DNA of 64,000 nt. Origin: Promicromonospora sukumoe 327MFSha3.1. Its GTDB lineage: Bacteria > Actinomycetota > Actinomycetes > Actinomycetales > Cellulomonadaceae. Below are positions 1 to 64,000 of the stretch, piece after piece. The DNA is taken from the NCBI RefSeq assembly GCF_000385135.1, contig NZ_ARQM01000010.1, positions 1,550,001 to 1,614,000 of the forward strand, written 5' to 3'. Below the pieces are notes generated by a model that saw only the letters and a list, made by a program, of their open reading frames with translations, ran no database searches and was not told the DNA's origin. The position numbers and the translations under genes were made by a program. Each line of letters starts with the position of its first letter. Position 1 is the first letter of the stretch.

Positions 1-1063
1 CCGGGACGGTCGGCGTCAGGCCGAGCAGCGGGGTGCGCACGGCCTCGATCGAGTCGAGCACCTCGGCGTCCGACTCGTAGAACTTGTTGCTGATGCCGTT
101 GGTGTGCAGGTGGTCGGCCCCGGCCAGGCGTGCCAGCTTCTGCCATGCCCGGAACGCTATCCCCACCTGGTCGCTGCGGGCCACGGACCCGAGCATGGCC
201 CGGTGCCCGTGGATCGGCACCTGCGTGTGCCGGCGCAGCAGGTCGAGCCCGGCCAGCCCCATCAGGTTCACGCACGCCATGACGCAGGTGCCGCCGGCCG
301 CGACGACGAGGTCGTGGTTGGCCTCGATCCGGTCGAGGTCGTCGGTGATGTTGAAGGCGTACATCGGCATCACGCCGGTGCGGTCCGCGTGCCGGTGCAG
401 CACCGGCATCACGGCCTCGACCCGGGCCCGCAGCGGCGCGCTGGGCCCGTTGCCCTGCAGCTCGTCGTCCTTGATGAAGTCGATGCCGGCGGCGGCCAGC
501 TCGCCGACCACCTCGGCGAGCTCGGCGGGGGCGAGCCCGATGCTCGGCTTGATGATCGTGCCGACCATGGCGCCGTCGGGCCGCCCCATGAGCCGGCGCG
601 TGCCCTCGATGCCGAACGCGGGACCGCCGTAGCGCTCCTCGAACGGCGCGGGCAGCTCGAGATCGACCAGGCGGATCGCCGCGAGCTCCTTGATCTCGAA
701 CAGGTTCCCGGCCACGGCGGCCAGCAGGTTCGGCATCGACGGGCCGAAGTTGTCGAGCGGGAAGCGCAGCCGCAGGACGGCGCGGCGCCGCGCCGCGGGG
801 TCGCCCACGGAGCCCGGGAGCGGGGACGACCCCGTCAGCGGGATCTCCTGCACGCTCTCGACCTGCGCGGCGAACCGGGCGCGGACCTCGTCCGACTCGC
901 GCTCGACGCGGACGAAGGTGCCGGTGGACTGCTCGCCGGCCAGGATCTCGGCCGCGCGCTCGAGCGCGATCGACGTCTCGATGACGTAGGTGGCGATGAC
1001 GTGGGCGCCTGTGTGGCGGGGCGCGTCGGTCACGGGGCGGGGTGCGGTCTCGTAGGTCGTCAT
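1..1063 (-). CDS. RuBisCO-like protein (form IV), partial; candidate 3-oxo-isoapionate-4-phosphate decarboxylase
   Basis: The reading frame is open from ATG at 1063 to the window edge, giving 354 residues without the C-terminus. Family-defining RuBisCO motifs are readable: GTIIKPSIGL (Lys172), GIDFIKDDE (Lys198, Asp200, Glu201, the metal-site triad), GHRAM (His287) and the loop-6 equivalent TNGISNKFYE (Lys327). It is a RuBisCO-like protein rather than a CO2-fixing enzyme, since the loop and its surroundings differ from true large subunits and no small subunit is seen. Members of this group include OiaX, which decarboxylates 3-oxo-isoapionate 4-phosphate to L-erythrulose 1-phosphate in D-apionate catabolism. 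The apionate operon at 19071-25497 makes that role likely here, but this is inference. Start has a GAGGAC ribosome site. The GH127 stop is 8 bases upstream, so the two genes are probably one operon. Confidence 0.8.
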   Translation of the reverse strand, partial: MTTYETAPRPVTDAPRHTGAHVIATYVIETSIALERAAEILAGEQSTGTFVRVERESDEVRARFAAQVESVQEIPLTGSSPLPGSVGDPAARRRAVLRLRFPLDNFGPSMPNLLAAVAGNLFEIKELAAIRLVDLELPAPFEERYGGPAFGIEGTRRLMGRPDGAMVGTIIKPSIGLAPAELAEVVGELAAAGIDFIKDDELQGNGPSAPLRARVEAVMPVLHRHADRTGVMPMYAFNITDDLDRIEANHDLVVAAGGTCVMACVNLMGLAGLDLLRRHTQVPIHGHRAMLGSVARSDQVGIAFRAWQKLARLAGADHLHTNGISNKFYESDAEVLDSIEAVRTPLLGLTPTVP

Positions 1064-1071
1064 GGTCGTCC

Positions 1072-3060
1072 TCACCACGCCACGGGGAGCCAGACGGACA
1101 TCTCGCCCGCCCCGCGGTTGCCCCAGGAGAAGTACGGGACGAGCCGGGCCGGGACCGAGCGCAGCGGCCCGTCCTCCAGGTCGGCGTAGAGCGCACCGTC
1201 GTCCTGCACCGGCAGCTCCACGAGCTCGCCCTCCAGCGCGACCACGCGGACGTCGCCGACCGTGGCCTCGACCGGGTCCAGGGTCGTGCCCCGGCGCAGG
1301 GCGACCTGCTCCAGGCGGGCACCGGCGGGCAGGTCGGCGCTCTCGAGGCAGTACACGACCGGGCCGCGGCGCACGGTGACCTGGTTCGTCACCTCCTCGG
1401 CCAGCCGGTGGGCCCGCAGCGTGCGCACGGGCATGGGCAGGTCGAGGACGACGACGTCGCCCGCCGCCCAGGTCCGGTCGACGCGCGTGTAGGTGCCGGG
1501 CGCGGAGACCTCGACCCGCTCGCCGTTCACCGTCAGCGTCGCGCCCGACGACCAGCCGGGGATGCGCAGGTGCAGGGGCAGCGCGCCCGTCGCCTCCGTG
1601 ACGGTGAACGCGATGCGCCCGTCCCACGGGTAGTCGCTGTCCTCGCGCAGCGCCAGCCGGGCGCCGCGGCCGTCCGAGACGTCGACGTCGCTCCCGCCGT
1701 ACAGGTGCACGTACACGCCGTCGTCGGCGAGCGACGCCACCCGCTCGTGGAAGCTCGCGAGCACGCGCGCGATGTTCGGGGGGCAGCAGAAGCAGGTCAG
1801 ATAGCGCTGCCGCAGCCGCTCGTCCGACGGCGGCGGGTCGGGGACCACCACCTGCCCCGTGTCGCCCGGGCGGCGCAGGGGGTAGGGCAGCCCGCGCACC
1901 TGGCGCAGCGCGTTGGTGTAGAAGTACTCGGAGCCCGCCAGGCTGACGCTCCCGAGCAGGCTGTTGAAGGCGATCTGCTCGATGACGTCGGCGTAGCGCG
2001 CCTCGCCCGTCAGGGCGAGCATCCGCTCGCTCCAGAAGATCATGCCGATGTTCGCGCACGACTCGGCGTGCGCCGTGGTGTTCGGGAGCTGGTAGGCGCG
2101 GCCGTAGGCCTGGTGCACCCGGCTGATCTCGCCCTGCCACGGGTACCCGTCGGGCGAGGCGCCGTCGTACAGGGCCCCGCACCCGCCCGTCACGTAGATC
2201 TTGGTGTCGACGACGTCGGTCCACAGCCGCTCGAGCACGGTGCGCAGCTCGTCGTCGCCCGTCTCGGCGACGAGGTCGGCGAGCCCGGCGTACAGGTAGT
2301 TGGCGCGCACGGCGTGGCCGGCGGCGACCGTCTGGTCGCGCACGGGGAGGCGGTCCTGGTTGTCGTCGCCGCCGTCGAAGTCGTCGCGCACGCGGACGAA
2401 CGCCTGCGCGAGGCGCAGGTACCGCTCCTCGCCGGTCGCCCGGTACAGGTCGATCACGCCCATGTAGTGCGAGGGGCAGATGGCGCTGCGCGCCAGCTCC
2501 AGCGGCTTGTCGGCGGCGAGGTGCTCGAGGAACCCGGCCGCGCCGCGGGCGGCGTCGAGCAGGACCGTGCTGCCGGTCACCTCGTGGTGCCGGACCGCCG
2601 CCGTGATCAGGTGGCCGAGGTTGTAGGTCTCGAAGTTGAAGCGGTCCGCCAGCGGCGCCGCCTCCTCGTCGTTGCGCGCCGCGATGGCCGTCGGCGTGTG
2701 CAGGTACCCGTTCTCCTGCTGCACCGAGGCGATGAGCTCGGCGACCTGCTCGACGAGCTCCGCGAGCGCGTCGTCGGGGTCGGTCTCGAGCCGTGCGACG
2801 GCGGCCTCGAGCCACTTGTAGAGGTCGCCGTCCATGAAGGGCGGGCCCACGTGCGTGCCGGTCTCCAGGCCCGCGGCGATGCGGAAGTTGCGCAGGCCGG
2901 GGCTCGTGCCGGCGTCGCTCAGCGAGTCCCAGATGGTCGGGATCGTGACGTCGCGCGTGCGTTGGTGCACGTCGCCCCAGAAGCCACGGCGCCATCGTGC
3001 CTGGTCCGCGCGCAGCGCGGCGAGCGGTCGGTGGGCCCGGCGCTCGGTGGTGGTGGGCAT
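1072..3060 (-). CDS. Glycoside hydrolase family 127 (DUF1680), beta-L-arabinofuranosidase-like
   Basis: A 662-residue protein with the GH127 (alpha/alpha)6-barrel signature. The zinc/thiolate catalytic set of the family is visible: Glu and Cys in AHAESCANIG (about residue 332) and the Cys pair in CFCCPPN (about residue 422), so the retaining Cys-nucleophile mechanism should be intact. GH127 enzymes release beta-L-arabinofuranose; one characterised member acts on aceric acid in rhamnogalacturonan II, so substrate cannot be fixed by family alone. No signal peptide is seen, so it is probably cytoplasmic and acts on imported oligosaccharides. ATG at 3060 was chosen over longer in-frame starts because GAAGGA lies just upstream and because the divergent promoter region begins there. 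It is followed by the RuBisCO-like gene. Confidence 0.88.
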   Translation of the reverse strand: MPTTTERRAHRPLAALRADQARWRRGFWGDVHQRTRDVTIPTIWDSLSDAGTSPGLRNFRIAAGLETGTHVGPPFMDGDLYKWLEAAVARLETDPDDALAELVEQVAELIASVQQENGYLHTPTAIAARNDEEAAPLADRFNFETYNLGHLITAAVRHHEVTGSTVLLDAARGAAGFLEHLAADKPLELARSAICPSHYMGVIDLYRATGEERYLRLAQAFVRVRDDFDGGDDNQDRLPVRDQTVAAGHAVRANYLYAGLADLVAETGDDELRTVLERLWTDVVDTKIYVTGGCGALYDGASPDGYPWQGEISRVHQAYGRAYQLPNTTAHAESCANIGMIFWSERMLALTGEARYADVIEQIAFNSLLGSVSLAGSEYFYTNALRQVRGLPYPLRRPGDTGQVVVPDPPPSDERLRQRYLTCFCCPPNIARVLASFHERVASLADDGVYVHLYGGSDVDVSDGRGARLALREDSDYPWDGRIAFTVTEATGALPLHLRIPGWSSGATLTVNGERVEVSAPGTYTRVDRTWAAGDVVVLDLPMPVRTLRAHRLAEEVTNQVTVRRGPVVYCLESADLPAGARLEQVALRRGTTLDPVEATVGDVRVVALEGELVELPVQDDGALYADLEDGPLRSVPARLVPYFSWGNRGAGEMSVWLPVAW

Positions 3061-3140
3061 GGGTTGCGTCCTTCCGACGGCGAGTGTCCGGCTGGTCGAC
3101 GCCTCGGCGAGAGGGCCTCCGGGTCGATTGACCCACATCG

Positions 3141-3154
3141 TGAATAGAATTTCA
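3141..3154. promoter_or_regulatory. Inverted repeat in divergent control region, candidate operator
   Basis: TGAA-N6-TTCA lies between the GH127 gene (leftward) and the first transporter gene (rightward). The arms are only four bases. The placement 10 bases before a -35 box, and an AATTTCA string shared with the region in front of the SorC gene (8049-8055), suggest a SorC-regulator site. This is weak without comparative data. Confidence 0.3.
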
Positions 3155-3164
3155 ACCCTGAGTG

Positions 3165-3194
3165 TTGACACATCCACTGGTCCGTCCCTACCGT
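3165..3194 (+). promoter_or_regulatory. Sigma70-type promoter for the ABC transporter operon
   Basis: TTGACA at 3165-3170 is followed after 18 bases by TACCGT at 3189-3194, about 47 bases before the start codon at 3242. The -35 box is a perfect consensus, rare in this GC-rich window. Confidence 0.5.
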
Positions 3195-3241
3195 CGTGCA
3201 GACACGCTGGGCAAGGCATGGCCGTCAAGGAGGACGCGAAA

Positions 3242-4561
3242 ATGACAACTCGACGCACCAGACCGTTCGCGGTCGCGAGCACGGCGCTCGTCGCGATCGC
3301 ACTCACGGCGGGCTGCGCCGGCGGGGGCGGCGGCCAGGCCGGCGGCGGGGCGGGGTCGGACCCGGACACGTTCACGGTGCTCACCCCCAACGAGAACGAG
3401 ACGCTCGAGGCACAGCTCACGGCGCTGTCCGAGAACCAGTGCAAGGCCGAGAACGAGGCGCTCCCGCTGGAGCACCAGAAGGTCGCGCAGGCCGACGTCG
3501 TGCAGAAGGTGACGCTCCTGGCCAGCCAGGGCGCCCTGCCGGCGCACTTCGTCGCGGGGACCGACATGGTGCGCCCCGACGGCGACCTCGGCGCCTCGGA
3601 CCGCGTGCTCGACTACGAGGAGCTGCTCACCGAGGCGGGCGTCTGGGACGACGTGCTCCCGGCCGCGGCGTCGACCGTCGAGGGCGCCTACGGCCAGATG
3701 GTCTCGCTGCCGTACCAGTACAACCTCGAGGGGATCTGGTACAACACGGCGATCTTCGACGAGCTCGGGCTCGAGGAGCCCCAGACGTTCGACGAGCTGC
3801 TGGCGGCCGCCGGCGAGGTCAAGGACGCCGGGTACCAGCCGTTCGCCCAGGCGGGCGCCGCGGGCTGGCCGCTGACGCGCCTGATGGGCATGTACATCTT
3901 CCGCGAGGTCGGCCCCGACGCGATGGAGAAGATCCGCGACGGCGAGGCCGAGCTCACCGACGAGCCGTACGTCGCGGGGGCCACGGCCCTGGCGGACATG
4001 GCGGCCGACGGGCTCTTCGGCGACGGCTTCAACTCGCTCGAGCCCGACGCCGCCACGGCCGCCTTCCTGTCGGGCCGCGCCGCCATGACGTACGACGGCA
4101 CCTGGCTGCTGGGCAACATCAACGACCCCGCGCAGAACGAGATCGGTGCCGAGAACGTGGGCTTCATGCCGTTCCCCGCCGTCGAGGGCGGCGCGGGCAC
4201 CGCGGACCAGTGGGCCGCGAACGCCGGGGCCGCGATGGCGCTCGACCCTGCGCAGGCGGGGCCGAAGGTGAAGGACTGGATCGCCTGCATCGCCGAGAAC
4301 TACGGCCAGCAGGCCCTGCAGGACGCCGGCGTGCTGTCCGGCTTCAAGGTCAACGGCGAGGTCACCGACGTGCCGGAGACCACCGCGGCCGTGCAGGAGA
4401 AGCTCGAGGGGGTCGACGAGACCGTGCTCTGGTTCGAGGCGCTGCTGGACGCGAAGTCCAACTCGCTGGCGTCGACGAACGTCAGCCTGCTGACGACCGG
4501 CCAGATGACCCCGGAGCAGTACATGACCGAGCTGCAGGCGAGCGTCGATGCCGCGCGCTGA
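3242..4561 (+). CDS. Sugar ABC transporter substrate-binding lipoprotein (family 1)
   Basis: A 439-residue extracellular binding protein. The N-terminus has basic residues, a hydrophobic stretch and the lipobox LTAGC (Cys25), so it is lipid-anchored outside the cell. The body resembles MalE/UgpB-type carbohydrate-binding proteins (for example GIWYNTAIFDELGLEEPQTFDEL, read here as two short segments). ATG at 3242 was chosen because AAGGAGGA sits eight bases upstream and the signal peptide begins there. The stop overlaps the next permease gene by 14 bases. With the following two genes it forms an importer, probably for an oligosaccharide of the adjacent GH127/RuBisCO-like system; the actual ligand cannot be read. 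Confidence 0.88.
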   Translation: MTTRRTRPFAVASTALVAIALTAGCAGGGGGQAGGGAGSDPDTFTVLTPNENETLEAQLTALSENQCKAENEALPLEHQKVAQADVVQKVTLLASQGALPAHFVAGTDMVRPDGDLGASDRVLDYEELLTEAGVWDDVLPAAASTVEGAYGQMVSLPYQYNLEGIWYNTAIFDELGLEEPQTFDELLAAAGEVKDAGYQPFAQAGAAGWPLTRLMGMYIFREVGPDAMEKIRDGEAELTDEPYVAGATALADMAADGLFGDGFNSLEPDAATAAFLSGRAAMTYDGTWLLGNINDPAQNEIGAENVGFMPFPAVEGGAGTADQWAANAGAAMALDPAQAGPKVKDWIACIAENYGQQALQDAGVLSGFKVNGEVTDVPETTAAVQEKLEGVDETVLWFEALLDAKSNSLASTNVSLLTTGQMTPEQYMTELQASVDAAR

Positions 4562-5465
4562 CGCACCCGCACGGCGCACGGCCGCGAGCCGGGTGTTCGG
4601 CGACCGCACGGCGATCCTCTTCCTGCTGCTCCCGACGCTGCTGGTCTACGTCGCGCTCAAGGTCGTCCCCGTCGCGTGGTCGCTGGGGCTCTCGCTGTTC
4701 GAGGGCAACGCCCTGCGCGGCATGGAGTTCGTGGGCCTGGACAACTTCGCGACCTTCTTCACCGACGACGCCGCGCTGCACGCGCTGGTCATCAGCGTGG
4801 TCTTCGCCGTCGTCGCGACGGTATGCCAGGTGACGCTCGGGTACCTGCTGGCGCTCCTGTACGTGTTCGTGCTCCGCCGGGGCTCGGCGTTCGTGCGCAC
4901 CGCGGTCTTCTTCCCCATGGTGCTGCCGACCGTCGCGGTCGCCCTGCTGTTCCGCAGCCTCGTCGGCGTGGGGGACAACCAGGGCCCCGTGAACGACGTG
5001 ATCAACCTGTTCGGCGGCGAGAGCGTGGAGTTCCTCGTCTCGACGGCGGGGACCATGGCGGTCGCCGTGGCGATGACCCTGTGGAGCTCGATGGGCTTCT
5101 ACGCGGTGCTGATGTACACGGGGCTGCTGGACATCCCCGAGGAGGTCATCGAGTCGGCCCGGCTCGACGGCGCCAGCGGCTTCCGCCTCGTGCGGCACAT
5201 CGTGGTGCCCCTGTCGCTGCCGATCCTGCTGTCGTCGGTGATCTTCAGCCTGAACGCGACGCTCAAGGTGTTCGACAGCCTGCTCGCCCTCAACAACGGC
5301 GGGCCGGGCACCTCGACGGCGCCGCTGACGCTGTACATGTACCGGACCGCCTTCGAGTACGCCGAGTACGGGTACGGGAGCACGATCGCCGTGGTGCTGA
5401 CGCTCCTGTGCCTCGTGTTCACGCTCGCCGTCTTCCGTTCGTCGAGCAAGCGCGTGGAGGACTGA
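4548..5465 (+). CDS. ABC sugar permease, MalF/UgpA type
   Basis: A 305-residue membrane protein with about six hydrophobic helices and the binding-protein-dependent permease loop near residue 205 (EEVIESARLDGASGF, the EAA-type ATPase contact). It overlaps the binding-protein gene by 14 bases and ends one base before the next permease start, so the three are co-translated. No ATPase gene is nearby. In actinobacteria such importers usually share an MsiK-type ATPase encoded elsewhere (family knowledge). Confidence 0.9.
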   Translation: MPRADAPARRTAASRVFGDRTAILFLLLPTLLVYVALKVVPVAWSLGLSLFEGNALRGMEFVGLDNFATFFTDDAALHALVISVVFAVVATVCQVTLGYLLALLYVFVLRRGSAFVRTAVFFPMVLPTVAVALLFRSLVGVGDNQGPVNDVINLFGGESVEFLVSTAGTMAVAVAMTLWSSMGFYAVLMYTGLLDIPEEVIESARLDGASGFRLVRHIVVPLSLPILLSSVIFSLNATLKVFDSLLALNNGGPGTSTAPLTLYMYRTAFEYAEYGYGSTIAVVLTLLCLVFTLAVFRSSSKRVED

Positions 5466-5466
5466 G

Positions 5467-6384
5467 ATGACGATCACCCGTCCCCCGGCCACCCGGCCCG
5501 CACCGCGACCGGCGCTGGAGCCGCTGCCCAGACCCGGGCAGACGGCGCGCTCGGTGCGCGCCACCCTGCGGCGCGTGCCCGTGTGGATCGCCGTCACGCT
5601 GCTGCTCGTCGTCGTCCTGTACCCGCAGCTGTGGATGGTGCTGGGCTCGTTCAAGACCCCGACGGAGTTCTTCGAGAACCCCACCTGGGCGCTGCCCGAG
5701 ACCTTCAACCTGGACAACTACGTCACGGCCTTCACACGCGGCGACGTCGCCCTGAACTACCGCAACAGCATCCTCGTGACGCTGCCGTCGGTCGCGCTGA
5801 TCATCCTGCTCGGGGTCGCCGCCGGCTACGTGCTCGAGGTGATGATCTGGCGGGGGCGGCGGCAGGTGCTCCTGTTCGTGCTGGCGGGCATCATGGTGCC
5901 CGGCCAGATGATCCTCGTGCCGCTGTTCACCGTCTACTTCCAGCTGGGCCTGACGGACACGCTGTGGCCGCTGATCCTCACGTACACGGCCATGGGCCTG
6001 CCGCTGACGACTTTCCTGATGGCGGCCTACTTCCGCTCGGTGCCGCGGGAGATCTTCGAGGCCGCCGCCGTGGACGGCTCGTCCGCGCTGCGGTCGTTCT
6101 TCGTGATCGGCCTGCCGCTGATGAAGAACGCCATGCTGACCGTCGGGCTCGTGCAGTTCTTCGCGGTGTTCAACGACCTGCTCGTGGCGCTCACGTTCAC
6201 CACGCGCCCCGAGCTGGCCACCATCCAGGTGGGTCTGCTGAGCCTCTCGGACGAGTACGGCTCCACGCAGTACGGCCCGCTGTTCGCCGCGATCAGCATC
6301 AACCTGCTCGTGCTGCTGGTCGTGTTCGCCTTCCTCAACAAGAAGATCATGGCGGGCCTGGCCGCGGGCTCGCTCAAGGGATGA
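5467..6384 (+). CDS. ABC sugar permease, MalG/UgpE type
   Basis: A 305-residue membrane protein forming the second half of the channel. It has an N-terminal cytoplasmic tail of about 35 residues, roughly six helices and the EAA-type loop (REIFEAAAVDGSSAL). Start ATG follows the stop of the first permease by one base. Third gene of the transporter operon starting at 3242. Confidence 0.9.
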   Translation: MTITRPPATRPAPRPALEPLPRPGQTARSVRATLRRVPVWIAVTLLLVVVLYPQLWMVLGSFKTPTEFFENPTWALPETFNLDNYVTAFTRGDVALNYRNSILVTLPSVALIILLGVAAGYVLEVMIWRGRRQVLLFVLAGIMVPGQMILVPLFTVYFQLGLTDTLWPLILTYTAMGLPLTTFLMAAYFRSVPREIFEAAAVDGSSALRSFFVIGLPLMKNAMLTVGLVQFFAVFNDLLVALTFTTRPELATIQVGLLSLSDEYGSTQYGPLFAAISINLLVLLVVFAFLNKKIMAGLAAGSLKG

Positions 6385-6408
6385 GCCGAGAGGGATGAGT
6401 CGAAAGGG

Positions 6409-7080
6409 ATGGAAGAGATGACCGGACCGAGGATCGCTTTCCTGCACACCGGAGCCGTCGTGATCGCGCCGGTCATGGACCTGGCACGGGAGCTCCTGCC
6501 CGACGCGACCGCGATCAACTACCTCGACGACAAGATCGTGGCCGACCTCGCCGACCCGGCACGCGCCGCGTCGGTGCCCGACCGCGTCGCCGGCCTCGTC
6601 GAGGCGGCGCGCACGGCGGGGGCGGACGTCGTCATGCTCACCTGCTCGTCGATCTCCCACCTGGCCGCCCCGACGGGCGACCGGGTGGGGGTGCCCGTGC
6701 TGCGCATCGACGAGGCGATGGCGGACCAGGCGGTCGGGCTCGGCGGGCGGATCGCCGTGCTGGCCACGCTGCCGACGACGTGCGCGCCCACCACGGCCCT
6801 GATCCGCGAGCGGGCAGAGGCCGCCGGGGCCGCGCCGACGATCACCAGCGAGGTGATCGACGGGGCCTTCGCGGCGGTGGCGGGCGGCGACCGCGCGACC
6901 CACGACCGCCTGGTCGGCGCCGCGATCGAGCGGGTGGCCGCCGAAGCGGACGTCGTCGTCCTGGCTCAGGCGTCGATGGCCGGCGCGGCCGAGGCCGTCC
7001 AGGTCGGCGTGCCCGTCCTGACGAGCCTCGCGCCGGGCATCGGGCGCCTGCGCGAGGTCGTGGCCGGCGTCAGGCCGTGA
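6409..7080 (+). CDS. Asp/Glu/hydantoin racemase-superfamily enzyme lacking the second catalytic Cys
   Basis: A 223-residue protein. The first half carries MLTCSSIS, the usual first-cysteine position of this two-cysteine fold. The second position, normally a GCT-like string, reads VLAQASMAG here, so the second catalytic cysteine is absent. A one-Cys enzyme of this fold can be a decarboxylase or isomerase (arylmalonate decarboxylase is a known case), so racemization is doubtful. It is the last gene of the transporter operon, 24 bases after the second permease, suggesting a role on the imported sugar acid. An internal ATG at 6418 is an equally plausible start. Its stop overlaps the convergent SorC gene by 11 bases. 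Confidence 0.7.
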   Translation: MEEMTGPRIAFLHTGAVVIAPVMDLARELLPDATAINYLDDKIVADLADPARAASVPDRVAGLVEAARTAGADVVMLTCSSISHLAAPTGDRVGVPVLRIDEAMADQAVGLGGRIAVLATLPTTCAPTTALIRERAEAAGAAPTITSEVIDGAFAAVAGGDRATHDRLVGAAIERVAAEADVVVLAQASMAGAAEAVQVGVPVLTSLAPGIGRLREVVAGVRP

Positions 7081-8029
7081 GCTCCTCCGCCGTGCGCAGG
7101 TCGGTCACGAGCGTGGTGACCCAGCGGCCCGCCAGCGCCCCCCGGACGGCCTCCAGCTTCCGGGGGCCGCCGGCGACGCCGACCCGGCGAGGGATGCGCA
7201 GCAGGTCCTGGGCCGGGATGGCGATGACCCGGTCGTCGAGGTCGCCGCGCACCAGGGTCCCGTCGGCGCGGAAGACGCGGTGGCAGATGTCGCCGACCGC
7301 GCCGTCGGCCAGGAGCGCGTCGCGCTCCTCGGGGGAGAAGGCGTTGCCGGAGGTGGCGAGCACGCTCGACGGCTCGACGCTGCCGATGCCCATGATCGTC
7401 ATCGTCAGCTCGCGCCAGTGCCGCAGCACCTGCTGCATCGAGGCGTCCTCCAGCAGACTGTCGCGGATCGCGGGGTTGGCCACGAGGCCGGGCGCCGAGA
7501 CGTACACCGGGTCGGCGCCGATCCGGCGGGCGAGGTCGCCGAGGATGCGGTTCGAGTGGCTCTGCGCCTCGGGCGCGCCGACGCCGCCGAGGAGCTGGAC
7601 GACCTCGATGGCGCCCCGGGTCGTGAAGGGCCGCAGCCGGTCGACCATGGCGAGCACCGTCTCGCTCCAGGAGCTGACGCCGATGCGGTCCCCCCCGGAG
7701 AGCGTCGCCTCCAGGTAGGCGGCGGCGCCGGCGCCGATCGCCGCGAGGGTCTCCGGCTCGTCCGCGTCGGGCTCGATGTCGACCACCACGGCCTCGGTCA
7801 GCCCGTAGCGGTCCTCGAGGCGTTCCTCCAGGTCGGCGTACACGCCGGGCGCCGCGGTGACGATCGTGCGGACGATGCCGACGCTCTCCGCGCGCTTCAG
7901 GAGCCGCGAGACCTTGGCCTGGGAGATGCTCAGGGCCGTGGCGATGTCCGCCTGCCGTGCGCCGCGCTCGTGGTACATGCGCGCGACCTTCGTCATGAGG
8001 CGCATCTGCCCGTCGTGCTGACGTGCCAT
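7070..8029 (-). CDS. SorC/DeoR-family sugar-binding transcriptional regulator
   Basis: A 319-residue regulator. The N-terminal helix-turn-helix (about residues 12-55, with RQADIATALSISQAKVSRLLKRA) is of the SorC type. The remainder is the NagB/RpiA-like sugar-phosphate sensing domain (GVSSWSETVLAMV, VGAPEAQSHSN). These proteins respond to a phosphorylated sugar. It lies convergent to the transporter operon and divergent from an SDR gene. A candidate operator (8059-8076) precedes it, so it probably controls itself, the SDR and one or both sugar operons. Confidence 0.88.
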   Translation of the reverse strand: MARQHDGQMRLMTKVARMYHERGARQADIATALSISQAKVSRLLKRAESVGIVRTIVTAAPGVYADLEERLEDRYGLTEAVVVDIEPDADEPETLAAIGAGAAAYLEATLSGGDRIGVSSWSETVLAMVDRLRPFTTRGAIEVVQLLGGVGAPEAQSHSNRILGDLARRIGADPVYVSAPGLVANPAIRDSLLEDASMQQVLRHWRELTMTIMGIGSVEPSSVLATSGNAFSPEERDALLADGAVGDICHRVFRADGTLVRGDLDDRVIAIPAQDLLRIPRRVGVAGGPRKLEAVRGALAGRWVTTLVTDLRTAEELTA

Positions 8030-8058
8030 GGAGGACTCCTCGATCGCAATTTCACACC

Positions 8059-8076
8059 AGAATGATTATGCATTCT
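8059..8076. promoter_or_regulatory. Inverted repeat between SorC regulator and SDR, candidate operator
   Basis: AGAATG-N6-CATTCT is a perfect six-base-arm inverted repeat 30 bases before the SorC start and 43 before the SDR start. The same GAATG/CATTC half-sites recur, with different spacing, at 15366-15377 in front of the second transporter and the apiosidase-like gene. Confidence 0.45.
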
Positions 8077-8118
8077 ACGGGACCCGTACCACATCGCGAT
8101 ACAGCAGGAGGCAGACGA

Positions 8119-8946
8119 ATGATCGCAGTGACAGGGAGCAGCGGCAAGCTCGGGCGGGCGACGGTCGAGCGGCTCCGCGCCGACGGCCGGGACGTGCTCG
8201 GGCTCGACGTCGCCGGACCGGCCGGCCCCGGCTTCACGCGCGTCGACCTGACCGACGGCGGCCAGACCCTCGACGCGCTGCTCGGCGTCACCGCGCGGCA
8301 CCAGGGGCTGGAGGCGCTCGTGCACCTGGCCGCCGTGCCCGTCAACGGCATCGTGCCCGACGCCACCACGTTCCGGACCAACGTCCTGGCCTCGTTCAAC
8401 GTGCTGCACGCCGCCCAGCGGGCGGGGATCACCACGGTGGTCCTCGCGTCCAGCATCACGGCCATGGGGTTCCCGTTCGACGAGGCCCCGCCGGGGCTCC
8501 CGGTCGACGAGTCGTACACCAGCGCCAACAACACCTACGGGCTCGGCAAGGTGGTCGAGGAGGCGATGGCGGCGCAGCTCGTGCGGTGGCTGCCCGGTGC
8601 GTCGTACACCGCGCTGCGGTTCACGAACGTCGTCGGCGCCGACGAGTACGACACCTTCGACCGGGCCGCGGAGCCGCTCTACCGCCGCGACCTGCTCGGC
8701 TCGTGGGTCGACGCGCGGGACGGCGCCGCCGCGGTCGCGTGCGCGCTCGCGGCGGCCCGCCCGGGTTTCCGCGTGTACAACGTGGCCGCGCCCACGTCTG
8801 GCTCGGCGATCGCGTCGCGCGAGCTCGCCGCGTCGTGGTTCCCCGGCACCCCCGTCGCGGACGACCTGGGCGAGTTCGAGTCGCTCGTGTCCACGCGGCG
8901 CATCCAGGCGGAGCTGGGCTTCCGCGCCGAGCACGACTGGCGGTGA
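8119..8946 (+). CDS. NAD(P)-dependent epimerase/dehydratase-type oxidoreductase (extended SDR)
   Basis: A 275-residue Rossmann protein with the N-terminal nucleotide motif GSSGKLG, a Ser in the active-site region (VVLASSITAMG) and YGLGK as the catalytic Tyr-x3-Lys. This is the extended SDR pattern seen in sugar epimerases and uronate dehydrogenases. ATG at 8119 was chosen because GGAGGCAGACGA precedes it; the frame is open further upstream but that lies in the regulatory region. The neighbours suggest oxidation or epimerization of a released sugar. It is a candidate for the missing D-apiose dehydrogenase step, but known apiose dehydrogenases may belong to another family, so this stays open. 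Confidence 0.75.
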   Translation: MIAVTGSSGKLGRATVERLRADGRDVLGLDVAGPAGPGFTRVDLTDGGQTLDALLGVTARHQGLEALVHLAAVPVNGIVPDATTFRTNVLASFNVLHAAQRAGITTVVLASSITAMGFPFDEAPPGLPVDESYTSANNTYGLGKVVEEAMAAQLVRWLPGASYTALRFTNVVGADEYDTFDRAAEPLYRRDLLGSWVDARDGAAAVACALAAARPGFRVYNVAAPTSGSAIASRELAASWFPGTPVADDLGEFESLVSTRRIQAELGFRAEHDWR

Positions 8947-8950
8947 CGGT

Positions 8951-11900
8951 TCAGGCCCGGAGCAGGCGGACCGGGCCGAGCAGCCCCGCGGGCGACAGGG
9001 GTGCGTCCTCCAGCCGGAAGGGCGCCATGCGCCACGTGGCACGCTCCGGCTCGGGCAGGGTCTCGTCGAGGAGCATCCGGTTGGCCCAGGTGCCGGCGAC
9101 CTCGACCTCCAGGACGTTCTCGCCGTCCCGCAGCGCGCCACCGATCCCGGCGGCGTAGGGCGGGGTCCACACGACACCGCAGTCGACGTCGTTCACCCTG
9201 ACCCGGGCCACGCCGGCGACCGCGCCCAGGTCCAGGCGGGCGCCCGGGTCCCGCCCCGGGGCCAGCCGGGTGCGGTAGGTGGCCGTGCCGGCGTGGTGGC
9301 GCACCCGGGGGTCCGGGTGGGCGGACAGGTCGGCGAGCGCGTCGAGGTGGATCGGCCCGGCGGGGGAGTGCGGGCCCGGGGAGAACGTCACGCTCCACGG
9401 GGCGTCGTGCTCGGCGGCGGCGGTGGGGATGTCTCGCGGGGCGTGGTCTCCGGGCCTCCCCGGTCGCTCGAACCGGAGGAACACGGAGCCGGCGACGTCG
9501 AGGGTGACCGGGACGAACGTCCGGCCCTCCGCCGTCCACCAGCGCGGGGCGTCCTCGGCCGTCCCGGCGAGCGGGTCGTCGAGGACCGGCACGCGGCCGG
9601 TGCCGCGCGTGGAGACCACCAGCGTGCGGCGGCGGGGCGCCTGGTTGGAGAGGAAGTAGACGTCGGCGGCGCCGTCGCGGCGGTGCGTCCAGGCGAGGGG
9701 CTCCTGGCCTCCCGGTTCTCCGGCCTCAGGGTCTTCGGTAGCGGGGTGGAAGAGCACGTCCGGCTCGACGCCGACGTCGCGCAGGTCGGGGCGGTGCCAC
9801 GGCAGCGCCGCCCCCTGCACCGAGGCGCCTGGGCCGTCCCACAGCCGGTCGATCGCCCGCGCCCAGGACTCCTCGTCGGGCTCGTGGCCCGGGCTGCGCA
9901 CGGGCCGCTCCCCGAGCAGCACGGTCAGGCCCGCGTCCCGCAGCTCGGCCAGCCGGCCGGCCATCGTGGTCGAGAGCACGGGGACCGGCGATGTCGGGCC
10001 GGGACCCGGCACGACCAGTACCGCGTAGCTCGCGCCACCCGGGAAGGTGAGGCGGCCGTCCGTCACGCGGGCGAGCCGGAGCAGGGCGTCGGGGTTGACG
10101 CTGTCGTACGCGTAGCCGCGCAGCGGGTCGACCCAGTCGGCCGTGCCGACGACGTGGGCGCTGTGCAGGGCCTCCTTCGGCTGCCGGCGCAGCGGGTGCC
10201 CGGCGTTGGCGAGCCGTCGCGACTCGGCGCGCACCCGGTCCGCGCCGACCAGGCCGGGCAGGGTGGGGACCAGGCGCTCGGGCAGCACCGCGCGGCTGGG
10301 GAGCTCCTCGCCGGTGAAGACGGCGACGTCCACCACCGGGACGCCGCGCTGGAGGCGGTCCTGCACGCGCCGGTGGTACTCGACGAGCGCGGGCGCGCCC
10401 AGGTGCCACCACGGCTGGTCGCGCTGGAAGACCGTGCCGGTGTTGTCGAGCGTCATGCCGGGCGCCCGGTCGGTCCAGGGGTTGTGCACGAACACGTGGT
10501 AGAAGAACCGGTTCGCGCCGAGGGCGAAGTTCAGGTCGCCCAGGGCCTTGAGCGTGCCGGGGTGCTCGTCCCAGTCGATGCGTAGCTGGGTGAACGCCTC
10601 GGCCTGGACGATCTGCCGCCCGTAGACGTGGGCCGCGGAGATCGCGTCCCGCATGTCGTTGGGCTTGTCGTGGGTGGGGCTGCGCAGCCAGAACTCGCCC
10701 GCGGGCAGGTCGACGTGCTGGAAGTGCGCCATCCCGTCGGACGTCATCGTGGGCGCGACGCACTCGCTGCTGAACGCCGTCCCTGCGGCGTGCGCGCGGT
10801 CGGCCATCGTGGCGAAGAAGACGTCCACCACGAGCTCCGAGATGGTGCGCCGCACGTCGTGCAGCACCTGCTCGGTGCGGCGCACGCTCTCCAGCGGCAC
10901 GCCGGCGAGCAGGGGGAGCCAGGGCAGCAGGTCGTAGCCGCGCCGACGCGCGAACTCGTCCGCGAACCGGGGCGACCAGTTCTGGCTGCCGCACTCCCAG
11001 CTGTCGATGTGGAACACGCTGAGCACGCGCCCGGCCAGGTCGCCCGCGGTGCGCAGCGCCTGCCCGAACCAGGAGTCGAACTGGAGGGCGGCCGCCTCCG
11101 CCGAGAACTTGTCGGCCTCCAGGCCGCGCGCCGCCCCCGCGGTCTCGTTGCGCTGCCCCGTCGACGTGTGGCCGATGCGCACGACGCGCCACGACCCCTC
11201 CGGCGGCGACCAGTGCAGCACGCCCGCGTCGTCGACGTGCGCGGTCACGTCGACCAGGTCGCCCGGCGGGTAGCAGTCCTCGTCGGTCAGTGCCCCGGGC
11301 GCCGGCTCCGGGGCGACGCGCCAGACGGCCCCCGACCTGCCCTCGAGATGGTCGACGACGGGGCGTGCCGACGGCCGCAGGCCACGCAGCACGCAGGTCG
11401 GCGCCCACTTCGCGGCGTCAAGGTCCTCCGTGCCGGGCTCGGTGCCGTCCGGGTCGTGCACGAACCGCCAGCGCCGCGCGGTCCGGGGCGGCAGGGCGTG
11501 GGTGTAGTCCGCGCCGTCGTCCTGCCAGCCCGCGCGGGCTGGCCGCAGCCGCAGCACGGGCTCCAGCACGTCGTCGCCCGCGAGGACGCGCATGCGCTGC
11601 GGCTGGTGGGAGCGCAGCCCCGGGGCGACCCGTACCGCGCGCAGGGTGACCGGCTCGCCGAAGTCGAGCTCCACCCAGCCGCCCTCCTCGAGGTGCAGCT
11701 CCCGGTCGGCGGCGGCCGCGTCGTCGTCGCCGGCGTCCAGCAGGAAGCCCGCGTCCAGGCCCTCGTCGGTGCGCACCACGGGCCGGGGCAGCGGGGCGTC
11801 CGTGGCCCGCGCGGGCAGGGCGAACGTGCGGAGGTCGCGGTAGTGGCCCTCCCGCGTCGGCGGCAGGGGCAGGGTCGTGGGCCCGCCGCCGGCGGTCACG

Positions 11901-12259
11901 ACGGCCTCGGACCAGGTGACCCGCTGCATGCTCAGCTCGGGCGTGATCCAGGGGCCGCCGGCCACCGCGAACCCGTCGCAGGCGTGCATGGCGAGCTGGA
12001 GCCCGAGCCGGTCCGCCTCCTGGAGCGCGTGCCGGACGAGCGCCCACCACTGCGGCGTGCCCTGGTGCACCGGCGGGTCGAGCAGGGGCGGCGTCGTCGC
12101 GCCCTTGATCGGCATGAGGTACGCCCCGGCGACGCCCGCGTGCGCCATGGCCTCGAGGTCCGCCGTGATCCCCTCGGCGGAGTAGGCGGAGTACATCCAG
12201 TACCAGTAGACCCAGGGTGCCGAGCCAGTCGCGCCAGCCGCGTCAGCCTGGTCAGCCAT
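8951..12259 (-). CDS. Glycoside hydrolase family 106, alpha-L-rhamnosidase-like
   Basis: A large 1102-residue protein with the GH106 N-terminal pattern (YWMYSAYSAEGITADLEAMA then GVAGAYLMP), a long catalytic region and a C-terminal beta-rich, carbohydrate-binding-like end with ARVRVNDVDCGVVWTPPY. GH106 enzymes remove alpha-L-rhamnose, including from rhamnogalacturonan II. No signal peptide is visible, so it is probably cytoplasmic. ATG lies one base after the stop of the upstream permease, making it the fourth gene of the 15299-8951 operon and tying it to that transporter's ligand. It ends convergent to the SDR gene, four bases apart. Confidence 0.85.
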   Translation of the reverse strand: MADQADAAGATGSAPWVYWYWMYSAYSAEGITADLEAMAHAGVAGAYLMPIKGATTPPLLDPPVHQGTPQWWALVRHALQEADRLGLQLAMHACDGFAVAGGPWITPELSMQRVTWSEAVVTAGGGPTTLPLPPTREGHYRDLRTFALPARATDAPLPRPVVRTDEGLDAGFLLDAGDDDAAAADRELHLEEGGWVELDFGEPVTLRAVRVAPGLRSHQPQRMRVLAGDDVLEPVLRLRPARAGWQDDGADYTHALPPRTARRWRFVHDPDGTEPGTEDLDAAKWAPTCVLRGLRPSARPVVDHLEGRSGAVWRVAPEPAPGALTDEDCYPPGDLVDVTAHVDDAGVLHWSPPEGSWRVVRIGHTSTGQRNETAGAARGLEADKFSAEAAALQFDSWFGQALRTAGDLAGRVLSVFHIDSWECGSQNWSPRFADEFARRRGYDLLPWLPLLAGVPLESVRRTEQVLHDVRRTISELVVDVFFATMADRAHAAGTAFSSECVAPTMTSDGMAHFQHVDLPAGEFWLRSPTHDKPNDMRDAISAAHVYGRQIVQAEAFTQLRIDWDEHPGTLKALGDLNFALGANRFFYHVFVHNPWTDRAPGMTLDNTGTVFQRDQPWWHLGAPALVEYHRRVQDRLQRGVPVVDVAVFTGEELPSRAVLPERLVPTLPGLVGADRVRAESRRLANAGHPLRRQPKEALHSAHVVGTADWVDPLRGYAYDSVNPDALLRLARVTDGRLTFPGGASYAVLVVPGPGPTSPVPVLSTTMAGRLAELRDAGLTVLLGERPVRSPGHEPDEESWARAIDRLWDGPGASVQGAALPWHRPDLRDVGVEPDVLFHPATEDPEAGEPGGQEPLAWTHRRDGAADVYFLSNQAPRRRTLVVSTRGTGRVPVLDDPLAGTAEDAPRWWTAEGRTFVPVTLDVAGSVFLRFERPGRPGDHAPRDIPTAAAEHDAPWSVTFSPGPHSPAGPIHLDALADLSAHPDPRVRHHAGTATYRTRLAPGRDPGARLDLGAVAGVARVRVNDVDCGVVWTPPYAAGIGGALRDGENVLEVEVAGTWANRMLLDETLPEPERATWRMAPFRLEDAPLSPAGLLGPVRLLRA

Positions 12260-12260
12260 G

Positions 12261-13088
12261 TCAGCCCTTCACCGCCCCGGCCGTCGCGCTGCTCATGACC
12301 TGCCGGCGGAAGAAGAGGAACAGCACGATCAGCGGGATGGTGGCGAGCAGGGTCGCCGCCATCACCACGGGGTAGTCGCTGGTGCCGTGGCTGCCGTTGA
12401 GCTGCTGCAGCGCGACGGGCAGCGTGTACTTCTCCTGGTCGTTGAGCACGAGCAGGGGCCACAGGTACTCGTTCCAGTTCCACATGAACTGGAAGACGGT
12501 GAACCCGGCGACCGCCGGCCGCAGGGCCGGCAGCGCCACGTGCCAGAACACGCGCAGGAACCCGGCGCCGTCCACCCGGGCGGCCTCCATGACCTCGTAC
12601 TGCACCGCCTCCCGCGCGGCCTGCCGCATCCAGAAGATCCCGAACGCGCTCGCCGCCCCGGGCACGATCAGCGGGAGGTAGGTGTTCAGCCAGCCCAGGT
12701 CGGCGTAGATCTGGAACGTCGGCACGAGCATGACGCCGGTGGGCAGCGTCATGGTGAGCAGCAGGACGGCGAACAGCGGGTCCCGGCCCGGGAAGCGGTA
12801 CATCGCGAAGACGAACCCGGACAGGGCGGCGATCGCGACGGTCAGCAGGGTCGCGGTGACCGAGACGACGACGGAGTTCGCGAACGCGCCCAGGAAGTCG
12901 ACGCTCCCGGTCAGCCGCTCGATGTTCGACACGATCTCGCCGCCGGGGACCAGGCGCGGCGGGCTGGAGAAGATGTCGGACGTGCGGCTGGTCGCCATGA
13001 CGGCGAGCCAGTAGAAGGGGAACGCGAAGAGCGCGGCGGCCGGGATCAGGACGGCGTGCTGCAGCCAGGCGTGGCGTCGGGACCTCAT
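12261..13088 (-). CDS. ABC sugar permease, MalG type
   Basis: A 275-residue inner-membrane permease with about six helices and the EAA-type loop (EVMEAARVDGAGFL). The start ATG overlaps the stop of the upstream permease by four bases (ATGA), and the GH106 gene follows after one base. ATG at 13088 was selected over much longer upstream frames because these overlap the other permease. Confidence 0.9.
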   Translation of the reverse strand: MRSRRHAWLQHAVLIPAAALFAFPFYWLAVMATSRTSDIFSSPPRLVPGGEIVSNIERLTGSVDFLGAFANSVVVSVTATLLTVAIAALSGFVFAMYRFPGRDPLFAVLLLTMTLPTGVMLVPTFQIYADLGWLNTYLPLIVPGAASAFGIFWMRQAAREAVQYEVMEAARVDGAGFLRVFWHVALPALRPAVAGFTVFQFMWNWNEYLWPLLVLNDQEKYTLPVALQQLNGSHGTSDYPVVMAATLLATIPLIVLFLFFRRQVMSSATAGAVKG

Positions 13089-14038
13089 GACATCTCCTTG
13101 CGGCGCCCGTTGATGACGCGCGAGTTGAACAGGGCCAGCAGGACGAGGACGACGAAGACGCCCCAGCCGATCGTGGTCGCGAAGCCCAGGTCGGGGGCGA
13201 CCGTCGGCAGCGTCGTGCCCATGTAGCCGACCTGCAGGAACATCAGCGTCACGACCGAGCCGTCCGGCCCGCCCAGGCCGTTGGTGAGCACCTGCGGCTC
13301 GGTGAAGATCTGGAAGCCGCTGATCGTGCCGGTCACGGCGACGAACAGGACGGTGGGCCAGATCATCGGCACCGTGATGGAGCGCAGGATGCGCCACGGC
13401 CCGGCCCCGTCCAGGCGGGCCGCCTCGTAGAGGGTCGGCGGGATCGATGCGATGCCGGCCAGGAAGATGACGACGAAGTACCCGAAGCCGCGCCAGAAGA
13501 TCATCAGGGCGACGACGAGCCGCACGCCCCACGCCGTCGTCATCCACGGCACGGCGCCGAGCCCGACCGCCTCGAGCAGGGTGTTGATGATGCCGAACTC
13601 GTTGGAGAAGAGGGACTGGAACACGATCGCCACGGCGACGATCGACGTCACCTGGGGCAGGAAGAAGAGGGTCTGGTAGATGCCCCGGCCCTTGAGGCGG
13701 GGCGAGCTGAGCAGGGCCGCCGCGCCCAGGGCCGCGAGGATCACGGGGACCTGGGCGATCAGGAAGATGATCACGGTGTTGCCGAGGGCGTCGAGGAACT
13801 CGCCCGAGCTCACGAGGCGCGTGAACTGGTCGAGGCCGACCTGGTCGGGCTCGCCGAGCCCGTCCCACGAGACGGTCGACAGGTACAGCGCGAACACCAG
13901 CGGGAAGAGCCCGAAGACGGCGAACAGGACGTAGAACGGCGAGATGGCGAGGTACTCCCGCCAGTACCGCCGAAGGGCCGGCTGGTCGGCCCTCCGGCGG
14001 GTGGTGGGCACGGCGGGGCGTGCGGTCCTCCTGGGCAT
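13085..14038 (-). CDS. ABC sugar permease, MalF type
   Basis: A 317-residue permease with a basic N-terminal tail, about six hydrophobic helices and the EAA-type loop (TLYEAARLDGAGPW). It sits between the binding protein (14061-15299) and the second permease. Together they form a second importer of the locus, again without a local ATPase. Confidence 0.9.
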   Translation of the reverse strand: MPRRTARPAVPTTRRRADQPALRRYWREYLAISPFYVLFAVFGLFPLVFALYLSTVSWDGLGEPDQVGLDQFTRLVSSGEFLDALGNTVIIFLIAQVPVILAALGAAALLSSPRLKGRGIYQTLFFLPQVTSIVAVAIVFQSLFSNEFGIINTLLEAVGLGAVPWMTTAWGVRLVVALMIFWRGFGYFVVIFLAGIASIPPTLYEAARLDGAGPWRILRSITVPMIWPTVLFVAVTGTISGFQIFTEPQVLTNGLGGPDGSVVTLMFLQVGYMGTTLPTVAPDLGFATTIGWGVFVVLVLLALFNSRVINGRRKEMS

Positions 14039-14060
14039 GCGTGGTCCTCCCCGCGTCGGG

Positions 14061-15299
14061 CTAGCGGCCCGAGTTCGCGTCGACGAGCGATCGGTAGACG
14101 GTCTCCGGGTCGTCGCCGCTGGCGGCGAGGTCGCTGAGCGCGACGAAGAACTGCGCCGCCACGACGCTCGACTCGGTGCCCTGGTAGACGACGGGCGCGT
14201 CCACGGCCGTGGCCGCCAGGGCGCCGAGCGTGTCCTGGCCCCCGTAGTAGTCCTGGGGCAGGGCGACGTCGGGGTCGGCGTGCACCTGCGTGGAGGGCGG
14301 GAACAGGCCCTTGTCGAGGTACCCGGCCTTCTGGGACGTGGGCCCGCCGAGGAAGGCGGCCACCTCGGCGGCCGCGTCCGCGTGGTCGCTCTCGGCGAGC
14401 GCCGAGACGAACGAGCCGCCGGTCGCGGCCGCTCCGCCGGGTACCGCGGTCACGCGCCAGTCGCCCGCCTGCTGCTCCCCGGCGGACTTCAGGAGGCCGT
14501 CCTCCCAGGCCGGGCCGACGAAGCCGACGATCTTCTCCTGGGTGAGCGCCGCGTTGAACTCCGGCGTGTACGGCTCGGTGTTGGCGCACAGCCCGTCCTG
14601 GGCGAGCGCGGCGGAGCCGACGAAGGCGTCGTGGGAGACGGGGGAGTCGACGACGTTGCTCTCCTGCCCGTCCTCGAGTGCGAAGTACGCGTAGCCGTCC
14701 TGGGCGAGCATCGCCTGATAGTTCTGGCCGGCGTGGTCGCAGACGTACACGTCCTCGTCGGCGGCCTGCTGGGCCAGCTCGCGGTACGCGTCCCAGGTGT
14801 CGACCTCGGCGGCCACCTCCTCGGGCTCGGCCGGGTAGCCGAGCTCCTCGAGGGCGTCGGCCCGGTAGAAGAAGCCCCACGGGCCGATGTCGGTGGGCAG
14901 CGCCACCTGCCGGCCCTCGGGGTCGCGGCCGAGCTCCAGGGCCCAGTCGACGGCGTCGCCCGCGGCCGCCTCGTCGGACAGGTCCACGAACTGGTCCGAG
15001 ACCTCGAAGAAGGACGGCAGGCTCCCGCCCATGACGACGACGTCCGGCAGGCCGCTGCGCGAGCGCAGCGCCGCGCGGAGCTTGTCCTCCACGTCGGGGA
15101 TGTCCTGCACCGTGATCTCGTAGTCCGGGAACTCCTCGTCGAGCAGGGTCTGGACGTCGTCGGGGAGCGAGGCCCCGCGTGCCCAGAGGGTCAGCTCGAC
15201 GGCGCCGTCGCCGCCGCCCGTGGTGCTCCCGCATGCCGTGACCAGCCCCAGGGTCGCGAGCGCCGCGACGGTGGTGGCCAGGGGTCGTGCTGCTCTCAT
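14061..15299 (-). CDS. Sugar ABC transporter substrate-binding lipoprotein
   Basis: A 412-residue family-1 extracellular binding protein. The signal peptide ends at the lipobox LVTAC (Cys23). The mature region has the usual alternating two-lobe pattern (VVVMGGSLPSFFEVSDQF, WGFFYRADALEELGYP). It is the first gene of a four-gene operon leading to GH106, and is transcribed away from the apiosidase-like and GH42 genes. Its ligand is therefore probably a rhamnose- and apiose-containing oligosaccharide (inference from context). Confidence 0.88.
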   Translation of the reverse strand: MRAARPLATTVAALATLGLVTACGSTTGGGDGAVELTLWARGASLPDDVQTLLDEEFPDYEITVQDIPDVEDKLRAALRSRSGLPDVVVMGGSLPSFFEVSDQFVDLSDEAAAGDAVDWALELGRDPEGRQVALPTDIGPWGFFYRADALEELGYPAEPEEVAAEVDTWDAYRELAQQAADEDVYVCDHAGQNYQAMLAQDGYAYFALEDGQESNVVDSPVSHDAFVGSAALAQDGLCANTEPYTPEFNAALTQEKIVGFVGPAWEDGLLKSAGEQQAGDWRVTAVPGGAAATGGSFVSALAESDHADAAAEVAAFLGGPTSQKAGYLDKGLFPPSTQVHADPDVALPQDYYGGQDTLGALAATAVDAPVVYQGTESSVVAAQFFVALSDLAASGDDPETVYRSLVDANSGR

Positions 15300-15365
15300 G
15301 TCGTGCCTCCGCTTGTTGGTGAAACGTCGTTGTCCTTCGCCAGCGAGGCGCCAGTCCGGAATGAT

Positions 15366-15377
15366 GAATGATCATTC
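15366..15377. promoter_or_regulatory. Perfect palindrome GAATGATCATTC, candidate operator
   Basis: A 12-base perfect palindrome in the 133-base divergent region between the binding-protein gene and the apiosidase-like gene. It is AT-rich against a GC-rich background and carries the same GAATG half-site as 8059-8076, so one regulator may bind both. Confidence 0.45.
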
Positions 15378-15432
15378 GCCGCTGGATATAGTACGCATCG
15401 CGTTGATACCTTTCAATGGAGCGAGGAGAGCC

Positions 15433-16977
15433 ATGACCCGCACGACGAGCCGCACGACGAGGTACGACACGGTCGAGCTGTCCTTCCGGGGCGACGACGC
15501 CCTGCCGGTGGACGGGCAGCCGCCGTTCACCGTGCGCCTGACCTGCGACGACGGCGGCGAGCCGGTGGTCGTCCCGGGGTTCTGGGACGGCAGCCACGAC
15601 TACCGGGCGCGGTTCTGCGCCGAGCGGGAAGGACGCTGGACGTGGGAGGTCGAGGACGCCCGGACCGCGCTCGACCGCACGGCCGGCGCCTTCGAGGTCG
15701 GCGACGGTGACGGGCACGGCGCGCACGGCCACGGCCCGGTGCGGGTGGCGCACCGGTTCCACTTCGCCCACGCCGACGGCACCCCGTTCCGGCCCGTCGG
15801 GACCACCGCCTACAACTGGCTGCACCAGGACGAGCCGCTCTTCGGCGACACGGTCGCCGCCGTCGCCGAGGCGGGGTTCAACAAGCTGCGGTTCATGGTC
15901 TTCCCGCAGGCCGGCGGCTACGTGGAGCACGTGCCCGACCTGCTGCCCTTCGAGCGGGTCGAGGGGCGGTGGGACGTGTCGCGCCCCGTGCCCGCCTTCT
16001 TCCGCAGGCTCGACGCCGCCGTGGCCGTCCTGGGGCAGCACGGGATCCAGGCGGACGTGCTGCTCCTGAACGCGTACGACCGCGGGTTCTTCGGGCTCGA
16101 CGGGCTGTCCGAGGAGGAGGACGCCGTCTACCTGCGCTACGTCGTGGCGCGGCTCGCGGCCTACCCGAACGTGTGGTGGTCGCTGTGCAACGAGTTCGAC
16201 CAGCTCGAGCGCCCCGCGGAGCGCTGGGACCGGGCCGGTGCGCTGCTCGCCGACCTGGACCCGCACCGGCACCTGCGCTCGATCCACAACTGGGTCGAGC
16301 TGTACGACAACAACCAGGCGTGGGTCACGCACGCGTCGCTCCAGAACGGGTCGGCGACGACCGAGCCCGGCCGGGCCAACCTCTACCGGGACGTGTGGGG
16401 CAAGCCCGTGGTGCTCGACGAGATCAAGTACGAGGGCGACATCCCGCTGCGGTGGGGCGACCTCGACGCGCGGCAGCTCGTGCACCAGTTCTGGAACACG
16501 ACCGTCGCCGGGTGCTACGCGTCGCACGGCGAGAGCTTCGTGACCCCGAGCGGCAGCCTGCACATGGTGGAGGGCGGGCGCCTCCGCGGCGAGGCGCCCG
16601 CGCGGCTGGCGTTCCTGCGGGAGGTGCTGGACGGGCTCGACGTGCCCGGCCTCGACCCGATCGACAAGTGGGACGACCCGGCGCACGTGGCCGGGGCGGC
16701 CCGCCGCCAGTACGTGCAGTACCTCGGCCGGTCCGCGCCCGAGCACTGGGAGTTCCGCCTCCCCGTGGGCTTCCCGGGGGAGCGGCCCGAGCCGGGCGAC
16801 GAGTTCGTGGTCGACGTGATCGACACGTGGCACATGACCGTCGAGCGTGTGCCCAGGCGGTTCGCCCTGACGGACGTCGAGCGGAACGAGGCCCGGGACC
16901 GGGCCTCCGCCCCGGTGGCGCTGCCTCACGGCGAGGCCGTCGCGCTGCTGGTCACGCGCGTGGAGCCGGCGGAATGA
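15433..16977 (+). CDS. GH140/apiosidase-like glycosidase with N-terminal DUF5060 domain
   Basis: A 514-residue protein. Residues about 10-95 form a beta-rich DUF5060-like domain (FWDGSHDYRARF, GRWTWEV). The rest is a TIM barrel of the DUF4038/apiosidase-like type. Two carboxylates stand at typical clan-A places: SLCNEFDQ (Glu about 253, acid/base) and VVLDEIKYEG (Glu about 329, nucleophile). GH140 enzymes cleave the bond between D-apiose and galacturonic acid in rhamnogalacturonan II. The co-located apionate operon strongly supports apiose as its product. No signal peptide. Start follows GAGGAGAG by two bases. The last base pair overlaps GH42 (ATGA). Confidence 0.75.
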   Translation: MTRTTSRTTRYDTVELSFRGDDALPVDGQPPFTVRLTCDDGGEPVVVPGFWDGSHDYRARFCAEREGRWTWEVEDARTALDRTAGAFEVGDGDGHGAHGHGPVRVAHRFHFAHADGTPFRPVGTTAYNWLHQDEPLFGDTVAAVAEAGFNKLRFMVFPQAGGYVEHVPDLLPFERVEGRWDVSRPVPAFFRRLDAAVAVLGQHGIQADVLLLNAYDRGFFGLDGLSEEEDAVYLRYVVARLAAYPNVWWSLCNEFDQLERPAERWDRAGALLADLDPHRHLRSIHNWVELYDNNQAWVTHASLQNGSATTEPGRANLYRDVWGKPVVLDEIKYEGDIPLRWGDLDARQLVHQFWNTTVAGCYASHGESFVTPSGSLHMVEGGRLRGEAPARLAFLREVLDGLDVPGLDPIDKWDDPAHVAGAARRQYVQYLGRSAPEHWEFRLPVGFPGERPEPGDEFVVDVIDTWHMTVERVPRRFALTDVERNEARDRASAPVALPHGEAVALLVTRVEPAE

Positions 16978-19040
16978 CCGTGCGGCTGGGCACCGCCTAC
17001 TACAACGAGTACCTGCCCGACCCGGGGCGGCTGGAGACCGACCTGCGGCTCATGGCCGAGGCGGGCATCGGCTGCATCCGCGTCGGCGAGTCCGTGTGGT
17101 CCACCTGGGAGCCGGCCGACGGGCGGTTCGACCTGGAGTGGCTCACCCCGGTGCTCGACGCCGCGGCCGCGCACGGGATCGACGCGATCCTCGGCACGCC
17201 CACCTACGCGGTGCCGCCCTGGCTGAGCCGCAAGCACCCCGAGCTCGCCGTCCGGCGGCGCGACGGCTCGCGCGTGCCGTGGGGTGCGCGGCAGGAGGTC
17301 GACTTCACCGCCGACACCTTCCGGGTGCACGCCGAGCGCGTGATCCGCGCGGTGGTCGGGCGGCACGGCCGGCACCCGGCCGTGGTCGGGGTCCAGCTCG
17401 ACAACGAGCCGGGGCTGCACCTGATCCACAACGAGCACGTGGTCTCGCGCTTCCGCCGCTGGCTGGCCGCACGGTACGGCGACCCCGAGACGCTGAACCG
17501 CGAGTGGGGCCTGGCCTACTGGTCGCACCGGATCGCCGACTGGGACGAGCTGTGGGACCCCGCGGGGAACACCACCCCCGCCTACGAGCTCGCCTGGCGG
17601 CGCTTCCAGGCCGAGCAGACCACCGAGTTCATCGCGTGGCAGGCCGGGATCGTGCGCGAGCTGGTGGACGACGACACCTTCCTCACCACCTGCATCGCCT
17701 ACCAGCGGCCCGCCATGGACGACGTCGCCGTCGGCGCGGCCCTCGACGTGGCGAGCGGCAATGCCTACTACCTCGCGCAGGACGCCCTCGCCCTGGCCAC
17801 CGACGGGGAGGGCGGGCACTGGTACGCCGACGACGTGCCGCAGGTCGTGCTCATGGCGGACCGCATGCGCGCCACCAAGGAGGCGCCGTTCCTCGTCACC
17901 GAGACCGGCGCCGGGTCCATCGGGCCCGCGCGGCTCACGCGCCCGCCGTACGACGGCCAGCTCGGCCAGGTCGCCTGGCTCCTGGCCGCGCGGGGCGCCC
18001 GGCTGGTCTCCTACTGGCACTGGCACACCCTGCACTCGGGCGCCGAGGCGCACTGGGGCGGCATCCTCGGCCACGACCTCGAACCGGGCCGGGTCTACGA
18101 CCAGGTCGCGGCGACCGGGCGGCAGCTCGCGGCGGCCGCGCCCTGGCTCGCCGACGCCCGCCCCGACGAGCAGGTCGGCGTGGTCTACGACCACGACAGC
18201 GAGTGGCTGACGGCGTTCGACCCGCCCTTCGGCACCGAGAGCGCCCCCGACCGCGCGTCCTACCAGAAGATCGTGGGCGCCTTCGGCCGGGCCGCCGTCG
18301 ACGCGGGGCTGCAGGTCGGGTACCTCGACGCCCGCCGCCTGCCGCCCGCCGGGGAGCTCGTCCGGCGGTTCCCGACCCTCGTCGTCGCCGGGCTCATCGC
18401 CGCCCCCGACACCACCCTCGCCCTCCTCGCCGAGTACGCCCGCCTGGGCGGGCGGCTCGTGCTCGGACCACGGACCGGCTACGGGGACCACGAGGGCCGG
18501 ATGCGGCCCACCCGCGCCCCCGCCCTGCTCGGCGACGCGGCCGGCGTCACCTACCGGGAGACCGCCGCGCTCGCCGACCCCGTCGCGGTGCGCCTCGGCG
18601 ACCTCACCGGCACCGCCCACGGCTGGGTGGACTGCCTCGAGCCGGACGACGCCGCCGTCCTCGCCGGCTATGACCACCCCCACCTCGGGCGCTGGGCCGC
18701 CGTGACCCGGCGCGCCGTCGGGCAGGGGGAGATCACCGTGGTCGGCACCATGCTGGACCGGAGACTGATGGCCCGGGTCGTCGCCGAGGTCGCGGGCCCC
18801 GCCGTGCCGGCGTGGCCCGTCGTCGAGCGGCCGGAAGCCGTGACCCTGCACTCGCTCGTGGGCGCTCGCGGCCGGGTGTGGGTGCTGCACAACTGGTCTG
18901 GTGGGGCCGTCGAGGTGGTCACGGCGGGTCGGGGTTACGACGTCCTCGCGGGCGCCGCGTACGACAGCGGTGCGCGGGTCGTGCTGGGGGCGTGGGGTGT
19001 GGCGGTGTGGGCCGACGAGGTGGTCGGGGCGGAGGCGTGA
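16974..19040 (+). CDS. Glycoside hydrolase family 42, beta-galactosidase-like
   Basis: A 688-residue GH42 enzyme: N-terminal TIM barrel, then a glutamine-amidotransferase-like trimerization domain and a small beta domain. Catalytic Glu residues are in QLDNEPG (about 144) and LVTETGAGS (about 309). The family removes beta-D-galactose, and some members remove alpha-L-arabinopyranose; both sugars occur in rhamnogalacturonan II side chain B. It overlaps the apiosidase-like gene by four bases and lacks a signal peptide, so both work on the same imported oligosaccharide. It ends convergent to ApnL. Confidence 0.9.
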   Translation: MTVRLGTAYYNEYLPDPGRLETDLRLMAEAGIGCIRVGESVWSTWEPADGRFDLEWLTPVLDAAAAHGIDAILGTPTYAVPPWLSRKHPELAVRRRDGSRVPWGARQEVDFTADTFRVHAERVIRAVVGRHGRHPAVVGVQLDNEPGLHLIHNEHVVSRFRRWLAARYGDPETLNREWGLAYWSHRIADWDELWDPAGNTTPAYELAWRRFQAEQTTEFIAWQAGIVRELVDDDTFLTTCIAYQRPAMDDVAVGAALDVASGNAYYLAQDALALATDGEGGHWYADDVPQVVLMADRMRATKEAPFLVTETGAGSIGPARLTRPPYDGQLGQVAWLLAARGARLVSYWHWHTLHSGAEAHWGGILGHDLEPGRVYDQVAATGRQLAAAAPWLADARPDEQVGVVYDHDSEWLTAFDPPFGTESAPDRASYQKIVGAFGRAAVDAGLQVGYLDARRLPPAGELVRRFPTLVVAGLIAAPDTTLALLAEYARLGGRLVLGPRTGYGDHEGRMRPTRAPALLGDAAGVTYRETAALADPVAVRLGDLTGTAHGWVDCLEPDDAAVLAGYDHPHLGRWAAVTRRAVGQGEITVVGTMLDRRLMARVVAEVAGPAVPAWPVVERPEAVTLHSLVGARGRVWVLHNWSGGAVEVVTAGRGYDVLAGAAYDSGARVVLGAWGVAVWADEVVGAEA

Positions 19041-19070
19041 CCGAGGTCGGGACTCGCATCCAGGCCTGAC

Positions 19071-20879
19071 TTAGGCCCAGACGCTCGTCCACGTCTGAGG
19101 TGCCAGCCGGAGGTCGAGCCTGTGCGGCTGCGTCGCGCCGCTGTCATCGGGGCCGTCGCGCTCGGTCTCGAGCTCGACCGTGATCGTCCGCGACCGGCGG
19201 TCAAGGTTCGCCGCGAGCACCTGCGTGCCGGTGTCCTCGCGGGCGCCGAGCGCCCAGACGCGCCCGTCCGGGCTGGCCCCCGACAGGAGCTCCCGGCCCG
19301 CCAGCCCCGCCAGCGCGCGCACCGGTTCGGCGACCGGGCGGGGGACGCCCGCCGGGCCGACCAGGCCGCGCGGGCCCTGGTCCTCGAACCAGGCGATGCT
19401 CGCGACCCCGGGTACGGCGAGGGCGGAGGCGCTGGCCACGACCCACGCGGCGAGCTCTTCGCGCGACTGGCGGGGGTCGGCGTCGTGCGCCGGGTCGGCC
19501 CGGCGGTCCTGGTGCGGCTCGGCGACGTCGTTGAACCGGGGCCGCAGCGTGACCGGCCCGACGTGCACGGGCCGTCCGGCCGCGAGGTCCACGCTCTGCG
19601 CGGCGACGAGCCGCTGCATCGCGACCGACTCGACGAGCTGCTCCGTGTCACCGGAGTGGAACAGGGGCGTGAGGCTGAACGTGAGGCCGTCGACGTCGGC
19701 GAGGACCAGGTCGTGGTTGCGGTTGAGCTCGGTGAAGTGCGCGCGTACGCCGCCGAGGACCTCGGCGCTCGTCTCGGTTGTCGCGAGGGCGGCGCGCAGG
19801 GCGGCGACCTCGGCGGTCCCGGCGACGTGGGTCGTGGGGGAGAAGGCGGCGACGCGCGCGACGCGGAGGGGACTCAGGGCGGCGGCCGCCCGGGTGAGTG
19901 CGGCCGCGGCGGCAGGGGTGACGGCGTCGTCGGGGAGGCCGTCGTCGGGAAGGACCAGCCGGACGTCGAGCGGCAGACCTGGGGCCGCCGCGCGCGCCAG
20001 CACCGACGGCCAGGTCGCCGTCCCGAGGTCGAGCTCGACGAGGAGGGCAACACCCGCGCACGGGACGCCCCGCGCAGGCCCGGTGGTCGTGGCGACCGAG
20101 GCCGCGACCGACGTCGTCACCGACGGAAAGGTCCCCGCCGCCCGCAGCCGCACGACCGCCGGACCGTCGTCCTCCCGCTCCCGGACCCCCGGGACCGCCC
20201 GCCCCGACGCCGTGACCTCCACCGCCTGCCGCAGCGACTCGCCGGCCCGCACCAGGTACGGGAACGGCAACGTCAGCGGCCGGCTGTACGTCTTGAAGGA
20301 GGCGTCGGTCCAGTTGCGCTGGTCCTCCATCTCGAACACGTCGCCCCGCAGGTCGAGCCGGAGGCCGAGGCCGCCGTCGTGCCATGCGAGGGCCGCGATG
20401 TCCCGGGCGGGCTGGTGGGGGCTGATCGCCCGCGGGAACCGCGTGCGCGTGACCGTGGCGTCGGGGTGGGTGACCGCCAGCGCGGCCCCGGCCACGTGCG
20501 GCGGGTGCAGCACGACCAGTCCGGTCCGGTTGGTCAGCAGGTCCCGCGCGGGCGCGCCGTCCCACTCGACCGTCAGGCGCGGCCCGGCGGCGACGACCCG
20601 GATCGTGCCCCGGACGTCGACGCCACCGGCCGTGGCGCGCACGTCGACCAGGAACCCGTCCGCGTCGTCCCGCACCTGGTCGACGACGACGTCGGCGGTG
20701 CGCCAGGCGTCGTCGCGCACCACGAGCCGCACGCTGCGCAGCACGAGCACGCCGTCGTACCGGACGTCGGCGATCTCGTCGCCGCGCCGTTCCAGGGACC
20801 AGCGCCCCCGGCTCCAGGGCTCGGCCGGCGTCCACCAGCCGGGCGGTTCACGGGTCACCACGTCGTCCTCGTCGTCCAC
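19071..20879 (-). CDS. apnL: D-apionolactonase (ApnL)
   Basis: A 602-residue protein recognised by the ApnL hallmark in the N-terminal half, FEMEDQRNWTDASFKTYS (about residues 179-196). Layout is N-terminal beta-sandwich, central TIM barrel and a small C-terminal beta domain, as in the three-part ApnL family. It hydrolyses D-apionolactone to D-apionate in the cytoplasm. Start is GTG, ten bases after the apnO stop, and it is the last gene of the six-gene operon. The pairing with apnO makes the assignment firm by context, although it rests on recalled family features rather than a search. Confidence 0.8.
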   Translation of the reverse strand: MDDEDDVVTREPPGWWTPAEPWSRGRWSLERRGDEIADVRYDGVLVLRSVRLVVRDDAWRTADVVVDQVRDDADGFLVDVRATAGGVDVRGTIRVVAAGPRLTVEWDGAPARDLLTNRTGLVVLHPPHVAGAALAVTHPDATVTRTRFPRAISPHQPARDIAALAWHDGGLGLRLDLRGDVFEMEDQRNWTDASFKTYSRPLTLPFPYLVRAGESLRQAVEVTASGRAVPGVREREDDGPAVVRLRAAGTFPSVTTSVAASVATTTGPARGVPCAGVALLVELDLGTATWPSVLARAAAPGLPLDVRLVLPDDGLPDDAVTPAAAAALTRAAAALSPLRVARVAAFSPTTHVAGTAEVAALRAALATTETSAEVLGGVRAHFTELNRNHDLVLADVDGLTFSLTPLFHSGDTEQLVESVAMQRLVAAQSVDLAAGRPVHVGPVTLRPRFNDVAEPHQDRRADPAHDADPRQSREELAAWVVASASALAVPGVASIAWFEDQGPRGLVGPAGVPRPVAEPVRALAGLAGRELLSGASPDGRVWALGAREDTGTQVLAANLDRRSRTITVELETERDGPDDSGATQPHRLDLRLAPQTWTSVWA

Positions 20880-20888
20880 CCCGGGCGC

Positions 20889-21743
20889 TCAGCGCTCGAT
20901 CGTGTCGAGGTGCAGCATGCGGGCGAGGTTCCGGTCCAGCTCGTCGTCGCGGAAGATCTTCTTCCAGTCCTCCTTGACGATCGACTCGCGGCCGTAGTCC
21001 ATGGCGATCAGGCAGGCGTCGCTGAACGGGTTGTCGCCGCGCAGCCCGTTGGCCAGCGCCACCTGGGTGTGGCCGTACAGGATGCTGCGCGCGGCGGCCT
21101 CGGGCACGCCCATCGTGTGCACGGCCTCGTCGAGCGCCTCGTTCAGCAGCGCGCCGATCATGCACGCGACCGTCTCGACCAGGGTGGGCTCGAGCTGCGC
21201 GAGCTGCTTGACGGTGACCCAGTGCACGTCGATCACGGGCGCGTAGATCGCCCGGACGGTCGCCTCGACGACGTCGCGCGCGGCGGGGTCGTCGGACTCG
21301 ACCGCCGCGATCGCGTCCTGTGGCGCGGCGATCCCGCCGAACGTGTCGGCCCACTCCTCCTTGGTGGTGCGCTCCAGGAACACCGACGGGTGGCAGGGGT
21401 GCGCGACGGCCTGGACCACGTCCTCGCGCGTGGTCAGCAGGCCGGCGTACGCGGCCGCGGGGTCCAGGGTCAGGACGATCGCGCCGGGCCGCAGCTGCGG
21501 CACCAGCTCGGCGGTCACGGCCGGCAGCGCGAGGTCCGGCACGGCCAGGACCACGATGTCGGCGTCCGCGACGGCCGTGGCGGCGTCGGTCAGCTCGCGG
21601 CCGGCGTCGATCGTGCGCTGCCGGCCGGCCGGCGACGTCTCGACGTACGCGACCGTGTGGTCCGTCCGGACCAGGTTGTTCGAGACGCGCATGCCCATCT
21701 TCCCGCCGGCTCCGACGACGGCGATCCGGTAGCTCTCGCTCAT
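20889..21743 (-). CDS. apnO: D-apionate oxidoisomerase (ApnO)
   Basis: A 284-residue NAD-binding protein with GAGGKMG (residues 10-16) and an all-helical C-terminal domain of the NADP-dependent phosphogluconate-dehydrogenase-like type, containing HPCHPS and YGHTQVALA. ApnO oxidises and isomerises D-apionate to 3-oxo-isoapionate. The ATG overlaps the stop of the TIM-barrel gene (ATGA), and apnL follows. Assignment draws on the family (PGDH-like C-terminal domain) plus the operon with apnL and an erythrulose branch. Confidence 0.8.
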   Translation of the reverse strand: MSESYRIAVVGAGGKMGMRVSNNLVRTDHTVAYVETSPAGRQRTIDAGRELTDAATAVADADIVVLAVPDLALPAVTAELVPQLRPGAIVLTLDPAAAYAGLLTTREDVVQAVAHPCHPSVFLERTTKEEWADTFGGIAAPQDAIAAVESDDPAARDVVEATVRAIYAPVIDVHWVTVKQLAQLEPTLVETVACMIGALLNEALDEAVHTMGVPEAAARSILYGHTQVALANGLRGDNPFSDACLIAMDYGRESIVKEDWKKIFRDDELDRNLARMLHLDTIER

Positions 21744-22537
21744 GGTGTGCTCCTCAGGTGCTCCAGGGTGGTGCGGGTCCAGTCCCGCTCGGTACGGATG
21801 GTCGTGGCCGCGTCGCCCTGCCACGGCAGCCAGTGCTCGACGACCTCGTTGATGTCGCGCTCGCGCGGCCGGACGGTCCGCAGCAGGTGCGCGTAGTCGT
21901 GCAGGCCCTCGCCCAGGGGCGCGCCCGAGTAGGTGAAGCCCACCCAGCCGTCCTGCCGGTCGAAGGCGAAGTCCTTGACGTGCACGTTCCGCACGTGCGG
22001 CGCGGTGCGCTCCACGCACTCGCGTGGCTGCTCCAGCCGGGCGACGACGTTCGCCGGGTCCAGGCAGATGCCCAGCCGCGGGCTGCCGACCCGTTCCACC
22101 AGGCCGACCAGGTCCGCCGTGGCGACCTGCTCGTACGTCTCCAGCGCGAGCGTGACGCCGGCCGCCTCGTAGGCGGGCAGCGCGGCCCGCAGCTGCACCT
22201 CCGCGCGGGCGAGCGAGGGCCGGCGGCCGTTCGCGCCGACTATCATGCCGCGCACGAGCCGGGCGTCGAAGACCCGGGCGAGGTCGAGGAACCGGGCGAG
22301 CCGGCCGGGCTCGACGCCCTTGGTGCCGAGCTCGATGGTCAGGCCGAGGTCGCGGGCGGCGGCCGCGGCGTCGCGCAGCTCGGCGTCGGACATCGTCTCC
22401 AGCGGCGCGTGGTCGCAGATCTGGAAGAGGTCGACGTCGAGCTCGCGCGTCGCGGCGAACGTGTCGCGCAGGGTCAGCGGCTCCGGGACGCGGTCGGACT
22501 GCTGCCAGAAGAAGGCGTAGCTCCCGAGGCCGATCAC
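21740..22537 (-). CDS. oiaC: TIM-barrel sugar isomerase/epimerase-like enzyme; candidate 3-oxo-isoapionate decarboxylase
   Basis: A 265-residue protein of the xylose-isomerase-like TIM-barrel superfamily. Metal-site candidates lie in QICDHAP, LALETYE, LGICLDPANV and NVHVKDFAF. In the operon, ApnO yields 3-oxo-isoapionate and the downstream kinase acts on a four-carbon ketose, so a decarboxylase giving L-erythrulose is the only missing step and this is the only unassigned enzyme. The OiaC decarboxylases of apionate pathways fill that position. GTG start; overlaps the triosephosphate-isomerase-like gene upstream and apnO downstream. The fold is clear; the reaction is inference. Confidence 0.65.
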   Translation of the reverse strand: MIGLGSYAFFWQQSDRVPEPLTLRDTFAATRELDVDLFQICDHAPLETMSDAELRDAAAAARDLGLTIELGTKGVEPGRLARFLDLARVFDARLVRGMIVGANGRRPSLARAEVQLRAALPAYEAAGVTLALETYEQVATADLVGLVERVGSPRLGICLDPANVVARLEQPRECVERTAPHVRNVHVKDFAFDRQDGWVGFTYSGAPLGEGLHDYAHLLRTVRPRERDINEVVEHWLPWQGDAATTIRTERDWTRTTLEHLRSTP

Positions 22538-23295
22538 GCGTGCGCCCCGGCGAGCGAGCGGGCCTCGTCGAGCACGGTCTCCAGCGCCCCGACGTCGTGC
22601 GCGAACCGGCCGAGGAAGAGCCCGTCGACCGCCGTCCCCAGCGCGGTGAGCAGCCCCGGGCCGGCGGACCCGCCGTACAGGACGCGCGATCCCTGCCGCG
22701 CCGGGTCGGCGCGCAGCGCGTCGCCGAGCGCGCCCGCCACGGCCCGGACGTGCTCGGTCGGCGCGGGGGCGGGCGCGCCGATGGCCCAGACCGGCTCATA
22801 GGCGACCACGAGGCCGCCGTCCGGCACGCCCCGGGTGGAGCGGCCGAGCTGGCCGAGGGTCTCCCGCGCCGCGTCCTGCGGCGTCGTCCGGCGCTCCTCG
22901 CCGACGCACACGACCGGGGCGAGCCCGTGCCGCAGCGCGGAGGCAGTCTTGCGGGCCACGACGTCGTCGGTCTCGTGGAAGAGCCGGCGCCGCTCGGCGT
23001 GCCCGACCTCCGCCAGCCCGACGCCGGCCTCGGCGGCCTCGGCGGCGCTGACCTCGCCGGTGAACGGCCCGGCGTCGTCGGCCGCGACGTCCTGCACGGC
23101 GACCCGGACCCGCGTGCCGGCGAACGCGGCGACGGCCGCGGGCACCTGCAGGTAGGTGGGCGCGACGAACAGCTCCACGCCGCCGTCGGTGACACCGGGG
23201 TGCCGGGCCGCGAGCCGCGCGACGTCGGCGCACCACGCCGCGGCCCGGGCGAGGCCGAAGTACATCTTGAGGCTCACGCCGATGGTGACGGTCAT
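22534..23295 (-). CDS. Triosephosphate-isomerase paralogue, likely L-erythrulose 1-phosphate isomerase
   Basis: A 253-residue TIM with catalytic Lys10, His99 (GHAERR) and Glu167 (AYEPVWAIG) and the phosphate loop YGGSAGPG. The canonical Asn two residues before the catalytic Lys is replaced (GVSLKMYFG: Ser8-Leu9-Lys10), a change expected in paralogues using erythrulose phosphate rather than triose phosphate. In erythritol/threitol and apionate pathways such an enzyme converts L-erythrulose 1-phosphate to D-erythrulose 4-phosphate. Overlaps rpiB by one base (TGATG). Confidence 0.8.
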   Translation of the reverse strand: MTVTIGVSLKMYFGLARAAAWCADVARLAARHPGVTDGGVELFVAPTYLQVPAAVAAFAGTRVRVAVQDVAADDAGPFTGEVSAAEAAEAGVGLAEVGHAERRRLFHETDDVVARKTASALRHGLAPVVCVGEERRTTPQDAARETLGQLGRSTRGVPDGGLVVAYEPVWAIGAPAPAPTEHVRAVAGALGDALRADPARQGSRVLYGGSAGPGLLTALGTAVDGLFLGRFAHDVGALETVLDEARSLAGAHA

Positions 23296-23762
23296 CAGCA
23301 GGAGCCCGTCGCCTCGTACTCGCCGATGACGGCGACCTTGGCGGCCGACGGCGACGCCGGGTCGAACCGGTAGGTGAGCCACTCCCGGACCAGCCGGCGC
23401 GCGAGCTCGATGCCGATGACGCGCTGGCCGAGCGTGAGCACCTGGGCGTCGTTGGACAGCACGCCGCGCTCGACGGAGAAGCTGTCGTGCGCGGTGACGG
23501 CGCGGATGCCGGTGACCTTGTTCGCGGCGATCGCGACGCCGAGGCCGGTGCCGCACACCAGCAGCGCGCGGTCGGCGTCGCCGGCCGCGACCCGCTCCGC
23601 GGCGGCGACGGCGATCCGGCCGTAGGGCGTGCCGCCCCCGGCGTCCACGCCCACGTCCACCACGGACGCCACCCCGGCGTGGGCCTCCAGGTCGCGCTTG
23701 AGCACCTCCTTGTAGTCGAACCCGGCGTCGTCGCTCCCCACGACGATGCGCAGCCTGTCCAT
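23295..23762 (-). CDS. rpiB: RpiB-family isomerase, likely D-erythrulose 4-phosphate / D-erythrose 4-phosphate isomerase
   Basis: A 155-residue RpiB/LacA-fold protein. The active-site Cys70 stands in LLVCGTGLG and the acidic pair in GSDDAGFD. Members next to erythrulose kinases isomerise D-erythrulose 4-phosphate to D-erythrose 4-phosphate, which enters the pentose phosphate pathway. It starts one base after the kinase stop. A housekeeping ribose-5-phosphate role is possible but unlikely in this operon. Confidence 0.82.
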
Positions 23763-23763
23763 C

Positions 23764-25497
23764 TCAGCTCCTTCCGGTGGCGGCGGCAAGGGTGGTCCCC
23801 ACCGCCGTGACGACGAGGGCCAGCGACCGGGCCCCGGGGTCAGGGGTGCCGAGCGCCCGCTCGGCGTGCGTCCGCGCGCGTCCGGCGCGCGGCACGAGGT
23901 CCGCGGTGGCCGCCGCCGCGGCGACCGTGGCCTCCGCCGCGGCGTGCCAGACCGGGACGAGCGCGTCGCCCGCGCCGACCCCGCGCGACAGCTCGGCGCT
24001 GAACGCGGCGAGCGCGTCGACCAGGGTCTTGTCGCCGGGCCGGGCCTTGCCGTAGGTCATGACGTCCTCGAGGGCGGCCGCGGCCCCCGCCGCTACGCCC
24101 TGCGGCTCCGGGCGGCCCGTGTCGCCCAGGCGGGCCGCGAGCGCGTGCAGGATGAGGCCCCACAGGGCGCCCGAGGTGCCGCCCGCGCGGTTCGACCACG
24201 CGTCGGCCGCGCCGGCGAGGACGGTCCGGCTGCCGGCCCCGGCCGCGAGGGCGGCGGCCGCGGCGTCCGCCGCGGCGTGGGCGCCGCGCTGCATGCCGAT
24301 GCCGTGGTCGCCGTCCCCGGCGACGGCGTCGAGGCGGCCCAGCTCCGCGGCGTGCTCGTCGATCGTGGTCACGACGGCCCGGAGCGCGTCGACGACGACG
24401 GCGGCGACCTCGCGGGACGGGGCGTCCGAGGCGGGGAACGCCGTTGCCGAACCGGCCGGAACCCCGTCCTGCGGGACCTCCGGCGCGGCCTCCTGCGGCG
24501 CCGCCGTGCCCCGCTTGTACCCCGGCGCGTCGACGGGCGTGCCCCACAGGGGCTCCAGGTCGGCGTCGGGCCAGAAGAGCGTCAGCGACAGGCCCGCCAT
24601 GTCGAAGCTCGTGCAGAACTCGCCCACGTGCGGGTCGAGGGTCTCGTGCCCGGACTCCGCCAGGAGCCGGGCGACGGTGCGGTAGACGACGAACATCTCC
24701 TCGTACTTGACCGAGCCGAGCCCGTTGAGCACCGGGACCACCCGCGACCCGGCGTCCGCCGGCCTCTCCGCGAGCAGCCGGTCCACGAGCTGGTGGGCCA
24801 GGTCGTCGGCCGACGGCGTCTCGCGCTCGTCGATGCCCGGCTCGCCGTGGATGCCGAGCCCGACCGCCATCCGGCCGTCGGGCACGGTGAACAGCGGCTC
24901 CGGCGCGCCGGGGAGCCGGCAGCCCGAGAAGGCGACGCCGAACGAGCGGGTCAGGTCGTTCGCCCGCCGGGCGAGCGCGGCCACCCCTGCGAGGTCGCGC
25001 CCGGCCTCGGCCGCGGCCGCCGCGATCCGGAACACCACGAGGTCGCCCGCGACGCCGCGCCGGCGGTGGCGCTCGTCCGCGGGCGCGCTCGCGACGTCGT
25101 CGGTGACGACGACCGTCTCGCACGCGACCCCCTCCGCACGCAGCCGCTCCTGGGCGGCGTCGAAGTTGAGCACGTCCCCGGCGTAGTTGCCGTACGTGAG
25201 CAGGACGCCGCCCCCGCGGTGGGCGGCGCCCGCCACCGCGTGCACCTGCTGCGCGGACGGCGACGCGAACAGGTTCCCGACCGCGGCCCCGTGCGCGAGC
25301 CCCGTGCCGACGAGCCCGCCGAACGCGGGGTAGTGGCCCGAGCCGCCCCCGACCACCACGGCCACCTGGCCCTCGGGGGCCGGCGCACGGCGCACGACGC
25401 CGCCGTCGACCCGGCGGACGTGCCGCGGGTGCGCGGCGACGAACCCGTCGAGCATCTCGTCGGCGAAGTCGGCCGGCTCGTTCCACAGTCTTGTCAT
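23764..25497 (-). CDS. lerK: DhaK-DhaL fusion ketose kinase, likely L-erythrulose kinase
   Basis: A 577-residue ATP-dependent dihydroxyacetone-kinase-type fusion. The DhaK half (about 1-330) has [10 protein letters not shown] and the covalent substrate-binding His217 in LGIHGEPG. A low-complexity linker follows (about 335-365). The DhaL half carries the Mg-ATP motif [10 protein letters not shown] and GDKTLVDAL. First gene of the operon, so it commits the four-carbon ketose to the pathway. L-erythrulose kinases of threitol/apionate pathways are of this family; dihydroxyacetone is the alternative substrate. Located in the cytoplasm. Confidence 0.8.
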
Positions 25498-25535
25498 CGC
25501 CGAACCTCTCCGTCGGGGCGGGTGCGGTGCCAGTG

Positions 25536-25553
25536 TGGCCAACCGGTTGACCA
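25536..25553. promoter_or_regulatory. Palindromic operator between lerK and GntR regulator
   Basis: TGGCCAACCGGTTGACCA is an 18-base near-perfect palindrome around the perfect core CAACCGGTTG (25540-25549). It lies 39 bases before the kinase start and 57 before the regulator start, and has the GGT/ACC spacing typical of FadR-type GntR operators. Likely bound by the adjacent regulator to control the apionate operon and itself. Confidence 0.6.
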
Positions 25554-25609
25554 ATTGCAAGCCCCTGATCCGACGGTGCGCCCGGACCGGGGCGGCTAGA
25601 TTGGGCCCC

Positions 25610-26347
25610 ATGCCCGCGTACCCCGATGCTCGCCCGCACGAGATCGCCGCGTCCCTGGGTGCGCTGCCCGCCGGCACACCCGCCTCCCAGGTCGCCCGCC
25701 GGCTCCTCGACCTCTTCACCGACGGCACCATCCCGCCCGGCACGCGGCTGCCCCCGGAACGCCAGCTCGCCGCCTCCCTCGAGGTCGGGCGGTCGGCGGT
25801 CCGGGAGGCGCTCGCCGCCCTGGAGATCCTCGGGGTGGTCGACGTGCGGCCGGGCTCGGGCACCTACCTGCGCGGCGCCGCGAGCGAGCTGCTCCCGCAG
25901 ACGCTGCGCTGGGGGCTGCTCATCGGCGAGCGCAGCACGACGTCGCTGCTCGAGCTGCGCGCGGGGCTGGAGATCTTCGTCGCGCGCCTGGCCGCCGACC
26001 GGGTGGACGCCGCGCACCGCGAGCGCCTGACGAAGCATCTCGCCCGGATGCGTGACTCCGTGACCGACCTCGGCGCGTTCGCCCGTGCGGACCAGGACTT
26101 CCACCACGTCCTCGCCGACGCCGCCGGCAACCCGGTGCTGCTGGACCAGCTCCACGTCGTCCGCTCCCTGCTGCAGGTGTACGCGGACCGCGCGGTGGGG
26201 GACGAGGACGCCGCCCGGGTGGCGCTCGCCGAGCACGAGCAGATCCTGGCCGCGGTGGCGCAGGGCGACGAGGACGCCGCCGCGTCCGCGATGGCGGTGC
26301 ACATGGCGACCGCGACCGCGCGGCTCCAGCGGGAGCTCGCCCCCTAG
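25610..26347 (+). CDS. FadR-subfamily GntR transcriptional regulator
   Basis: A 245-residue regulator. Winged helix at about residues 22-90 (PPGTRLPPERQLAASLEVGRS, VVDVRPGSGTYL), then an all-helical FCD ligand domain with Asp/His metal-site candidates (ADQDFHHVLADAAGN, LAEHEQI, MAVHMA). FCD regulators bind sugar acids, so D-apionate or a downstream acid is a sensible effector. ATG at 25610 lies 8 bases after TAGATT, so translation may be leaderless. Divergent from lerK. Confidence 0.88.
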   Translation: MPAYPDARPHEIAASLGALPAGTPASQVARRLLDLFTDGTIPPGTRLPPERQLAASLEVGRSAVREALAALEILGVVDVRPGSGTYLRGAASELLPQTLRWGLLIGERSTTSLLELRAGLEIFVARLAADRVDAAHRERLTKHLARMRDSVTDLGAFARADQDFHHVLADAAGNPVLLDQLHVVRSLLQVYADRAVGDEDAARVALAEHEQILAAVAQGDEDAAASAMAVHMATATARLQRELAP

Positions 26348-26356
26348 CGTCCGGGC

Positions 26357-26396
26357 GGTTGCACCGATACAACCTCGCCGTTCCACCGATACAACC
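26357..26396. promoter_or_regulatory. Tandem CACCGATACAACC repeats upstream of the GH95-like gene
   Basis: CACCGATACAACC occurs at 26362-26374 and again at 26384-26396, 22 bases apart (two helical turns). The first copy also forms GGTTG-N8-CAACC. They lie 47-86 bases before the start codon. Two sites on one DNA face suggest an operator for a local sugar regulator; which one is unknown. Confidence 0.45.
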
Positions 26397-26442
26397 CGGC
26401 GAACGGTTGACGGCGTTCGCGCGGGCCGACGAGGTTTCCTGC

Positions 26443-29400
26443 ATGCCGAAGACCACGCCGAACTCCGTGCCGAAGACGTGGACCGCGGTGGCCGCCGTCG
26501 CGGTGACCGCCCTGATCGCGGCCGGGCTCCCGGCCCAGGCCGCCCCGCACAGCACCGCCCGCCCGGCCGTCGCGTGGCGGGGCGACTCGCTCGGCGTCGA
26601 GACGGAAGGACTCGTCTCGAGGTCGGACCTGGTCCTGGAGTCCCCGGCCTGGCGCGCGGAGCAGAGCATGCCGCTCGGCAACGGCCGGCTGGGCGCGGCG
26701 GTGTTCAACCGCGACGGCCTGACCGCCCAGCTCCAGCGCAACGACACGTTCCCGGACCTCCTCAGCGCCGGGCGGCTCGTGCTGCCGGGCCTCATGTCGC
26801 TGGCGACGGCCGCGGACTACTCGGGGCGTGTCGACCTGTACGACGCCCAGCTGCGCCAGTCGGGCGGCGGCCTGTCCGCGACGGCCTACGTGCGGGCCGA
26901 CGCCGACCAGCTCGTCGTCGAGGTCACCGGCGCGCCGAGGAACACGGAGCAGACCGCGGAGCTCCGGCTCCCGGCGGACCGCGTGCCGGAGACGTACGCG
27001 GCCGGCGGCGTCGCCGCCCTCGCCGAGACGTTCGACGCCCGGAACGGCACGACGGGCGCCGTCGCGGCGCTGACCGCGCACGCCCGCGGGGTCCGCGCCG
27101 AGGCCGTGGACGAGCACACCGTCCGGCTGACGTTCACGCCGCGACGCGACGGGACGTTCACGATCGTGGTGGGGGCGCCGTCGTACACCGGGGGCGACCT
27201 CGCGGAGGCGAGCCGGGAGGCCGTCGCCGGACGGGCCTCCGACCGCGGGCACCTGCGGTGGTGGCACCGCTTCTGGGACGACCAGGCGGCGCCCCTGCGG
27301 ATCGACTCGCCGGACGGCACCGGCGAGTACCTGGAGGCGCTGCGCGCGCAGCAGCTCTACACCACCGCCTCGACGCAGCGGAACGACCTGCCGACCGGCC
27401 AGGCCGGCGCGGTGGGCATGCTCTATCCGTGGCCCGACGCGGCGCTGTCGCCGTCGACGTGGTTCCACTTCAACCTGCGCCAGCAGGTGTACGCGAACTA
27501 CGGCGCCGGCACGGCGTCCTTCAACGCGCCCTACCTGCGGCTGTACACCGAGCACCTCGAGCAGCTCCGGGCGGCCACGCGCGAGCTGTGGCCCGACGCC
27601 GAGGGCGCGTGCGTGCCCGAGCTCCTCGACTACGACGGCACCACGGCGGAGGGCTGCGACGGCGGCACCGAGCCGGCCTGGAACAGCCGGGTCCTGACCG
27701 GCGGCCTCGAGGTCTCCCACGACGTCTGGCAGACCTACCGGTACACCGGCGACGAGGCCTACCTCGACCGCGGCTACCCGCTGATGCGCGACGTCGCGCG
27801 GTTCTACCTCTCGGTCCTCGACGAGGGCGACGACGGGAAGCTGCACCTGAACCACGTGAACTCGCTCGAGACGCAGTGGGACACCACGGACCCGACACCC
27901 GACGTGGCCGGCATGCACGCGATGTTCCCGGTCATCGCGGACCTGGCGCGCGAGCGCGGCGACGCCGACCTCGCCGACCGCCTCGACGCGGCCGTGCCGA
28001 AGCTGCCCGAGCTGCCGACGACGACCCGCCGCGGCACCGAGGTCGTGGCGTGGTCCGCGACCGACGAGCCGGCGAAGAACACGCAGAACACCGACATGGA
28101 GGCCCTGTACCCGTGGGGCCGCCTCGACGCGGGCTCCGACCTGATGCAGAACACGTTCGACCGGCGCGTGTTCCCGCTCACCCGCGAGTGGGGCGAGGAC
28201 CCGATCTGGGCGGCCCGCCTGCACCGCGGCGACGAGATGCGGGACCTGCTCGTCCAGGGCACGTCCGACCTGCAGAAGTTCCCGAACGGCTTCACCGTCC
28301 ACGGCAAGAACGACGACCCCGCCGCCAGGCAGCACCTCTTCAGCTCCTGGAACGCCGTGGTCGCCGGAGCCCTCCAGGACGCCCTGGTCCAGTCGTACGA
28401 CGGCACGGTGCGGGTCGCCGCGGCCCTCCCGGCCCACTGGGACGTCGCGGGGAGCGTCCACCTACCCGGCGGGCACCTGGTCAGCACCGAGGTGCGCGGC
28501 GGCGCGCCGCTCTACGTCGGGATCGAGGCCGGCTCCGCGGAGACCCTGACGATCGCGAACCCCTGGCCGGGCGAGCGCGTGCGCGTCGTCTCCGGCGGGC
28601 GGACCGTCGTCGGGCCGACGGACGAGCCGACCGTGCGCCTGACCGTCGAGGACGGCCGGTCGTACGTGCTGGAGCGCGTGGGGCGCCCGGCGTCGTCGTA
28701 CGGGTACCGGGCGCTCACGGGCGAGGCCGAGACCGGTGCCAAGCACCTCGGGGAGCGGACCCTCGGCATCGAGGGCGGCGTGCCGCAGGTCGAGTCGGAC
28801 CTGGTCTCGGCCGTCGCGCCCGAGAAGCAGGGCGCGCTCCTGTCCGCCGCCGAGGGCAACCCCCTGTACGCCGACAGCAGCGACGCGATCGCGGACCTGC
28901 CCGACCGGCTCGACGGTGCGGTGCAGATCCAGGGCGCCCGCCCCGCCGCGGGCGCGACCGGCCCGAACGGCGCCGTGCGGTTCGACCTGGCCCGCCCGGC
29001 CACGGTCTACACCGCCCTCGACGCGCGGGGCGAGGGCAGGTGGTGGCCGTCCTGGCTGCGGGAGGAGGGCTGGACGCGGACGTCGATGGAGGTCGGCACC
29101 AGGACCTACGTCCGGCCGTTCGACCTCCAGGACGGGCACCTGCGCGCCTCGGCCGGCGGCGCCACGCTCACCTCCGCCGGGGCCGACTGGGGCGACCAGG
29201 TCGTCGAGGCCACGGTGCGGCAGATCCAGGTCGGGGCGAGCCTGATGTTCCGGGCCCGCGACGAGCGCAACGGATACGTGTGGACGATCGGCGGCCCCCT
29301 GGGCAGCGAGGGCGGGCTCGGCCAGCTGCGGATGAGCAAGATCGTCGACGGCCGCACCACGCTCCTCGGCACGGTCGTGCCGCTGACGCCCGCGCCCGGT

Positions 29401-29760
29401 AACACCTACCGCCTGCGTGTCGAGGCGGTCGGCGACCGGATCCGCACCTTCGTCGACGACGTCCTGGTCGACGAGCGGGTCGACGAGACCTTCGCGCAGG
29501 GCCGCGTCGGGACCTACCTGGGGAACGCGGACGTCGGCGAGTACGACGACCTCAGCGTGCGCACGCCGGACGGCGACCTCCTGTTCGCGGAGGACTTCTC
29601 GGGCGACCTGTCGGCGTGGGACCTCCCGGCGACGCGCCAGGACGTGCCGCTCGTGGTCTTCGCCAAGGAGGTGCCCGCGGGCCGCGTGGTGCTGGGCCCG
29701 ACCTCGGCCGACGGCAAGGAGGACGCGCCTGCGGTGACGTTCGTCGCCGAGCAGGGCTAG
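26443..29760 (+). CDS. Secreted clan GH-L glycosidase, GH95-like (alpha-L-fucosidase/alpha-L-galactosidase type)
   Basis: A 1105-residue protein and the only glycosidase of the locus with a visible Sec signal peptide (basic start, hydrophobic core, cleavage near PAQA-AP, residues 1-31). It has a GH95-like N-terminal domain (SMPLGNGRLGAAVFN), an (alpha/alpha)6 barrel and a beta domain. The last 210 residues look like a concanavalin-like module (GASLMFRARDERNGYVW, GQRVGTYLGN-like strings). The GH95 active-site Asn pair is not clearly present (WFHFNLRQQVYANY at the expected place), so it is divergent. DUF5703-type relatives are an alternative. GH95 enzymes remove alpha-L-fucose or alpha-L-galactose. 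Confidence 0.68.
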   Translation: MPKTTPNSVPKTWTAVAAVAVTALIAAGLPAQAAPHSTARPAVAWRGDSLGVETEGLVSRSDLVLESPAWRAEQSMPLGNGRLGAAVFNRDGLTAQLQRNDTFPDLLSAGRLVLPGLMSLATAADYSGRVDLYDAQLRQSGGGLSATAYVRADADQLVVEVTGAPRNTEQTAELRLPADRVPETYAAGGVAALAETFDARNGTTGAVAALTAHARGVRAEAVDEHTVRLTFTPRRDGTFTIVVGAPSYTGGDLAEASREAVAGRASDRGHLRWWHRFWDDQAAPLRIDSPDGTGEYLEALRAQQLYTTASTQRNDLPTGQAGAVGMLYPWPDAALSPSTWFHFNLRQQVYANYGAGTASFNAPYLRLYTEHLEQLRAATRELWPDAEGACVPELLDYDGTTAEGCDGGTEPAWNSRVLTGGLEVSHDVWQTYRYTGDEAYLDRGYPLMRDVARFYLSVLDEGDDGKLHLNHVNSLETQWDTTDPTPDVAGMHAMFPVIADLARERGDADLADRLDAAVPKLPELPTTTRRGTEVVAWSATDEPAKNTQNTDMEALYPWGRLDAGSDLMQNTFDRRVFPLTREWGEDPIWAARLHRGDEMRDLLVQGTSDLQKFPNGFTVHGKNDDPAARQHLFSSWNAVVAGALQDALVQSYDGTVRVAAALPAHWDVAGSVHLPGGHLVSTEVRGGAPLYVGIEAGSAETLTIANPWPGERVRVVSGGRTVVGPTDEPTVRLTVEDGRSYVLERVGRPASSYGYRALTGEAETGAKHLGERTLGIEGGVPQVESDLVSAVAPEKQGALLSAAEGNPLYADSSDAIADLPDRLDGAVQIQGARPAAGATGPNGAVRFDLARPATVYTALDARGEGRWWPSWLREEGWTRTSMEVGTRTYVRPFDLQDGHLRASAGGATLTSAGADWGDQVVEATVRQIQVGASLMFRARDERNGYVWTIGGPLGSEGGLGQLRMSKIVDGRTTLLGTVVPLTPAPGNTYRLRVEAVGDRIRTFVDDVLVDERVDETFAQGRVGTYLGNADVGEYDDLSVRTPDGDLLFAEDFSGDLSAWDLPATRQDVPLVVFAKEVPAGRVVLGPTSADGKEDAPAVTFVAEQG

Positions 29761-30548
29761 CTGCCTGCCTCCGGCGGACGCACCTGGCTCGGCGGGTAGC
29801 CGAAGCGGCGGCGGAACGCCCGGCCGAAGGACCCCGCGTCGAGGAACCCGGAGCGCTGGCACGCCGTCTGCACGCCGTGCCCCCGTTCCAGCAGGCTGTG
29901 CGCGAACTCGAGCCGGACCCGCCGCAGCTCGGCCGCGGGTGAGCGCCCGACGTCCGCGAACAGGGCCTGCAGCGAGCGCACCGAGACGTGCACCTCGGCG
30001 GCCAGGTCGGCCACGGTGAACAGGGGGTCCGCGAACCGTTCGTGGATGATCGCGTACAGCCCGTCGCGCAGCACCGCCCGCGACCGGAGGGGAGCGGACG
30101 CCGGCGCCGAATCGCGCAGCCGCGCCTCGGCCCTGTGCCGCACGGCGTCCGAGGCGGTGGGCGTGAAGCTCAGGACCGTCGCGCCCGTGTCGTTCAGCCT
30201 TCTCGTCGACCAGTGCACCGGGCGTGGGTCTCCCGCACGCGTCACGAACCATTCCTGGCCCCGGTGCTCCAGCCCCTGCGCACAGATGATCGGGCACTCG
30301 TCGGGCGGGTAGGAGGTCCCGTCGAGCCGGTTGCGATGGAGCAGCTCATGACTGGGACCGCCGACGAGGTCGAGATCGTTCCGGTAACCGAGGAAAGTGA
30401 CCGCCGCCCGGTTCGCGACCTCGACGGATCCTTCCGGCCCGATGACCCACAACGGAACGGGGGCCTCGCTGACCACATCGGCGAGCAGCCGCCAGTCCGC
30501 GGCCTGATCGGCCGCGGGCCTCGTCGGGAAATGCGTCAGTGGCGCCAT
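29757..30548 (-). CDS. AraC-family regulator with N-terminal PAS-like domain
   Basis: A 263-residue protein. Residues about 20-125 resemble a PAS sensor (VPLWVIGPEGSVEVANRAAVTFLGY); residues about 165-260 form an AraC double helix-turn-helix ending FLDAGSFGRAFRRRFGYPPSQVR. ATG at 30548 follows GGAGGA by six bases. It is transcribed away from the cyanase gene and is the best candidate for its regulator. Its stop overlaps the GH95-like gene by four bases. The PAS-AraC pairing is less common than the AraC cupin type. Confidence 0.85.
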   Translation of the reverse strand: MAPLTHFPTRPAADQAADWRLLADVVSEAPVPLWVIGPEGSVEVANRAAVTFLGYRNDLDLVGGPSHELLHRNRLDGTSYPPDECPIICAQGLEHRGQEWFVTRAGDPRPVHWSTRRLNDTGATVLSFTPTASDAVRHRAEARLRDSAPASAPLRSRAVLRDGLYAIIHERFADPLFTVADLAAEVHVSVRSLQALFADVGRSPAAELRRVRLEFAHSLLERGHGVQTACQRSGFLDAGSFGRAFRRRFGYPPSQVRPPEAGS

Positions 30549-30655
30549 CGGTCCTCCGTTCTTCCGGGGACCGTACGTGCAGGGCGATCGCGCACTCGTT
30601 GCCCGGACGTTTCGCGTTCGTAAAAGCACGCCGTGGCTTCGCGTTCTGCGCATTG

Positions 30656-30669
30656 CCGTTCGCAAACGG
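30656..30669. promoter_or_regulatory. Inverted repeat upstream of cyanase, candidate operator
   Basis: CCGTT-N4-AACGG lies 79 bases before cynS. Nearby, the string TTCGCGTTC occurs at 30611-30619 and 30638-30646. The 199-base divergent region is otherwise without genes and is likely bound by the AraC/PAS protein. Confidence 0.35.
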
Positions 30670-30747
30670 CCTGGGAAGTGCGGTGCCCGTTCGGTGAGGT
30701 GGGGGCACACGGCGGCGTCCGACCGCCTCCTTCCGACCGGAGAACGA

Positions 30748-31200
30748 ATGAGCACCTGGAACAGCACGCGTGAGGTCGCGACGCAGGACGTCCGCCAGTC
30801 CCTGCGCCGGTCGGGAACGACCTGGGCCGAGGTCGCCGAGCAGATCGACCGCCCCCTGCTGTGGACCATCGCCGCGCTCCTGGGTTCGCACCCCGTCCCC
30901 GCCGAGGTGGCCGAGGCCGTCGGCCGGCTGCTCGAGCTCGACGAGGACACCGTCGCCGCCCTCCAGAATCAGCCGTACCGCCTCAACGGCGACTCCCTGC
31001 GGGCGGACCCGACGATCTACCGCTTCTACGAGCTGCTGGACGTCTACGGCCCGGCCCTCAAGGAAGCCATCCACGAGGAGTTCGGCGACGGCATCATGAG
31101 CGCGATCAACTGCAACGTCGAGATCTCCCGCCGGGAGGACCCGGACGGCGACCGGGTGCGCGTCGTCATCGACGGCAAGTTCCTGAAGTACCAGTGGTGA
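30748..31200 (+). CDS. cynS: Cyanate hydratase (cyanase)
   Basis: A 150-residue cyanase close to the usual 156 residues. The N-terminal helical domain (about 1-80) resembles the POU-like fold; the C-terminal decamer-forming domain holds the catalytic Arg and Glu in YRFYELLD and Ser in IMSAINCNVE. It converts cyanate and bicarbonate to ammonia and CO2. ATG follows GGAGAACGA. It is followed by a formate/nitrite-type channel 23 bases downstream rather than by the usual CynX or CynABD transporters. Confidence 0.95.
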   Translation: MSTWNSTREVATQDVRQSLRRSGTTWAEVAEQIDRPLLWTIAALLGSHPVPAEVAEAVGRLLELDEDTVAALQNQPYRLNGDSLRADPTIYRFYELLDVYGPALKEAIHEEFGDGIMSAINCNVEISRREDPDGDRVRVVIDGKFLKYQW

Positions 31201-31223
31201 CCCGGACCGATACGGAGCCCCTC

Positions 31224-32036
31224 ATGTCATACGTAGCCCCCAAGGACTTCGCGGTCCGGATGGTCGACGCCGGCCAGTCCAAGGCGCTGATGTCCACCCG
31301 CGACACCTTCATCCGCGCCTACATGGCGGGCGCGATCCTTGCCCTGGCCGCCGCCTTCGCCGTGACCGTCAGCGTGCAGACCGGCGAGCCGCTCGTGGGC
31401 GCCGTCCTCTTCCCGGTCGGCTTCTGCATGCTGTACCTGCTCGGCTACGACCTGCTGACCGGCGTCTTCACGCTGGTCCCGCTCGCGTGGCTGGACAAGC
31501 GTCCCGGTGTGACGGGTGCGGCGGTGCTCCGCAACTGGGGACTCGTGTTCCTGGGCAACTTCGCCGGGGCGCTGACGACCGCCCTGCTCATGGCGATCGT
31601 CTTCACCTATGGCTTCTCCAGCCCGCCGAGCGAGGTCGGCCAGGCGATCGGCGTGATCGGTGAGGGCCGGACCGTGGGTTACGCGGAGCACGGACTGGCC
31701 GGGATGCTCACCCTTTTCGTGCGCGGGGTGCTCTGCAACTGGATGGTCTCGACGGGCGTCGTCGGCGCCATGATGTCGGACAGCCTCGCGGGCAAGGTGA
31801 TCGCGATGTGGATGCCCATCATGGTGTTCTTCTACATGGGTTTCGAGCACTCGGTCGTCAACATGTTCCTCTTCCCGATCGGGCTCATGCTCGGCGGCAA
31901 TTTCACCATCGGTGACTATCTGCTCTGGAACGAGCTGCCGACCGTTCTCGGAAATCTCGTCGGCGGACTGATGTTCGTCGGGTTCGTCATCTATCGCACG
32001 CACCTCAAGACGTCCCCGGCGCGGGTGTACGGCTAG
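31224..32036 (+). CDS. Formate/nitrite transporter (FNT) family channel
   Basis: A 270-residue membrane protein with six expected helices. FNT features include GDLLTGVF-like LGYDLLTGVFTL and VLCNWMV in the middle helices, and FEHSVVNMFLFPIG near the fifth helix, which carries the conserved central His. It passes small monovalent anions. Operon position after cynS suggests cyanate, nitrite or bicarbonate handling (inference). Stop overlaps the convergent LacI gene by four bases. Confidence 0.9.
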   Translation: MSYVAPKDFAVRMVDAGQSKALMSTRDTFIRAYMAGAILALAAAFAVTVSVQTGEPLVGAVLFPVGFCMLYLLGYDLLTGVFTLVPLAWLDKRPGVTGAAVLRNWGLVFLGNFAGALTTALLMAIVFTYGFSSPPSEVGQAIGVIGEGRTVGYAEHGLAGMLTLFVRGVLCNWMVSTGVVGAMMSDSLAGKVIAMWMPIMVFFYMGFEHSVVNMFLFPIGLMLGGNFTIGDYLLWNELPTVLGNLVGGLMFVGFVIYRTHLKTSPARVYG

Positions 32037-33040
32037 GCGGCGGAGCTCTCCCGGACGACGAGGGAGGGCGCGAGGCGGGCGGGCGAGCCGATCGGTGCGG
32101 TGGTCGGCGCGGCGGCACCCAGGCCCGCCAGCAGGAGCTCCGCCGCGGCCGCCCCGACCGCCTCGCCGCCGTGCCGCACCGACGAGAGCGGCACGGCGGC
32201 GCACGTGGCGAACGGGCTGTCGCCGTAGCCGACGAGCGCGATCTCGGCGGGTACGGTGATGCCCGCCGAGAGCAGGGCGTGCTGCAGCCCGAGGGCGTGC
32301 GTGTCGTCCGTGGCGAAGATCCCGTCCGGGCGTTCGCCGGGCGGGAGGGCGGCGATCCGGCGGCCGAGATCCCGGCCGCTCTCCACACCGGGCGCGGGGG
32401 AGCGCACCACGGTAGCGCGGGCCCCGCGGGCGGCGGTCACGCGGCGCAGGAACCCGTCCTCCTGCTGCCGCGCCGGCCCGGTGCCGCGCGGCCCGGTGGC
32501 GAGCCACAGCCGACGTCGCCCACGGGCGAGCAGGTGTGCGGCGACCGCGCCGCCGCCCGCGGTGTGGTCGACACCCACGCCCGGAAGGGTGCCGCCCGGG
32601 TCGTCGCGGTCGAGCAGCACCAGGGGCGTTCCCCGCGGCCGTGTCCGAGCGAGCGAGTCCACGGGCCCGGACGGCGCCACGAGGACCCCGTCGAGGCGCA
32701 GCTCCTCGAAGAGGTCCAGGAGCTTGGTCTGCTGGTCCGCCGACCCGCCCGAGCTCCCCACGACCACCGCGAGGCCCGCCTCGTCGAGGACGCGCTCGGC
32801 GGCCCGTACGAGCTCGGCCGTGTGCGGGTGCGCCGTGTCGCCGACGCAGATGCCGACGATCCCGGAGCGGCCCCACCGCAGCTGGCGGGCGGACCGGCTC
32901 GGGACGTACCCCAGCCGGTCGATGACCATGCCGATCCGGGCGGACGTGTCGCGCGCGACCTTGTGCGGGCGGTTGAGGTAGTTGGAGACGGTCGTGGACG
33001 AGACACCTGCCTGATGGGCGACGTCGTAGATCGAGACCAT
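32033..33040 (-). CDS. LacI-family transcriptional repressor
   Basis: A 335-residue regulator with the LacI headpiece (residues 2-50, IYDVAHQAGVSSTTVSNYLNR) and hinge LGYVPSRSARQL, followed by a periplasmic-binding-protein-like sugar domain (IVGICVGDTAHPHTAEL, PDGIFATDDTHALGL). Divergent from an aldo-keto reductase gene, with matching half-sites in the gap at 33150-33174. Confidence 0.9.
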   Translation of the reverse strand: MVSIYDVAHQAGVSSTTVSNYLNRPHKVARDTSARIGMVIDRLGYVPSRSARQLRWGRSGIVGICVGDTAHPHTAELVRAAERVLDEAGLAVVVGSSGGSADQQTKLLDLFEELRLDGVLVAPSGPVDSLARTRPRGTPLVLLDRDDPGGTLPGVGVDHTAGGGAVAAHLLARGRRRLWLATGPRGTGPARQQEDGFLRRVTAARGARATVVRSPAPGVESGRDLGRRIAALPPGERPDGIFATDDTHALGLQHALLSAGITVPAEIALVGYGDSPFATCAAVPLSSVRHGGEAVGAAAAELLLAGLGAAAPTTAPIGSPARLAPSLVVRESSAA

Positions 33041-33149
33041 GGTTCCCTCCGTACGACCTCCCGGATGCCCGTACGGTTCTCGTGGCGGAGCTCCGTCGCG
33101 TGATCGGGCGCTTCTCTGCGCCAGGGGAGTCTAAGCGGGCTCGATCTAC

Positions 33150-33174
33150 GATGCAAGGCTGCATAATGATGCAA
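33150..33174. promoter_or_regulatory. Candidate LacI operator
   Basis: ATGCA-N4-TGCAT (33151-33164) is a perfect inverted repeat, and GATGCAA occurs twice (33150-33156, 33168-33174). It is 21-45 bases before the aldo-keto reductase start, a good place for repression by the divergent LacI protein. Confidence 0.5.
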
Positions 33175-33194
33175 AGCAACGGTGGGAGAGGTCG

Positions 33195-34127
33195 ATGACG
33201 CAGGAGACCAGCACGATGAACGTCAGTCCGGTCACGCTCGGCACGTCGGGCCTGGGCCGGGACACCGAGCCGGGTTCGGCGGGCGAGGACGCCGCGGTCG
33301 GGGTCGCGCTCGACCTGTTCGGCAGCGGGCACGCCTACCTCGACACGTCGAACAACTACTCCGGCGGCAGGTCGGAGGCCGTGCTCGGCCTGGCCCTCGC
33401 GCGCCTGGGGCCGGACGCCGCCGCGCGCGTCGTCTCGAAGGTCGATCCCGATCCCGAGACGCGCGCGTTCGACCGCGACCGCGTGCTGCGCTCGTTCGAG
33501 GAGACGACGGCGCGGCTCGGCGTCGAGCGGCTGCCGCTGCTGCACCTGCACGACCCGTACTCGGTGACGTTCGAGGAGGCGGTCGGCCCGGGCGGCGCGG
33601 TCGAGGGGCTCCTCGAGCTGCGCGAGTCGGGGCAGGTCGACGCGATCGGCGTCGCCGCCGCGCCGGTCCCGCTGATGGCCCGGTACGTCGGGACCGGCCT
33701 GTTCGACGCCGTGCTGATCCACAACCGCTTCACGGTGATCGACCAGTCGGCGGCGCCGGTGTTCGCGGACGCCAAGGAGCGGGGGATGACGGTGTTCAAC
33801 GCCGCGCCGTTCGGCTCGGGCCTGCTCGCCAAGGGCCCGCACGAGGGCGCCGTCTACAACTACCGGCCCGCGGGCGCCGACCTGCTCGCGTGGACGCGGC
33901 GTCTGACGGAGGTGTGCGACGCCCACGGCGTCGCCCTGCCCGCCGTCGCGCTGCACTACTCGCTGCGGTCGCCGCTGGTCGACTCGACCGTCGTGGGGGT
34001 CGTCTCGCCGGGTCGGCGGGCGCAGCTCGACGAGCTCGTCGCGACCCGGGTCCCCGACGAGCTGTGGGGACAGCTCGAGGCGCTCGGCCCGGCGCCGTCG
34101 CCCGTGGACGACAGCGCCTACGCCTGA
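33195..34127 (+). CDS. Aldo-keto reductase, sugar 1-dehydrogenase-like
   Basis: A 310-residue (alpha/beta)8 reductase. The catalytic tetrad is readable: Asp and Tyr in LDTSNNYSGGRSE, Lys in VVSKVDPD and His in LLHLHDP. It resembles L-fucose/D-threo-aldose 1-dehydrogenases, which oxidise L-fucose, L-galactose or D-arabinose to lactones. That would suit sugars released by the GH95-like enzyme, but the gene has its own LacI regulator and may be independent. Confidence 0.82.
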   Translation: MTQETSTMNVSPVTLGTSGLGRDTEPGSAGEDAAVGVALDLFGSGHAYLDTSNNYSGGRSEAVLGLALARLGPDAAARVVSKVDPDPETRAFDRDRVLRSFEETTARLGVERLPLLHLHDPYSVTFEEAVGPGGAVEGLLELRESGQVDAIGVAAAPVPLMARYVGTGLFDAVLIHNRFTVIDQSAAPVFADAKERGMTVFNAAPFGSGLLAKGPHEGAVYNYRPAGADLLAWTRRLTEVCDAHGVALPAVALHYSLRSPLVDSTVVGVVSPGRRAQLDELVATRVPDELWGQLEALGPAPSPVDDSAYA

Positions 34128-34132
34128 CGGCG

Positions 34133-34163
34133 GGCCCGGCCGGGTGGTACGCCCGGCCGGGCC
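34133..34163 (+). terminator. GC-rich hairpin after the aldo-keto reductase
   Basis: A perfect 12-base stem GGCCCGGCCGGG with a seven-base loop begins six bases after the stop codon. Only a TT follows, so it is a hairpin without a T-tract, as often seen in actinobacteria. Confidence 0.6.
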
Positions 34164-34282
34164 TTGCGGGAGGCCCGGTCGTGACGGGGTACTGACAGGG
34201 ACTGGCACGAGGGCCGGGAAGCGCCTTGACTCGGGTCGTGCGCCCTGCAGCAGCCGTGCGCGACCGGACAGACGGAGACGAC

Positions 34283-34714
34283 GTGAGCGACGACGAGTTC
34301 GACCAGATCTTCCCGCTCGGGGAGAAGAACGACGCCTATGCGCAGTACTTCACCGGCCAGAGCTACCTGGCCCCGCTCGCCGCGGGGAGCGTTCCCGTCA
34401 GCAACGTGTCCTTCGAGCCGGGCTGCCGCAACAACTGGCACATCCATCACGGCACGGGCGGCGGCGACCAGATCCTGCTGTGCACGGCGGGCAGCGGCTG
34501 GTACCAGGCCGAGGGGGAGGAGCCCGTCAGCCTGGAGCCGGGAACGGTGGTCCGGGTGCCGGCCGGCACCAAGCACTGGCACGGCGCGAAGGCAGACTCG
34601 TGGTTCTCCCACGTCGCCCTCATCACCCCGGCCGACGACCTCAGGAACGAGTGGCTCGAGCCGGTCACCGACGAGGTGTACGGCAGGCTGCCGAAGGCCG
34701 CCGTCAGGCCGTAG
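34283..34714 (+). CDS. Single-domain cupin protein
   Basis: A 143-residue cupin with both motifs: WHIHHGTGGGDQILLCTAGSG and PAGTKHWHGA, giving His residues for a metal site. It resembles small manganese cupins related to hydroxynitrile lyases and carboxymuconolactone-decarboxylase-associated proteins. GTG at 34283 with GGAGACGAC upstream is preferred over an in-frame start 57 bases earlier. Reaction unknown. Confidence 0.75.
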   Translation: MSDDEFDQIFPLGEKNDAYAQYFTGQSYLAPLAAGSVPVSNVSFEPGCRNNWHIHHGTGGGDQILLCTAGSGWYQAEGEEPVSLEPGTVVRVPAGTKHWHGAKADSWFSHVALITPADDLRNEWLEPVTDEVYGRLPKAAVRP

Positions 34715-34812
34715 CGGCGGGGGCTCCCACGCCGGACCTGCCGCCGTCCCGGAACTTTTTGGCGGCAGCCCAGTTGATCTGCGTAGGGTCTGGATCTTGG
34801 GAGGAAACGAGG

Positions 34813-35937
34813 ATGGCGTTACGTGAGCGGCGGCTGCGCCCCGCGCGCGGATCGGTCGCGACGGAGAACCACGCACTGCTCTCCGCGCTGGTCGCGCTGG
34901 CGGTGGGCCTGGTGGCGGCCATCGTGGTGTTCGCGGGTGACACGGTGCCGCTGTTCGGGGGAGTGTCGGCCGGCCTGGTCGCGGCCGTCGCCTCTGGTGT
35001 GTCCGGGGCGGCGGCGTTCTGCGCCGGCTACGTCCGGTCCTCGCGGACGCCGCGCCTCGGCGGGGAGGCCGGGAGAGGGGCCGGCCGGTGGCGGCGCGGC
35101 TTCGACGCCGTGGTGCTGACCGTCACGGCGGCCGGCATCGTCGTGCTGCTGACCGCCTCCGCCTTCGCGGTGTTCGACCTGGCGTTCCGCGAGCTGCGCC
35201 TGGACGCGCTGATGGCGGCGGTCCTCGTCGGGCTGTCGGCAGCGGTCGCCGCCTACGTGCTCACGCTGGTCTCCGTCGAGGTGACGTCGATCGCCATCGC
35301 GAACCTGCTCGCCCTGTTCCTCGTCAGCGGCGCGCTGGCGAGCATGCTCTCGGCCAACGACCCGCACTGGTGGCAGGTCAACTTCAGCGCCCTCGGCGTC
35401 GGCGGTGGCTTCTCGGCGTACGCGTTCAACATCACGCTGATCTTCGCCGGCCTCGCGATGACGACGCTGACCCACTACGTGATCGGCGACCTGCGCACCT
35501 GGGCGACGGCCCCGGAGCTGCGGCGGCTCGAGGTGCTCCGCACCTGGCTGATCGGGGTCGCCGTCCTGCTCGTCGGGCTGGGCTGGGTGACGGTCGAGGT
35601 CGCCAAGGCGCTCCACACCGTCATCGCGTCGGTCATGACGGTGCTGTTCGCGGGGCTGATCGTCGCGACCCCCTACCTGGTGCCGCGCCTGCCGCGTTCC
35701 TTCCTCGTCACGTCGTCCCTGTTCGTGAGCGTCTTCGCCCTCGTGGTGCTCCTCATGTGGCCGGTCGGCTACTTCAACCTCACCGCAGTCGAGTTCCTCG
35801 GGTTCTTCCTGCTGCTCACGTGGCTCTTCCTGTTCGTGCGCACGGTCGCGGCGTGCCTCCAGGACGCGCGGGCGGGCGACCGCCCGGAGCCCGTGGACGC
35901 GGGCCCGGTCGAGGTCGAGGCGCTCGCGCCGGGCTGA
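34813..35937 (+). CDS. Polytopic membrane protein, DUF998-like
   Basis: A 374-residue protein with about ten hydrophobic helices and no soluble domain. The segment WWQVNFSALGVGGGFSAYAFN then TLIFAGLAMT resembles DUF998-type membrane proteins of unknown function. ATG lies after GAGGAAACGAGG. No operon partner; stands alone between a cupin and a small membrane gene. Confidence 0.65.
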   Translation: MALRERRLRPARGSVATENHALLSALVALAVGLVAAIVVFAGDTVPLFGGVSAGLVAAVASGVSGAAAFCAGYVRSSRTPRLGGEAGRGAGRWRRGFDAVVLTVTAAGIVVLLTASAFAVFDLAFRELRLDALMAAVLVGLSAAVAAYVLTLVSVEVTSIAIANLLALFLVSGALASMLSANDPHWWQVNFSALGVGGGFSAYAFNITLIFAGLAMTTLTHYVIGDLRTWATAPELRRLEVLRTWLIGVAVLLVGLGWVTVEVAKALHTVIASVMTVLFAGLIVATPYLVPRLPRSFLVTSSLFVSVFALVVLLMWPVGYFNLTAVEFLGFFLLLTWLFLFVRTVAACLQDARAGDRPEPVDAGPVEVEALAPG

Positions 35938-35964
35938 CGGACGGGGCGCGCGGGTCGCGTCCGG

Positions 35965-36159
35965 CTAGTGGTTCCTGCGGAAGCGGTTGAGCAGCGAGAT
36001 ACCGCCGAAGGTGACCCAGGCCACCACGACCGTGGTGACCGCCGCGACGAAGAGGCCGCTGCCGACCGTGTAGGCGATCACCCCCGAGACGCCTCCGGCG
36101 ATGAACGGCATCAGGGCGTCGCCGTCGACCCGGCGTGGTCGTTCGGGAGTCTGGTCCAT
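35965..36159 (-). CDS. Small membrane protein
   Basis: A 64-residue product with a polar N-terminus (MDQTPERPRRVDGD), two hydrophobic stretches (about 17-50) and a basic tail (NRFRRNH). No family recognised. The hydrophobic pattern and codon use look genuine. It is downstream of the cold-shock gene on the same strand, separated by a terminator-like hairpin. Confidence 0.55.
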   Translation of the reverse strand: MDQTPERPRRVDGDALMPFIAGGVSGVIAYTVGSGLFVAAVTTVVVAWVTFGGISLLNRFRRNH

Positions 36160-36178
36160 GTGCACGAGGCTAGTGCGA

Positions 36179-36215
36179 CACGGCCCCTCCCTGCGCGAGG
36201 GCGGAAGGGGCCGTG
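36179..36215 (-). terminator. Hairpin after the multi-cold-shock gene
   Basis: CACGGCCCCT pairs with AGGGGCCGTG around a 17-base loop, starting seven bases after the stop of the cold-shock gene and lying before the small membrane gene. Confidence 0.55.
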
Positions 36216-36221
36216 CTCGGG

Positions 36222-37184
36222 TCACAGCAGCTCGACGCCGTCGGCCTGCGGTCCCCGGTCGCTCTGGCGCACCTTGTACCGGACCCGGTCGCCCTCCTCC
36301 AGGACCTCGTCGCCCCGCACGACCGACACGTGCACGAACAGGTCCTCGCCCCCGCCGTCGGGCGTGATGAAGCCGAAGCCGCGGTCCGCGTCGTAGCGCG
36401 CGACGGTGCCCTTCCCGCCGCGCACCGGCCCGCCCGATGCCGCGGGGCGGCCCGGCCGGCCGCGGTCCGACGTCGGGCGCGCACCCCTGGAGCCGCGCGC
36501 GAGCTGCACGTTGCGGGCGTTCGGCCCCTTGTCGCCGTCGACGACGTCGTACGTGACGCGAGCACCCTCGGAGAGCTCGGTCAGCCCCCGGCCGAGCCCG
36601 CTGACGTGGACGAAGATGTCCTCGCCACCCGAGTCGGGCGCGACGAACCCGAAGCCCTTGGTGTCGTCGTACCAGGACACCGTGCCGTCCGCGCCATCCG
36701 ACTGCACGGCAGGCCGGCCCGCTTCCGCCCCGAGCGGCAGCAGGTGGTCCGCCTGCGGCCCCTTCTCCCCGTCGACGACGAGGAACGCCACCCGCTGCCC
36801 CTCGGAGATCACGCCGCCGCCGACGATGGCCGAGCTGTGCACGAAGATCTCGGCGCGACCGCCCTCGGGCGTGACGAAGCCGTAGCCCTTGGCCGGCTCG
36901 TACCAGGTGACGGTGCCGAGCACACCGAGGGGCGCGTCGGCGGCCCGGTCGCCCGTGACCCGGACGCGGCGCGCCATGGGGCCACGCTCGCCCTCGCCCA
37001 CCTCGAACTCGACGGCCTGCCCCTCCCGGAGCTGCTTGGGTCCGTCGTCGCCGACGATCTCCGACGCGTGCACGAACAGGTCCTCGGCCTCGTTCCCGAG
37101 GTCGATGAAACCGAACCCTCGGTCGGCGTCGAACCATCGAACAGTTCCTTGCGGCAACTCAGACTCCTCGTTCTGTGCAGACAT
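36222..37184 (-). CDS. Protein of four tandem cold-shock domains
   Basis: A 320-residue protein made of four consecutive cold-shock domains at about residues 12-76, 88-151, 165-229 and 258-319. Each has the two RNA-binding motifs: GFGFID/DLFVHAS, GYGFV/IFVHSS, GFGFV/IFVHVS and GFGFI/DLFVHVS. A 27-residue Arg/Gly-rich linker (about 231-257) separates the third and fourth. Ordinary bacterial cold-shock proteins are single domains of about 70 residues, so this layout is unusual. Expected to bind single-stranded RNA or DNA over a long footprint. ATG at 37184; no close AGGAGG seen. Confidence 0.9.
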
Positions 37185-37374
37185 TGCTGTGGTCCAGTGT
37201 CCCTGACGGAACCCGGCTGATCGTCCGCGAGGCCCGGGCGGGTGAACGTGCACCGCATGGCGCGAAGCCTCTTGACCACCACAGCCCGCCCCGATAGTCC
37301 GGTATGTGCCGATGGCCAGGTGCGAACGAGGCGAGTGGTCACCGGTACAGACCCAGCCGCTACCGAGGAGAGTC

Positions 37375-38592
37375 GTGAGCCGTACCCCACGCACCACCCG
37401 AGTCCTGAACACCGCGCTGGCCCCCTTCGTCAGGGGCTACCGGGACCCCGCCGGGTCCTGGGCGAAGGCGGTTGCGCAGGTCGAGAAGAGCGCGGCCACC
37501 CAGGATCGCCCGTTCGCCGACGACCTCGGCCAGGTCCTCCAGGGGGCCTCGGAGATACCGCGGCTGTCGCCCCTGGGCTGGTTCCTCATCTTCAACGAGG
37601 TCAAGGGCAAGTACGTCAACCGGCTGCGGGTGGGCCGTGTGCTGTCCGAGCACCCGCAGGTCGCCGAGGAGCAGATCGTGGCGCCGGTGTTCGTGTGCGG
37701 GCTGCCGCGCACCGCCACGACGCTGGCCCACCGGGTCCTGGCCCAGTCGCCCGACCATCGTGGCCCGCTGACCTGGGAGCTCCAGCACACGAGCCTGCAC
37801 GACCCGCGCACGGCGCGGAAGGTGATCAAGGAGCTCGAGCAGGCCCTGTCCCTGATGGAGCTGGTCGCGCCCGGTCTGCAGGCCAAGCACCCGACCTACA
37901 TCGACCGGCCGGAGGAGTCGGTGCTGTTCTTCGCGCACGGCCCCCAGTGGCCGCTGCAGCGCGGACCGATGCCGTCCTACAGCGCCTGGCTGGAGGACCG
38001 GCACGACGTGGGGTCCCAGTACGAGTACCTGAAGCTGGGACTGCAGGTGCTCCAGCACGGGCGCGAGCCCAAGCGGTGGGTGCTGAAGTACCCGGGGCAC
38101 CTGGGCGACATGGCCGCCATCCGGAAGGTGTTCCCGGACGCGACGTTCGTGTGGACCCACCGTGACCCCGTCACCGTCATCGGTTCGTTCGCCAGTCTCC
38201 TGGAGACGCTGCAGGCGATGTGCCAGCGGGAGACCGATCCTGCGGCGATCGGACGAGCCGCGCTGGATCATCTGGTCACCCAGGTCGAGCGGGGACTCTC
38301 CGCGCGGATGGACATGCCGCCGTCGTCGATCGTGGACGTGCCGTACCACAAGCTGTCCGCCGACCCGTTCACGGTGGTACCCCAGCTCTACGCCGCGATC
38401 GGGGCACGGTGGACCACCAGCGACGAGGAGCACCTGGCCGAGGTGATCGCCAAGCCGAAGGGGGCCCCGTCTCACCGGTACGACCTGTCCCGCTACGTGG
38501 ACCCCGCCGAGGCCGAGGCGGCGTTCGCGCAGTACAACCGCATGCTGGACCGCCTCGACCTGCGCGACGCGACGCCGGCCGCCGAGCTGTGA
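37375..38592 (+). CDS. Sulfotransferase-family protein
   Basis: A 405-residue protein with the PAPS-binding motifs of the Sulfotransfer_3 group: the 5'-phosphosulfate loop [10 protein letters not shown] (about residue 112) and the 3'-phosphate region [13 protein letters not shown] (about 260). GTG start is supported by GAGGAG seven bases upstream. Substrate unknown; actinobacterial members act on lipids, carbohydrates or natural products. Confidence 0.82.
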
Positions 38593-38648
38593 CGGGCCGG
38601 GCGGGTGCCGGTACCAGTCCAGCTGCTCCGCACGCTGTCAGGCCTGGG

Positions 38649-38957
38649 TCACGACCTGTTGCCGGGCTGGTGGCCGCTGGCGAGCTCGTGGGCCTCGGCG
38701 GCGAGCTCGGGCCAGTCCTCGGACTCCGAGATCGTCACCCAGTCGGCGCCGGGGTCGTGCCTGAGGAGCTCCGCGATGCCGCGCTTGACCAGGTCGTCCG
38801 CGCGTTCGGCGGGCAGCCGGACGGCGAGCGAGCTGCCCGCAAGGAACGCGAACGCCGTCTGATGGACCACGAGGGCTCCCTCGCGCACGGTGACGTCGAG
38901 GTCGGGGTCCTGCTGAAGAGTGGTCTTGAGGGCTTCGTATCGGGCGTCCACGGTCAT
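38649..38957 (-). CDS. Small conserved-looking protein, TfoX N-domain-like
   Basis: A 102-residue soluble protein. The string FAFLAGSSLAVRLPAERADDLVKRG resembles the short beta-strand and helix pattern of TfoX N-terminal-like or MmcQ-like proteins, but the match is only by eye. ATG at 38957 was chosen because AGGAGG lies nine bases upstream; a start 18 bases earlier lacks one. Confidence 0.55.
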   Translation of the reverse strand: MTVDARYEALKTTLQQDPDLDVTVREGALVVHQTAFAFLAGSSLAVRLPAERADDLVKRGIAELLRHDPGADWVTISESEDWPELAAEAHELASGHQPGNRS

Positions 38958-39120
38958 CGTGCTGCCTCCTGTCATGCACCTACGGGTGGTCTGACGGACA
39001 TCTGGTCGATCCTATGGCGCGTCCGCCAAAACTTCCGGGGATCGGTGCCGGCTGCGGTGTACGCGATGCCCGGGGGAACACCGACACACCGTTGTCGCGT
39101 CGGCGCCCGAGAGTGGACGC

Positions 39121-39519
39121 ATGACCGAGAACACGAAGCCCACCACCGTCTCCACCGCCCGCCAGTCGCTCGACCTGTGGCTGACGATGTGGAACACCGA
39201 CGGCGAGATCGCACGACAGATCTGCGCCGACGACTTCCGGATCCACTTCGCCGTGACCGAGCGTGATGGCTCGACCCCCGCGGACGACATCCGCACCGCC
39301 GAAGACTTCGTGCAGTACCTGGCCTGGTGGCACGAGCAGAACCCGGGCGTCGTCTTCACCGGCGTCGCCGATGCGATCGACGGCATCCACGGCCGACTGC
39401 TCTGGGACGTCGACGCGGACGGCAACCGCGCGGGCGGCGTCGACGTGTTCGACTTCGCTCCGGACGGCCGGGTCCGACGGGTCTGGTCCGTCGGCGGCCA
39501 GCGGAGCATGCGGAGCTGA
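39121..39519 (+). CDS. NTF2-like (SnoaL-type) protein
   Basis: A 132-residue protein with the cone-fold pattern: helix with LDLWLTMWNTDGEIARQICADDFRIHF, then WWHEQNPGV and terminal strands (LLWDVDADGNRAGGVDVFDF). Such proteins are small cyclases, isomerases or ligand binders. It precedes the WYL regulator by 38 bases on the same strand. Confidence 0.7.
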   Translation: MTENTKPTTVSTARQSLDLWLTMWNTDGEIARQICADDFRIHFAVTERDGSTPADDIRTAEDFVQYLAWWHEQNPGVVFTGVADAIDGIHGRLLWDVDADGNRAGGVDVFDFAPDGRVRRVWSVGGQRSMRS

Positions 39520-39539
39520 CGAGGCACCCCGGTCGAGGG

Positions 39540-39553
39540 CGATCCTAGGATCG
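39540..39553. promoter_or_regulatory. Palindrome CGATCCTAGGATCG at the WYL gene start
   Basis: A 14-base perfect palindrome ends four bases before the ATG at 39558, overlapping the ribosome-binding area. It could be a self-regulation site for the WYL protein. Confidence 0.35.
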
Positions 39554-39557
39554 AGGC

Positions 39558-40274
39558 ATGAAGCGAGCCGAGCGGCAGTACGCCCTGGTCGACCTGCTCC
39601 GCGGAGCCCGCCGGCCCTGGTCCGCCGCCCGGCTCGCCGACGAGTTCGGGGTGTCCTCGCGCACCATCGAGCGCGACATCGCTTCGCTCCAGCTCGCCGG
39701 GGTGCCCATCTACGCGGACCACGGGGCGGCGGGCGGGTACTCGATCCTGCGTGAGTACTCGCTGCCGCCCCTGAACCTGTCCGCCACCGAGTCGCTGGCG
39801 GTGCTCGCCGGGCTGGCGCTGCTCGACTCTTCGCCGTACCAGGGGGCCGCTCGCCGTGCCCGCGCCAAGATAGCGGCCGTCATGAAGGAGGAGCACCGTG
39901 CGCCGGTGCAGGAGGTGCTCGGGACGATGCGGGTCATCGACGCCGTCGCCGCGACGGACGACGTCGTACCGCTCGGGATGCTCGCGGACGTGATCGCGGC
40001 GCGGCGCGTGGTGCGGATCACCTACCTGGGCGAGGACGAGAACGGCGCCCCTGATCCTGCCGGTACCACCGTGCGTGACGTCGAGACGATGGGGTTGCTG
40101 CGTGCGGGCGACTCTTGGTTGCTCTCGGGCTGGTGCCGGCTACGCCAGGCGATCCGAGGATTCCGCATCGAGCGGATCACCCGGCTCGAGATCCTCGGCG
40201 AGGAACCGGCGACCCGCGACCCCGCGTCCTGGGAGGCCGATCTCGCGCGGTGGCCCACACGGCGGCTGGCGTGA
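39558..40274 (+). CDS. WYL-domain helix-turn-helix regulator (YafY type)
   Basis: A 238-residue regulator. The N-terminal HTH_11 (about 1-60, WSAARLADEFGVSSRTIERDI and GVPIYADHGAAGGYSI) is followed by a WYL ligand domain (about 135-225, VVRITYLGEDENG, WLLSGWCRLRQAIRGFRIERI). It is the last gene before the tRNA-Pro integration site. Confidence 0.88.
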   Translation: MKRAERQYALVDLLRGARRPWSAARLADEFGVSSRTIERDIASLQLAGVPIYADHGAAGGYSILREYSLPPLNLSATESLAVLAGLALLDSSPYQGAARRARAKIAAVMKEEHRAPVQEVLGTMRVIDAVAATDDVVPLGMLADVIAARRVVRITYLGEDENGAPDPAGTTVRDVETMGLLRAGDSWLLSGWCRLRQAIRGFRIERITRLEILGEEPATRDPASWEADLARWPTRRLA

Positions 40275-40435
40275 TCGCGTTTCCCCGCGCTCGCAGACCG
40301 TCCATGACATCGGCGTACCCGGTGGCATGACGACGGGTCTGTGGCCCTGTCTCTCGGCTCCGACGTCGTCTGGTCGGGCACAGCCCCCGAGGTGGGGTAG
40401 TATTTCCGTCGGCCCCAAGGGGCCAAACCGGTAGC

Positions 40436-40451
40436 CTTGAGCATGCTCAAG
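40436..40451. repeat. Perfect palindrome CTTGAGCATGCTCAAG in front of tRNA-Pro
   Basis: A 16-base perfect palindrome ends seven bases before the tRNA 5' end. A second small hairpin GGCCCC-AA-GGGGCC lies at 40411-40424. Role unknown: transcript processing or protein binding are options. Confidence 0.5.
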
Positions 40452-40458
40452 AACACCG

Positions 40459-40532
<74 letters not shown>

Positions 40533-40537
40533 CAGAT

Positions 40538-40574
40538 CGCCCCTCACCTGTTCTCGCAGGTGGGGGGCGTTTTT
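40538..40574 (+). terminator. Rho-independent terminator after tRNA-Pro
   Basis: A 13-base stem (CGCCCCTCACCTG with CAGGTGGGGGGCG, one G-T pair) and a six-base loop, followed by five T. It begins five bases after the tRNA. Confidence 0.85.
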
Positions 40575-40800
40575 CGTTGGCTCAAACCCTGTTCTGCGGC
40601 GAGCGTCGGGACGGGACTTGTCCCGGATCCGCTTGGCCGGCCACTCGCTGGAGCACGTGGAGCCAGGACACGCGCGCACCATGCCCCCGGTGGAGCTCGT
40701 ATAAGTTCTCGCGGGCATGGCCGATTCTCGCCCTGGTGTGACGGGCGAGGCCTGGTAGAGCTTCAACGGGCGTCTTCAGCCCAAAGGGAGGTGAAGGACT

Positions 40801-41787
40801 GTGGCGAGCACGCCGTTCGTCCTGGAATCAATGATCTGGTGGATCGTTCAGCGCGAACCGTCGGAGATTCGCTTCCCGGCCGTGCGAGACGTCATGAGTC
40901 GAGCGCTCCGCCGAATGGAGGCGCTGGATCGCGACAGCGCTGGACTGTACGCGCACCTGATCGCGCGCGCCGAGTCCGAGTTCGAGCACGAGTACCTTGC
41001 TTCGTGCTTTCCGGAGGCGGCCGGTTTGACCCCGGCTTCGGAGGTTTCCCTACGCGGTGTGCCTGGCACTCCGATGCACATCGACCATCCGGAGCACCGA
41101 TGGCGAGTTGACAATGTCGACTTTGCGATACGCGACCTGGACGCCGCCGTCGAACTATGGTGGTTCGGCAGGCGTAACAGAGAAGTGCTGGACGATGTCA
41201 TCTTTGACGGCGTCGAAATTGCTGTCTCGAACGTGTTGGGGCGCTCTCGGCGTCAGGCCAGGGTGTTGTTCGACGGGCTCTGGCTTGAGGCGCGCGACGC
41301 TGACGAGAAGTCCTCGTTGATCACCGCACTCGCCGAAGAGTTCTCTCGACGAGATGTCCTTCAGGACTTTCCGATCTTGTATCGGTGGACCGACGTCGGT
41401 GGTCCGGTTCGCGCCGAGATGGTGAATCAGGGCTATCTGGCCGGCCGTGCGGACGGTCCATCGGGTCCGCCTTCCGAACGGCCTGACTGGGTGGCTATCG
41501 CGAGGAGCTTTTGGGCAGACGTGCGTGAGCTGGACGTGGAGGGCCGCCGGGATGCTGCGATCGACATGGAGGTGTTGTTGCGCGGGCCGGTGTTTCGGTC
41601 CGTCTTCATCTTCCGCGAATTGTGGTCAAGTGCACGCAATGACGACGAGCTGATCTGGCTGTTGGACTATTTTCGTTTTCCGTTCTGCGAACTAGGTTTG
41701 GCGACGAAAATCCCAGAACTCAAGGATGCTGCCCGCCGGAGTGCGGAAATTCGACATGTGCTGGAGATGCTCTTGTCGAACCAGTGA
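40801..41787 (+). CDS. Hypothetical protein, island left margin
   Basis: A 328-residue soluble protein, rich in Trp, Asp and Arg, with no recognised domain, signal peptide or membrane segment. GTG start is backed by a strong GGGAGGTGAAGG seven bases upstream, so it is a real gene. Third codon positions are clearly less GC-rich than in the neighbouring chromosome, which fits recent arrival with the island. Its position beside the left repeat mirrors the toxin/immunity-like genes at the right end, so a defence or immunity role is possible but unproven. Confidence 0.75.
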   Translation: MASTPFVLESMIWWIVQREPSEIRFPAVRDVMSRALRRMEALDRDSAGLYAHLIARAESEFEHEYLASCFPEAAGLTPASEVSLRGVPGTPMHIDHPEHRWRVDNVDFAIRDLDAAVELWWFGRRNREVLDDVIFDGVEIAVSNVLGRSRRQARVLFDGLWLEARDADEKSSLITALAEEFSRRDVLQDFPILYRWTDVGGPVRAEMVNQGYLAGRADGPSGPPSERPDWVAIARSFWADVRELDVEGRRDAAIDMEVLLRGPVFRSVFIFRELWSSARNDDELIWLLDYFRFPFCELGLATKIPELKDAARRSAEIRHVLEMLLSNQ

Positions 41788-42130
41788 GGGATGCGTCAGG
41801 GCTGCCCCAGCCGAGGCTGGTGGGTAGGCGCGGACGATCTGGTCCCTGGTCCGCAGGTAACCTCGAACCCGATACCATGGTGTGCTTCCTACTGCGTGCT
41901 GAGTCGAGGAACAAGGATGTTTACCCGTGTCTCGCGTCGAGTCGCCTTAGCCCGAGTCCGCGCGCAGTACTCGTCTCGCGCGTTGGCGAACACATTCTCA
42001 TCCGGAGACTCGCTGCTCTCGCTGGCCTCGGCCGGTGGCCAGGACAAGCAACCTGGCCGTGAATCCCCGCTGGTGGCCCATTCGCTCCCCGCGATCAGCA
42101 ACCACGCAGGTCAGAGCCGCGACGCACAGT
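41788..42130. other. Intergenic stretch without a recognisable gene
   Basis: A 343-base gap between two convergent genes. It holds a small hairpin (CCAGCC-GA-GGCTGG, 41807-41820) that may end the hypothetical gene. An open frame at 41917-42141 has no good ribosome site or family resemblance and is not called. Confidence 0.5.
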
Positions 42131-43339
42131 TCAACGTCTGAGGTCGCGCGGTATGCGCGCTGAGACGGCGAGCGAGAGCGCAACGGTGACGAGCGTTAGC
42201 ACCATCACGACGATCGCGGTCCAGCCCGCGGCGAAGGCGATGCCCCCGAGCCAGCCGAAGACGCTGGAGCCCAAGTAGTAGGAGAGCGTGTAGAGCGACG
42301 TCGCCTGCGCCGGATTGGACCCTGCGGCTGGTGCGACCCAGCCCGACGCGATGGCGTGGGCAGCGAAGAAGGCCGCAGTGAACAGCGTCAGACCAAGGAG
42401 GGTGAGGAGTAGCTGTTCGGGGACGGTCAGCGCCGCGCCGGCGGCCATAAGGCCGGCCGAGGCGACAAGAACGGCCCGGCGCCCGTGGCGTGCGGCGAAC
42501 CGCGCGGCGTACCGTGCCGATGCCGTGCCGGAGAGGCTGGTCAGGAAGAGGAGCGCCGCGAGCGAGGGGGAGAGGTCGAACGGTGCTTTTTCGAGCCGGT
42601 AGCCCAGGTAGTTGTAGACAGCGACGTAGGCGCCCATGAGCAGAAGTGCCTGTGCGTAGAGCATGAGCAGGAGCGGGTGCCGGAAGGGCACGGTCACTCC
42701 CTGCCACAGTGTCCTTCCGCCGGTACGGGCGAGCGGCTGAAATGTGCGGGCATCGGGGACGGTGAGTACGACGACGGCGGCGCTGACCGCCGATAGCGCA
42801 CCCACGGCGAGCGCACCGGCGCGCCAGTCGGCAAGCTCCGCCACCGGCGCGGCCACGAGCCGTCCGACGAGGCCACCGATCGCGGTACCCGAGACGTACG
42901 TTCCCGCTGCCGCCGGCGCGTGCTCGCGTCGCACCTCCTCATGGAGATAGGTCAGGGCGAGCGCAGGGGTGCCGCCGAGGGCTACGCCTTCCAGTGCTCG
43001 TGCGATCACGAACGACGGGAAGGTCGGCATCAGCGGCGCGGTGAGCCCGACGACCGCCGTCGCGACGACGGCTATCTTGATCGCCGGCGTGCGGCCGATC
43101 CGGTCGGCAAGATGTGCCCAGGCGAGCACGGAGAGCGCCAGACCGGCAGTTGCCCCGGAGACCGCGAGGGCCGCGGCCGCGGGGCCGACGTCGTAGCCCC
43201 GGCTGATCGCCGGGATGACTGCCTGCGGATAGTAGAGCTGTGCGAACGTCGTGATGCCGACGGCTCCCAGCGCGATCAGCAGTCTTCGGTAGGCAGGACT
43301 TCCCTTGGCGTACCCGTCTGTGCGCGTGTCAGCGGCCAT
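42131..43339 (-). CDS. MFS transporter, YnfM/AraJ-like
   Basis: A 402-residue membrane protein with 12 expected helices and the MFS motif-A-like loop LADRIGRTPAIK after the second helix, with a related loop ARFAARHGRRAV in the second half. A drug or metabolite exporter by family. Divergent from a LysR regulator that probably controls it. Confidence 0.88.
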   Translation of the reverse strand: MAADTRTDGYAKGSPAYRRLLIALGAVGITTFAQLYYPQAVIPAISRGYDVGPAAAALAVSGATAGLALSVLAWAHLADRIGRTPAIKIAVVATAVVGLTAPLMPTFPSFVIARALEGVALGGTPALALTYLHEEVRREHAPAAAGTYVSGTAIGGLVGRLVAAPVAELADWRAGALAVGALSAVSAAVVVLTVPDARTFQPLARTGGRTLWQGVTVPFRHPLLLMLYAQALLLMGAYVAVYNYLGYRLEKAPFDLSPSLAALLFLTSLSGTASARYAARFAARHGRRAVLVASAGLMAAGAALTVPEQLLLTLLGLTLFTAAFFAAHAIASGWVAPAAGSNPAQATSLYTLSYYLGSSVFGWLGGIAFAAGWTAIVVMVLTLVTVALSLAVSARIPRDLRR

Positions 43340-43366
43340 CTCCCGGACGATAGGTACTCGCGACGC

Positions 43367-43381
43367 ATGCATCCAATGCAT
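43367..43381. promoter_or_regulatory. Palindrome in LysR/MFS control region
   Basis: ATGCAT-CCA-ATGCAT is a perfect inverted repeat in the gap between the MFS and LysR genes. A second pattern GGCA-N10-TGCC spans 43402-43419, overlapping the LysR start. Either could be a LysR binding site. Confidence 0.4.
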
Positions 43382-43423
43382 TCCCGAGGCTGAATCTATG
43401 CGGCAATAGATATGATGCCTGGT

Positions 43424-44341
43424 ATGGATGTGGTGTCCCGTCGCGTGCTGCCGATGCTGCCGGTCCTTGCCGCGTTCGCCGAGACCGGGCAAACCCTCGC
43501 CGCAGCCGATGTGCTGCAGATGCCTCAGTCCACGGTCAGTCGGACGCTGGCGCGGCTCGGTCTGGAGCTGGGGGTGCCGGTCGTGGAGCGGCACGGTCGC
43601 GGCATCCGTCTGACGCCGGCCGGTGAGGCGCTGGTGCCGCATGCCGCCGCGGTGCTCGCTGCCGCCGACGCCGGGGTGGACGCGGTCCGCGTCCAGGAAC
43701 CCGGCGCCCGGGGCACGATCACCATCGCGTTCCAGGGCACGCTGGGCGAGCGGGTGGTGCCTGCGCTGGTGCGCGCCTTCCTGCGCGAGCACCCTGCGAC
43801 GAGGTTCGAGCTCTTGCAGGTCTCGCGCACGTTCTGCCTGGGCGCCGTCGAGGACGGCACTGCCGACGTCGCCCTGATCTCACCCCTGGAGGAGAGGGAG
43901 GGGATGTCCTCGCTGCGGCTGCACGTGGAGCCGCTCGTGCTCGTCGTGCCGCAGGGGCACCGGCTGGCGACCCGGCCACGGGTCGACTTCCACGAGGCAG
44001 CCGCGGAGACCTTCGTGTCCATGAAGCCGGGCTACGGGATGCGTTCGCTGCTCGACCGGCTCGCTGCCGATGCGGGGTTCACGCCGCGGGTCGGGTTCGA
44101 GGGAGACGAGCTGAGCACGCTGCGCGGACTTGTCTCGGCGAGTCTCGGAGTCGCGCTCGCACCTCGTGACCTCCATGGCGCACCGGGGTGCGTGGAAGTC
44201 CCGGTCACCGACGCTGGGGCCTTCCGGGAGATCGGCGCGAGCTGGCTGGACCAGCGGACGACCACGCTCGCCGCCGCGTTCCGGACGCTGCTGCGCCGCC
44301 GTGGTCGGCGCCTGACCGAGATCGGCCTTCATCATCCGTGA
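43424..44341 (+). CDS. LysR-family transcriptional regulator
   Basis: A 305-residue regulator. The N-terminal winged helix (about 10-65, with TLAAADVLQMPQSTVSRTLARLG) is followed by the periplasmic-binding-like effector domain (GTITIAFQGTLGERVVP, PLVLVVPQGHRLA). ATG at 43424 is used; ATG at 43412 is also possible. Divergent from the MFS gene, the usual LysR layout. Confidence 0.88.
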   Translation: MDVVSRRVLPMLPVLAAFAETGQTLAAADVLQMPQSTVSRTLARLGLELGVPVVERHGRGIRLTPAGEALVPHAAAVLAAADAGVDAVRVQEPGARGTITIAFQGTLGERVVPALVRAFLREHPATRFELLQVSRTFCLGAVEDGTADVALISPLEEREGMSSLRLHVEPLVLVVPQGHRLATRPRVDFHEAAAETFVSMKPGYGMRSLLDRLAADAGFTPRVGFEGDELSTLRGLVSASLGVALAPRDLHGAPGCVEVPVTDAGAFREIGASWLDQRTTTLAAAFRTLLRRRGRRLTEIGLHHP

Positions 44342-44362
44342 CTGGCCCTACAAGAGCATTGA

Positions 44363-44775
44363 TCAGTGGGGTGCAGGCTGGATGAGCTCGAGGAGATTGC
44401 CCTCGGGGTCGTGCACATAGGCGAAGCGTGCGCCGGGCCTCACGGCAGCCGCGGGGGCGCTGACTTCGGTGGCGCCTGCCTCGAGGAGGGAGCTGAAGGT
44501 GACGTCCAGGTCGTCGGTGGTCAACGCCCAGTGAAGTAGCCCTGAGTACCGGCCCCGTCGAACGGGTCGCTGAACCGCTGCGGCGTCGAGCCCGCGCGTT
44601 CGACGAGCTCCAGGCGTAGTCCGGAGGGTGAGGCAAGGATGGTCGACCGGACCCCGGCCTCGGGCATGGCGAACTCTTCCTCGACCTCGGTCAGGTCCAG
44701 CGCGTCGGCATAGAACATGCGCTGTTTGTCGAGGTCTGAGACCGAGAGTCCGACGTGGTTGTGATGCAGTGACAT
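44363..44775 (-). pseudogene. Glyoxalase/VOC protein gene with a -1 frameshift
   Basis: The N-terminal frame (MSLHHNHVGLSVSDLDKQRMFY and on) runs from ATG at 44775, with AAGGAGGC upstream, and reaches a premature stop at 44521. The remaining family sequence continues in the next frame (WALTTDDLDVTFSSLLEAGA, then FAYVHDPEGNLLELIQP) to a stop at 44363. The break is near 44535, where TACTTCACTGGGCG lacks one base of the expected Phe-His-Trp string. Either a recent inactivation or a sequencing error. An intact product would be a VOC metalloenzyme of about 137 residues. Confidence 0.8.
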
Positions 44776-44813
44776 GACGCCTCCTTGAGAGTTTTCGGCA
44801 CGGTGGACGCGGT

Positions 44814-45821
44814 TCATCTGGCCGAGGGTGCTTTCGATCGGCGGTTCGGTGCGGCGCCGTCCTGGAGGCGCTGGATCAGGTGGTGCGCGATCGTCGCGTC
44901 CTGTGCGCCGGTCCCGGTCAGATCGGCGACCGATACACGCGTGTCGTGCCAGGCAGGAGCGCCGGTACGCAGGAGGTCGCCGATGGTGCCGAGGCGGTTT
45001 CCGCGGCGCGCGACGGCCGTGAGCTGGTGCTCGGTGATGTCCTGCAGCTCGCCGAGCCTGCGGGACTGGTCCAGGTCGTCGACGGCGATGACGTCCGCAC
45101 GCAGGACCAGGTCGGGGTCGAGCTCTCGCTTGCCAGGGCCGTCCGAGCCGACCGCGGTGATGTGGGCACCGGGGCGTACCTGGTGCGGGCGCAGGACGGG
45201 ACTGGTTGCCGTGGTGGCGGTGATGATGGCGGCGGCGTCGATGCTGGCGTCCGAGAGCTCCCTGACATCGACGTGGATGTCGTACCTGTCACGCACCCAT
45301 CCGGCGAGTCTGTCGGTGCGTTCCCGGGTGCGGCCGATGAGCGTGATCCTCTCGGGTGTTCTGACGTGCAGGGCGCCGGCGATCTGATGGCGGATCTGTC
45401 CGCCCGTGCCGATGAACGCGATCGTGTCCAGCTGTGCGGGGGTGAGCAGGTCGAGCACGACCGCGCCGGCGGCGCCGGTGCGCAGCTCGGTGAGGTAGCC
45501 GCCGTCCAGGACCAGTGCTAGAACGGTCCCGGTCTCGGCGTCGAACACGGTCGTGTGGCCGTCGGAGGTCGGCAGGCCCCGCGTCGTGTTCCCGGGGAAG
45601 CCGCTGGAGGCCTTGACGGCGAACGTGGGCAGCTCGTCGACGACCGCGCCTTTGACGTGCACGGCACCGCCGTCGGCGTCCAGGTGCCAGGGGGCGGGGG
45701 AGCGGACGGTGCCGTCGGCCAGGGCGAGGAACGCCTGGCGTGCCGAGGCTACGGCCGTGCCGATGTCGACGGTCTCCTGGACCTCGGCGGCGGTGACGAT
45801 CCACGGCGTCGCGCTGCTCAC
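44814..45821 (-). CDS. Ornithine cyclodeaminase/mu-crystallin family protein
   Basis: A 335-residue NAD-binding enzyme. The substrate part has HVKGAVVDELPTFAVKASSGF and GTVLALVLDGGYLTELRTGA; the Rossmann motif is IAFIGTGGQIRHQI. It overlaps the threonine-dehydratase-like gene by four bases (GTGA), so the two are co-translated. The same pair (EutB-EutC) occurs in hydroxyectoine breakdown, where EutC acts as an imine reductase-type partner. The other eut genes are absent, so substrate stays open. Confidence 0.85.
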   Translation of the reverse strand: MSSATPWIVTAAEVQETVDIGTAVASARQAFLALADGTVRSPAPWHLDADGGAVHVKGAVVDELPTFAVKASSGFPGNTTRGLPTSDGHTTVFDAETGTVLALVLDGGYLTELRTGAAGAVVLDLLTPAQLDTIAFIGTGGQIRHQIAGALHVRTPERITLIGRTRERTDRLAGWVRDRYDIHVDVRELSDASIDAAAIITATTATSPVLRPHQVRPGAHITAVGSDGPGKRELDPDLVLRADVIAVDDLDQSRRLGELQDITEHQLTAVARRGNRLGTIGDLLRTGAPAWHDTRVSVADLTGTGAQDATIAHHLIQRLQDGAAPNRRSKAPSAR

Positions 45822-46759
45822 GGGGCCACCAGGGTCGAGAGCCGCGCTGCGGTGATATTGCGGCCGGTGATCACGAATACGGTCGGCAAGTCCGTGGGAA
45901 GTGCTCCGCCCAGGGCCGCGGCGACACCGACGGCACCAGAGCCCTCGGCCACCACCCCGTGCCTCAGCGCCAGCTCGGCCACCGCCTGCTCGATCGCCGC
46001 CTCCTCCGCTGCCACCACCGGGACCCCCGCTGTGCGGAGGATGCCGGGCGTCAGGGCGTCTTCGGCGATGTTGCCGGCCAGGCCGTCGGCGATCGTGGGA
46101 CGCACCTCGACCTGGACGACCTGCCCGGCGGTCATGGAGGCGGAGACGGCGCGGGAGGCCGCTGCCTCGACGCCGAGCACGGAGAGCCGCTCGGGGGCAC
46201 CGAGCGCGGTACCCGAGGCAAGCCCGCCACCGCCCACCGGCACGACCACTCGTGCTGGCCCGGGCAGTACCGCCGCGATCTCGTGCATGACAGTCGCCTG
46301 TCCGGCGATCACGTCCGGGTCCGTATAGGCCGACACATATCGGCCGCCGCTGCGGTCGGCGATGGCGAGCGCGGCGGCTTCCGCGGCGTCGTACCCGTCC
46401 CCGACAAGACGCAGGTCGACCGCGAATCGCCGCAGCGCCTCGATCTTGGCCGGCGAGGCTGTCTCCGGGACAACGACGGTCGCCTGAGCGCCCAGGCGCT
46501 CTGCAGCGAACGCGATACCGAGACCGTGATTGCCAGCCGATGCCGTGACGACCGGGCGCCCGTCTGCCATGGATGCCGCTACGGCAGCCAGCGCGCCACG
46601 GACCTTGAACGACCCGGTCGGCTGGAGCGACTCGAGCTTGAGGTAGGCGGGCGCGGCGAACCCCGCCACGTCGAGCGCCACCAGTGGAGTCGGCTCCAGG
46701 TGCTGGCTGATCACCGAGGCCGCGGCCTCGATCCGCTCCGCCCACGTCGTGGTCGTCAT
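45818..46759 (-). CDS. Threonine/serine dehydratase-like PLP enzyme
   Basis: A 313-residue fold-type II PLP protein. The Schiff-base Lys stands in PTGSFKVRGA (about residue 51), the phosphate loop in VPVGGGGLASG, and the substrate loop in TASAGNHGLG. Middle gene of a three-gene operon: its start overlaps the TetR gene, its stop overlaps the cyclodeaminase gene. Likely deaminates a hydroxy-amino acid, passing the product to the cyclodeaminase-like partner. Confidence 0.88.
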   Translation of the reverse strand: MTTTTWAERIEAAASVISQHLEPTPLVALDVAGFAAPAYLKLESLQPTGSFKVRGALAAVAASMADGRPVVTASAGNHGLGIAFAAERLGAQATVVVPETASPAKIEALRRFAVDLRLVGDGYDAAEAAALAIADRSGGRYVSAYTDPDVIAGQATVMHEIAAVLPGPARVVVPVGGGGLASGTALGAPERLSVLGVEAAASRAVSASMTAGQVVQVEVRPTIADGLAGNIAEDALTPGILRTAGVPVVAAEEAAIEQAVAELALRHGVVAEGSGAVGVAAALGGALPTDLPTVFVITGRNITAARLSTLVAP

Positions 46760-47355
46760 CGTGTTGCCTCCAGCTCGTTGATCGTGGTGCGGATGGCCCG
46801 GTCGAGCGCTTCTGCCTGTGCCGCGGCGTCGTAGGTGTCGGGGTCGAGCAGGGACAAGGCCGCCAGGCCGTCGGTGAGGGCCACGAGCCGGATCGCGCCG
46901 GAACGCAGCTGGTCTGCTCCGGCATCGGGAGCGATGCCGCTCAGAAGGCGGCCGATCCGGCCGACCCAGTCGCGGTTGCCGTCGACATGGACCGTGGCCA
47001 GCTCCGGGTCGGCGATGCTCGCCGCGGCGAAGCCGGTCCACACACGTGCCTCGTCGCGTCGCGCGCGGTCCAGCGTGAGGGAACCGGCAAGGACGCCGCG
47101 CAGCCGGTCGACCGGGTCGCCCGCCTCGGCCTCGGCCCGGTTGGCGCGTTCGGTCGTGCGGCCGAACAAGAGCCTACGGGCGTGGACGAGCATCGCGGCG
47201 CGCGAGCCGAAATGGTGCATGATCAGGCCAGTCGTGCAGCCTGCCGCCTCCGCGACGGCGCGTACGGAGGCGCCCTCGATTCCGCGGGTCGCCACGACGT
47301 CCCACACCGCCGTCGAGATCCGCTCGACGGTCGCCGCATCTGGTTCTGCTCGCAT
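46756..47355 (-). CDS. TetR-family regulator, first gene of dehydratase operon
   Basis: A 199-residue TetR protein with the N-terminal helix-turn-helix (GASVRAVAEAAGCTTGLIMHHFGSRAAM) and a helical ligand domain. ATG at 47355 is preferred over GTG three bases earlier because of GGAGG spacing. It leads the operon with the PLP and cyclodeaminase genes, and a long palindrome sits 12 bases upstream, so self-regulation is likely. Confidence 0.88.
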   Translation of the reverse strand: MRAEPDAATVERISTAVWDVVATRGIEGASVRAVAEAAGCTTGLIMHHFGSRAAMLVHARRLLFGRTTERANRAEAEAGDPVDRLRGVLAGSLTLDRARRDEARVWTGFAAASIADPELATVHVDGNRDWVGRIGRLLSGIAPDAGADQLRSGAIRLVALTDGLAALSLLDPDTYDAAAQAEALDRAIRTTINELEATR

Positions 47356-47366
47356 CACGCCTCCAC

Positions 47367-47394
47367 GTAACAGTCGTTACGTAACGAGTGTTAC
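47367..47394. promoter_or_regulatory. 28-base TetR operator
   Basis: A near-perfect 28-base palindrome with arms GTAACA/TGTTAC and perfect core CGTTACGTAACG, 12 bases before the TetR start. It also lies 73 bases before the isochorismatase-like gene, so it may control both directions. Confidence 0.7.
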
Positions 47395-47466
47395 GCCTCG
47401 TCGAGGGTATGCGCAAGGCAGTGGGTCAGGTCATTGTGAGCCGAGCCTGGTGCAACCAGCACCAGG

Positions 47467-48159
47467 ATGAGGAACACAGAACCTGCCACGATCGGGTGCG
47501 TGAACCATCAACCCGACCATCTGAGGCTCGACCGAGCGGCGCTGGTGACCATCGACGTCCAGCGAGACACCCTCGACGGGGCGCCTCTGGAGATTCCCGG
47601 GACCAGTGCCGCGATACCGGCGATAGGTGCTCTGGCCGAGGCCTTCCGGACCGGACGGCGTCCGATCGTGCACATCGTGCGCCTCTATCTGCCCGACGGC
47701 AGCAACGCCGAACCGGTCCGCCGAGACCTGGTCTCCGGTCCTATCCCGCTGCTACGTCCTGGCACGCCCGGCCGGCTGCTCGCACCGGGCATCGTCCCTG
47801 GCGACCCGGATCTGGACGACGACCTGCTCCTGGCCGGCCGCGCGCAGCAGGTGGCCAGTGACGAGATCGTGCTCTACAAGCCGCGGTGGGGTGCGTTCTT
47901 CGCTACCGACCTGGAGCAACGTCTGCGGGCCTGGGGCGCGGATACGGTCGTGTTCGCCGGAGCGAACTACCCCAACTGCCCCCGCACCTCGATCTACCAG
48001 GCCAGCGAACGAGACTTCAACGTCGTGGTCGCGCAGGACGCAATCTCAGGGCTCGACCAACAGGGTCGGGACCAGCTGGCCAACATCGGTGTCCGGCTCC
48101 AGCCTGCTGCGACCATCGCTGCTGCGCTCACGGCGGGCAAGGAGGGCGTCAGTGCCTGA
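47467..48159 (+). CDS. Isochorismatase-family cysteine hydrolase
   Basis: A 230-residue protein with the triad of this family: Asp in LVTIDVQRD, Lys in LYKPRWGAF and Cys in NYPNCPRTSIYQ. Such enzymes hydrolyse amides, isochorismate or N-carbamoyl compounds. A GTG at 47500 is an alternative start; neither has a strong ribosome site. It overlaps the EthD-type gene and faces away from the TetR/dehydratase operon across the shared operator. Confidence 0.85.
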   Translation: MRNTEPATIGCVNHQPDHLRLDRAALVTIDVQRDTLDGAPLEIPGTSAAIPAIGALAEAFRTGRRPIVHIVRLYLPDGSNAEPVRRDLVSGPIPLLRPGTPGRLLAPGIVPGDPDLDDDLLLAGRAQQVASDEIVLYKPRWGAFFATDLEQRLRAWGADTVVFAGANYPNCPRTSIYQASERDFNVVVAQDAISGLDQQGRDQLANIGVRLQPAATIAAALTAGKEGVSA

Positions 48160-48532
48160 GGAGCTGACCCTCATCACGCTGATCCGCAAACGGCCGGAGG
48201 TGTCCACGGAGGCCTTCCGTGCGTTCATGGAGCACGACTACGGCCCCACCTACACGCGGATGGTCCAGGTCGAGTCGTACGTGCAGCACTACGTCACCGA
48301 GCTGGCCAACGACGGCAGCGAGGACCCGATCGACGCGATCGTCCAGATCACCTTCACCTCGCGCGAGGGCATGCGCGAGGCGCTGGCGACCGACGAGTAC
48401 CAGCGGGCGCACGCGGCCCGGAGCCGCTTCATGCGGGCCACCACCGCCGGGATCCACACAGTTCGTGTCGAGCGCTCGGTGGTGCCCGGCGGAGGGCACG
48501 CCGCGCCACCGACCGCGTCCGACCGATCGTGA
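48152..48532 (+). CDS. EthD-domain protein
   Basis: A 126-residue alpha/beta ferredoxin-like protein (LTLITLIRKRPEVSTEAFRAFMEHDYG, YVQHYVTEL, IVQITFTSREGMREAL). EthD-type proteins are small dimeric partners or isomerases of unclear function. GTG start after AAGGAGGGCG overlaps the isochorismatase-like stop by eight bases. Confidence 0.8.
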   Translation: MPEELTLITLIRKRPEVSTEAFRAFMEHDYGPTYTRMVQVESYVQHYVTELANDGSEDPIDAIVQITFTSREGMREALATDEYQRAHAARSRFMRATTAGIHTVRVERSVVPGGGHAAPPTASDRS

Positions 48533-48543
48533 CGTGCCGCCGA

Positions 48544-48603
48544 CGCCACTGCCGTCCCTGATGCACTCCAGCGAGCCTGGAGTGATCAGCTGCGGCAGTG
48601 GCG
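48544..48603. terminator. Nested bidirectional hairpin between convergent genes
   Basis: An outer perfect 11-base stem (CGCCACTGCCG with CGGCAGTGGCG) encloses an inner stem CACTCCAG/CTGGAGTG (48564-48584). It lies between the EthD gene and the convergent SDR gene and would fold on both transcripts. Confidence 0.65.
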
Positions 48604-48624
48604 CCTGCGGGACCGCTCCAGTCC

Positions 48625-49401
48625 TCAAGCCGCCGGCTGCGCACCGCGGACGGCCACGCCCGTGCGCCCGCCGTCGATGTCGAGCACCGAACCGTGTACG
48701 AACCGCGCCTCGTCGCTGGCCAGGTAGACCGCGGCCGAGGCGATCACGTCCGGGCGGCCACTGGCCCCGACTGGAGTGCCCCACATGAGCGACTCACCGC
48801 GCTCGCCGGGCTCGGGCGCGATCTCGCGGATCACGCCGGGAGAGATCGCGTTCACGTTCACGCCGGACGGACCGAACTCCGCGGCCCATGACCGGGTCAA
48901 GGTCTCGATGGCCCCCTTGGAGGACGTGTATAGCGCGGAGCCGGCGATGCCCAGCCGTGCACCCCAGGAGCCCATGTTGATGATCGTGCCTTGGCCGCGC
49001 TCGACCATCGACGGCGCCAGCCGTGCGACGAGGAAGAACGGCGCCTTCACGTTCACCGCGTACACCAGGTCGGCCGTCTCCTGAGAGATCGAGGCGGTCG
49101 GCCCACCAGGAAAGACCCCGGCGTTGTTGACCAGCACGTCGACGCGGCCGCCCAGTGCCTTGAGGGACTGCTCGGCGAGCCGGTCCGACGCCGCCTTGGA
49201 CCCGTCTAGGTCGGCCGCGACGAAGTCTGCCCTGCCTCCCGCCTCTCGGATTCGTCGCACTACGGCCGCTCCTCGCTCCTGCGACCGGCCGGAGACCACG
49301 ACATGCGCCCCCTCGAGCGCGAACCGCTCTGCGATCGCAGCGCCGATGTTGCTCGTCGATCCCGTGACGAGCACCTTCTTGCCTGCCAGCCTCCCGGCCA
49401 T
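48625..49401 (-). CDS. Short-chain dehydrogenase/reductase (FabG-like)
   Basis: A 258-residue classical SDR: cofactor motif TGSTSNIG, NNAG, catalytic Ser in INMGSWGAR region and Tyr-x3-Lys in LYTSSKGAIE, and a typical C-terminal LASDEARFVHGSVLDIDGG. ATG at 49401 follows GGAGGAAT. Divergent from a TetR gene across a 41-base inverted repeat. Confidence 0.9.
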   Translation of the reverse strand: MAGRLAGKKVLVTGSTSNIGAAIAERFALEGAHVVVSGRSQERGAAVVRRIREAGGRADFVAADLDGSKAASDRLAEQSLKALGGRVDVLVNNAGVFPGGPTASISQETADLVYAVNVKAPFFLVARLAPSMVERGQGTIINMGSWGARLGIAGSALYTSSKGAIETLTRSWAAEFGPSGVNVNAISPGVIREIAPEPGERGESLMWGTPVGASGRPDVIASAAVYLASDEARFVHGSVLDIDGGRTGVAVRGAQPAA

Positions 49402-49422
49402 GATTCCTCCCACATGTTGAAA

Positions 49423-49463
49423 CGGACGGTGCGTCCGTATATACAATACGGACGCACCGTCCG
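49423..49463. promoter_or_regulatory. 41-base perfect inverted repeat, TetR operator
   Basis: Two perfect 18-base arms (CGGACGGTGCGTCCGTAT and its complement) flank five bases. The repeat lies 21 bases before the SDR start and 18 before the TetR start. Each arm contains its own CGGACGGTGCGTCCG pseudo-palindrome, so two TetR dimers may bind. Confidence 0.8.
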
Positions 49464-49481
49464 ATAGGCAAGGGAGGCTTC

Positions 49482-50069
49482 ATGAACTCGTCGGTCCGAC
49501 CCCGACGCGCCGACGCGGCACGCAACCTGGAACGGCTCCTCCGGGCCGGGGAAGAACTGTTCGAGGAGTCGGGCGCCGCCATGCCCTTCGAGCAGGTCGC
49601 CCGTCTCGCGGACGTCGGCAAGGGCACCCTGTACCGGCACTTCCCGACCCGCGAGCATCTGCTCGCGGCGCTGCTCGCCTCCAGGTTCGAGGGCCTGGCG
49701 GCCACGGCCCGTGAGCTGAGCCAGGGGAGCGCACCGCTCGACGCCTACCGGCGATGGTTGGTCGCGTTCGACCAGATGCCCAGCGGCTACCGCGGTCTGC
49801 GCACGGTCCTCATGGACGCGCTGGGCGACGACGCCTCGGTGATCGCGGTCGCGTGCGAACCAATGAAGACCGAGTTCGACGCGATCCTGGTCGCCGCCCA
49901 GGATGCCGGACTGGTCCGGTCCGGCATCGCGGCCCGAGACCTGCTGACAGTCGTCGCCGCGCTGCCGGACACGCTCCGCGGTGACGCCCAGCGCCACCCG
50001 TGGCTCGCCATCCTGATCGACGGCACCCTGACCGAGGCCGGGCGTCGCCAGGAAGCTGGGCGAAGCTGA
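49482..50069 (+). CDS. TetR-family transcriptional regulator
   Basis: A 195-residue regulator with helix-turn-helix AMPFEQVARLADVGKGTLYRHFPTRE and a helical ligand domain of the SbtR-like type. ATG at 49482 with GGGAGGCTTC upstream. Likely represses the divergent SDR gene and itself. Confidence 0.88.
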   Translation: MNSSVRPRRADAARNLERLLRAGEELFEESGAAMPFEQVARLADVGKGTLYRHFPTREHLLAALLASRFEGLAATARELSQGSAPLDAYRRWLVAFDQMPSGYRGLRTVLMDALGDDASVIAVACEPMKTEFDAILVAAQDAGLVRSGIAARDLLTVVAALPDTLRGDAQRHPWLAILIDGTLTEAGRRQEAGRS

Positions 50070-50096
50070 CCTTGGCCGGGGCGGCATCTTGCCGTG

Positions 50097-50585
50097 TCAG
50101 GTGGCAGGGAAGGTCTGCATCCAGAGAATCTCCAGGGTGCGGTGCACGATGCGCCAACCCTGCGGACGCCGCTCCAGCCGGTCGACGAAGAAGCCCGTCT
50201 GCATCAGGTTCCATGCCCGGCCGTCGGTGGTCCCCGAGTGGGTGTGCAGGTGCTGGGTCCGCGCTGTCGCGGTGTCCCCGTCGATGTCCACGGTGGCGAA
50301 GCCCTGGAAGTGCTGCCAGTTGTCCAGGCCCGACATGGTTCCGCCGGGCCTGCGCATGGTCGCTATGAGGGACCGGTAGTCGACGTCGGGTGCGGCGCCG
50401 CCGGCCCGGTAGTCCAGGACGGCGTCCGGGGCGAACACCAGGTCCCACTGCTCGTGGACCGCGTCGTCGCCGTTCTCGTGGAGGTCTTGTCCGAGTGCGT
50501 ACCGGACTATCACGTCCTGGATCGCGAGCCGGTCCAGGACGTACTGCAGGGCGGCCGGGTCCGCCGCGTCGGTGATTGTCGCCAT
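50097..50585 (-). CDS. SnoaL-like protein (NTF2 superfamily)
   Basis: A 162-residue cone-fold protein with the SnoaL_4 pattern (AIQDVIVRYALGQDLHENGDD, FAPDAVLDYR, HTHSGTT). Divergent, by a 29-base gap, from an HxlR-type regulator. Confidence 0.78.
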   Translation of the reverse strand: MATITDAADPAALQYVLDRLAIQDVIVRYALGQDLHENGDDAVHEQWDLVFAPDAVLDYRAGGAAPDVDYRSLIATMRRPGGTMSGLDNWQHFQGFATVDIDGDTATARTQHLHTHSGTTDGRAWNLMQTGFFVDRLERRPQGWRIVHRTLEILWMQTFPAT

Positions 50586-50614
50586 GCCCTCGACGTTAGA
50601 TTTATGCTTCCCAT

Positions 50615-50977
50615 ATGACCAGTACTGACAAAAAAGTAAGTACCCCTGGGTGCACGATCGACCGGGTCGAGAAGGCCCTGCGGGTCATCGAAGGGCGCTG
50701 GAAACTGCTGATCATCCACCACCTGCTCGTCTCGACACCGCGACGGTTCTCCGACCTGGAACGCGCGATCCCGCAGGTGACGCAGAAGATGCTCATCCAG
50801 CAGCTGCGCGCGCTGGAGGCGGACGGGGTCGTTCGCCGTGAGGCCAGGCCCGTGGTGCCCCCGCACGTGGAGTACTCGCTCACGCCGTTCGGCCTGGCGT
50901 TGGAGCCGGCGCTGGATGCGCTGCACGACTGGGCCCGCGACGGTGCTCCGTCCGGCACGGGTGCTGACCTGTCCTGA
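50615..50977 (+). CDS. HxlR-family transcriptional regulator
   Basis: A 120-residue winged-helix regulator with the HxlR signature VIEGRWKLLIIHHLL, RRFSDLERAIPQVTQKMLIQQLRALEADGVV and YSLTPFGLAL. The N-terminal Cys13 could be a redox or electrophile sensor, as in related proteins. Likely controls the divergent SnoaL-like gene. Confidence 0.88.
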   Translation: MTSTDKKVSTPGCTIDRVEKALRVIEGRWKLLIIHHLLVSTPRRFSDLERAIPQVTQKMLIQQLRALEADGVVRREARPVVPPHVEYSLTPFGLALEPALDALHDWARDGAPSGTGADLS

Positions 50978-51049
50978 CCGCCTCGGGCCTGCTCCGTGCT
51001 GGAGTCGCTGCCGTGAGAGCGCGTCTGGCCGTCCGACGGGCTGGCGCCG

Positions 51050-52258
51050 TCAGGCCTCCACACGGGTGATTCGCCGTGCGACCAGTGCCAGGCAGGCCGC
51101 GACGAGCAAGCCGGCGACCGAGATCAGGACGGTCGCGGACGCGTCCAGGCCGCTGGTCAGCAGGACGCCGCCGATCCCGGCTCCCGCCGCCTGGCCCACG
51201 TAGGTGCCCGTGGAGTTGAACGAGATGACGACACCGGCCATCTGCGGGTGCAGGCCGGTGAGCATGTGGTTGTTCGGCGCGACGAACGCCCAGCTCCCGA
51301 TACCGCCGAAGAGCATCGCGACCACGACCACCCAGGGAGAATGTGCGAGCGCGATGACCGACAGGGCTGCTGCCAGAAGCATGATCGCGAGCGCGGACGT
51401 GAGGCCTGCGCCGATCCGGTCGGTGAACCAGCCGCAACCAAACGCGCCGATGGCACCGCCCACGCCCCACACGAGCAACCCGGCGGCCAGTGCGCTGCCG
51501 GAGATCCCTGCGATGTCATGCACGATCGGGGCGATGTAGGTGTAGACCAGGATGCCGGAGCCCGTGGCAAGGGCGGTGATCAGGACGACCAGGGCGACAC
51601 GGCGATCGCCCATCACTGCGAACCGGTGGCGTAGCGCGACGGCTGCCTCGCCGTCCAGGTGGGACAGGGCGACCGCGAGCGCTACGAGTGCGGCCAGACC
51701 CACGAGCGCGACGAACGCCAGGCTGGCCTGCCACCCGAGGTGCTGACCGAGGAAGGTGCCGAGCGGGACGCCGAAGACGGTCCCCAGGGCGATACCGCCC
51801 AGAGTGACGGACAGGGCGCGTCCCCGTGCTGCGGGGCCTGCCAGGGTGGTGGCGACCGCGTTGGCGGTCGGGGTGAAGCCCGCCGCGCCGAGGGCGCACA
51901 GCACCCGGGTGGTGATCAGGACGGCGAGGTTCGGGGACAGTGCGCCGGCGACGTTCATGGCGACGAAGACCGCCAGGCTGATCGCGATCAGGGTCTTGCG
52001 GGGGACCCGGTGGGTCAGCACGGACAGGAACGGGGCTGCGATCGCATAGGTGATTGCGAACGCGGTGACGGTCTGACCGGCGGCGCCCTCGGAGACCTCG
52101 AGGTCTGCGGACAGCTCGGGCAGGATGCCGGCCAGGACGAACGAGTCGGTCCCGATGGCGAAGGTGCCGATCGCGAGCAGGGCGACCGGGACGATCCAAC
52201 GGTCGGGCCGCTCGTCCGATGGCGAGTGGCGGTGCGGTGACGTGGTTTCGGTGGTCAT
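51050..52258 (-). CDS. MFS transporter (DHA1 family exporter)
   Basis: A 402-residue, 12-helix transporter of the AraJ/YdhP type (IGTFAIGTDSFVLAGILPELS, HRVPRKTLIAISLAVFV). ATG at 52258 chosen; a start nine bases upstream is possible. Divergent from an XRE-type regulator. Confidence 0.9.
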   Translation of the reverse strand: MTTETTSPHRHSPSDERPDRWIVPVALLAIGTFAIGTDSFVLAGILPELSADLEVSEGAAGQTVTAFAITYAIAAPFLSVLTHRVPRKTLIAISLAVFVAMNVAGALSPNLAVLITTRVLCALGAAGFTPTANAVATTLAGPAARGRALSVTLGGIALGTVFGVPLGTFLGQHLGWQASLAFVALVGLAALVALAVALSHLDGEAAVALRHRFAVMGDRRVALVVLITALATGSGILVYTYIAPIVHDIAGISGSALAAGLLVWGVGGAIGAFGCGWFTDRIGAGLTSALAIMLLAAALSVIALAHSPWVVVVAMLFGGIGSWAFVAPNNHMLTGLHPQMAGVVISFNSTGTYVGQAAGAGIGGVLLTSGLDASATVLISVAGLLVAACLALVARRITRVEA

Positions 52259-52316
52259 GCACACCATCGTGTTGGCGTGCCTTAACCTGGTACAGACGGC
52301 CTTTATGCTGGTATAA

Positions 52317-53207
52317 ATGCCACCTGGTTGGTGCGCCCGAGGAGTGGTGACATTGTCCGACGTGATCCAACGACGAGAGCTGGCGACCTTTCTGCGCGCC
52401 CGCCGCGAGGCCACCGACCCGGCAGCGGTCGGTCTGCCTCGCGGATCGCGTCGACGAACGCCCGGACTGCGCCGGGAGGAGCTGGCCCAGCTCTCCGGGG
52501 TGAGCGTCACCTGGTACACGTGGCTGGAGCAGGCGCGGGAGATCGGGGTCAGCAGGCAGGTCGTCGAGGCGATCGGTCGCGCGTTGCGGTTGGGACGCGA
52601 CGACCGGGACGTACTGTTCACGCTGGCCGGGATGGCACTGCCGTCCGGCCCGCCCGAACCGCCGCGCGTCAACGACACCCTGGCGCGGCTGGTCCAGACC
52701 CTGCAGCCCAACCCCGCCTACGTCGCGAACGTGTGGTGGGACGTCCTGGCGTGCAATGACATGTACGCCGAGCTGCTAGGTGGTTTCGACGAGCGCCCGG
52801 CCCCGGAGCGCAACATCCTGTGGCTGACCTTCACCCAGAAGCGCTCCAGGAACCTGTTCGTCGACTGGGAGACCGAAGCTCGCCAGCTGGTCGGTCAGTT
52901 TCGGATCAACCTCGCCCAGCACCCGAACGACCCGCGCGGCGGGCAGCTGCGCACCGCGCTCCTCGACGCCAGTCCGCGCTTCGCCGAACTGTGGCAGGAA
53001 CAGACGGCACGCCGCTTCGAGCCCTCCCGCAAGCAGCTGCGGCACGAACGCCTCGGTGTGCTGCACCTCGACTACGTCAAGCTCGACGTCGCCGAGCAGC
53101 CCGACCTGGCGATGCTCGTCTTCCTGCCTGCCGACGAGAAGACGGCCGGCAAGCTGGGGAGCCGGTTCGTCCCCTACGGTGCCGTCCACGAGTCGGCCCC
53201 GGCCTGA
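52317..53207 (+). CDS. XRE-family regulator with MmyB-like ligand domain
   Basis: A 296-residue protein. The helix-turn-helix (about 40-100) includes RRTPGLRREELAQLSGVSVTWYTWLEQAR. The C-terminal part matches the MmyB-like domain (NPAYVANVWWDVLACNDMYAELLG). The first about 10 residues may not be translated, as GTG or TTG starts lie at 52344-52352. CTGGTA occurs twice upstream (52290 and 52310 areas), possibly its site. Likely controls the divergent exporter. Confidence 0.85.
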   Translation: MPPGWCARGVVTLSDVIQRRELATFLRARREATDPAAVGLPRGSRRRTPGLRREELAQLSGVSVTWYTWLEQAREIGVSRQVVEAIGRALRLGRDDRDVLFTLAGMALPSGPPEPPRVNDTLARLVQTLQPNPAYVANVWWDVLACNDMYAELLGGFDERPAPERNILWLTFTQKRSRNLFVDWETEARQLVGQFRINLAQHPNDPRGGQLRTALLDASPRFAELWQEQTARRFEPSRKQLRHERLGVLHLDYVKLDVAEQPDLAMLVFLPADEKTAGKLGSRFVPYGAVHESAPA

Positions 53208-53225
53208 GCCGGACGCCTGAACGTT

Positions 53226-53253
53226 CGTGTGCTCGCGCCGGTGCGAGCACACG
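53226..53253. terminator. Bidirectional hairpin between XRE and VOC genes
   Basis: A perfect 11-base stem (CGTGTGCTCGC with GCGAGCACACG) and six-base loop between two convergent genes. No long T-tract. Confidence 0.6.
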
Positions 53254-53279
53254 ACCGAGCGGTCGAAGGCCGTCTCGGC

Positions 53280-53636
53280 TCACACGGGCTGCGGGGTGAA
53301 CACCTCGAACGTGTTGCCGTCCCGGTCGGCAACGATGCTGCGTACACCGCCGGCAGAGGGTGTCGGTCCGTCCAGGACCCTTCCGCCGGTGTCGGTCAGT
53401 GCCGCGACCGCGGCGTCGTGGTCCCGGGCCATCAGCGTGGCGGCCCGCCGGAACGGCGCCAGCTGCTCGGGCGTGCCCTCGATGAGCATGAACGTCCCGA
53501 CGATCGCCATGCGGAACTGCGGGAACTCCAGTCGCCGCACCTCTTGGGTCCCGGCGAGCGTGCAGTAGGCGGGCAGCGCCGCATCGAGGTCGGCGACCTC
53601 GATGCGAGACATCACGGAATCGATGATCTTCGTCAT
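53280..53636 (-). CDS. VOC-family (glyoxalase-like) protein
   Basis: A 118-residue single VOC unit (MSRIEVADLDAALPAYCTLAG, FMLIEGTPE, VADRDGNTFEVFTPQP). Metal ligands are not clearly conserved. ATG at 53636; an in-frame GTG six bases upstream is an alternative. Convergent to the XRE gene and divergent from an SDR. Confidence 0.8.
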   Translation of the reverse strand: MTKIIDSVMSRIEVADLDAALPAYCTLAGTQEVRRLEFPQFRMAIVGTFMLIEGTPEQLAPFRRAATLMARDHDAAVAALTDTGGRVLDGPTPSAGGVRSIVADRDGNTFEVFTPQPV

Positions 53637-53792
53637 GGCCACGACCGTAGAAGCCCCTGGAAGCGTGCGTAAGCACGCAGGCCAGTGGCGCTGATACTAG
53701 TTTGAGCGCCACCAGCACTAGGTATAGCGCCCGGGTGAGTCGGGGGCACACGGTGGGAAACGCAACCCCACCAACCCACACAGGAGATCACC

Positions 53793-54662
53793 ATGACCGT
53801 GGAACCACGCGTGGCCCTCGTGACCGGAGCAACCCAGGGGCTGGGACTGGCACTGGTTCAGGAGCTGTCCCGACGCCTCAACTCCCACGACGTCGTCTAC
53901 CTCACCGGGCGTAACCTCGCCAAGGCCGAAGCCCTCGCCGGCGAGCTCGCCGACACCGCCACGGCAAAGGTCGTCGCGGGACAGTTCGACGTCGCCCAGC
54001 CAGACTCCGCGGCACGGCTCGCGACTCTCATGCAAGACCGGCACGGCGGCATCGACCTCGTGTACAGCAACGCCGTCATGCGGGTCACCCCCGGCGACGA
54101 CGTGCGCGACGTCGTGACCGAATACGTCGAGGTGAACAACCTCGGAACCACCCGCCTCCTGCGTGCGTTCGCGCCGATCATCCGCGACCATGGCCGCCTG
54201 ATCGTCGTGGCCAGTTCCCTGGGGACACTCGACTACCTCGCGCCCGTCCTGCACCCCACCTTCCGCGACCTGCACACCCTGGACGACGTCGACGCCGCGA
54301 TCACCGGCTGGCGCGACCAGGTCGCCTCGGGGACGATCACCGGCACCCCATGGCCCGGGTTCATCAACATCCCGTCCAAGATCGGACAGGTCGCCGCCGA
54401 CCGCGCGCTCGCCGAGCAGCGCCGCACGCACGATGCCCAGCGCGACATCCTGCTGGCCGCGGTGTGCCCGGGCATGATGAACACCCCGACGTCGGGCGCG
54501 TTCTGGGACGTCGCAAACGCCCCGTCGCCCGCGCAGGCGGCTGTCCCGCTCGTTGATTTCGCGCTCGGCCCGTTCCAGGGAGCGCTGTACGGCGAGCTCT
54601 CCCGCGAGGGGCGTGTGCTCGAGTTCGACCGGTACGTTTCGCTCACGGCGGCCGCCATCTGA
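53793..54662 (+). CDS. Short-chain dehydrogenase, carbonyl-reductase-like
   Basis: A 289-residue SDR with TGATQGLG at the N-terminus. The usual NNAG is SNAV here, and the catalytic Tyr is replaced at the expected place by PSKIGQV with Ser (INIPSKIG), so the Tyr-x3-Lys motif is atypical. It resembles CBR1-type reductases in overall pattern (VDDAAI, CPGMMNT). Activity is therefore uncertain. ATG preceded by AGGAGATCACC. Confidence 0.75.
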   Translation: MTVEPRVALVTGATQGLGLALVQELSRRLNSHDVVYLTGRNLAKAEALAGELADTATAKVVAGQFDVAQPDSAARLATLMQDRHGGIDLVYSNAVMRVTPGDDVRDVVTEYVEVNNLGTTRLLRAFAPIIRDHGRLIVVASSLGTLDYLAPVLHPTFRDLHTLDDVDAAITGWRDQVASGTITGTPWPGFINIPSKIGQVAADRALAEQRRTHDAQRDILLAAVCPGMMNTPTSGAFWDVANAPSPAQAAVPLVDFALGPFQGALYGELSREGRVLEFDRYVSLTAAAI

Positions 54663-54688
54663 CGGGCGGCACCTCATGCCGCGACGCG

Positions 54689-55234
54689 TCAGTGAGCGCG
54701 GTAGAGGTCGATGGCGACGCTCATGCGCGTCCTGAACTCCTCCCGCGTGCCCGCGTCGTGCTTGATGCCGATCGCGGTGCTGATGAGGGTGCGTGCGACG
54801 TCCTCGGGGGTGGCCCGCGCGTCCTGGTCGCGGGCTTCCCGCACGGCGGTGGTGACCAGCGAGCGGAAGCGGCTCGAGTACTCCGCCGGCATCGTGCCCA
54901 GCAGCCCGGGGTTGGCCTCGATGAGCCCGTCGATCTCTGCCGCGAGCGGCCCGACGTAGCGGCCCGACCAGTGGTCGAACGCCTCGAGGAGGCGGTCGTT
55001 CAGCGGAGCGCCGTCGTCGGCGAGGGCCGCGGCCGCTGCCCCGACGCCGTCCTCGAGCGCGTGCTCCACGGTGGCGTGGAAGAGGTCGGGCTTGGCCGAA
55101 AAGAGGAAGTACAGGCCTGGCCGTGAGATGTCCGCGGCCCGCGCGACGTCGTCCATCGACGTCTTCCGGTAGCCGTGGCGGGCGAAGGTCGTCAGTGCCG
55201 CGTCGAGTACTTGTGTCCGTCTGTCGCGGTGCAT
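54689..55234 (-). CDS. TetR-family transcriptional regulator
   Basis: A 181-residue TetR protein with helix-turn-helix KTSMDDVARAADISRPGLYFLFSAKPDLF. ATG follows GGAGGCGTC. Divergent from an SDR gene across an inverted repeat at 55289-55320. Confidence 0.88.
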   Translation of the reverse strand: MHRDRRTQVLDAALTTFARHGYRKTSMDDVARAADISRPGLYFLFSAKPDLFHATVEHALEDGVGAAAAALADDGAPLNDRLLEAFDHWSGRYVGPLAAEIDGLIEANPGLLGTMPAEYSSRFRSLVTTAVREARDQDARATPEDVARTLISTAIGIKHDAGTREEFRTRMSVAIDLYRAH

Positions 55235-55288
55235 GACGCCTCCTGGTTCTCGCGGGACCTGCTCGGCCGAGAAGTCCCGCAGGGTGCT

Positions 55289-55320
55289 CACTATACAGAA
55301 TCTGTCTCTTGCGTATAGTG
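55289..55320. promoter_or_regulatory. Inverted repeat CACTATAC/GTATAGTG, TetR operator
   Basis: Perfect eight-base arms separated by 16 bases, 38 bases before the SDR start and 55 before the TetR start. Confidence 0.55.
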
Positions 55321-55357
55321 ACCGGACGTTCGTTCCTGTCTCGTTCTGGAGGTAACG

Positions 55358-56335
55358 ATGTCCCGACCCGCACTGCTCAACACCACGTTCGACGCCCACA
55401 GCACCGCGGACGACGTCGTGGCGGGCCTCGACCTCACCGGCGTACGCGCGGTGGTCACCGGCGCCACGTCGGGGCTGGGCCAGGAGACGGCCCGTGCGCT
55501 CGCGACCACGGGAGCCGAGGTCACGCTCGCGGTGCGTGACATCAGGGCCGGCGCGGCCGTTGCCGAGGAGGTCTCGGCAGCCACCGGGAACGCCGCGGTC
55601 CGAGCCGCCCACCTCGACCTCGCCGAACCCGGCTCCGTCGCGCGCTTCGTCGCCGGCTGGGCCGGTCCGCTCCATCTGCTGGTCAACAACGCCGGCGTGA
55701 TGTCGCCGGTCCTGGCGCGCAACTCGCTTGGCTGGGAACTGCAGCTTGCGACCAACCACCTGGGTCATTTCGCACTGTCCGTGGGGCTGAGGGACGCGCT
55801 CGCAGCCGGTGCGGCCGAACGCGGCGGTGCCCGGGTGGTCGCCCTGACGTCCGGGGCCCACATGAACTCGCCGGTCGTGTTCGACGACCTGCACTTTCGC
55901 CGGCGGCCGTACGACCCGCAGCTCGCGTACGCGCAGTCCAAGACAGCGAACGTGCTGTTCGTCGTCGAGGCGACCCGCCGCTGGGCGAGCGACGGCATCG
56001 TGGCCAACGCCGTCAACCCCGGGGGTGTGGCGACCGGTCTGCAGCGTGACTTCACGCCCGAGATGAAGGCGTACCTGGACCGTCAGGAGGCGGCCGGCGC
56101 CTTCCGCTACAAGACCGTCCAGCAGGGTGCCGCCACGACACTCGTCGCGGCCACGGCCCCGGAGCTCGCCCGCAGCGGTGGCCACTACCTCGACGACTGC
56201 AACGAGTCGTCGACCGTGTCCGACGACGCCGACCTGCGCGGCAACAGCCACGCCGTCAAGGAGTGGGCGCTCGACGCTGAAGCCGCCCGGCGGCTGTGGC
56301 ACGTCTCCCTCGACCTGACCGGCCAGGAGCCGTGA
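55358..56335 (+). CDS. Short-chain dehydrogenase, retinol-dehydrogenase-like
   Basis: A 325-residue SDR with TGATSGLG, NNAGVM, the NHLGHFAL motif and catalytic Tyr-x3-Lys in AYAQSKTANV. This long-chain subgroup reduces bulky ketones or aldehydes. ATG follows GGAGGTAACG. Regulated by the divergent TetR (inference). Confidence 0.88.
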   Translation: MSRPALLNTTFDAHSTADDVVAGLDLTGVRAVVTGATSGLGQETARALATTGAEVTLAVRDIRAGAAVAEEVSAATGNAAVRAAHLDLAEPGSVARFVAGWAGPLHLLVNNAGVMSPVLARNSLGWELQLATNHLGHFALSVGLRDALAAGAAERGGARVVALTSGAHMNSPVVFDDLHFRRRPYDPQLAYAQSKTANVLFVVEATRRWASDGIVANAVNPGGVATGLQRDFTPEMKAYLDRQEAAGAFRYKTVQQGAATTLVAATAPELARSGGHYLDDCNESSTVSDDADLRGNSHAVKEWALDAEAARRLWHVSLDLTGQEP

Positions 56336-56496
56336 AGCGATTCGTGGCCAGCGCGCAACGCAGTGTGCCCGCCTAGGTAGTTCTTGCCGATGCGATGGTG
56401 CGGGTCCGTCGGCGATCGTCCTGGTGCGTCAGTCAGCACCCGCAGCGTGCTGGTCGCTCCCGGACACCCACGTACGACCACGAAGAGAGCAATCGA

Positions 56497-56862
56497 ATGA
56501 GCCGAATGATGCAGTTCGCCTGGTCCGCGTTCCTGCCCGCCAAGCCCGAACCCGGCATGACGATCCTGGACCCGTCCGTCACCCGCATGCGGGTGCTGCC
56601 ACAGGACCTGGACTTCATGCGCATCGTCAACAGCGGTGCCTACCTGCAGATCATGAACGTCGCCGGGTACCGGCACATGGGGCGGGCGGGAGGACTGCGC
56701 CTGGCCGCGGAGCAGTCCTGGATCGGGGTCGTGGCGGCCTCGACCCTCCGCTACCGCCGTTCCCTGCGCCTGTGGGACCGGTTCGAGGACACCTCACGGG
56801 TACTCGGCTGGGACGACCGAGCCTTCCAGATCGCCGTTCCCAGTCCTGCCCGCGCGTCGTAA
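56497..56862 (+). pseudogene. Acyl-CoA thioesterase-like (hotdog) gene, 3'-truncated
   Basis: The frame gives 121 residues matching the first two thirds of FadM-type hotdog thioesterases (MRVLPQDLDFMRIVNSGAYLQIM, AASTLRYRRSLRLWDRFEDTSRVLGWDDRAFQI), then breaks into VPSPARAS and stops. Members usually run about 60 residues further. The break coincides with the start of the lower-GC right margin, so a recombination event probably removed the end. Confidence 0.65.
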
Positions 56863-56871
56863 TCTCCGGAC

Positions 56872-57207
56872 ATGTCCGAAGTGAGTGACGGCGATGCGGT
56901 TGAACTATCCGTGCGCAAGCACCTCGATGATCCATCTTCCTGGACCGAGCCGACTGGATATCCCGACTCGCTGGCACTGTGCGCGATTGACTCGGTCTAC
57001 TCGCTGCAGTCGCGCTACTCCGCGGCTGTCCGCGTAGTTGACCGCTACCGCACCTACCGCCGGGACCAAGGCGGCCGACCAGACAGGGACGGCGCATCTG
57101 AGTTGCTGGCAGCGATCCAGGAGTCAGGAGGGCCTGTCCCGGGAACAACGCTGCGGCAGCACGCGGCACCGAAGTCCATCACAGTGAGGAATGGGCGACT
57201 CATCTGA
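56872..57207 (+). pseudogene. Hypothetical protein fragment, helix-rich, 3'-truncated
   Basis: An open frame of 111 residues with YPDSLALCAIDSVYSLQSRY and VVDRYRTYR, a pattern seen in actinobacterial hypothetical proteins of roughly 200 residues. The frame stops at 57207, while a different coding frame is already open beneath it and continues downstream, so this looks like the front part of a gene joined to foreign sequence. Function unknown. Confidence 0.5.
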
Positions 57208-57467
57208 AGGGCCTTGGATACGAAGGGGAACGAGCGCTTCCCTCCGGGGCGCGCCCAGACGGGTTCACAGCAGCAGGTTTCCCTGTAGAACTCAAGCCGG
57301 CCACGCAGAGTGGCATTCGGCGAGGAACGAGGGAACTCCGGAAGTATTTGAAGGAGATGGGTGTGGATTACGGGGAAGTTTGGGCATACAAGGAAGGGGC
57401 AAATGGTTTGGAATTCATGATCGCTCGGGTCCCTAAGAGCCCGCACAGATGGTGGCGCGTCTACTGA
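57102..57467 (+). CDS. Nuclease-like toxin domain fragment without its own start
   Basis: A frame open from 57102 to the stop at 57467, with good coding character from about 57195: HLKGLGYEGERALPSGARPDGF, then FPVELKPAT, RELRKYLKEMGVDYGEVWAY and HRWWRVY at the end. The Asp-containing RPDGF followed by VELK fits a PD-(D/E)xK nuclease core as in Tox-REase polymorphic toxin domains. There is no ATG or GTG start in frame, so this is probably a detached C-terminal toxin cassette. The stop overlaps the next gene's ATG (TGATG), the classic toxin-immunity junction. Confidence 0.55.
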   Translation, partial: VAGSDPGVRRACPGNNAAAARGTEVHHSEEWATHLKGLGYEGERALPSGARPDGFTAAGFPVELKPATQSGIRRGTRELRKYLKEMGVDYGEVWAYKEGANGLEFMIARVPKSPHRWWRVY

Positions 57468-58081
57468 TGGGTGCTCCGAGATCGAGAATGCTTCTTATCC
57501 ATGACCTTCAGGCTTGGGGGGCGCTTGATGGGCATGCCTCAGTGTCGCGGAACGGCTCAGCCGTCTGGGAAGCTCGTGGCCTTGCAGTTACCTTCGCAGT
57601 GACTCGGAGTCCTGGCGGCGCCGTGGAGTGGCGTCTAGCGGTTGACGATAAGGAACTCGGCCCGAGGCTTGCTAAGTTCGGTCGTCTTGCTGTCGGCGTG
57701 TACCCTGTGCGGGGTGACAGATTCGAGTGGCCAGGTGCGGATGATTCATTGGATCTGCTTGGTTCAGAGATTCGTTCCGGTACGGAGCGCATCCAGGACC
57801 GCGATGGCCTGTGTCGCGGCCTTATGGCCGAGACTGACGTGAGTGACGGAGAGACTTTTGTTTGGCTGCCTCGCGTTAGTTATCCCTCCCGTCTTGTTAA
57901 GTCATTCATCCTGGCTCGGAGCCTAGATGACCCAGTTCTCGAGGGGTTGGCGCGCGAGAAGATCGACGCGCTTCCGGCGTCACGCGACAACGCTGGCAGA
58001 ATGGAAGCCGGTCGCGACGTAGCCGTTAGGTACGCAAAGAGCTACTCGAAAGAACTGGGGTTACCAGTCGATCTCACCTGA
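57467..58081 (+). CDS. Candidate immunity protein for the adjacent nuclease-like toxin
   Basis: A 204-residue acidic soluble protein with no recognised family (LIHDLQAWGALDGHASVSRNG, ETFVWLPRVSYPSRLVKSFILAR). ATG at 57467 overlaps the toxin stop as TGATG; an ATG at 57449 in the same frame is possible. Lower-GC codon use matches the toxin fragment. The immunity role is inference from arrangement. Confidence 0.6.
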   Translation: MGAPRSRMLLIHDLQAWGALDGHASVSRNGSAVWEARGLAVTFAVTRSPGGAVEWRLAVDDKELGPRLAKFGRLAVGVYPVRGDRFEWPGADDSLDLLGSEIRSGTERIQDRDGLCRGLMAETDVSDGETFVWLPRVSYPSRLVKSFILARSLDDPVLEGLAREKIDALPASRDNAGRMEAGRDVAVRYAKSYSKELGLPVDLT

Positions 58082-58333
58082 CCGGTTCGGTGCTGGCTCC
58101 TTCGTCATCGCTGCCACCGCGCTACGCAACTCACGTTCCAGATGTCGGTGCGTGAAGGCGTCGGAACCGTCCCGTCCGGCGAGACACAGTCCTCGTTGCC
58201 GGTCGGCAAGAAGTCGTACCCTATAGGTGGTTTCCTGCTGGCGGGCCTGCGCCCATGAACGGACTTCGCGGTCCGGATCCAGAAGGGCCGAGAATGCCCG
58301 TGGCACCGCGTGGATTGGGGTGGGCTTGGGCAC
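58061..58333 (-). CDS. Possible small hypothetical protein
   Basis: A 90-residue frame from GTG at 58333 with plausible composition (AFSALLDPDREVRSWAQARQQETTYRVRLLADRQRG, HRHLERELRSAVAAM). It overlaps the candidate immunity gene by 21 bases at its end. No family recognised; could be a remnant of a larger gene. Confidence 0.3.
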   Translation of the reverse strand: MPKPTPIHAVPRAFSALLDPDREVRSWAQARQQETTYRVRLLADRQRGLCLAGRDGSDAFTHRHLERELRSAVAAMTKEPAPNRSGEIDW

Positions 58334-58826
58334 AGGCTGAACTTACATGCGGCACCAGCCGCCCATGCAACGGGTGCGGCTCTTCCGGACTTCATTGGTG
58401 CCGGGAACAGCGCGCTTGCATACCGCACCGGACCAGATCTGATGCCGGGACCACCCGCTACTCGAGCGAGCCTTGCACGCAGAAGCCGCGGCCGGGCTAC
58501 GGATCTGCGACGACAGTCGCCGCGACGCCTAGGTCGGCCGTCGAGGACCACACCATCACAGCGATCGATGCGACGCCAATGGCTGGCACGGCATACGGGC
58601 CGGCAACCTGGAAGGCTGCCGCTGCCAAGACTCGCTGGCTGGGCTCGGGGTCGAGCCGGTCTGCTGGGCGCTGCTGGTGCTCATCGAATACTCATCAGAT
58701 TCAACCCGCGCCGACCCGACGCGACCCGATACTCTCTGACAGGTCGGTGCGAGCCGATCCGCAAGACTCCGATGAAACCCGTGATTTCTAGAGCTATTCG
58801 GTCGTGCAGAAGGGTCCTTGATTTCT
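58334..58826. other. Non-coding right margin of the island
   Basis: No credible gene was found on either strand in these about 490 bases. All long frames here lack ribosome sites and have low-complexity composition. It may contain the remains of an attachment region or a decayed integrase. A 23-base repeat element starts at 58679. Confidence 0.5.
58679..58701. repeat. 23-base direct repeat, copy 1
   Basis: GCTCATCGAATACTCATCAG plus ATT recurs at 58922-58944 with two changes. The two copies flank the right tRNA-end repeat, as integrase arm-type sites would. Confidence 0.45.
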
Positions 58827-58861
58827 TCAAGGGGTCGCAGGTTCAAATTTTGTCAGCCCGA
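58827..58861. repeat. attR-like repeat of the tRNA-Pro 3' end
   Basis: A 35-base copy of 40498-40532 with two mismatches in the T stem. It has no upstream tRNA half, so it is not a functional tRNA. It marks the right border of the proposed island. Confidence 0.75.
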
Positions 58862-58865
58862 TTGA

Positions 58866-58901
58866 TTCAGGCCTGGAAACTCAAGGGTTTCCGGGCCTGA
58901 A
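58866..58901 (+). terminator. Terminator-like hairpin right after the attR-like repeat
   Basis: A 15-base stem (TTCAGGCCTGGAAAC with GTTTCCGGGCCTGAA, one G-T pair) and six-base loop, starting four bases after the repeat. This is the same offset as the terminator after the intact tRNA, and may be the tRNA's original terminator moved away by insertion. Confidence 0.6.
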
Positions 58902-58921
58902 GGGTTTCTGGGACTTGAGCC

Positions 58922-58944
58922 GCTCATCAAATACTCATCAAATT
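58922..58944. repeat. 23-base direct repeat, copy 2
   Basis: GCTCATCAAATACTCATCAA plus ATT, the partner of 58679-58701. A small hairpin TTGGCCG-N6-CGGCCAA (58943-58962) follows. The rest, to 59147, holds no recognisable gene. Confidence 0.45.
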
Positions 58945-59147
58945 GGCCGCTGGGACGGCCAAATCTCGGCATCCGGGATGCTGGCCGCGCAGAGCGCACG
59001 GGTCGCCTCGGAACGGTGGGGGATGACCGCGCACTTGAGCGTCAAAGAGACGTGCACATCCCCTGCGGGTGGGCTGGGCCCACCGCCGCATGCCACGCAG
59101 AGGCCAGGCCGCCATGCTCGGGGCACCCCGCCTACGCCCGATTCGCG

Positions 59148-59588
59148 CTAGTGCGGCCAAGCACGCGACATCGTCGCCCGGAGGCCCGCGACCGCCTCCG
59201 ACCCCAGTCGGTCACCGAGTTCGACCTCCAGGTCGCGGAGGATCCCCAGGGCCAGGTCGCGGCGCTGCTGTCCTGCTGGCGTGAGCGCAATCCGTGTCGA
59301 CCGCGGGAACCCAGGTCCAGGTTCGCTGCTCAGCAGGCCCTCGCCGATGAGCTGCGTGACAGCCCGATGCATCGTCTGACGGGTCACGTCCGCACGGCGA
59401 GCCAGCTCCGCCGTGCTCACCGCTTCCTCGGCATCCAGATGAGCGAGCACCGCTGCATGCGCCGGCGTGATGCTGGCCACGCCCGCGTCGGACAGGCGGA
59501 CCAGGAACTCGTCGGTGAGGTGACGGACCCCGCGTTGCAGCAGCGCGAGCAGCGGCGCGTCAGTGTTCGGTTGATTCTCGTCCGCCAT
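59148..59588 (-). CDS. MarR-family transcriptional regulator
   Basis: A 146-residue winged-helix regulator (AVSTAELARRADVTRQTMHRAVTQLIGEGLL, then FPRSTRIALTPAGQQ). ATG at 59588 chosen over longer upstream frames, since these would run into the divergent gene. Faces the FAD monooxygenase gene across 70 bases and probably represses it. Confidence 0.88.
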   Translation of the reverse strand: MADENQPNTDAPLLALLQRGVRHLTDEFLVRLSDAGVASITPAHAAVLAHLDAEEAVSTAELARRADVTRQTMHRAVTQLIGEGLLSSEPGPGFPRSTRIALTPAGQQRRDLALGILRDLEVELGDRLGSEAVAGLRATMSRAWPH

Positions 59589-59658
59589 GTTCCGCTCCAG
59601 TGGATCCAGGGGTATAGGATTGCAGTGTAAGCATAGCTGACACAGGGAGAAGCGGCGA

Positions 59659-61277
<1,619 letters not shown>

Positions 61278-61281
<4 letters not shown>

Positions 61282-62153
61282 GCGACGACCTGCTGCCCAG
61301 CAACTGGGGACGCTGGGGCGAGGACGACGAGCTCGGCACGCTCAATCTCGTCGATGACGCCGCGCGGGCGCGGGCCGCCGCCGAGGTCCGGACAGCGACC
61401 TCGGTGAGCCTCGCACGTCCGACCCACCCGGTGCCCCTGACCACCGGCCTGTCCCCGGTCGGCAGCCCGGCAACGGTGCCCGCGCCGGTCCTGCAGATCA
61501 TGAACTACAGCGGGGCGCATCCGGCGGCCGTCACCGACTCCCTGCTCGTCAACACCCACAACGCAGCGCTGACGCACGTCGACGCGAGCTGCCACATCCC
61601 TGTCGACGATCAGCTGTATCCCGGTGTCCCGCTCTCGGACGCCGTCACGCCCGTCGGGGTCCGCCACGGCTCCGCCGACCGGATCTCGGACGGAATCGTC
61701 ACTCGAGGGGTGCTGCTGGACCTGGCCCCGGACGGTGGCTCTCTCGATGCCGGTCACCGCGTGAGCGGAGCGGACCTCGACGAGGCGCTCGATCGGGCCG
61801 GCACCGAGGTTCATCCCGGCGACGCGGTCGTCGTGCGCGGCGGCTGGGAGGTGGACCGACCGATGGATCATCCAGTCCCGGGCCTGGACCTGAGCGCGGT
61901 CGACTGGCTCGACCGGCACGGCGCGGCCCTCTACGTCGGCGACATCGGGGACCGGAGGCCCCCGAGCTTCCCGCTCCCGATGCACCAGGTCGCCCTCGCG
62001 CGGCTCGGCCTCCCGCTGGTCGACGCCGCAGGCCTCGACGACCTCGCCGAGGCGTGCAAGGGCCTGATGCGATTCGGATTCATGCTCGTGATCGCGCCGC
62101 CACGGATCACCGGCACCACCGGGCTCCCGGTCAATCCGATCGCGGTCTTCTGA
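61278..62153 (+). CDS. Cyclase-family hydrolase (kynurenine-formamidase-like)
   Basis: A 291-residue protein of the PF04199 type, with the metal motif in LTHVDASCHI and the usual N-terminal WGEDDELGTLN. Members hydrolyse amides or lactones from aromatic or polyketide breakdown. Overlaps the monooxygenase gene by four bases. Confidence 0.85.
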
Positions 62154-62240
62154 GCCCGCGCGTCATCGCATGGGCGGCCGTCCCTCGCGCCCGCGCTTCC
62201 CCCGTCAAGTGGTCGCCCCGCGTCTGAAGAAACCGCATCT

Positions 62241-62258
62241 CACCTGGTAAGACAGGTG
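62241..62258. terminator. Small hairpin between convergent genes
   Basis: CACCTG-N6-CAGGTG in the 150-base gap between the cyclase gene and the response-regulator gene. Weak, no T-tract. Confidence 0.3.
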
Positions 62259-62303
62259 GGAGGTGGTCTCTTCGTCAGAGGGCGGTACGGCGCCGACCGA
62301 GGG

Positions 62304-62999
62304 TCAGCGATCGGCACCGTCGAGGAGTCCGGCGTCCCGGACCGCCATCGCCGCCGACACCCGGTTGTCGACGCCCAGCTTGCTGAACACCCGGGTGAGG
62401 TTCGCCTTCACCGTCGCGAGGCTGAGGTGCATGCGCGTCCCGATCTCGGCGTTCGACAGGCCGCGAGCCATCAGCACGGCGGCCTCGCGCTCCCGCCCGG
62501 TGAGCGCCGCGACGGCCCGCGCGACGTCTGGATCGGCCCGCCGGCGGCCCGCCGCCGCGGCGATCACCGTGGTCGTGATCGCGGGAGACAGCACCGGGTC
62601 GCCCCGGTGCACCGCCTTGACGGCAGCGATCATCTCGGCCGGCTCGGCGTCCTTGAGCAGGAATCCGGCCGCGCCGTCCGCCAGGGCCGTCAGCACGTCG
62701 TCATCGGTATGGAACGTGGTGAGCACCACCACGCGGGGACTCGGCACCACGCGGTCCCGGAGCCGGCCGAGCACGGCGAGCCCGTCGAGCACCGGCATCC
62801 TGATGTCGAGCAGAACGACGTCCGGCTCCAGCCGCTCGATCTGCGCCAGCCCCTCCGCGCCGTCCCCGGCCTCGCCGACGATCATCAGCCCGGCGTCACC
62901 GCCCAGGACGAGGCGCAGGCCTCTGCGCACCATCGGGTCGTCGTCGACCAGGAGGACCGAGACCGGGCCGGGCACACCGGGCACGCCGGGCGCGTTCAC
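62304..62999 (-). CDS. NarL/LuxR-type response regulator
   Basis: A 231-residue two-domain regulator. The receiver (about 13-130) has the acidic pocket DDDP, the phosphorylation Asp in VVLLDIRMP, Thr in VVLTTF and Lys in FLLKDAEP. The output helix-turn-helix is LTGREREAAVLMARGLSNAEI, LSLATVKANLTRVFSKL. GTG start overlaps the stop of the histidine kinase upstream, so the pair is co-translated. Confidence 0.92.
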   Translation of the reverse strand: MNAPGVPGVPGPVSVLLVDDDPMVRRGLRLVLGGDAGLMIVGEAGDGAEGLAQIERLEPDVVLLDIRMPVLDGLAVLGRLRDRVVPSPRVVVLTTFHTDDDVLTALADGAAGFLLKDAEPAEMIAAVKAVHRGDPVLSPAITTTVIAAAAGRRRADPDVARAVAALTGREREAAVLMARGLSNAEIGTRMHLSLATVKANLTRVFSKLGVDNRVSAAMAVRDAGLLDGADR

Positions 63000-64000
63000 C
63001 GGGCCTCCCGGACAGGCAGGGTCGCGTCCAGGACGAATGCGCCGTCGACGACGTCGTGGCGGGCCGTGCCGTCGACGCCCGCGGTCCGCTCGGCCACGCC
63101 GACCAGGCCGTAGCCCGGGCGTCCGCCGGGCACGCCGGTGGCGGGGACGGGGTTGCTGACCCGGATCCGCACCTCATGGCCGGCGTGCGCAACCTGCACC
63201 GTGACGGGCTCGCCGGGCGCGTGCTTGCGCGCGTTCGTCAGGGCCTCCTGCACGATCCGGTACGCCTGCCGGCTCACGTACTGAGGCACGGACTCGGCCC
63301 CGGTGATCTGGTGGTCGATCGACTGGCCCGACTCCTCGGCCTCCGCGATCAGGACGGGCAGCTCGTGCAGGGTGGGCTGCGGTGGCTCGGGCGGGCCGTC
63401 GGGCGCCCGGCGGAGCGTGCCGAGGACCGTGCGGAGGTCGGCCAGCGACTGCCGCGCGTCGGACTGGATCTGCGCGGCCGTGACCCGGGCCGTGTCGGAG
63501 TCGAGGTCCGTCCGGTAGGCCAGCGCGCCGGCGTTGAGCGCGACGAGCGACAGGCGGTGGGCCAGCACATCGTGCATCTCCCGGGCGATGCGCTCTCGTT
63601 CGGCCATGCGGGCCTGCTCGAGCCTGGCCTCGTCGGCCTCGCGGCGGGCGAGGGCGGCTGCCGACTGCTGCCGTGTCTCGGCCGTCCGGCTGGTGACCAG
63701 CCAGCCGGTCAGAGTGGCCAGGGCGGTCCCGGCGACCGTCAGGGTGAGCTCGACGGTCGAGGGTGCGGTCCACGGCTCGCCGTCGGCCCCCAGGAGCAGC
63801 CCGGCCAGCTTTGCCGCCACCACGCCCGCACCGGCGGCGGTCGCGACGCGCCGTGCGCCCCGGCGCGCGAGCGACGCCTGGCAGTAGATGACGGCGCCGA
63901 GGGCCGCCGGGGAGACCAGCAGCGTCGCGCCGGACACGACCACCGCGACGAGGGGATGCCGATGGTGGAGGGCCACGGTCGCCACGCCGACGGCCCCGCT
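62996..64000 (-). CDS. Sensor histidine kinase (HisKA_3 type), partial at 5' end
   Basis: The frame is open to the right edge, so the N-terminus is missing. Visible parts are several hydrophobic helices, the phosphoacceptor His in REMHDVLAHRLSLVAL and the HATPase motifs TNARKHAPGEPVTV and GYGLVGVAERT. It phosphorylates the downstream NarL-type regulator. The signal is unknown. Confidence 0.9.
   Translation of the reverse strand, partial: SGAVGVATVALHHRHPLVAVVVSGATLLVSPAALGAVIYCQASLARRGARRVATAAGAGVVAAKLAGLLLGADGEPWTAPSTVELTLTVAGTALATLTGWLVTSRTAETRQQSAAALARREADEARLEQARMAERERIAREMHDVLAHRLSLVALNAGALAYRTDLDSDTARVTAAQIQSDARQSLADLRTVLGTLRRAPDGPPEPPQPTLHELPVLIAEAEESGQSIDHQITGAESVPQYVSRQAYRIVQEALTNARKHAPGEPVTVQVAHAGHEVRIRVSNPVPATGVPGGRPGYGLVGVAERTAGVDGTARHDVVDGAFVLDATLPVREAR

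Follow-up and report, generated by a model that had tools for sequence, protein, structure and literature searches.

Bacterial cold shock proteins (Csps) are defined by a single cold-shock domain (CSD), the aromatic residues of which stack bases, with six base subsites per domain (PMC7825780, in excerpt). Bacterial proteins with duplicated CSDs are nevertheless on record, as in the alphaproteobacterium Caulobacter, where the two-domain proteins CspC and CspD are associated with stationary phase and, in the excerpts consulted, are described as RNA-binding (PMC4830024, PMC4551563), CspC acting mainly through RNA stabilisation (PMC4551563). Longer strings are found in the eukaryotic protein Unr/CSDE1, in which canonical and non-canonical CSDs (ncCSDs) alternate, and a Clostridium protein is predicted to mix the two types as well (PMC7383231, in excerpt).

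The gene analyzed here, which we call csd4, lies in a window of 64,000 nucleotides of Promicromonospora sukumoe 327MFSha3.1 (all coordinates below are those of the window). Its product is a protein of the CSD family PF00313 and not a classical single-domain Csp: the latter has one CSD of about 70 residues, whereas the csd4 protein has 311 residues and four CSDs. Like Csps of the CspA/CspB/CspE type, it has bacterial-type CSDs with the motifs RNP1 and RNP2, which in a CSD lie on a five-stranded barrel (the motifs are present in csd4 and the barrels are predicted); it differs from them in having four domains per chain, two aromatic positions that are changed in all four and an Arg for the Trp of the fourth. 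The Caulobacter pair, with which we compared csd4 by description only, shares the bacterial duplication of CSDs, with two domains rather than four. Among proteins of solved structure, the best sequence relatives of csd4 are a bacterial Csp (65.6 bits), then YB-1 (approximately 44 bits) and then Unr (23.8 bits). The Y-box protein YB-1 has one CSD plus an Arg-rich disordered stretch, a combination seen also in csd4, although with a single CSD of lower score. Unr/CSDE1 resembles csd4 as a string of CSDs of which some are altered at binding residues, but its domain sequences are different and, according to the excerpt, its ncCSDs alternate with canonical ones (PMC7383231), whereas all four domains of csd4 match PF00313 and carry both motifs. 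As far as searched (open-licence papers, among the matches listed), no four-CSD bacterial protein was found and the four-domain form is undescribed; the domain itself is very well known.

The csd4 gene and its flanking signals

The original prediction for this locus was of a single protein of 320 residues (36222-37184, from an ATG) with four complete CSDs, each with both RNA-binding motifs. That frame is open on the minus strand; the plus-strand reading of the same stretch is open too, but is without any CSD motif. PF00313 matches the minus-strand frame in four separate stretches (277 bits summed, Table 1) and, as each domain scores 69-76 bits against the cut-off of 27 bits used in our genome search, a chance match is excluded. 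An RNP1-like sequence, [KR]G[FY]GF[IV], and an RNP2-like sequence, [IL]FVH, are present in each domain, so that both the number of domains and their motifs were as predicted. A conserved tail, ADHLLPLG, follows D2 in the alignment. The NCBIfam models for CspE, CspA, CspC and CspD all match csd4 simultaneously, which we take to reflect summed domain scores. A split or misassembled frame, named beforehand as the finding that would overturn the prediction, was ruled out by the recurrence of the four-domain frame at 80 of 80 related loci, these being the best 80 of 233 candidates confirmed in a scan of a genome collection (best-segment identity 71-90%). The host genome (6.25 Mb in 18 contigs) has six CSD matches besides csd4, three of which are canonical Csps. 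One host locus (L009) encodes a CSD that, unlike a plain Csp, has a long C-terminal extension (189-residue open frame).

Table 1. Features of the csd4 locus, in coordinates of the window.
Feature	Position	Strand	Details
Four-CSD gene csd4	36222..37157	minus	TTG start, TGA stop, 311 aa
CSD 1 (D1)	36957..37151	minus	W-F / RGFGFI / LFVHA; PF00313, 76.0 bits
CSD 2 (D2)	36741..36920	minus	W-Y / KGYGFV / IFVHS; PF00313, 69.0 bits
CSD 3 (D3)	36501..36689	minus	W-Y / KGFGFV / IFVHV; PF00313, 75.0 bits
D3-D4 linker	36414..36500	minus	Arg/Gly-rich; low model confidence, likely disordered
CSD 4 (D4)	36231..36413	minus	R-Y / RGFGFI / LFVHV, Arg for Trp; PF00313, 69.9 bits
Ribosome-binding site of the TTG, GAGGAG	37164..37169	minus	GGAG in 80/80 relatives
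Upstream block GTCAGGGACACTGG	37194..37207	minus	Alignment of 23/81 upstream regions
Terminator-like strong hairpin directly 3' of the stop	36178..36216	minus	No T run; -36.5 kcal/mol, z -4.2, for a 65-base stretch

The ATG start was rejected in favor of a conserved TTG nine codons further in (37157-37155). A start codon is found at the same place in all 80 relatives (78 GTG, one TTG and one ATG; best 80 of 233), five codons ahead of a VRW motif and with GGAG just upstream. An in-frame stop lies directly ahead of this start in 18 of the 80 and within ten codons of it in 23. Judged by this alignment, the ATG of csd4 is probably not used as a start.

The block GTCAGGGACACTGG, located approximately 25 bases ahead of the ribosome site, varies somewhat but is for the most part conserved between genera; the block and the ribosome site together have one occurrence in the host genome. 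It is perhaps part of a putative promoter or operator; a promoter scan at csd4 returned no sigma-70-type site. Cold-induced Csps of the cspA type have a long structured 5' leader. At csd4, the alignment of upstream regions (23 of 81) loses support after about 50 bases and, as nothing aligns beyond the GTCAGGGACACTGG block, the locus gives no indication of a long leader of this kind. No Rfam family scored over threshold at csd4, and one sub-threshold match to a snoRNA was dismissed.

The hairpin behind csd4 was not called by a scan for T-run terminators. The 70 bases 3' of the stop ranked in the top 10% of random windows for folding stability at 27 of 80 loci, with about 8 expected, which is only suggestive of a terminator conserved among the relatives. 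csd4 itself looks like a single-gene unit. Adjoining it downstream is a hydrophobic-looking open frame of 64 residues (35965-36159, minus strand) that has no Pfam match and recurs, among the 80 loci (best 80 of 233), only in P. kroppenstedtii (L033). At the other end of the gene, several early codons (37154-37137, minus strand) are kept across the 81 sequences, GGA in 70, ACT in 49 and CGA in 48; these codons are less used in the csd4 family, yet are retained at the gene start, which they perhaps keep unfolded.

Binding residues, linkers and predicted structure

The aromatic platform of a classical Csp consists of W8, F15, F17, F27, H29, F30 and F38. We examined the equivalent positions in 352 domains of 88 four-domain proteins (the best 80 of 233, the window protein and seven more divergent ones), with the register taken from an alignment with the host genome's own Csp and with numbering that we take to be that of BsCspB. 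Every domain of all 88 proteins has Phe or Tyr at the equivalents of F15, F17 and F27, and His at that of H29. At the W8 position there is Trp in D1 and D2 (88/88 each), while D3 has Trp in 79 proteins and Phe in 9; in D4, where Csps have the stacking Trp, the residue is Arg in all 88 proteins. The F30 position is occupied by A, S, V/A and V in D1 to D4, respectively, and is aromatic in only two of the 352 domains, while the F38 position is aromatic in none, albeit in a variable loop where the register is less sure. The csd4 domains consequently do not have the full classical platform, being changed at F30, at F38 and, in D4, at W8. Because of these changes, and as the K7 position is basic (Arg) in D1 only, each domain may bind weakly by itself. 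Arg being present in every D4, its replacement of Trp is an old, fixed change, in a domain that is still under purifying selection (see below).

An Arg/Gly-rich linker had also been predicted, and was identified between D3 and D4, where 15 of 29 residues in the window protein are R or G. Across the 88 proteins this linker has 20% R and 26% G, as against 9% and 16.5% in the whole proteins; it is 24-52 residues long (median 31.5), with an R+G content of 30-66% and a net charge of 0 to +8, and is RGG-like at two loci (L138 and L140). The D1-D2 and D2-D3 linkers have a median of 13 residues. The AlphaFold model of csd4 has four five-stranded barrels and low-confidence linkers (pLDDT 74, pTM 0.31), residues 222-244 (310 modeled) scoring under 50 in pLDDT, and includes no trusted packing between the domains. 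The top three Foldseek matches of the model were multi-CSD fragments of Unr at 19-20% identity, with TM scores (0.19-0.28) that are low, as expected of a beads-on-a-string layout, and the best single-domain matches were bacterial Csps (~40-51% identity).

The original prediction held that the protein recalls eukaryotic multi-CSD proteins rather than a bacterial Csp. With regard to layout this stands, since Unr is what the model recalls, but in sequence the protein is like a bacterial Csp, by the bit scores given above. That it is nonetheless no plain Csp is supported by the missing Trp of D4 and by the absence of two more Csp aromatics from all four domains. As only the layout is Unr-like, the likeness is probably convergent and restricted to layout, and from the sequences compared there appears to be no sign that the array is homologous to Unr.

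We favor, with fair but not high confidence, the reading that the csd4 protein is a stand-alone, multivalent chaperone of single-stranded RNA (and ssDNA). In such a protein four OB-fold CSDs, joined by two linkers of ~13 residues and one longer Arg/Gly-rich linker, would each grip about six nucleotides, and these contacts, weak one by one, would together give binding that is tight but still rather unspecific, by which mRNA could be kept single-stranded or be spaced along the protein. We infer RNA binding, avidity, a chaperone role and high expression. In favor of this reading are the four PF00313 matches, the aromatics and His retained in every domain, the purifying selection on each domain, the dnaK-like synonymous divergence, the modeled barrels and the RNA-binding two-CSD protein CspC of Caulobacter; against it are the changed F30, F38 and K7 positions, the missing Trp of D4, the lower conservation of D3, the lack of csd4 in three genomes of the genus and the lack of any indication of a long leader. 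The domains would divide roles, with D1-D3 retaining the RNP aromatics as well as the Trp (replaced by Phe in a few of the D3s), and D4, with its Arg, probably binding more by charge or serving as a spacer or partner-binding domain.

The Arg of D4 may also be read differently, in that D4, and perhaps other domains, would bind no RNA alone and would instead position the binding domains or dock a protein, in the manner of the ncCSDs of Drosophila Unr. In agreement with such a scaffold are the Trp to Arg change at the stacking position in 88 of 88 proteins, the appearance, as top Foldseek matches, of Unr CSD789 and CSD456, in both of which canonical CSDs occur together with ncCSDs, and the account, in the excerpt, of Unr ncCSDs that bind no RNA alone and fix spacing (PMC7383231). 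We regard it as unlikely, however, as the same excerpt describes Unr ncCSDs as being without the RNA-binding motifs and as having an extra loop (PMC7383231), while D4 retains RGFGFI and LFVH and scores as an ordinary CSD, and the model has no domain packing that could be trusted. A very unlikely alternative is a role directed at ssDNA in the control of replication or repair, as proposed for E. coli CspD, which is cited as a replication inhibitor (PMC4551563, in excerpt). CSDs make little distinction between ssDNA and ssRNA, and the binding of BsCspB to DNA is about ten times tighter (PMC7825780, in excerpt), but no replication or repair gene is found among the conserved neighbors of csd4 (13 query loci tried); as a four-domain array is equally compatible with RNA and DNA, this role is unsupported rather than refuted.

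Returning to the multivalent RNA chaperone, a bolder form of it, which we think improbable, is that csd4 encodes an actinobacterial mRNP-packaging protein whose four subfunctionalized CSDs and Arg/Gly linker would coat mRNA and drive RNA-protein condensates. If true, it would be a bacterial counterpart of the Unr and Y-box particles of independent origin, which would have arisen a second time in the three-CSD family with RGG linkers described below. In any case csd4 allows a direct test of what the stringing of CSDs does to RNA affinity and selectivity, and its hosts also carry single-domain Csps that would serve as internal controls.

Age of the duplication and a separate three-domain family

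Identity between the domains of one csd4 protein is 34-62%, with a median of 48% (window protein, 41-56%), whereas D1, D2, D3 and D4 of the window have median identities of 85, 89, 75 and 87%, respectively, to the corresponding domains of 81 proteins found outside the genus. D1, D2 and D4 form one group each in a tree of 106 domains (support 67/93, 97/74 and 96/97), while D3 is not quite one group (two changes, and two single-CSD rows fall inside it); as the tree has 65 columns only and its bootstrap had not settled, we read it for these groups rather than for its deep forks. Because D1, D2 and D4 each group with their counterparts across genera, the duplication predates those genera, which agrees with the view, taken initially from the similarity without identity of the domains, that it is old.

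In each of the four domains, D4 included, dN was lower than dS in all nine comparisons (dN 0.014-0.262, dS 0.12-0.71); D3 is conserved less than the other domains (0.81 versus 0.88-0.91). For 30 genomes with dnaK and grpE close by (435 pairs), the median pS was 0.255 for csd4, 0.262 for dnaK and 0.376 for grpE, with csd4 below dnaK in 210 pairs and below grpE in 405. Such synonymous divergence would fit a well-expressed gene. We considered a hidden nucleotide-level or overlapping signal in the csd4 coding sequence and rejected it, as the synonymous divergence equals that of dnaK and codon use is enough to explain it.

A second family in the same order also has several CSDs per chain and Arg/Gly-rich linkers. 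Its three-CSD proteins with RGG linkers (L143, on the minus strand, and L153-L158) are encoded by 6 of the 149 genomes sampled from the order, which belong to two genera within one family, according to a search with the L143 protein whose seventh match (G076) was csd4 itself. The domains of L143 are 71-83% identical to each other and canonical, with aromatic residues at the W, F30 and F38 positions, and the domains of the family form their own group in the domain tree. It represents a separate, independent and apparently younger duplication. No genome among the 149 has both csd4 and the three-CSD family; given 24 and 6 carriers, chance would produce about one overlap, and mutual exclusion was rejected as not significant. 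The conserved and strongly constrained four-domain family, with its fixed residue pattern per domain, and the three-CSD family together show that CSD arrays with Arg/Gly linkers have evolved in bacteria as well.

Distribution and genomic neighborhood of csd4

Among the best 80 of 233 relatives, the genera represented are Promicromonospora, the loci of which are among the closest, Cellulosimicrobium, Oerskovia, Isoptericola, Myceligenerans, Xylanimonas, Cellulomonas, Actinotalea, Luteimicrobium, Knoellia, Terrabacter, Phycicoccus, Ornithinimicrobium and others. The sample of the order (149 genomes, including that of the host) gave 25 matches, one of which belongs to another family, leaving csd4 in 24 genomes, with 21 intact four-domain frames, one cut by a contig end and two broken. 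Across 296 genomes sampled from the phylum, csd4 had no match other than the host's own genome (E 1e-25; few candidates scored per genome). Within the genus, csd4 is present in 10 of 13 genomes; since the other three (G001, G008 and G011) keep 5, 6 and 5 CSD matches, csd4 is dispensable there. We sought an empty csd4 site in these non-carriers via a neighboring membrane-protein open frame, the position of which proved not to be kept: it lies ~90 kb from csd4 in G010, has no match in G001, G009 or G011, and has a 35% match in G008.

Short matches in several genomes gave the appearance of three-domain variants of csd4, none of which was upheld. The DNA of G047, G071 and G114 encodes four domains with longer linkers; the frame of G063 is cut by a contig end; those of G030 and G141 (an assembly of 580 contigs) break before D4 and within D3, respectively; and G155 is a member of the distinct three-CSD family.

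The only conserved neighborhood of csd4 is a dnaK-grpE block, found at 33 of 81 loci on the same strand with csd4 upstream, dnaK being ~140-4000 bases past the csd4 stop and, in the closest cases (~140-200 bases), separated from it by a gap only. The linked loci (within L022-L075, e.g., L026 and L042) are mostly those of Cellulosimicrobium, Oerskovia, Isoptericola, Luteimicrobium and Antribacter. This arrangement would be consistent with csd4 working with dnaK-grpE as an Hsp70 partner that, under heat or protein stress and not in the cold, helps mRNA to be translated or to survive. We consider such a partnership highly improbable, as 48 of the 81 loci, including that of the window, have no dnaK nearby (some are cut by contig ends), no other neighbor recurs in at least 12 loci (13 query loci tried), and a position inherited in one clade explains the linkage equally well. 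Lastly, in the record labeled Sphaerisporangium cinnabarinum ATCC 31213 (L050), the csd4 coding sequence shares 98% identity with the one from Cellulosimicrobium funkei (L052), and this record is probably a mislabeled or contaminated assembly.
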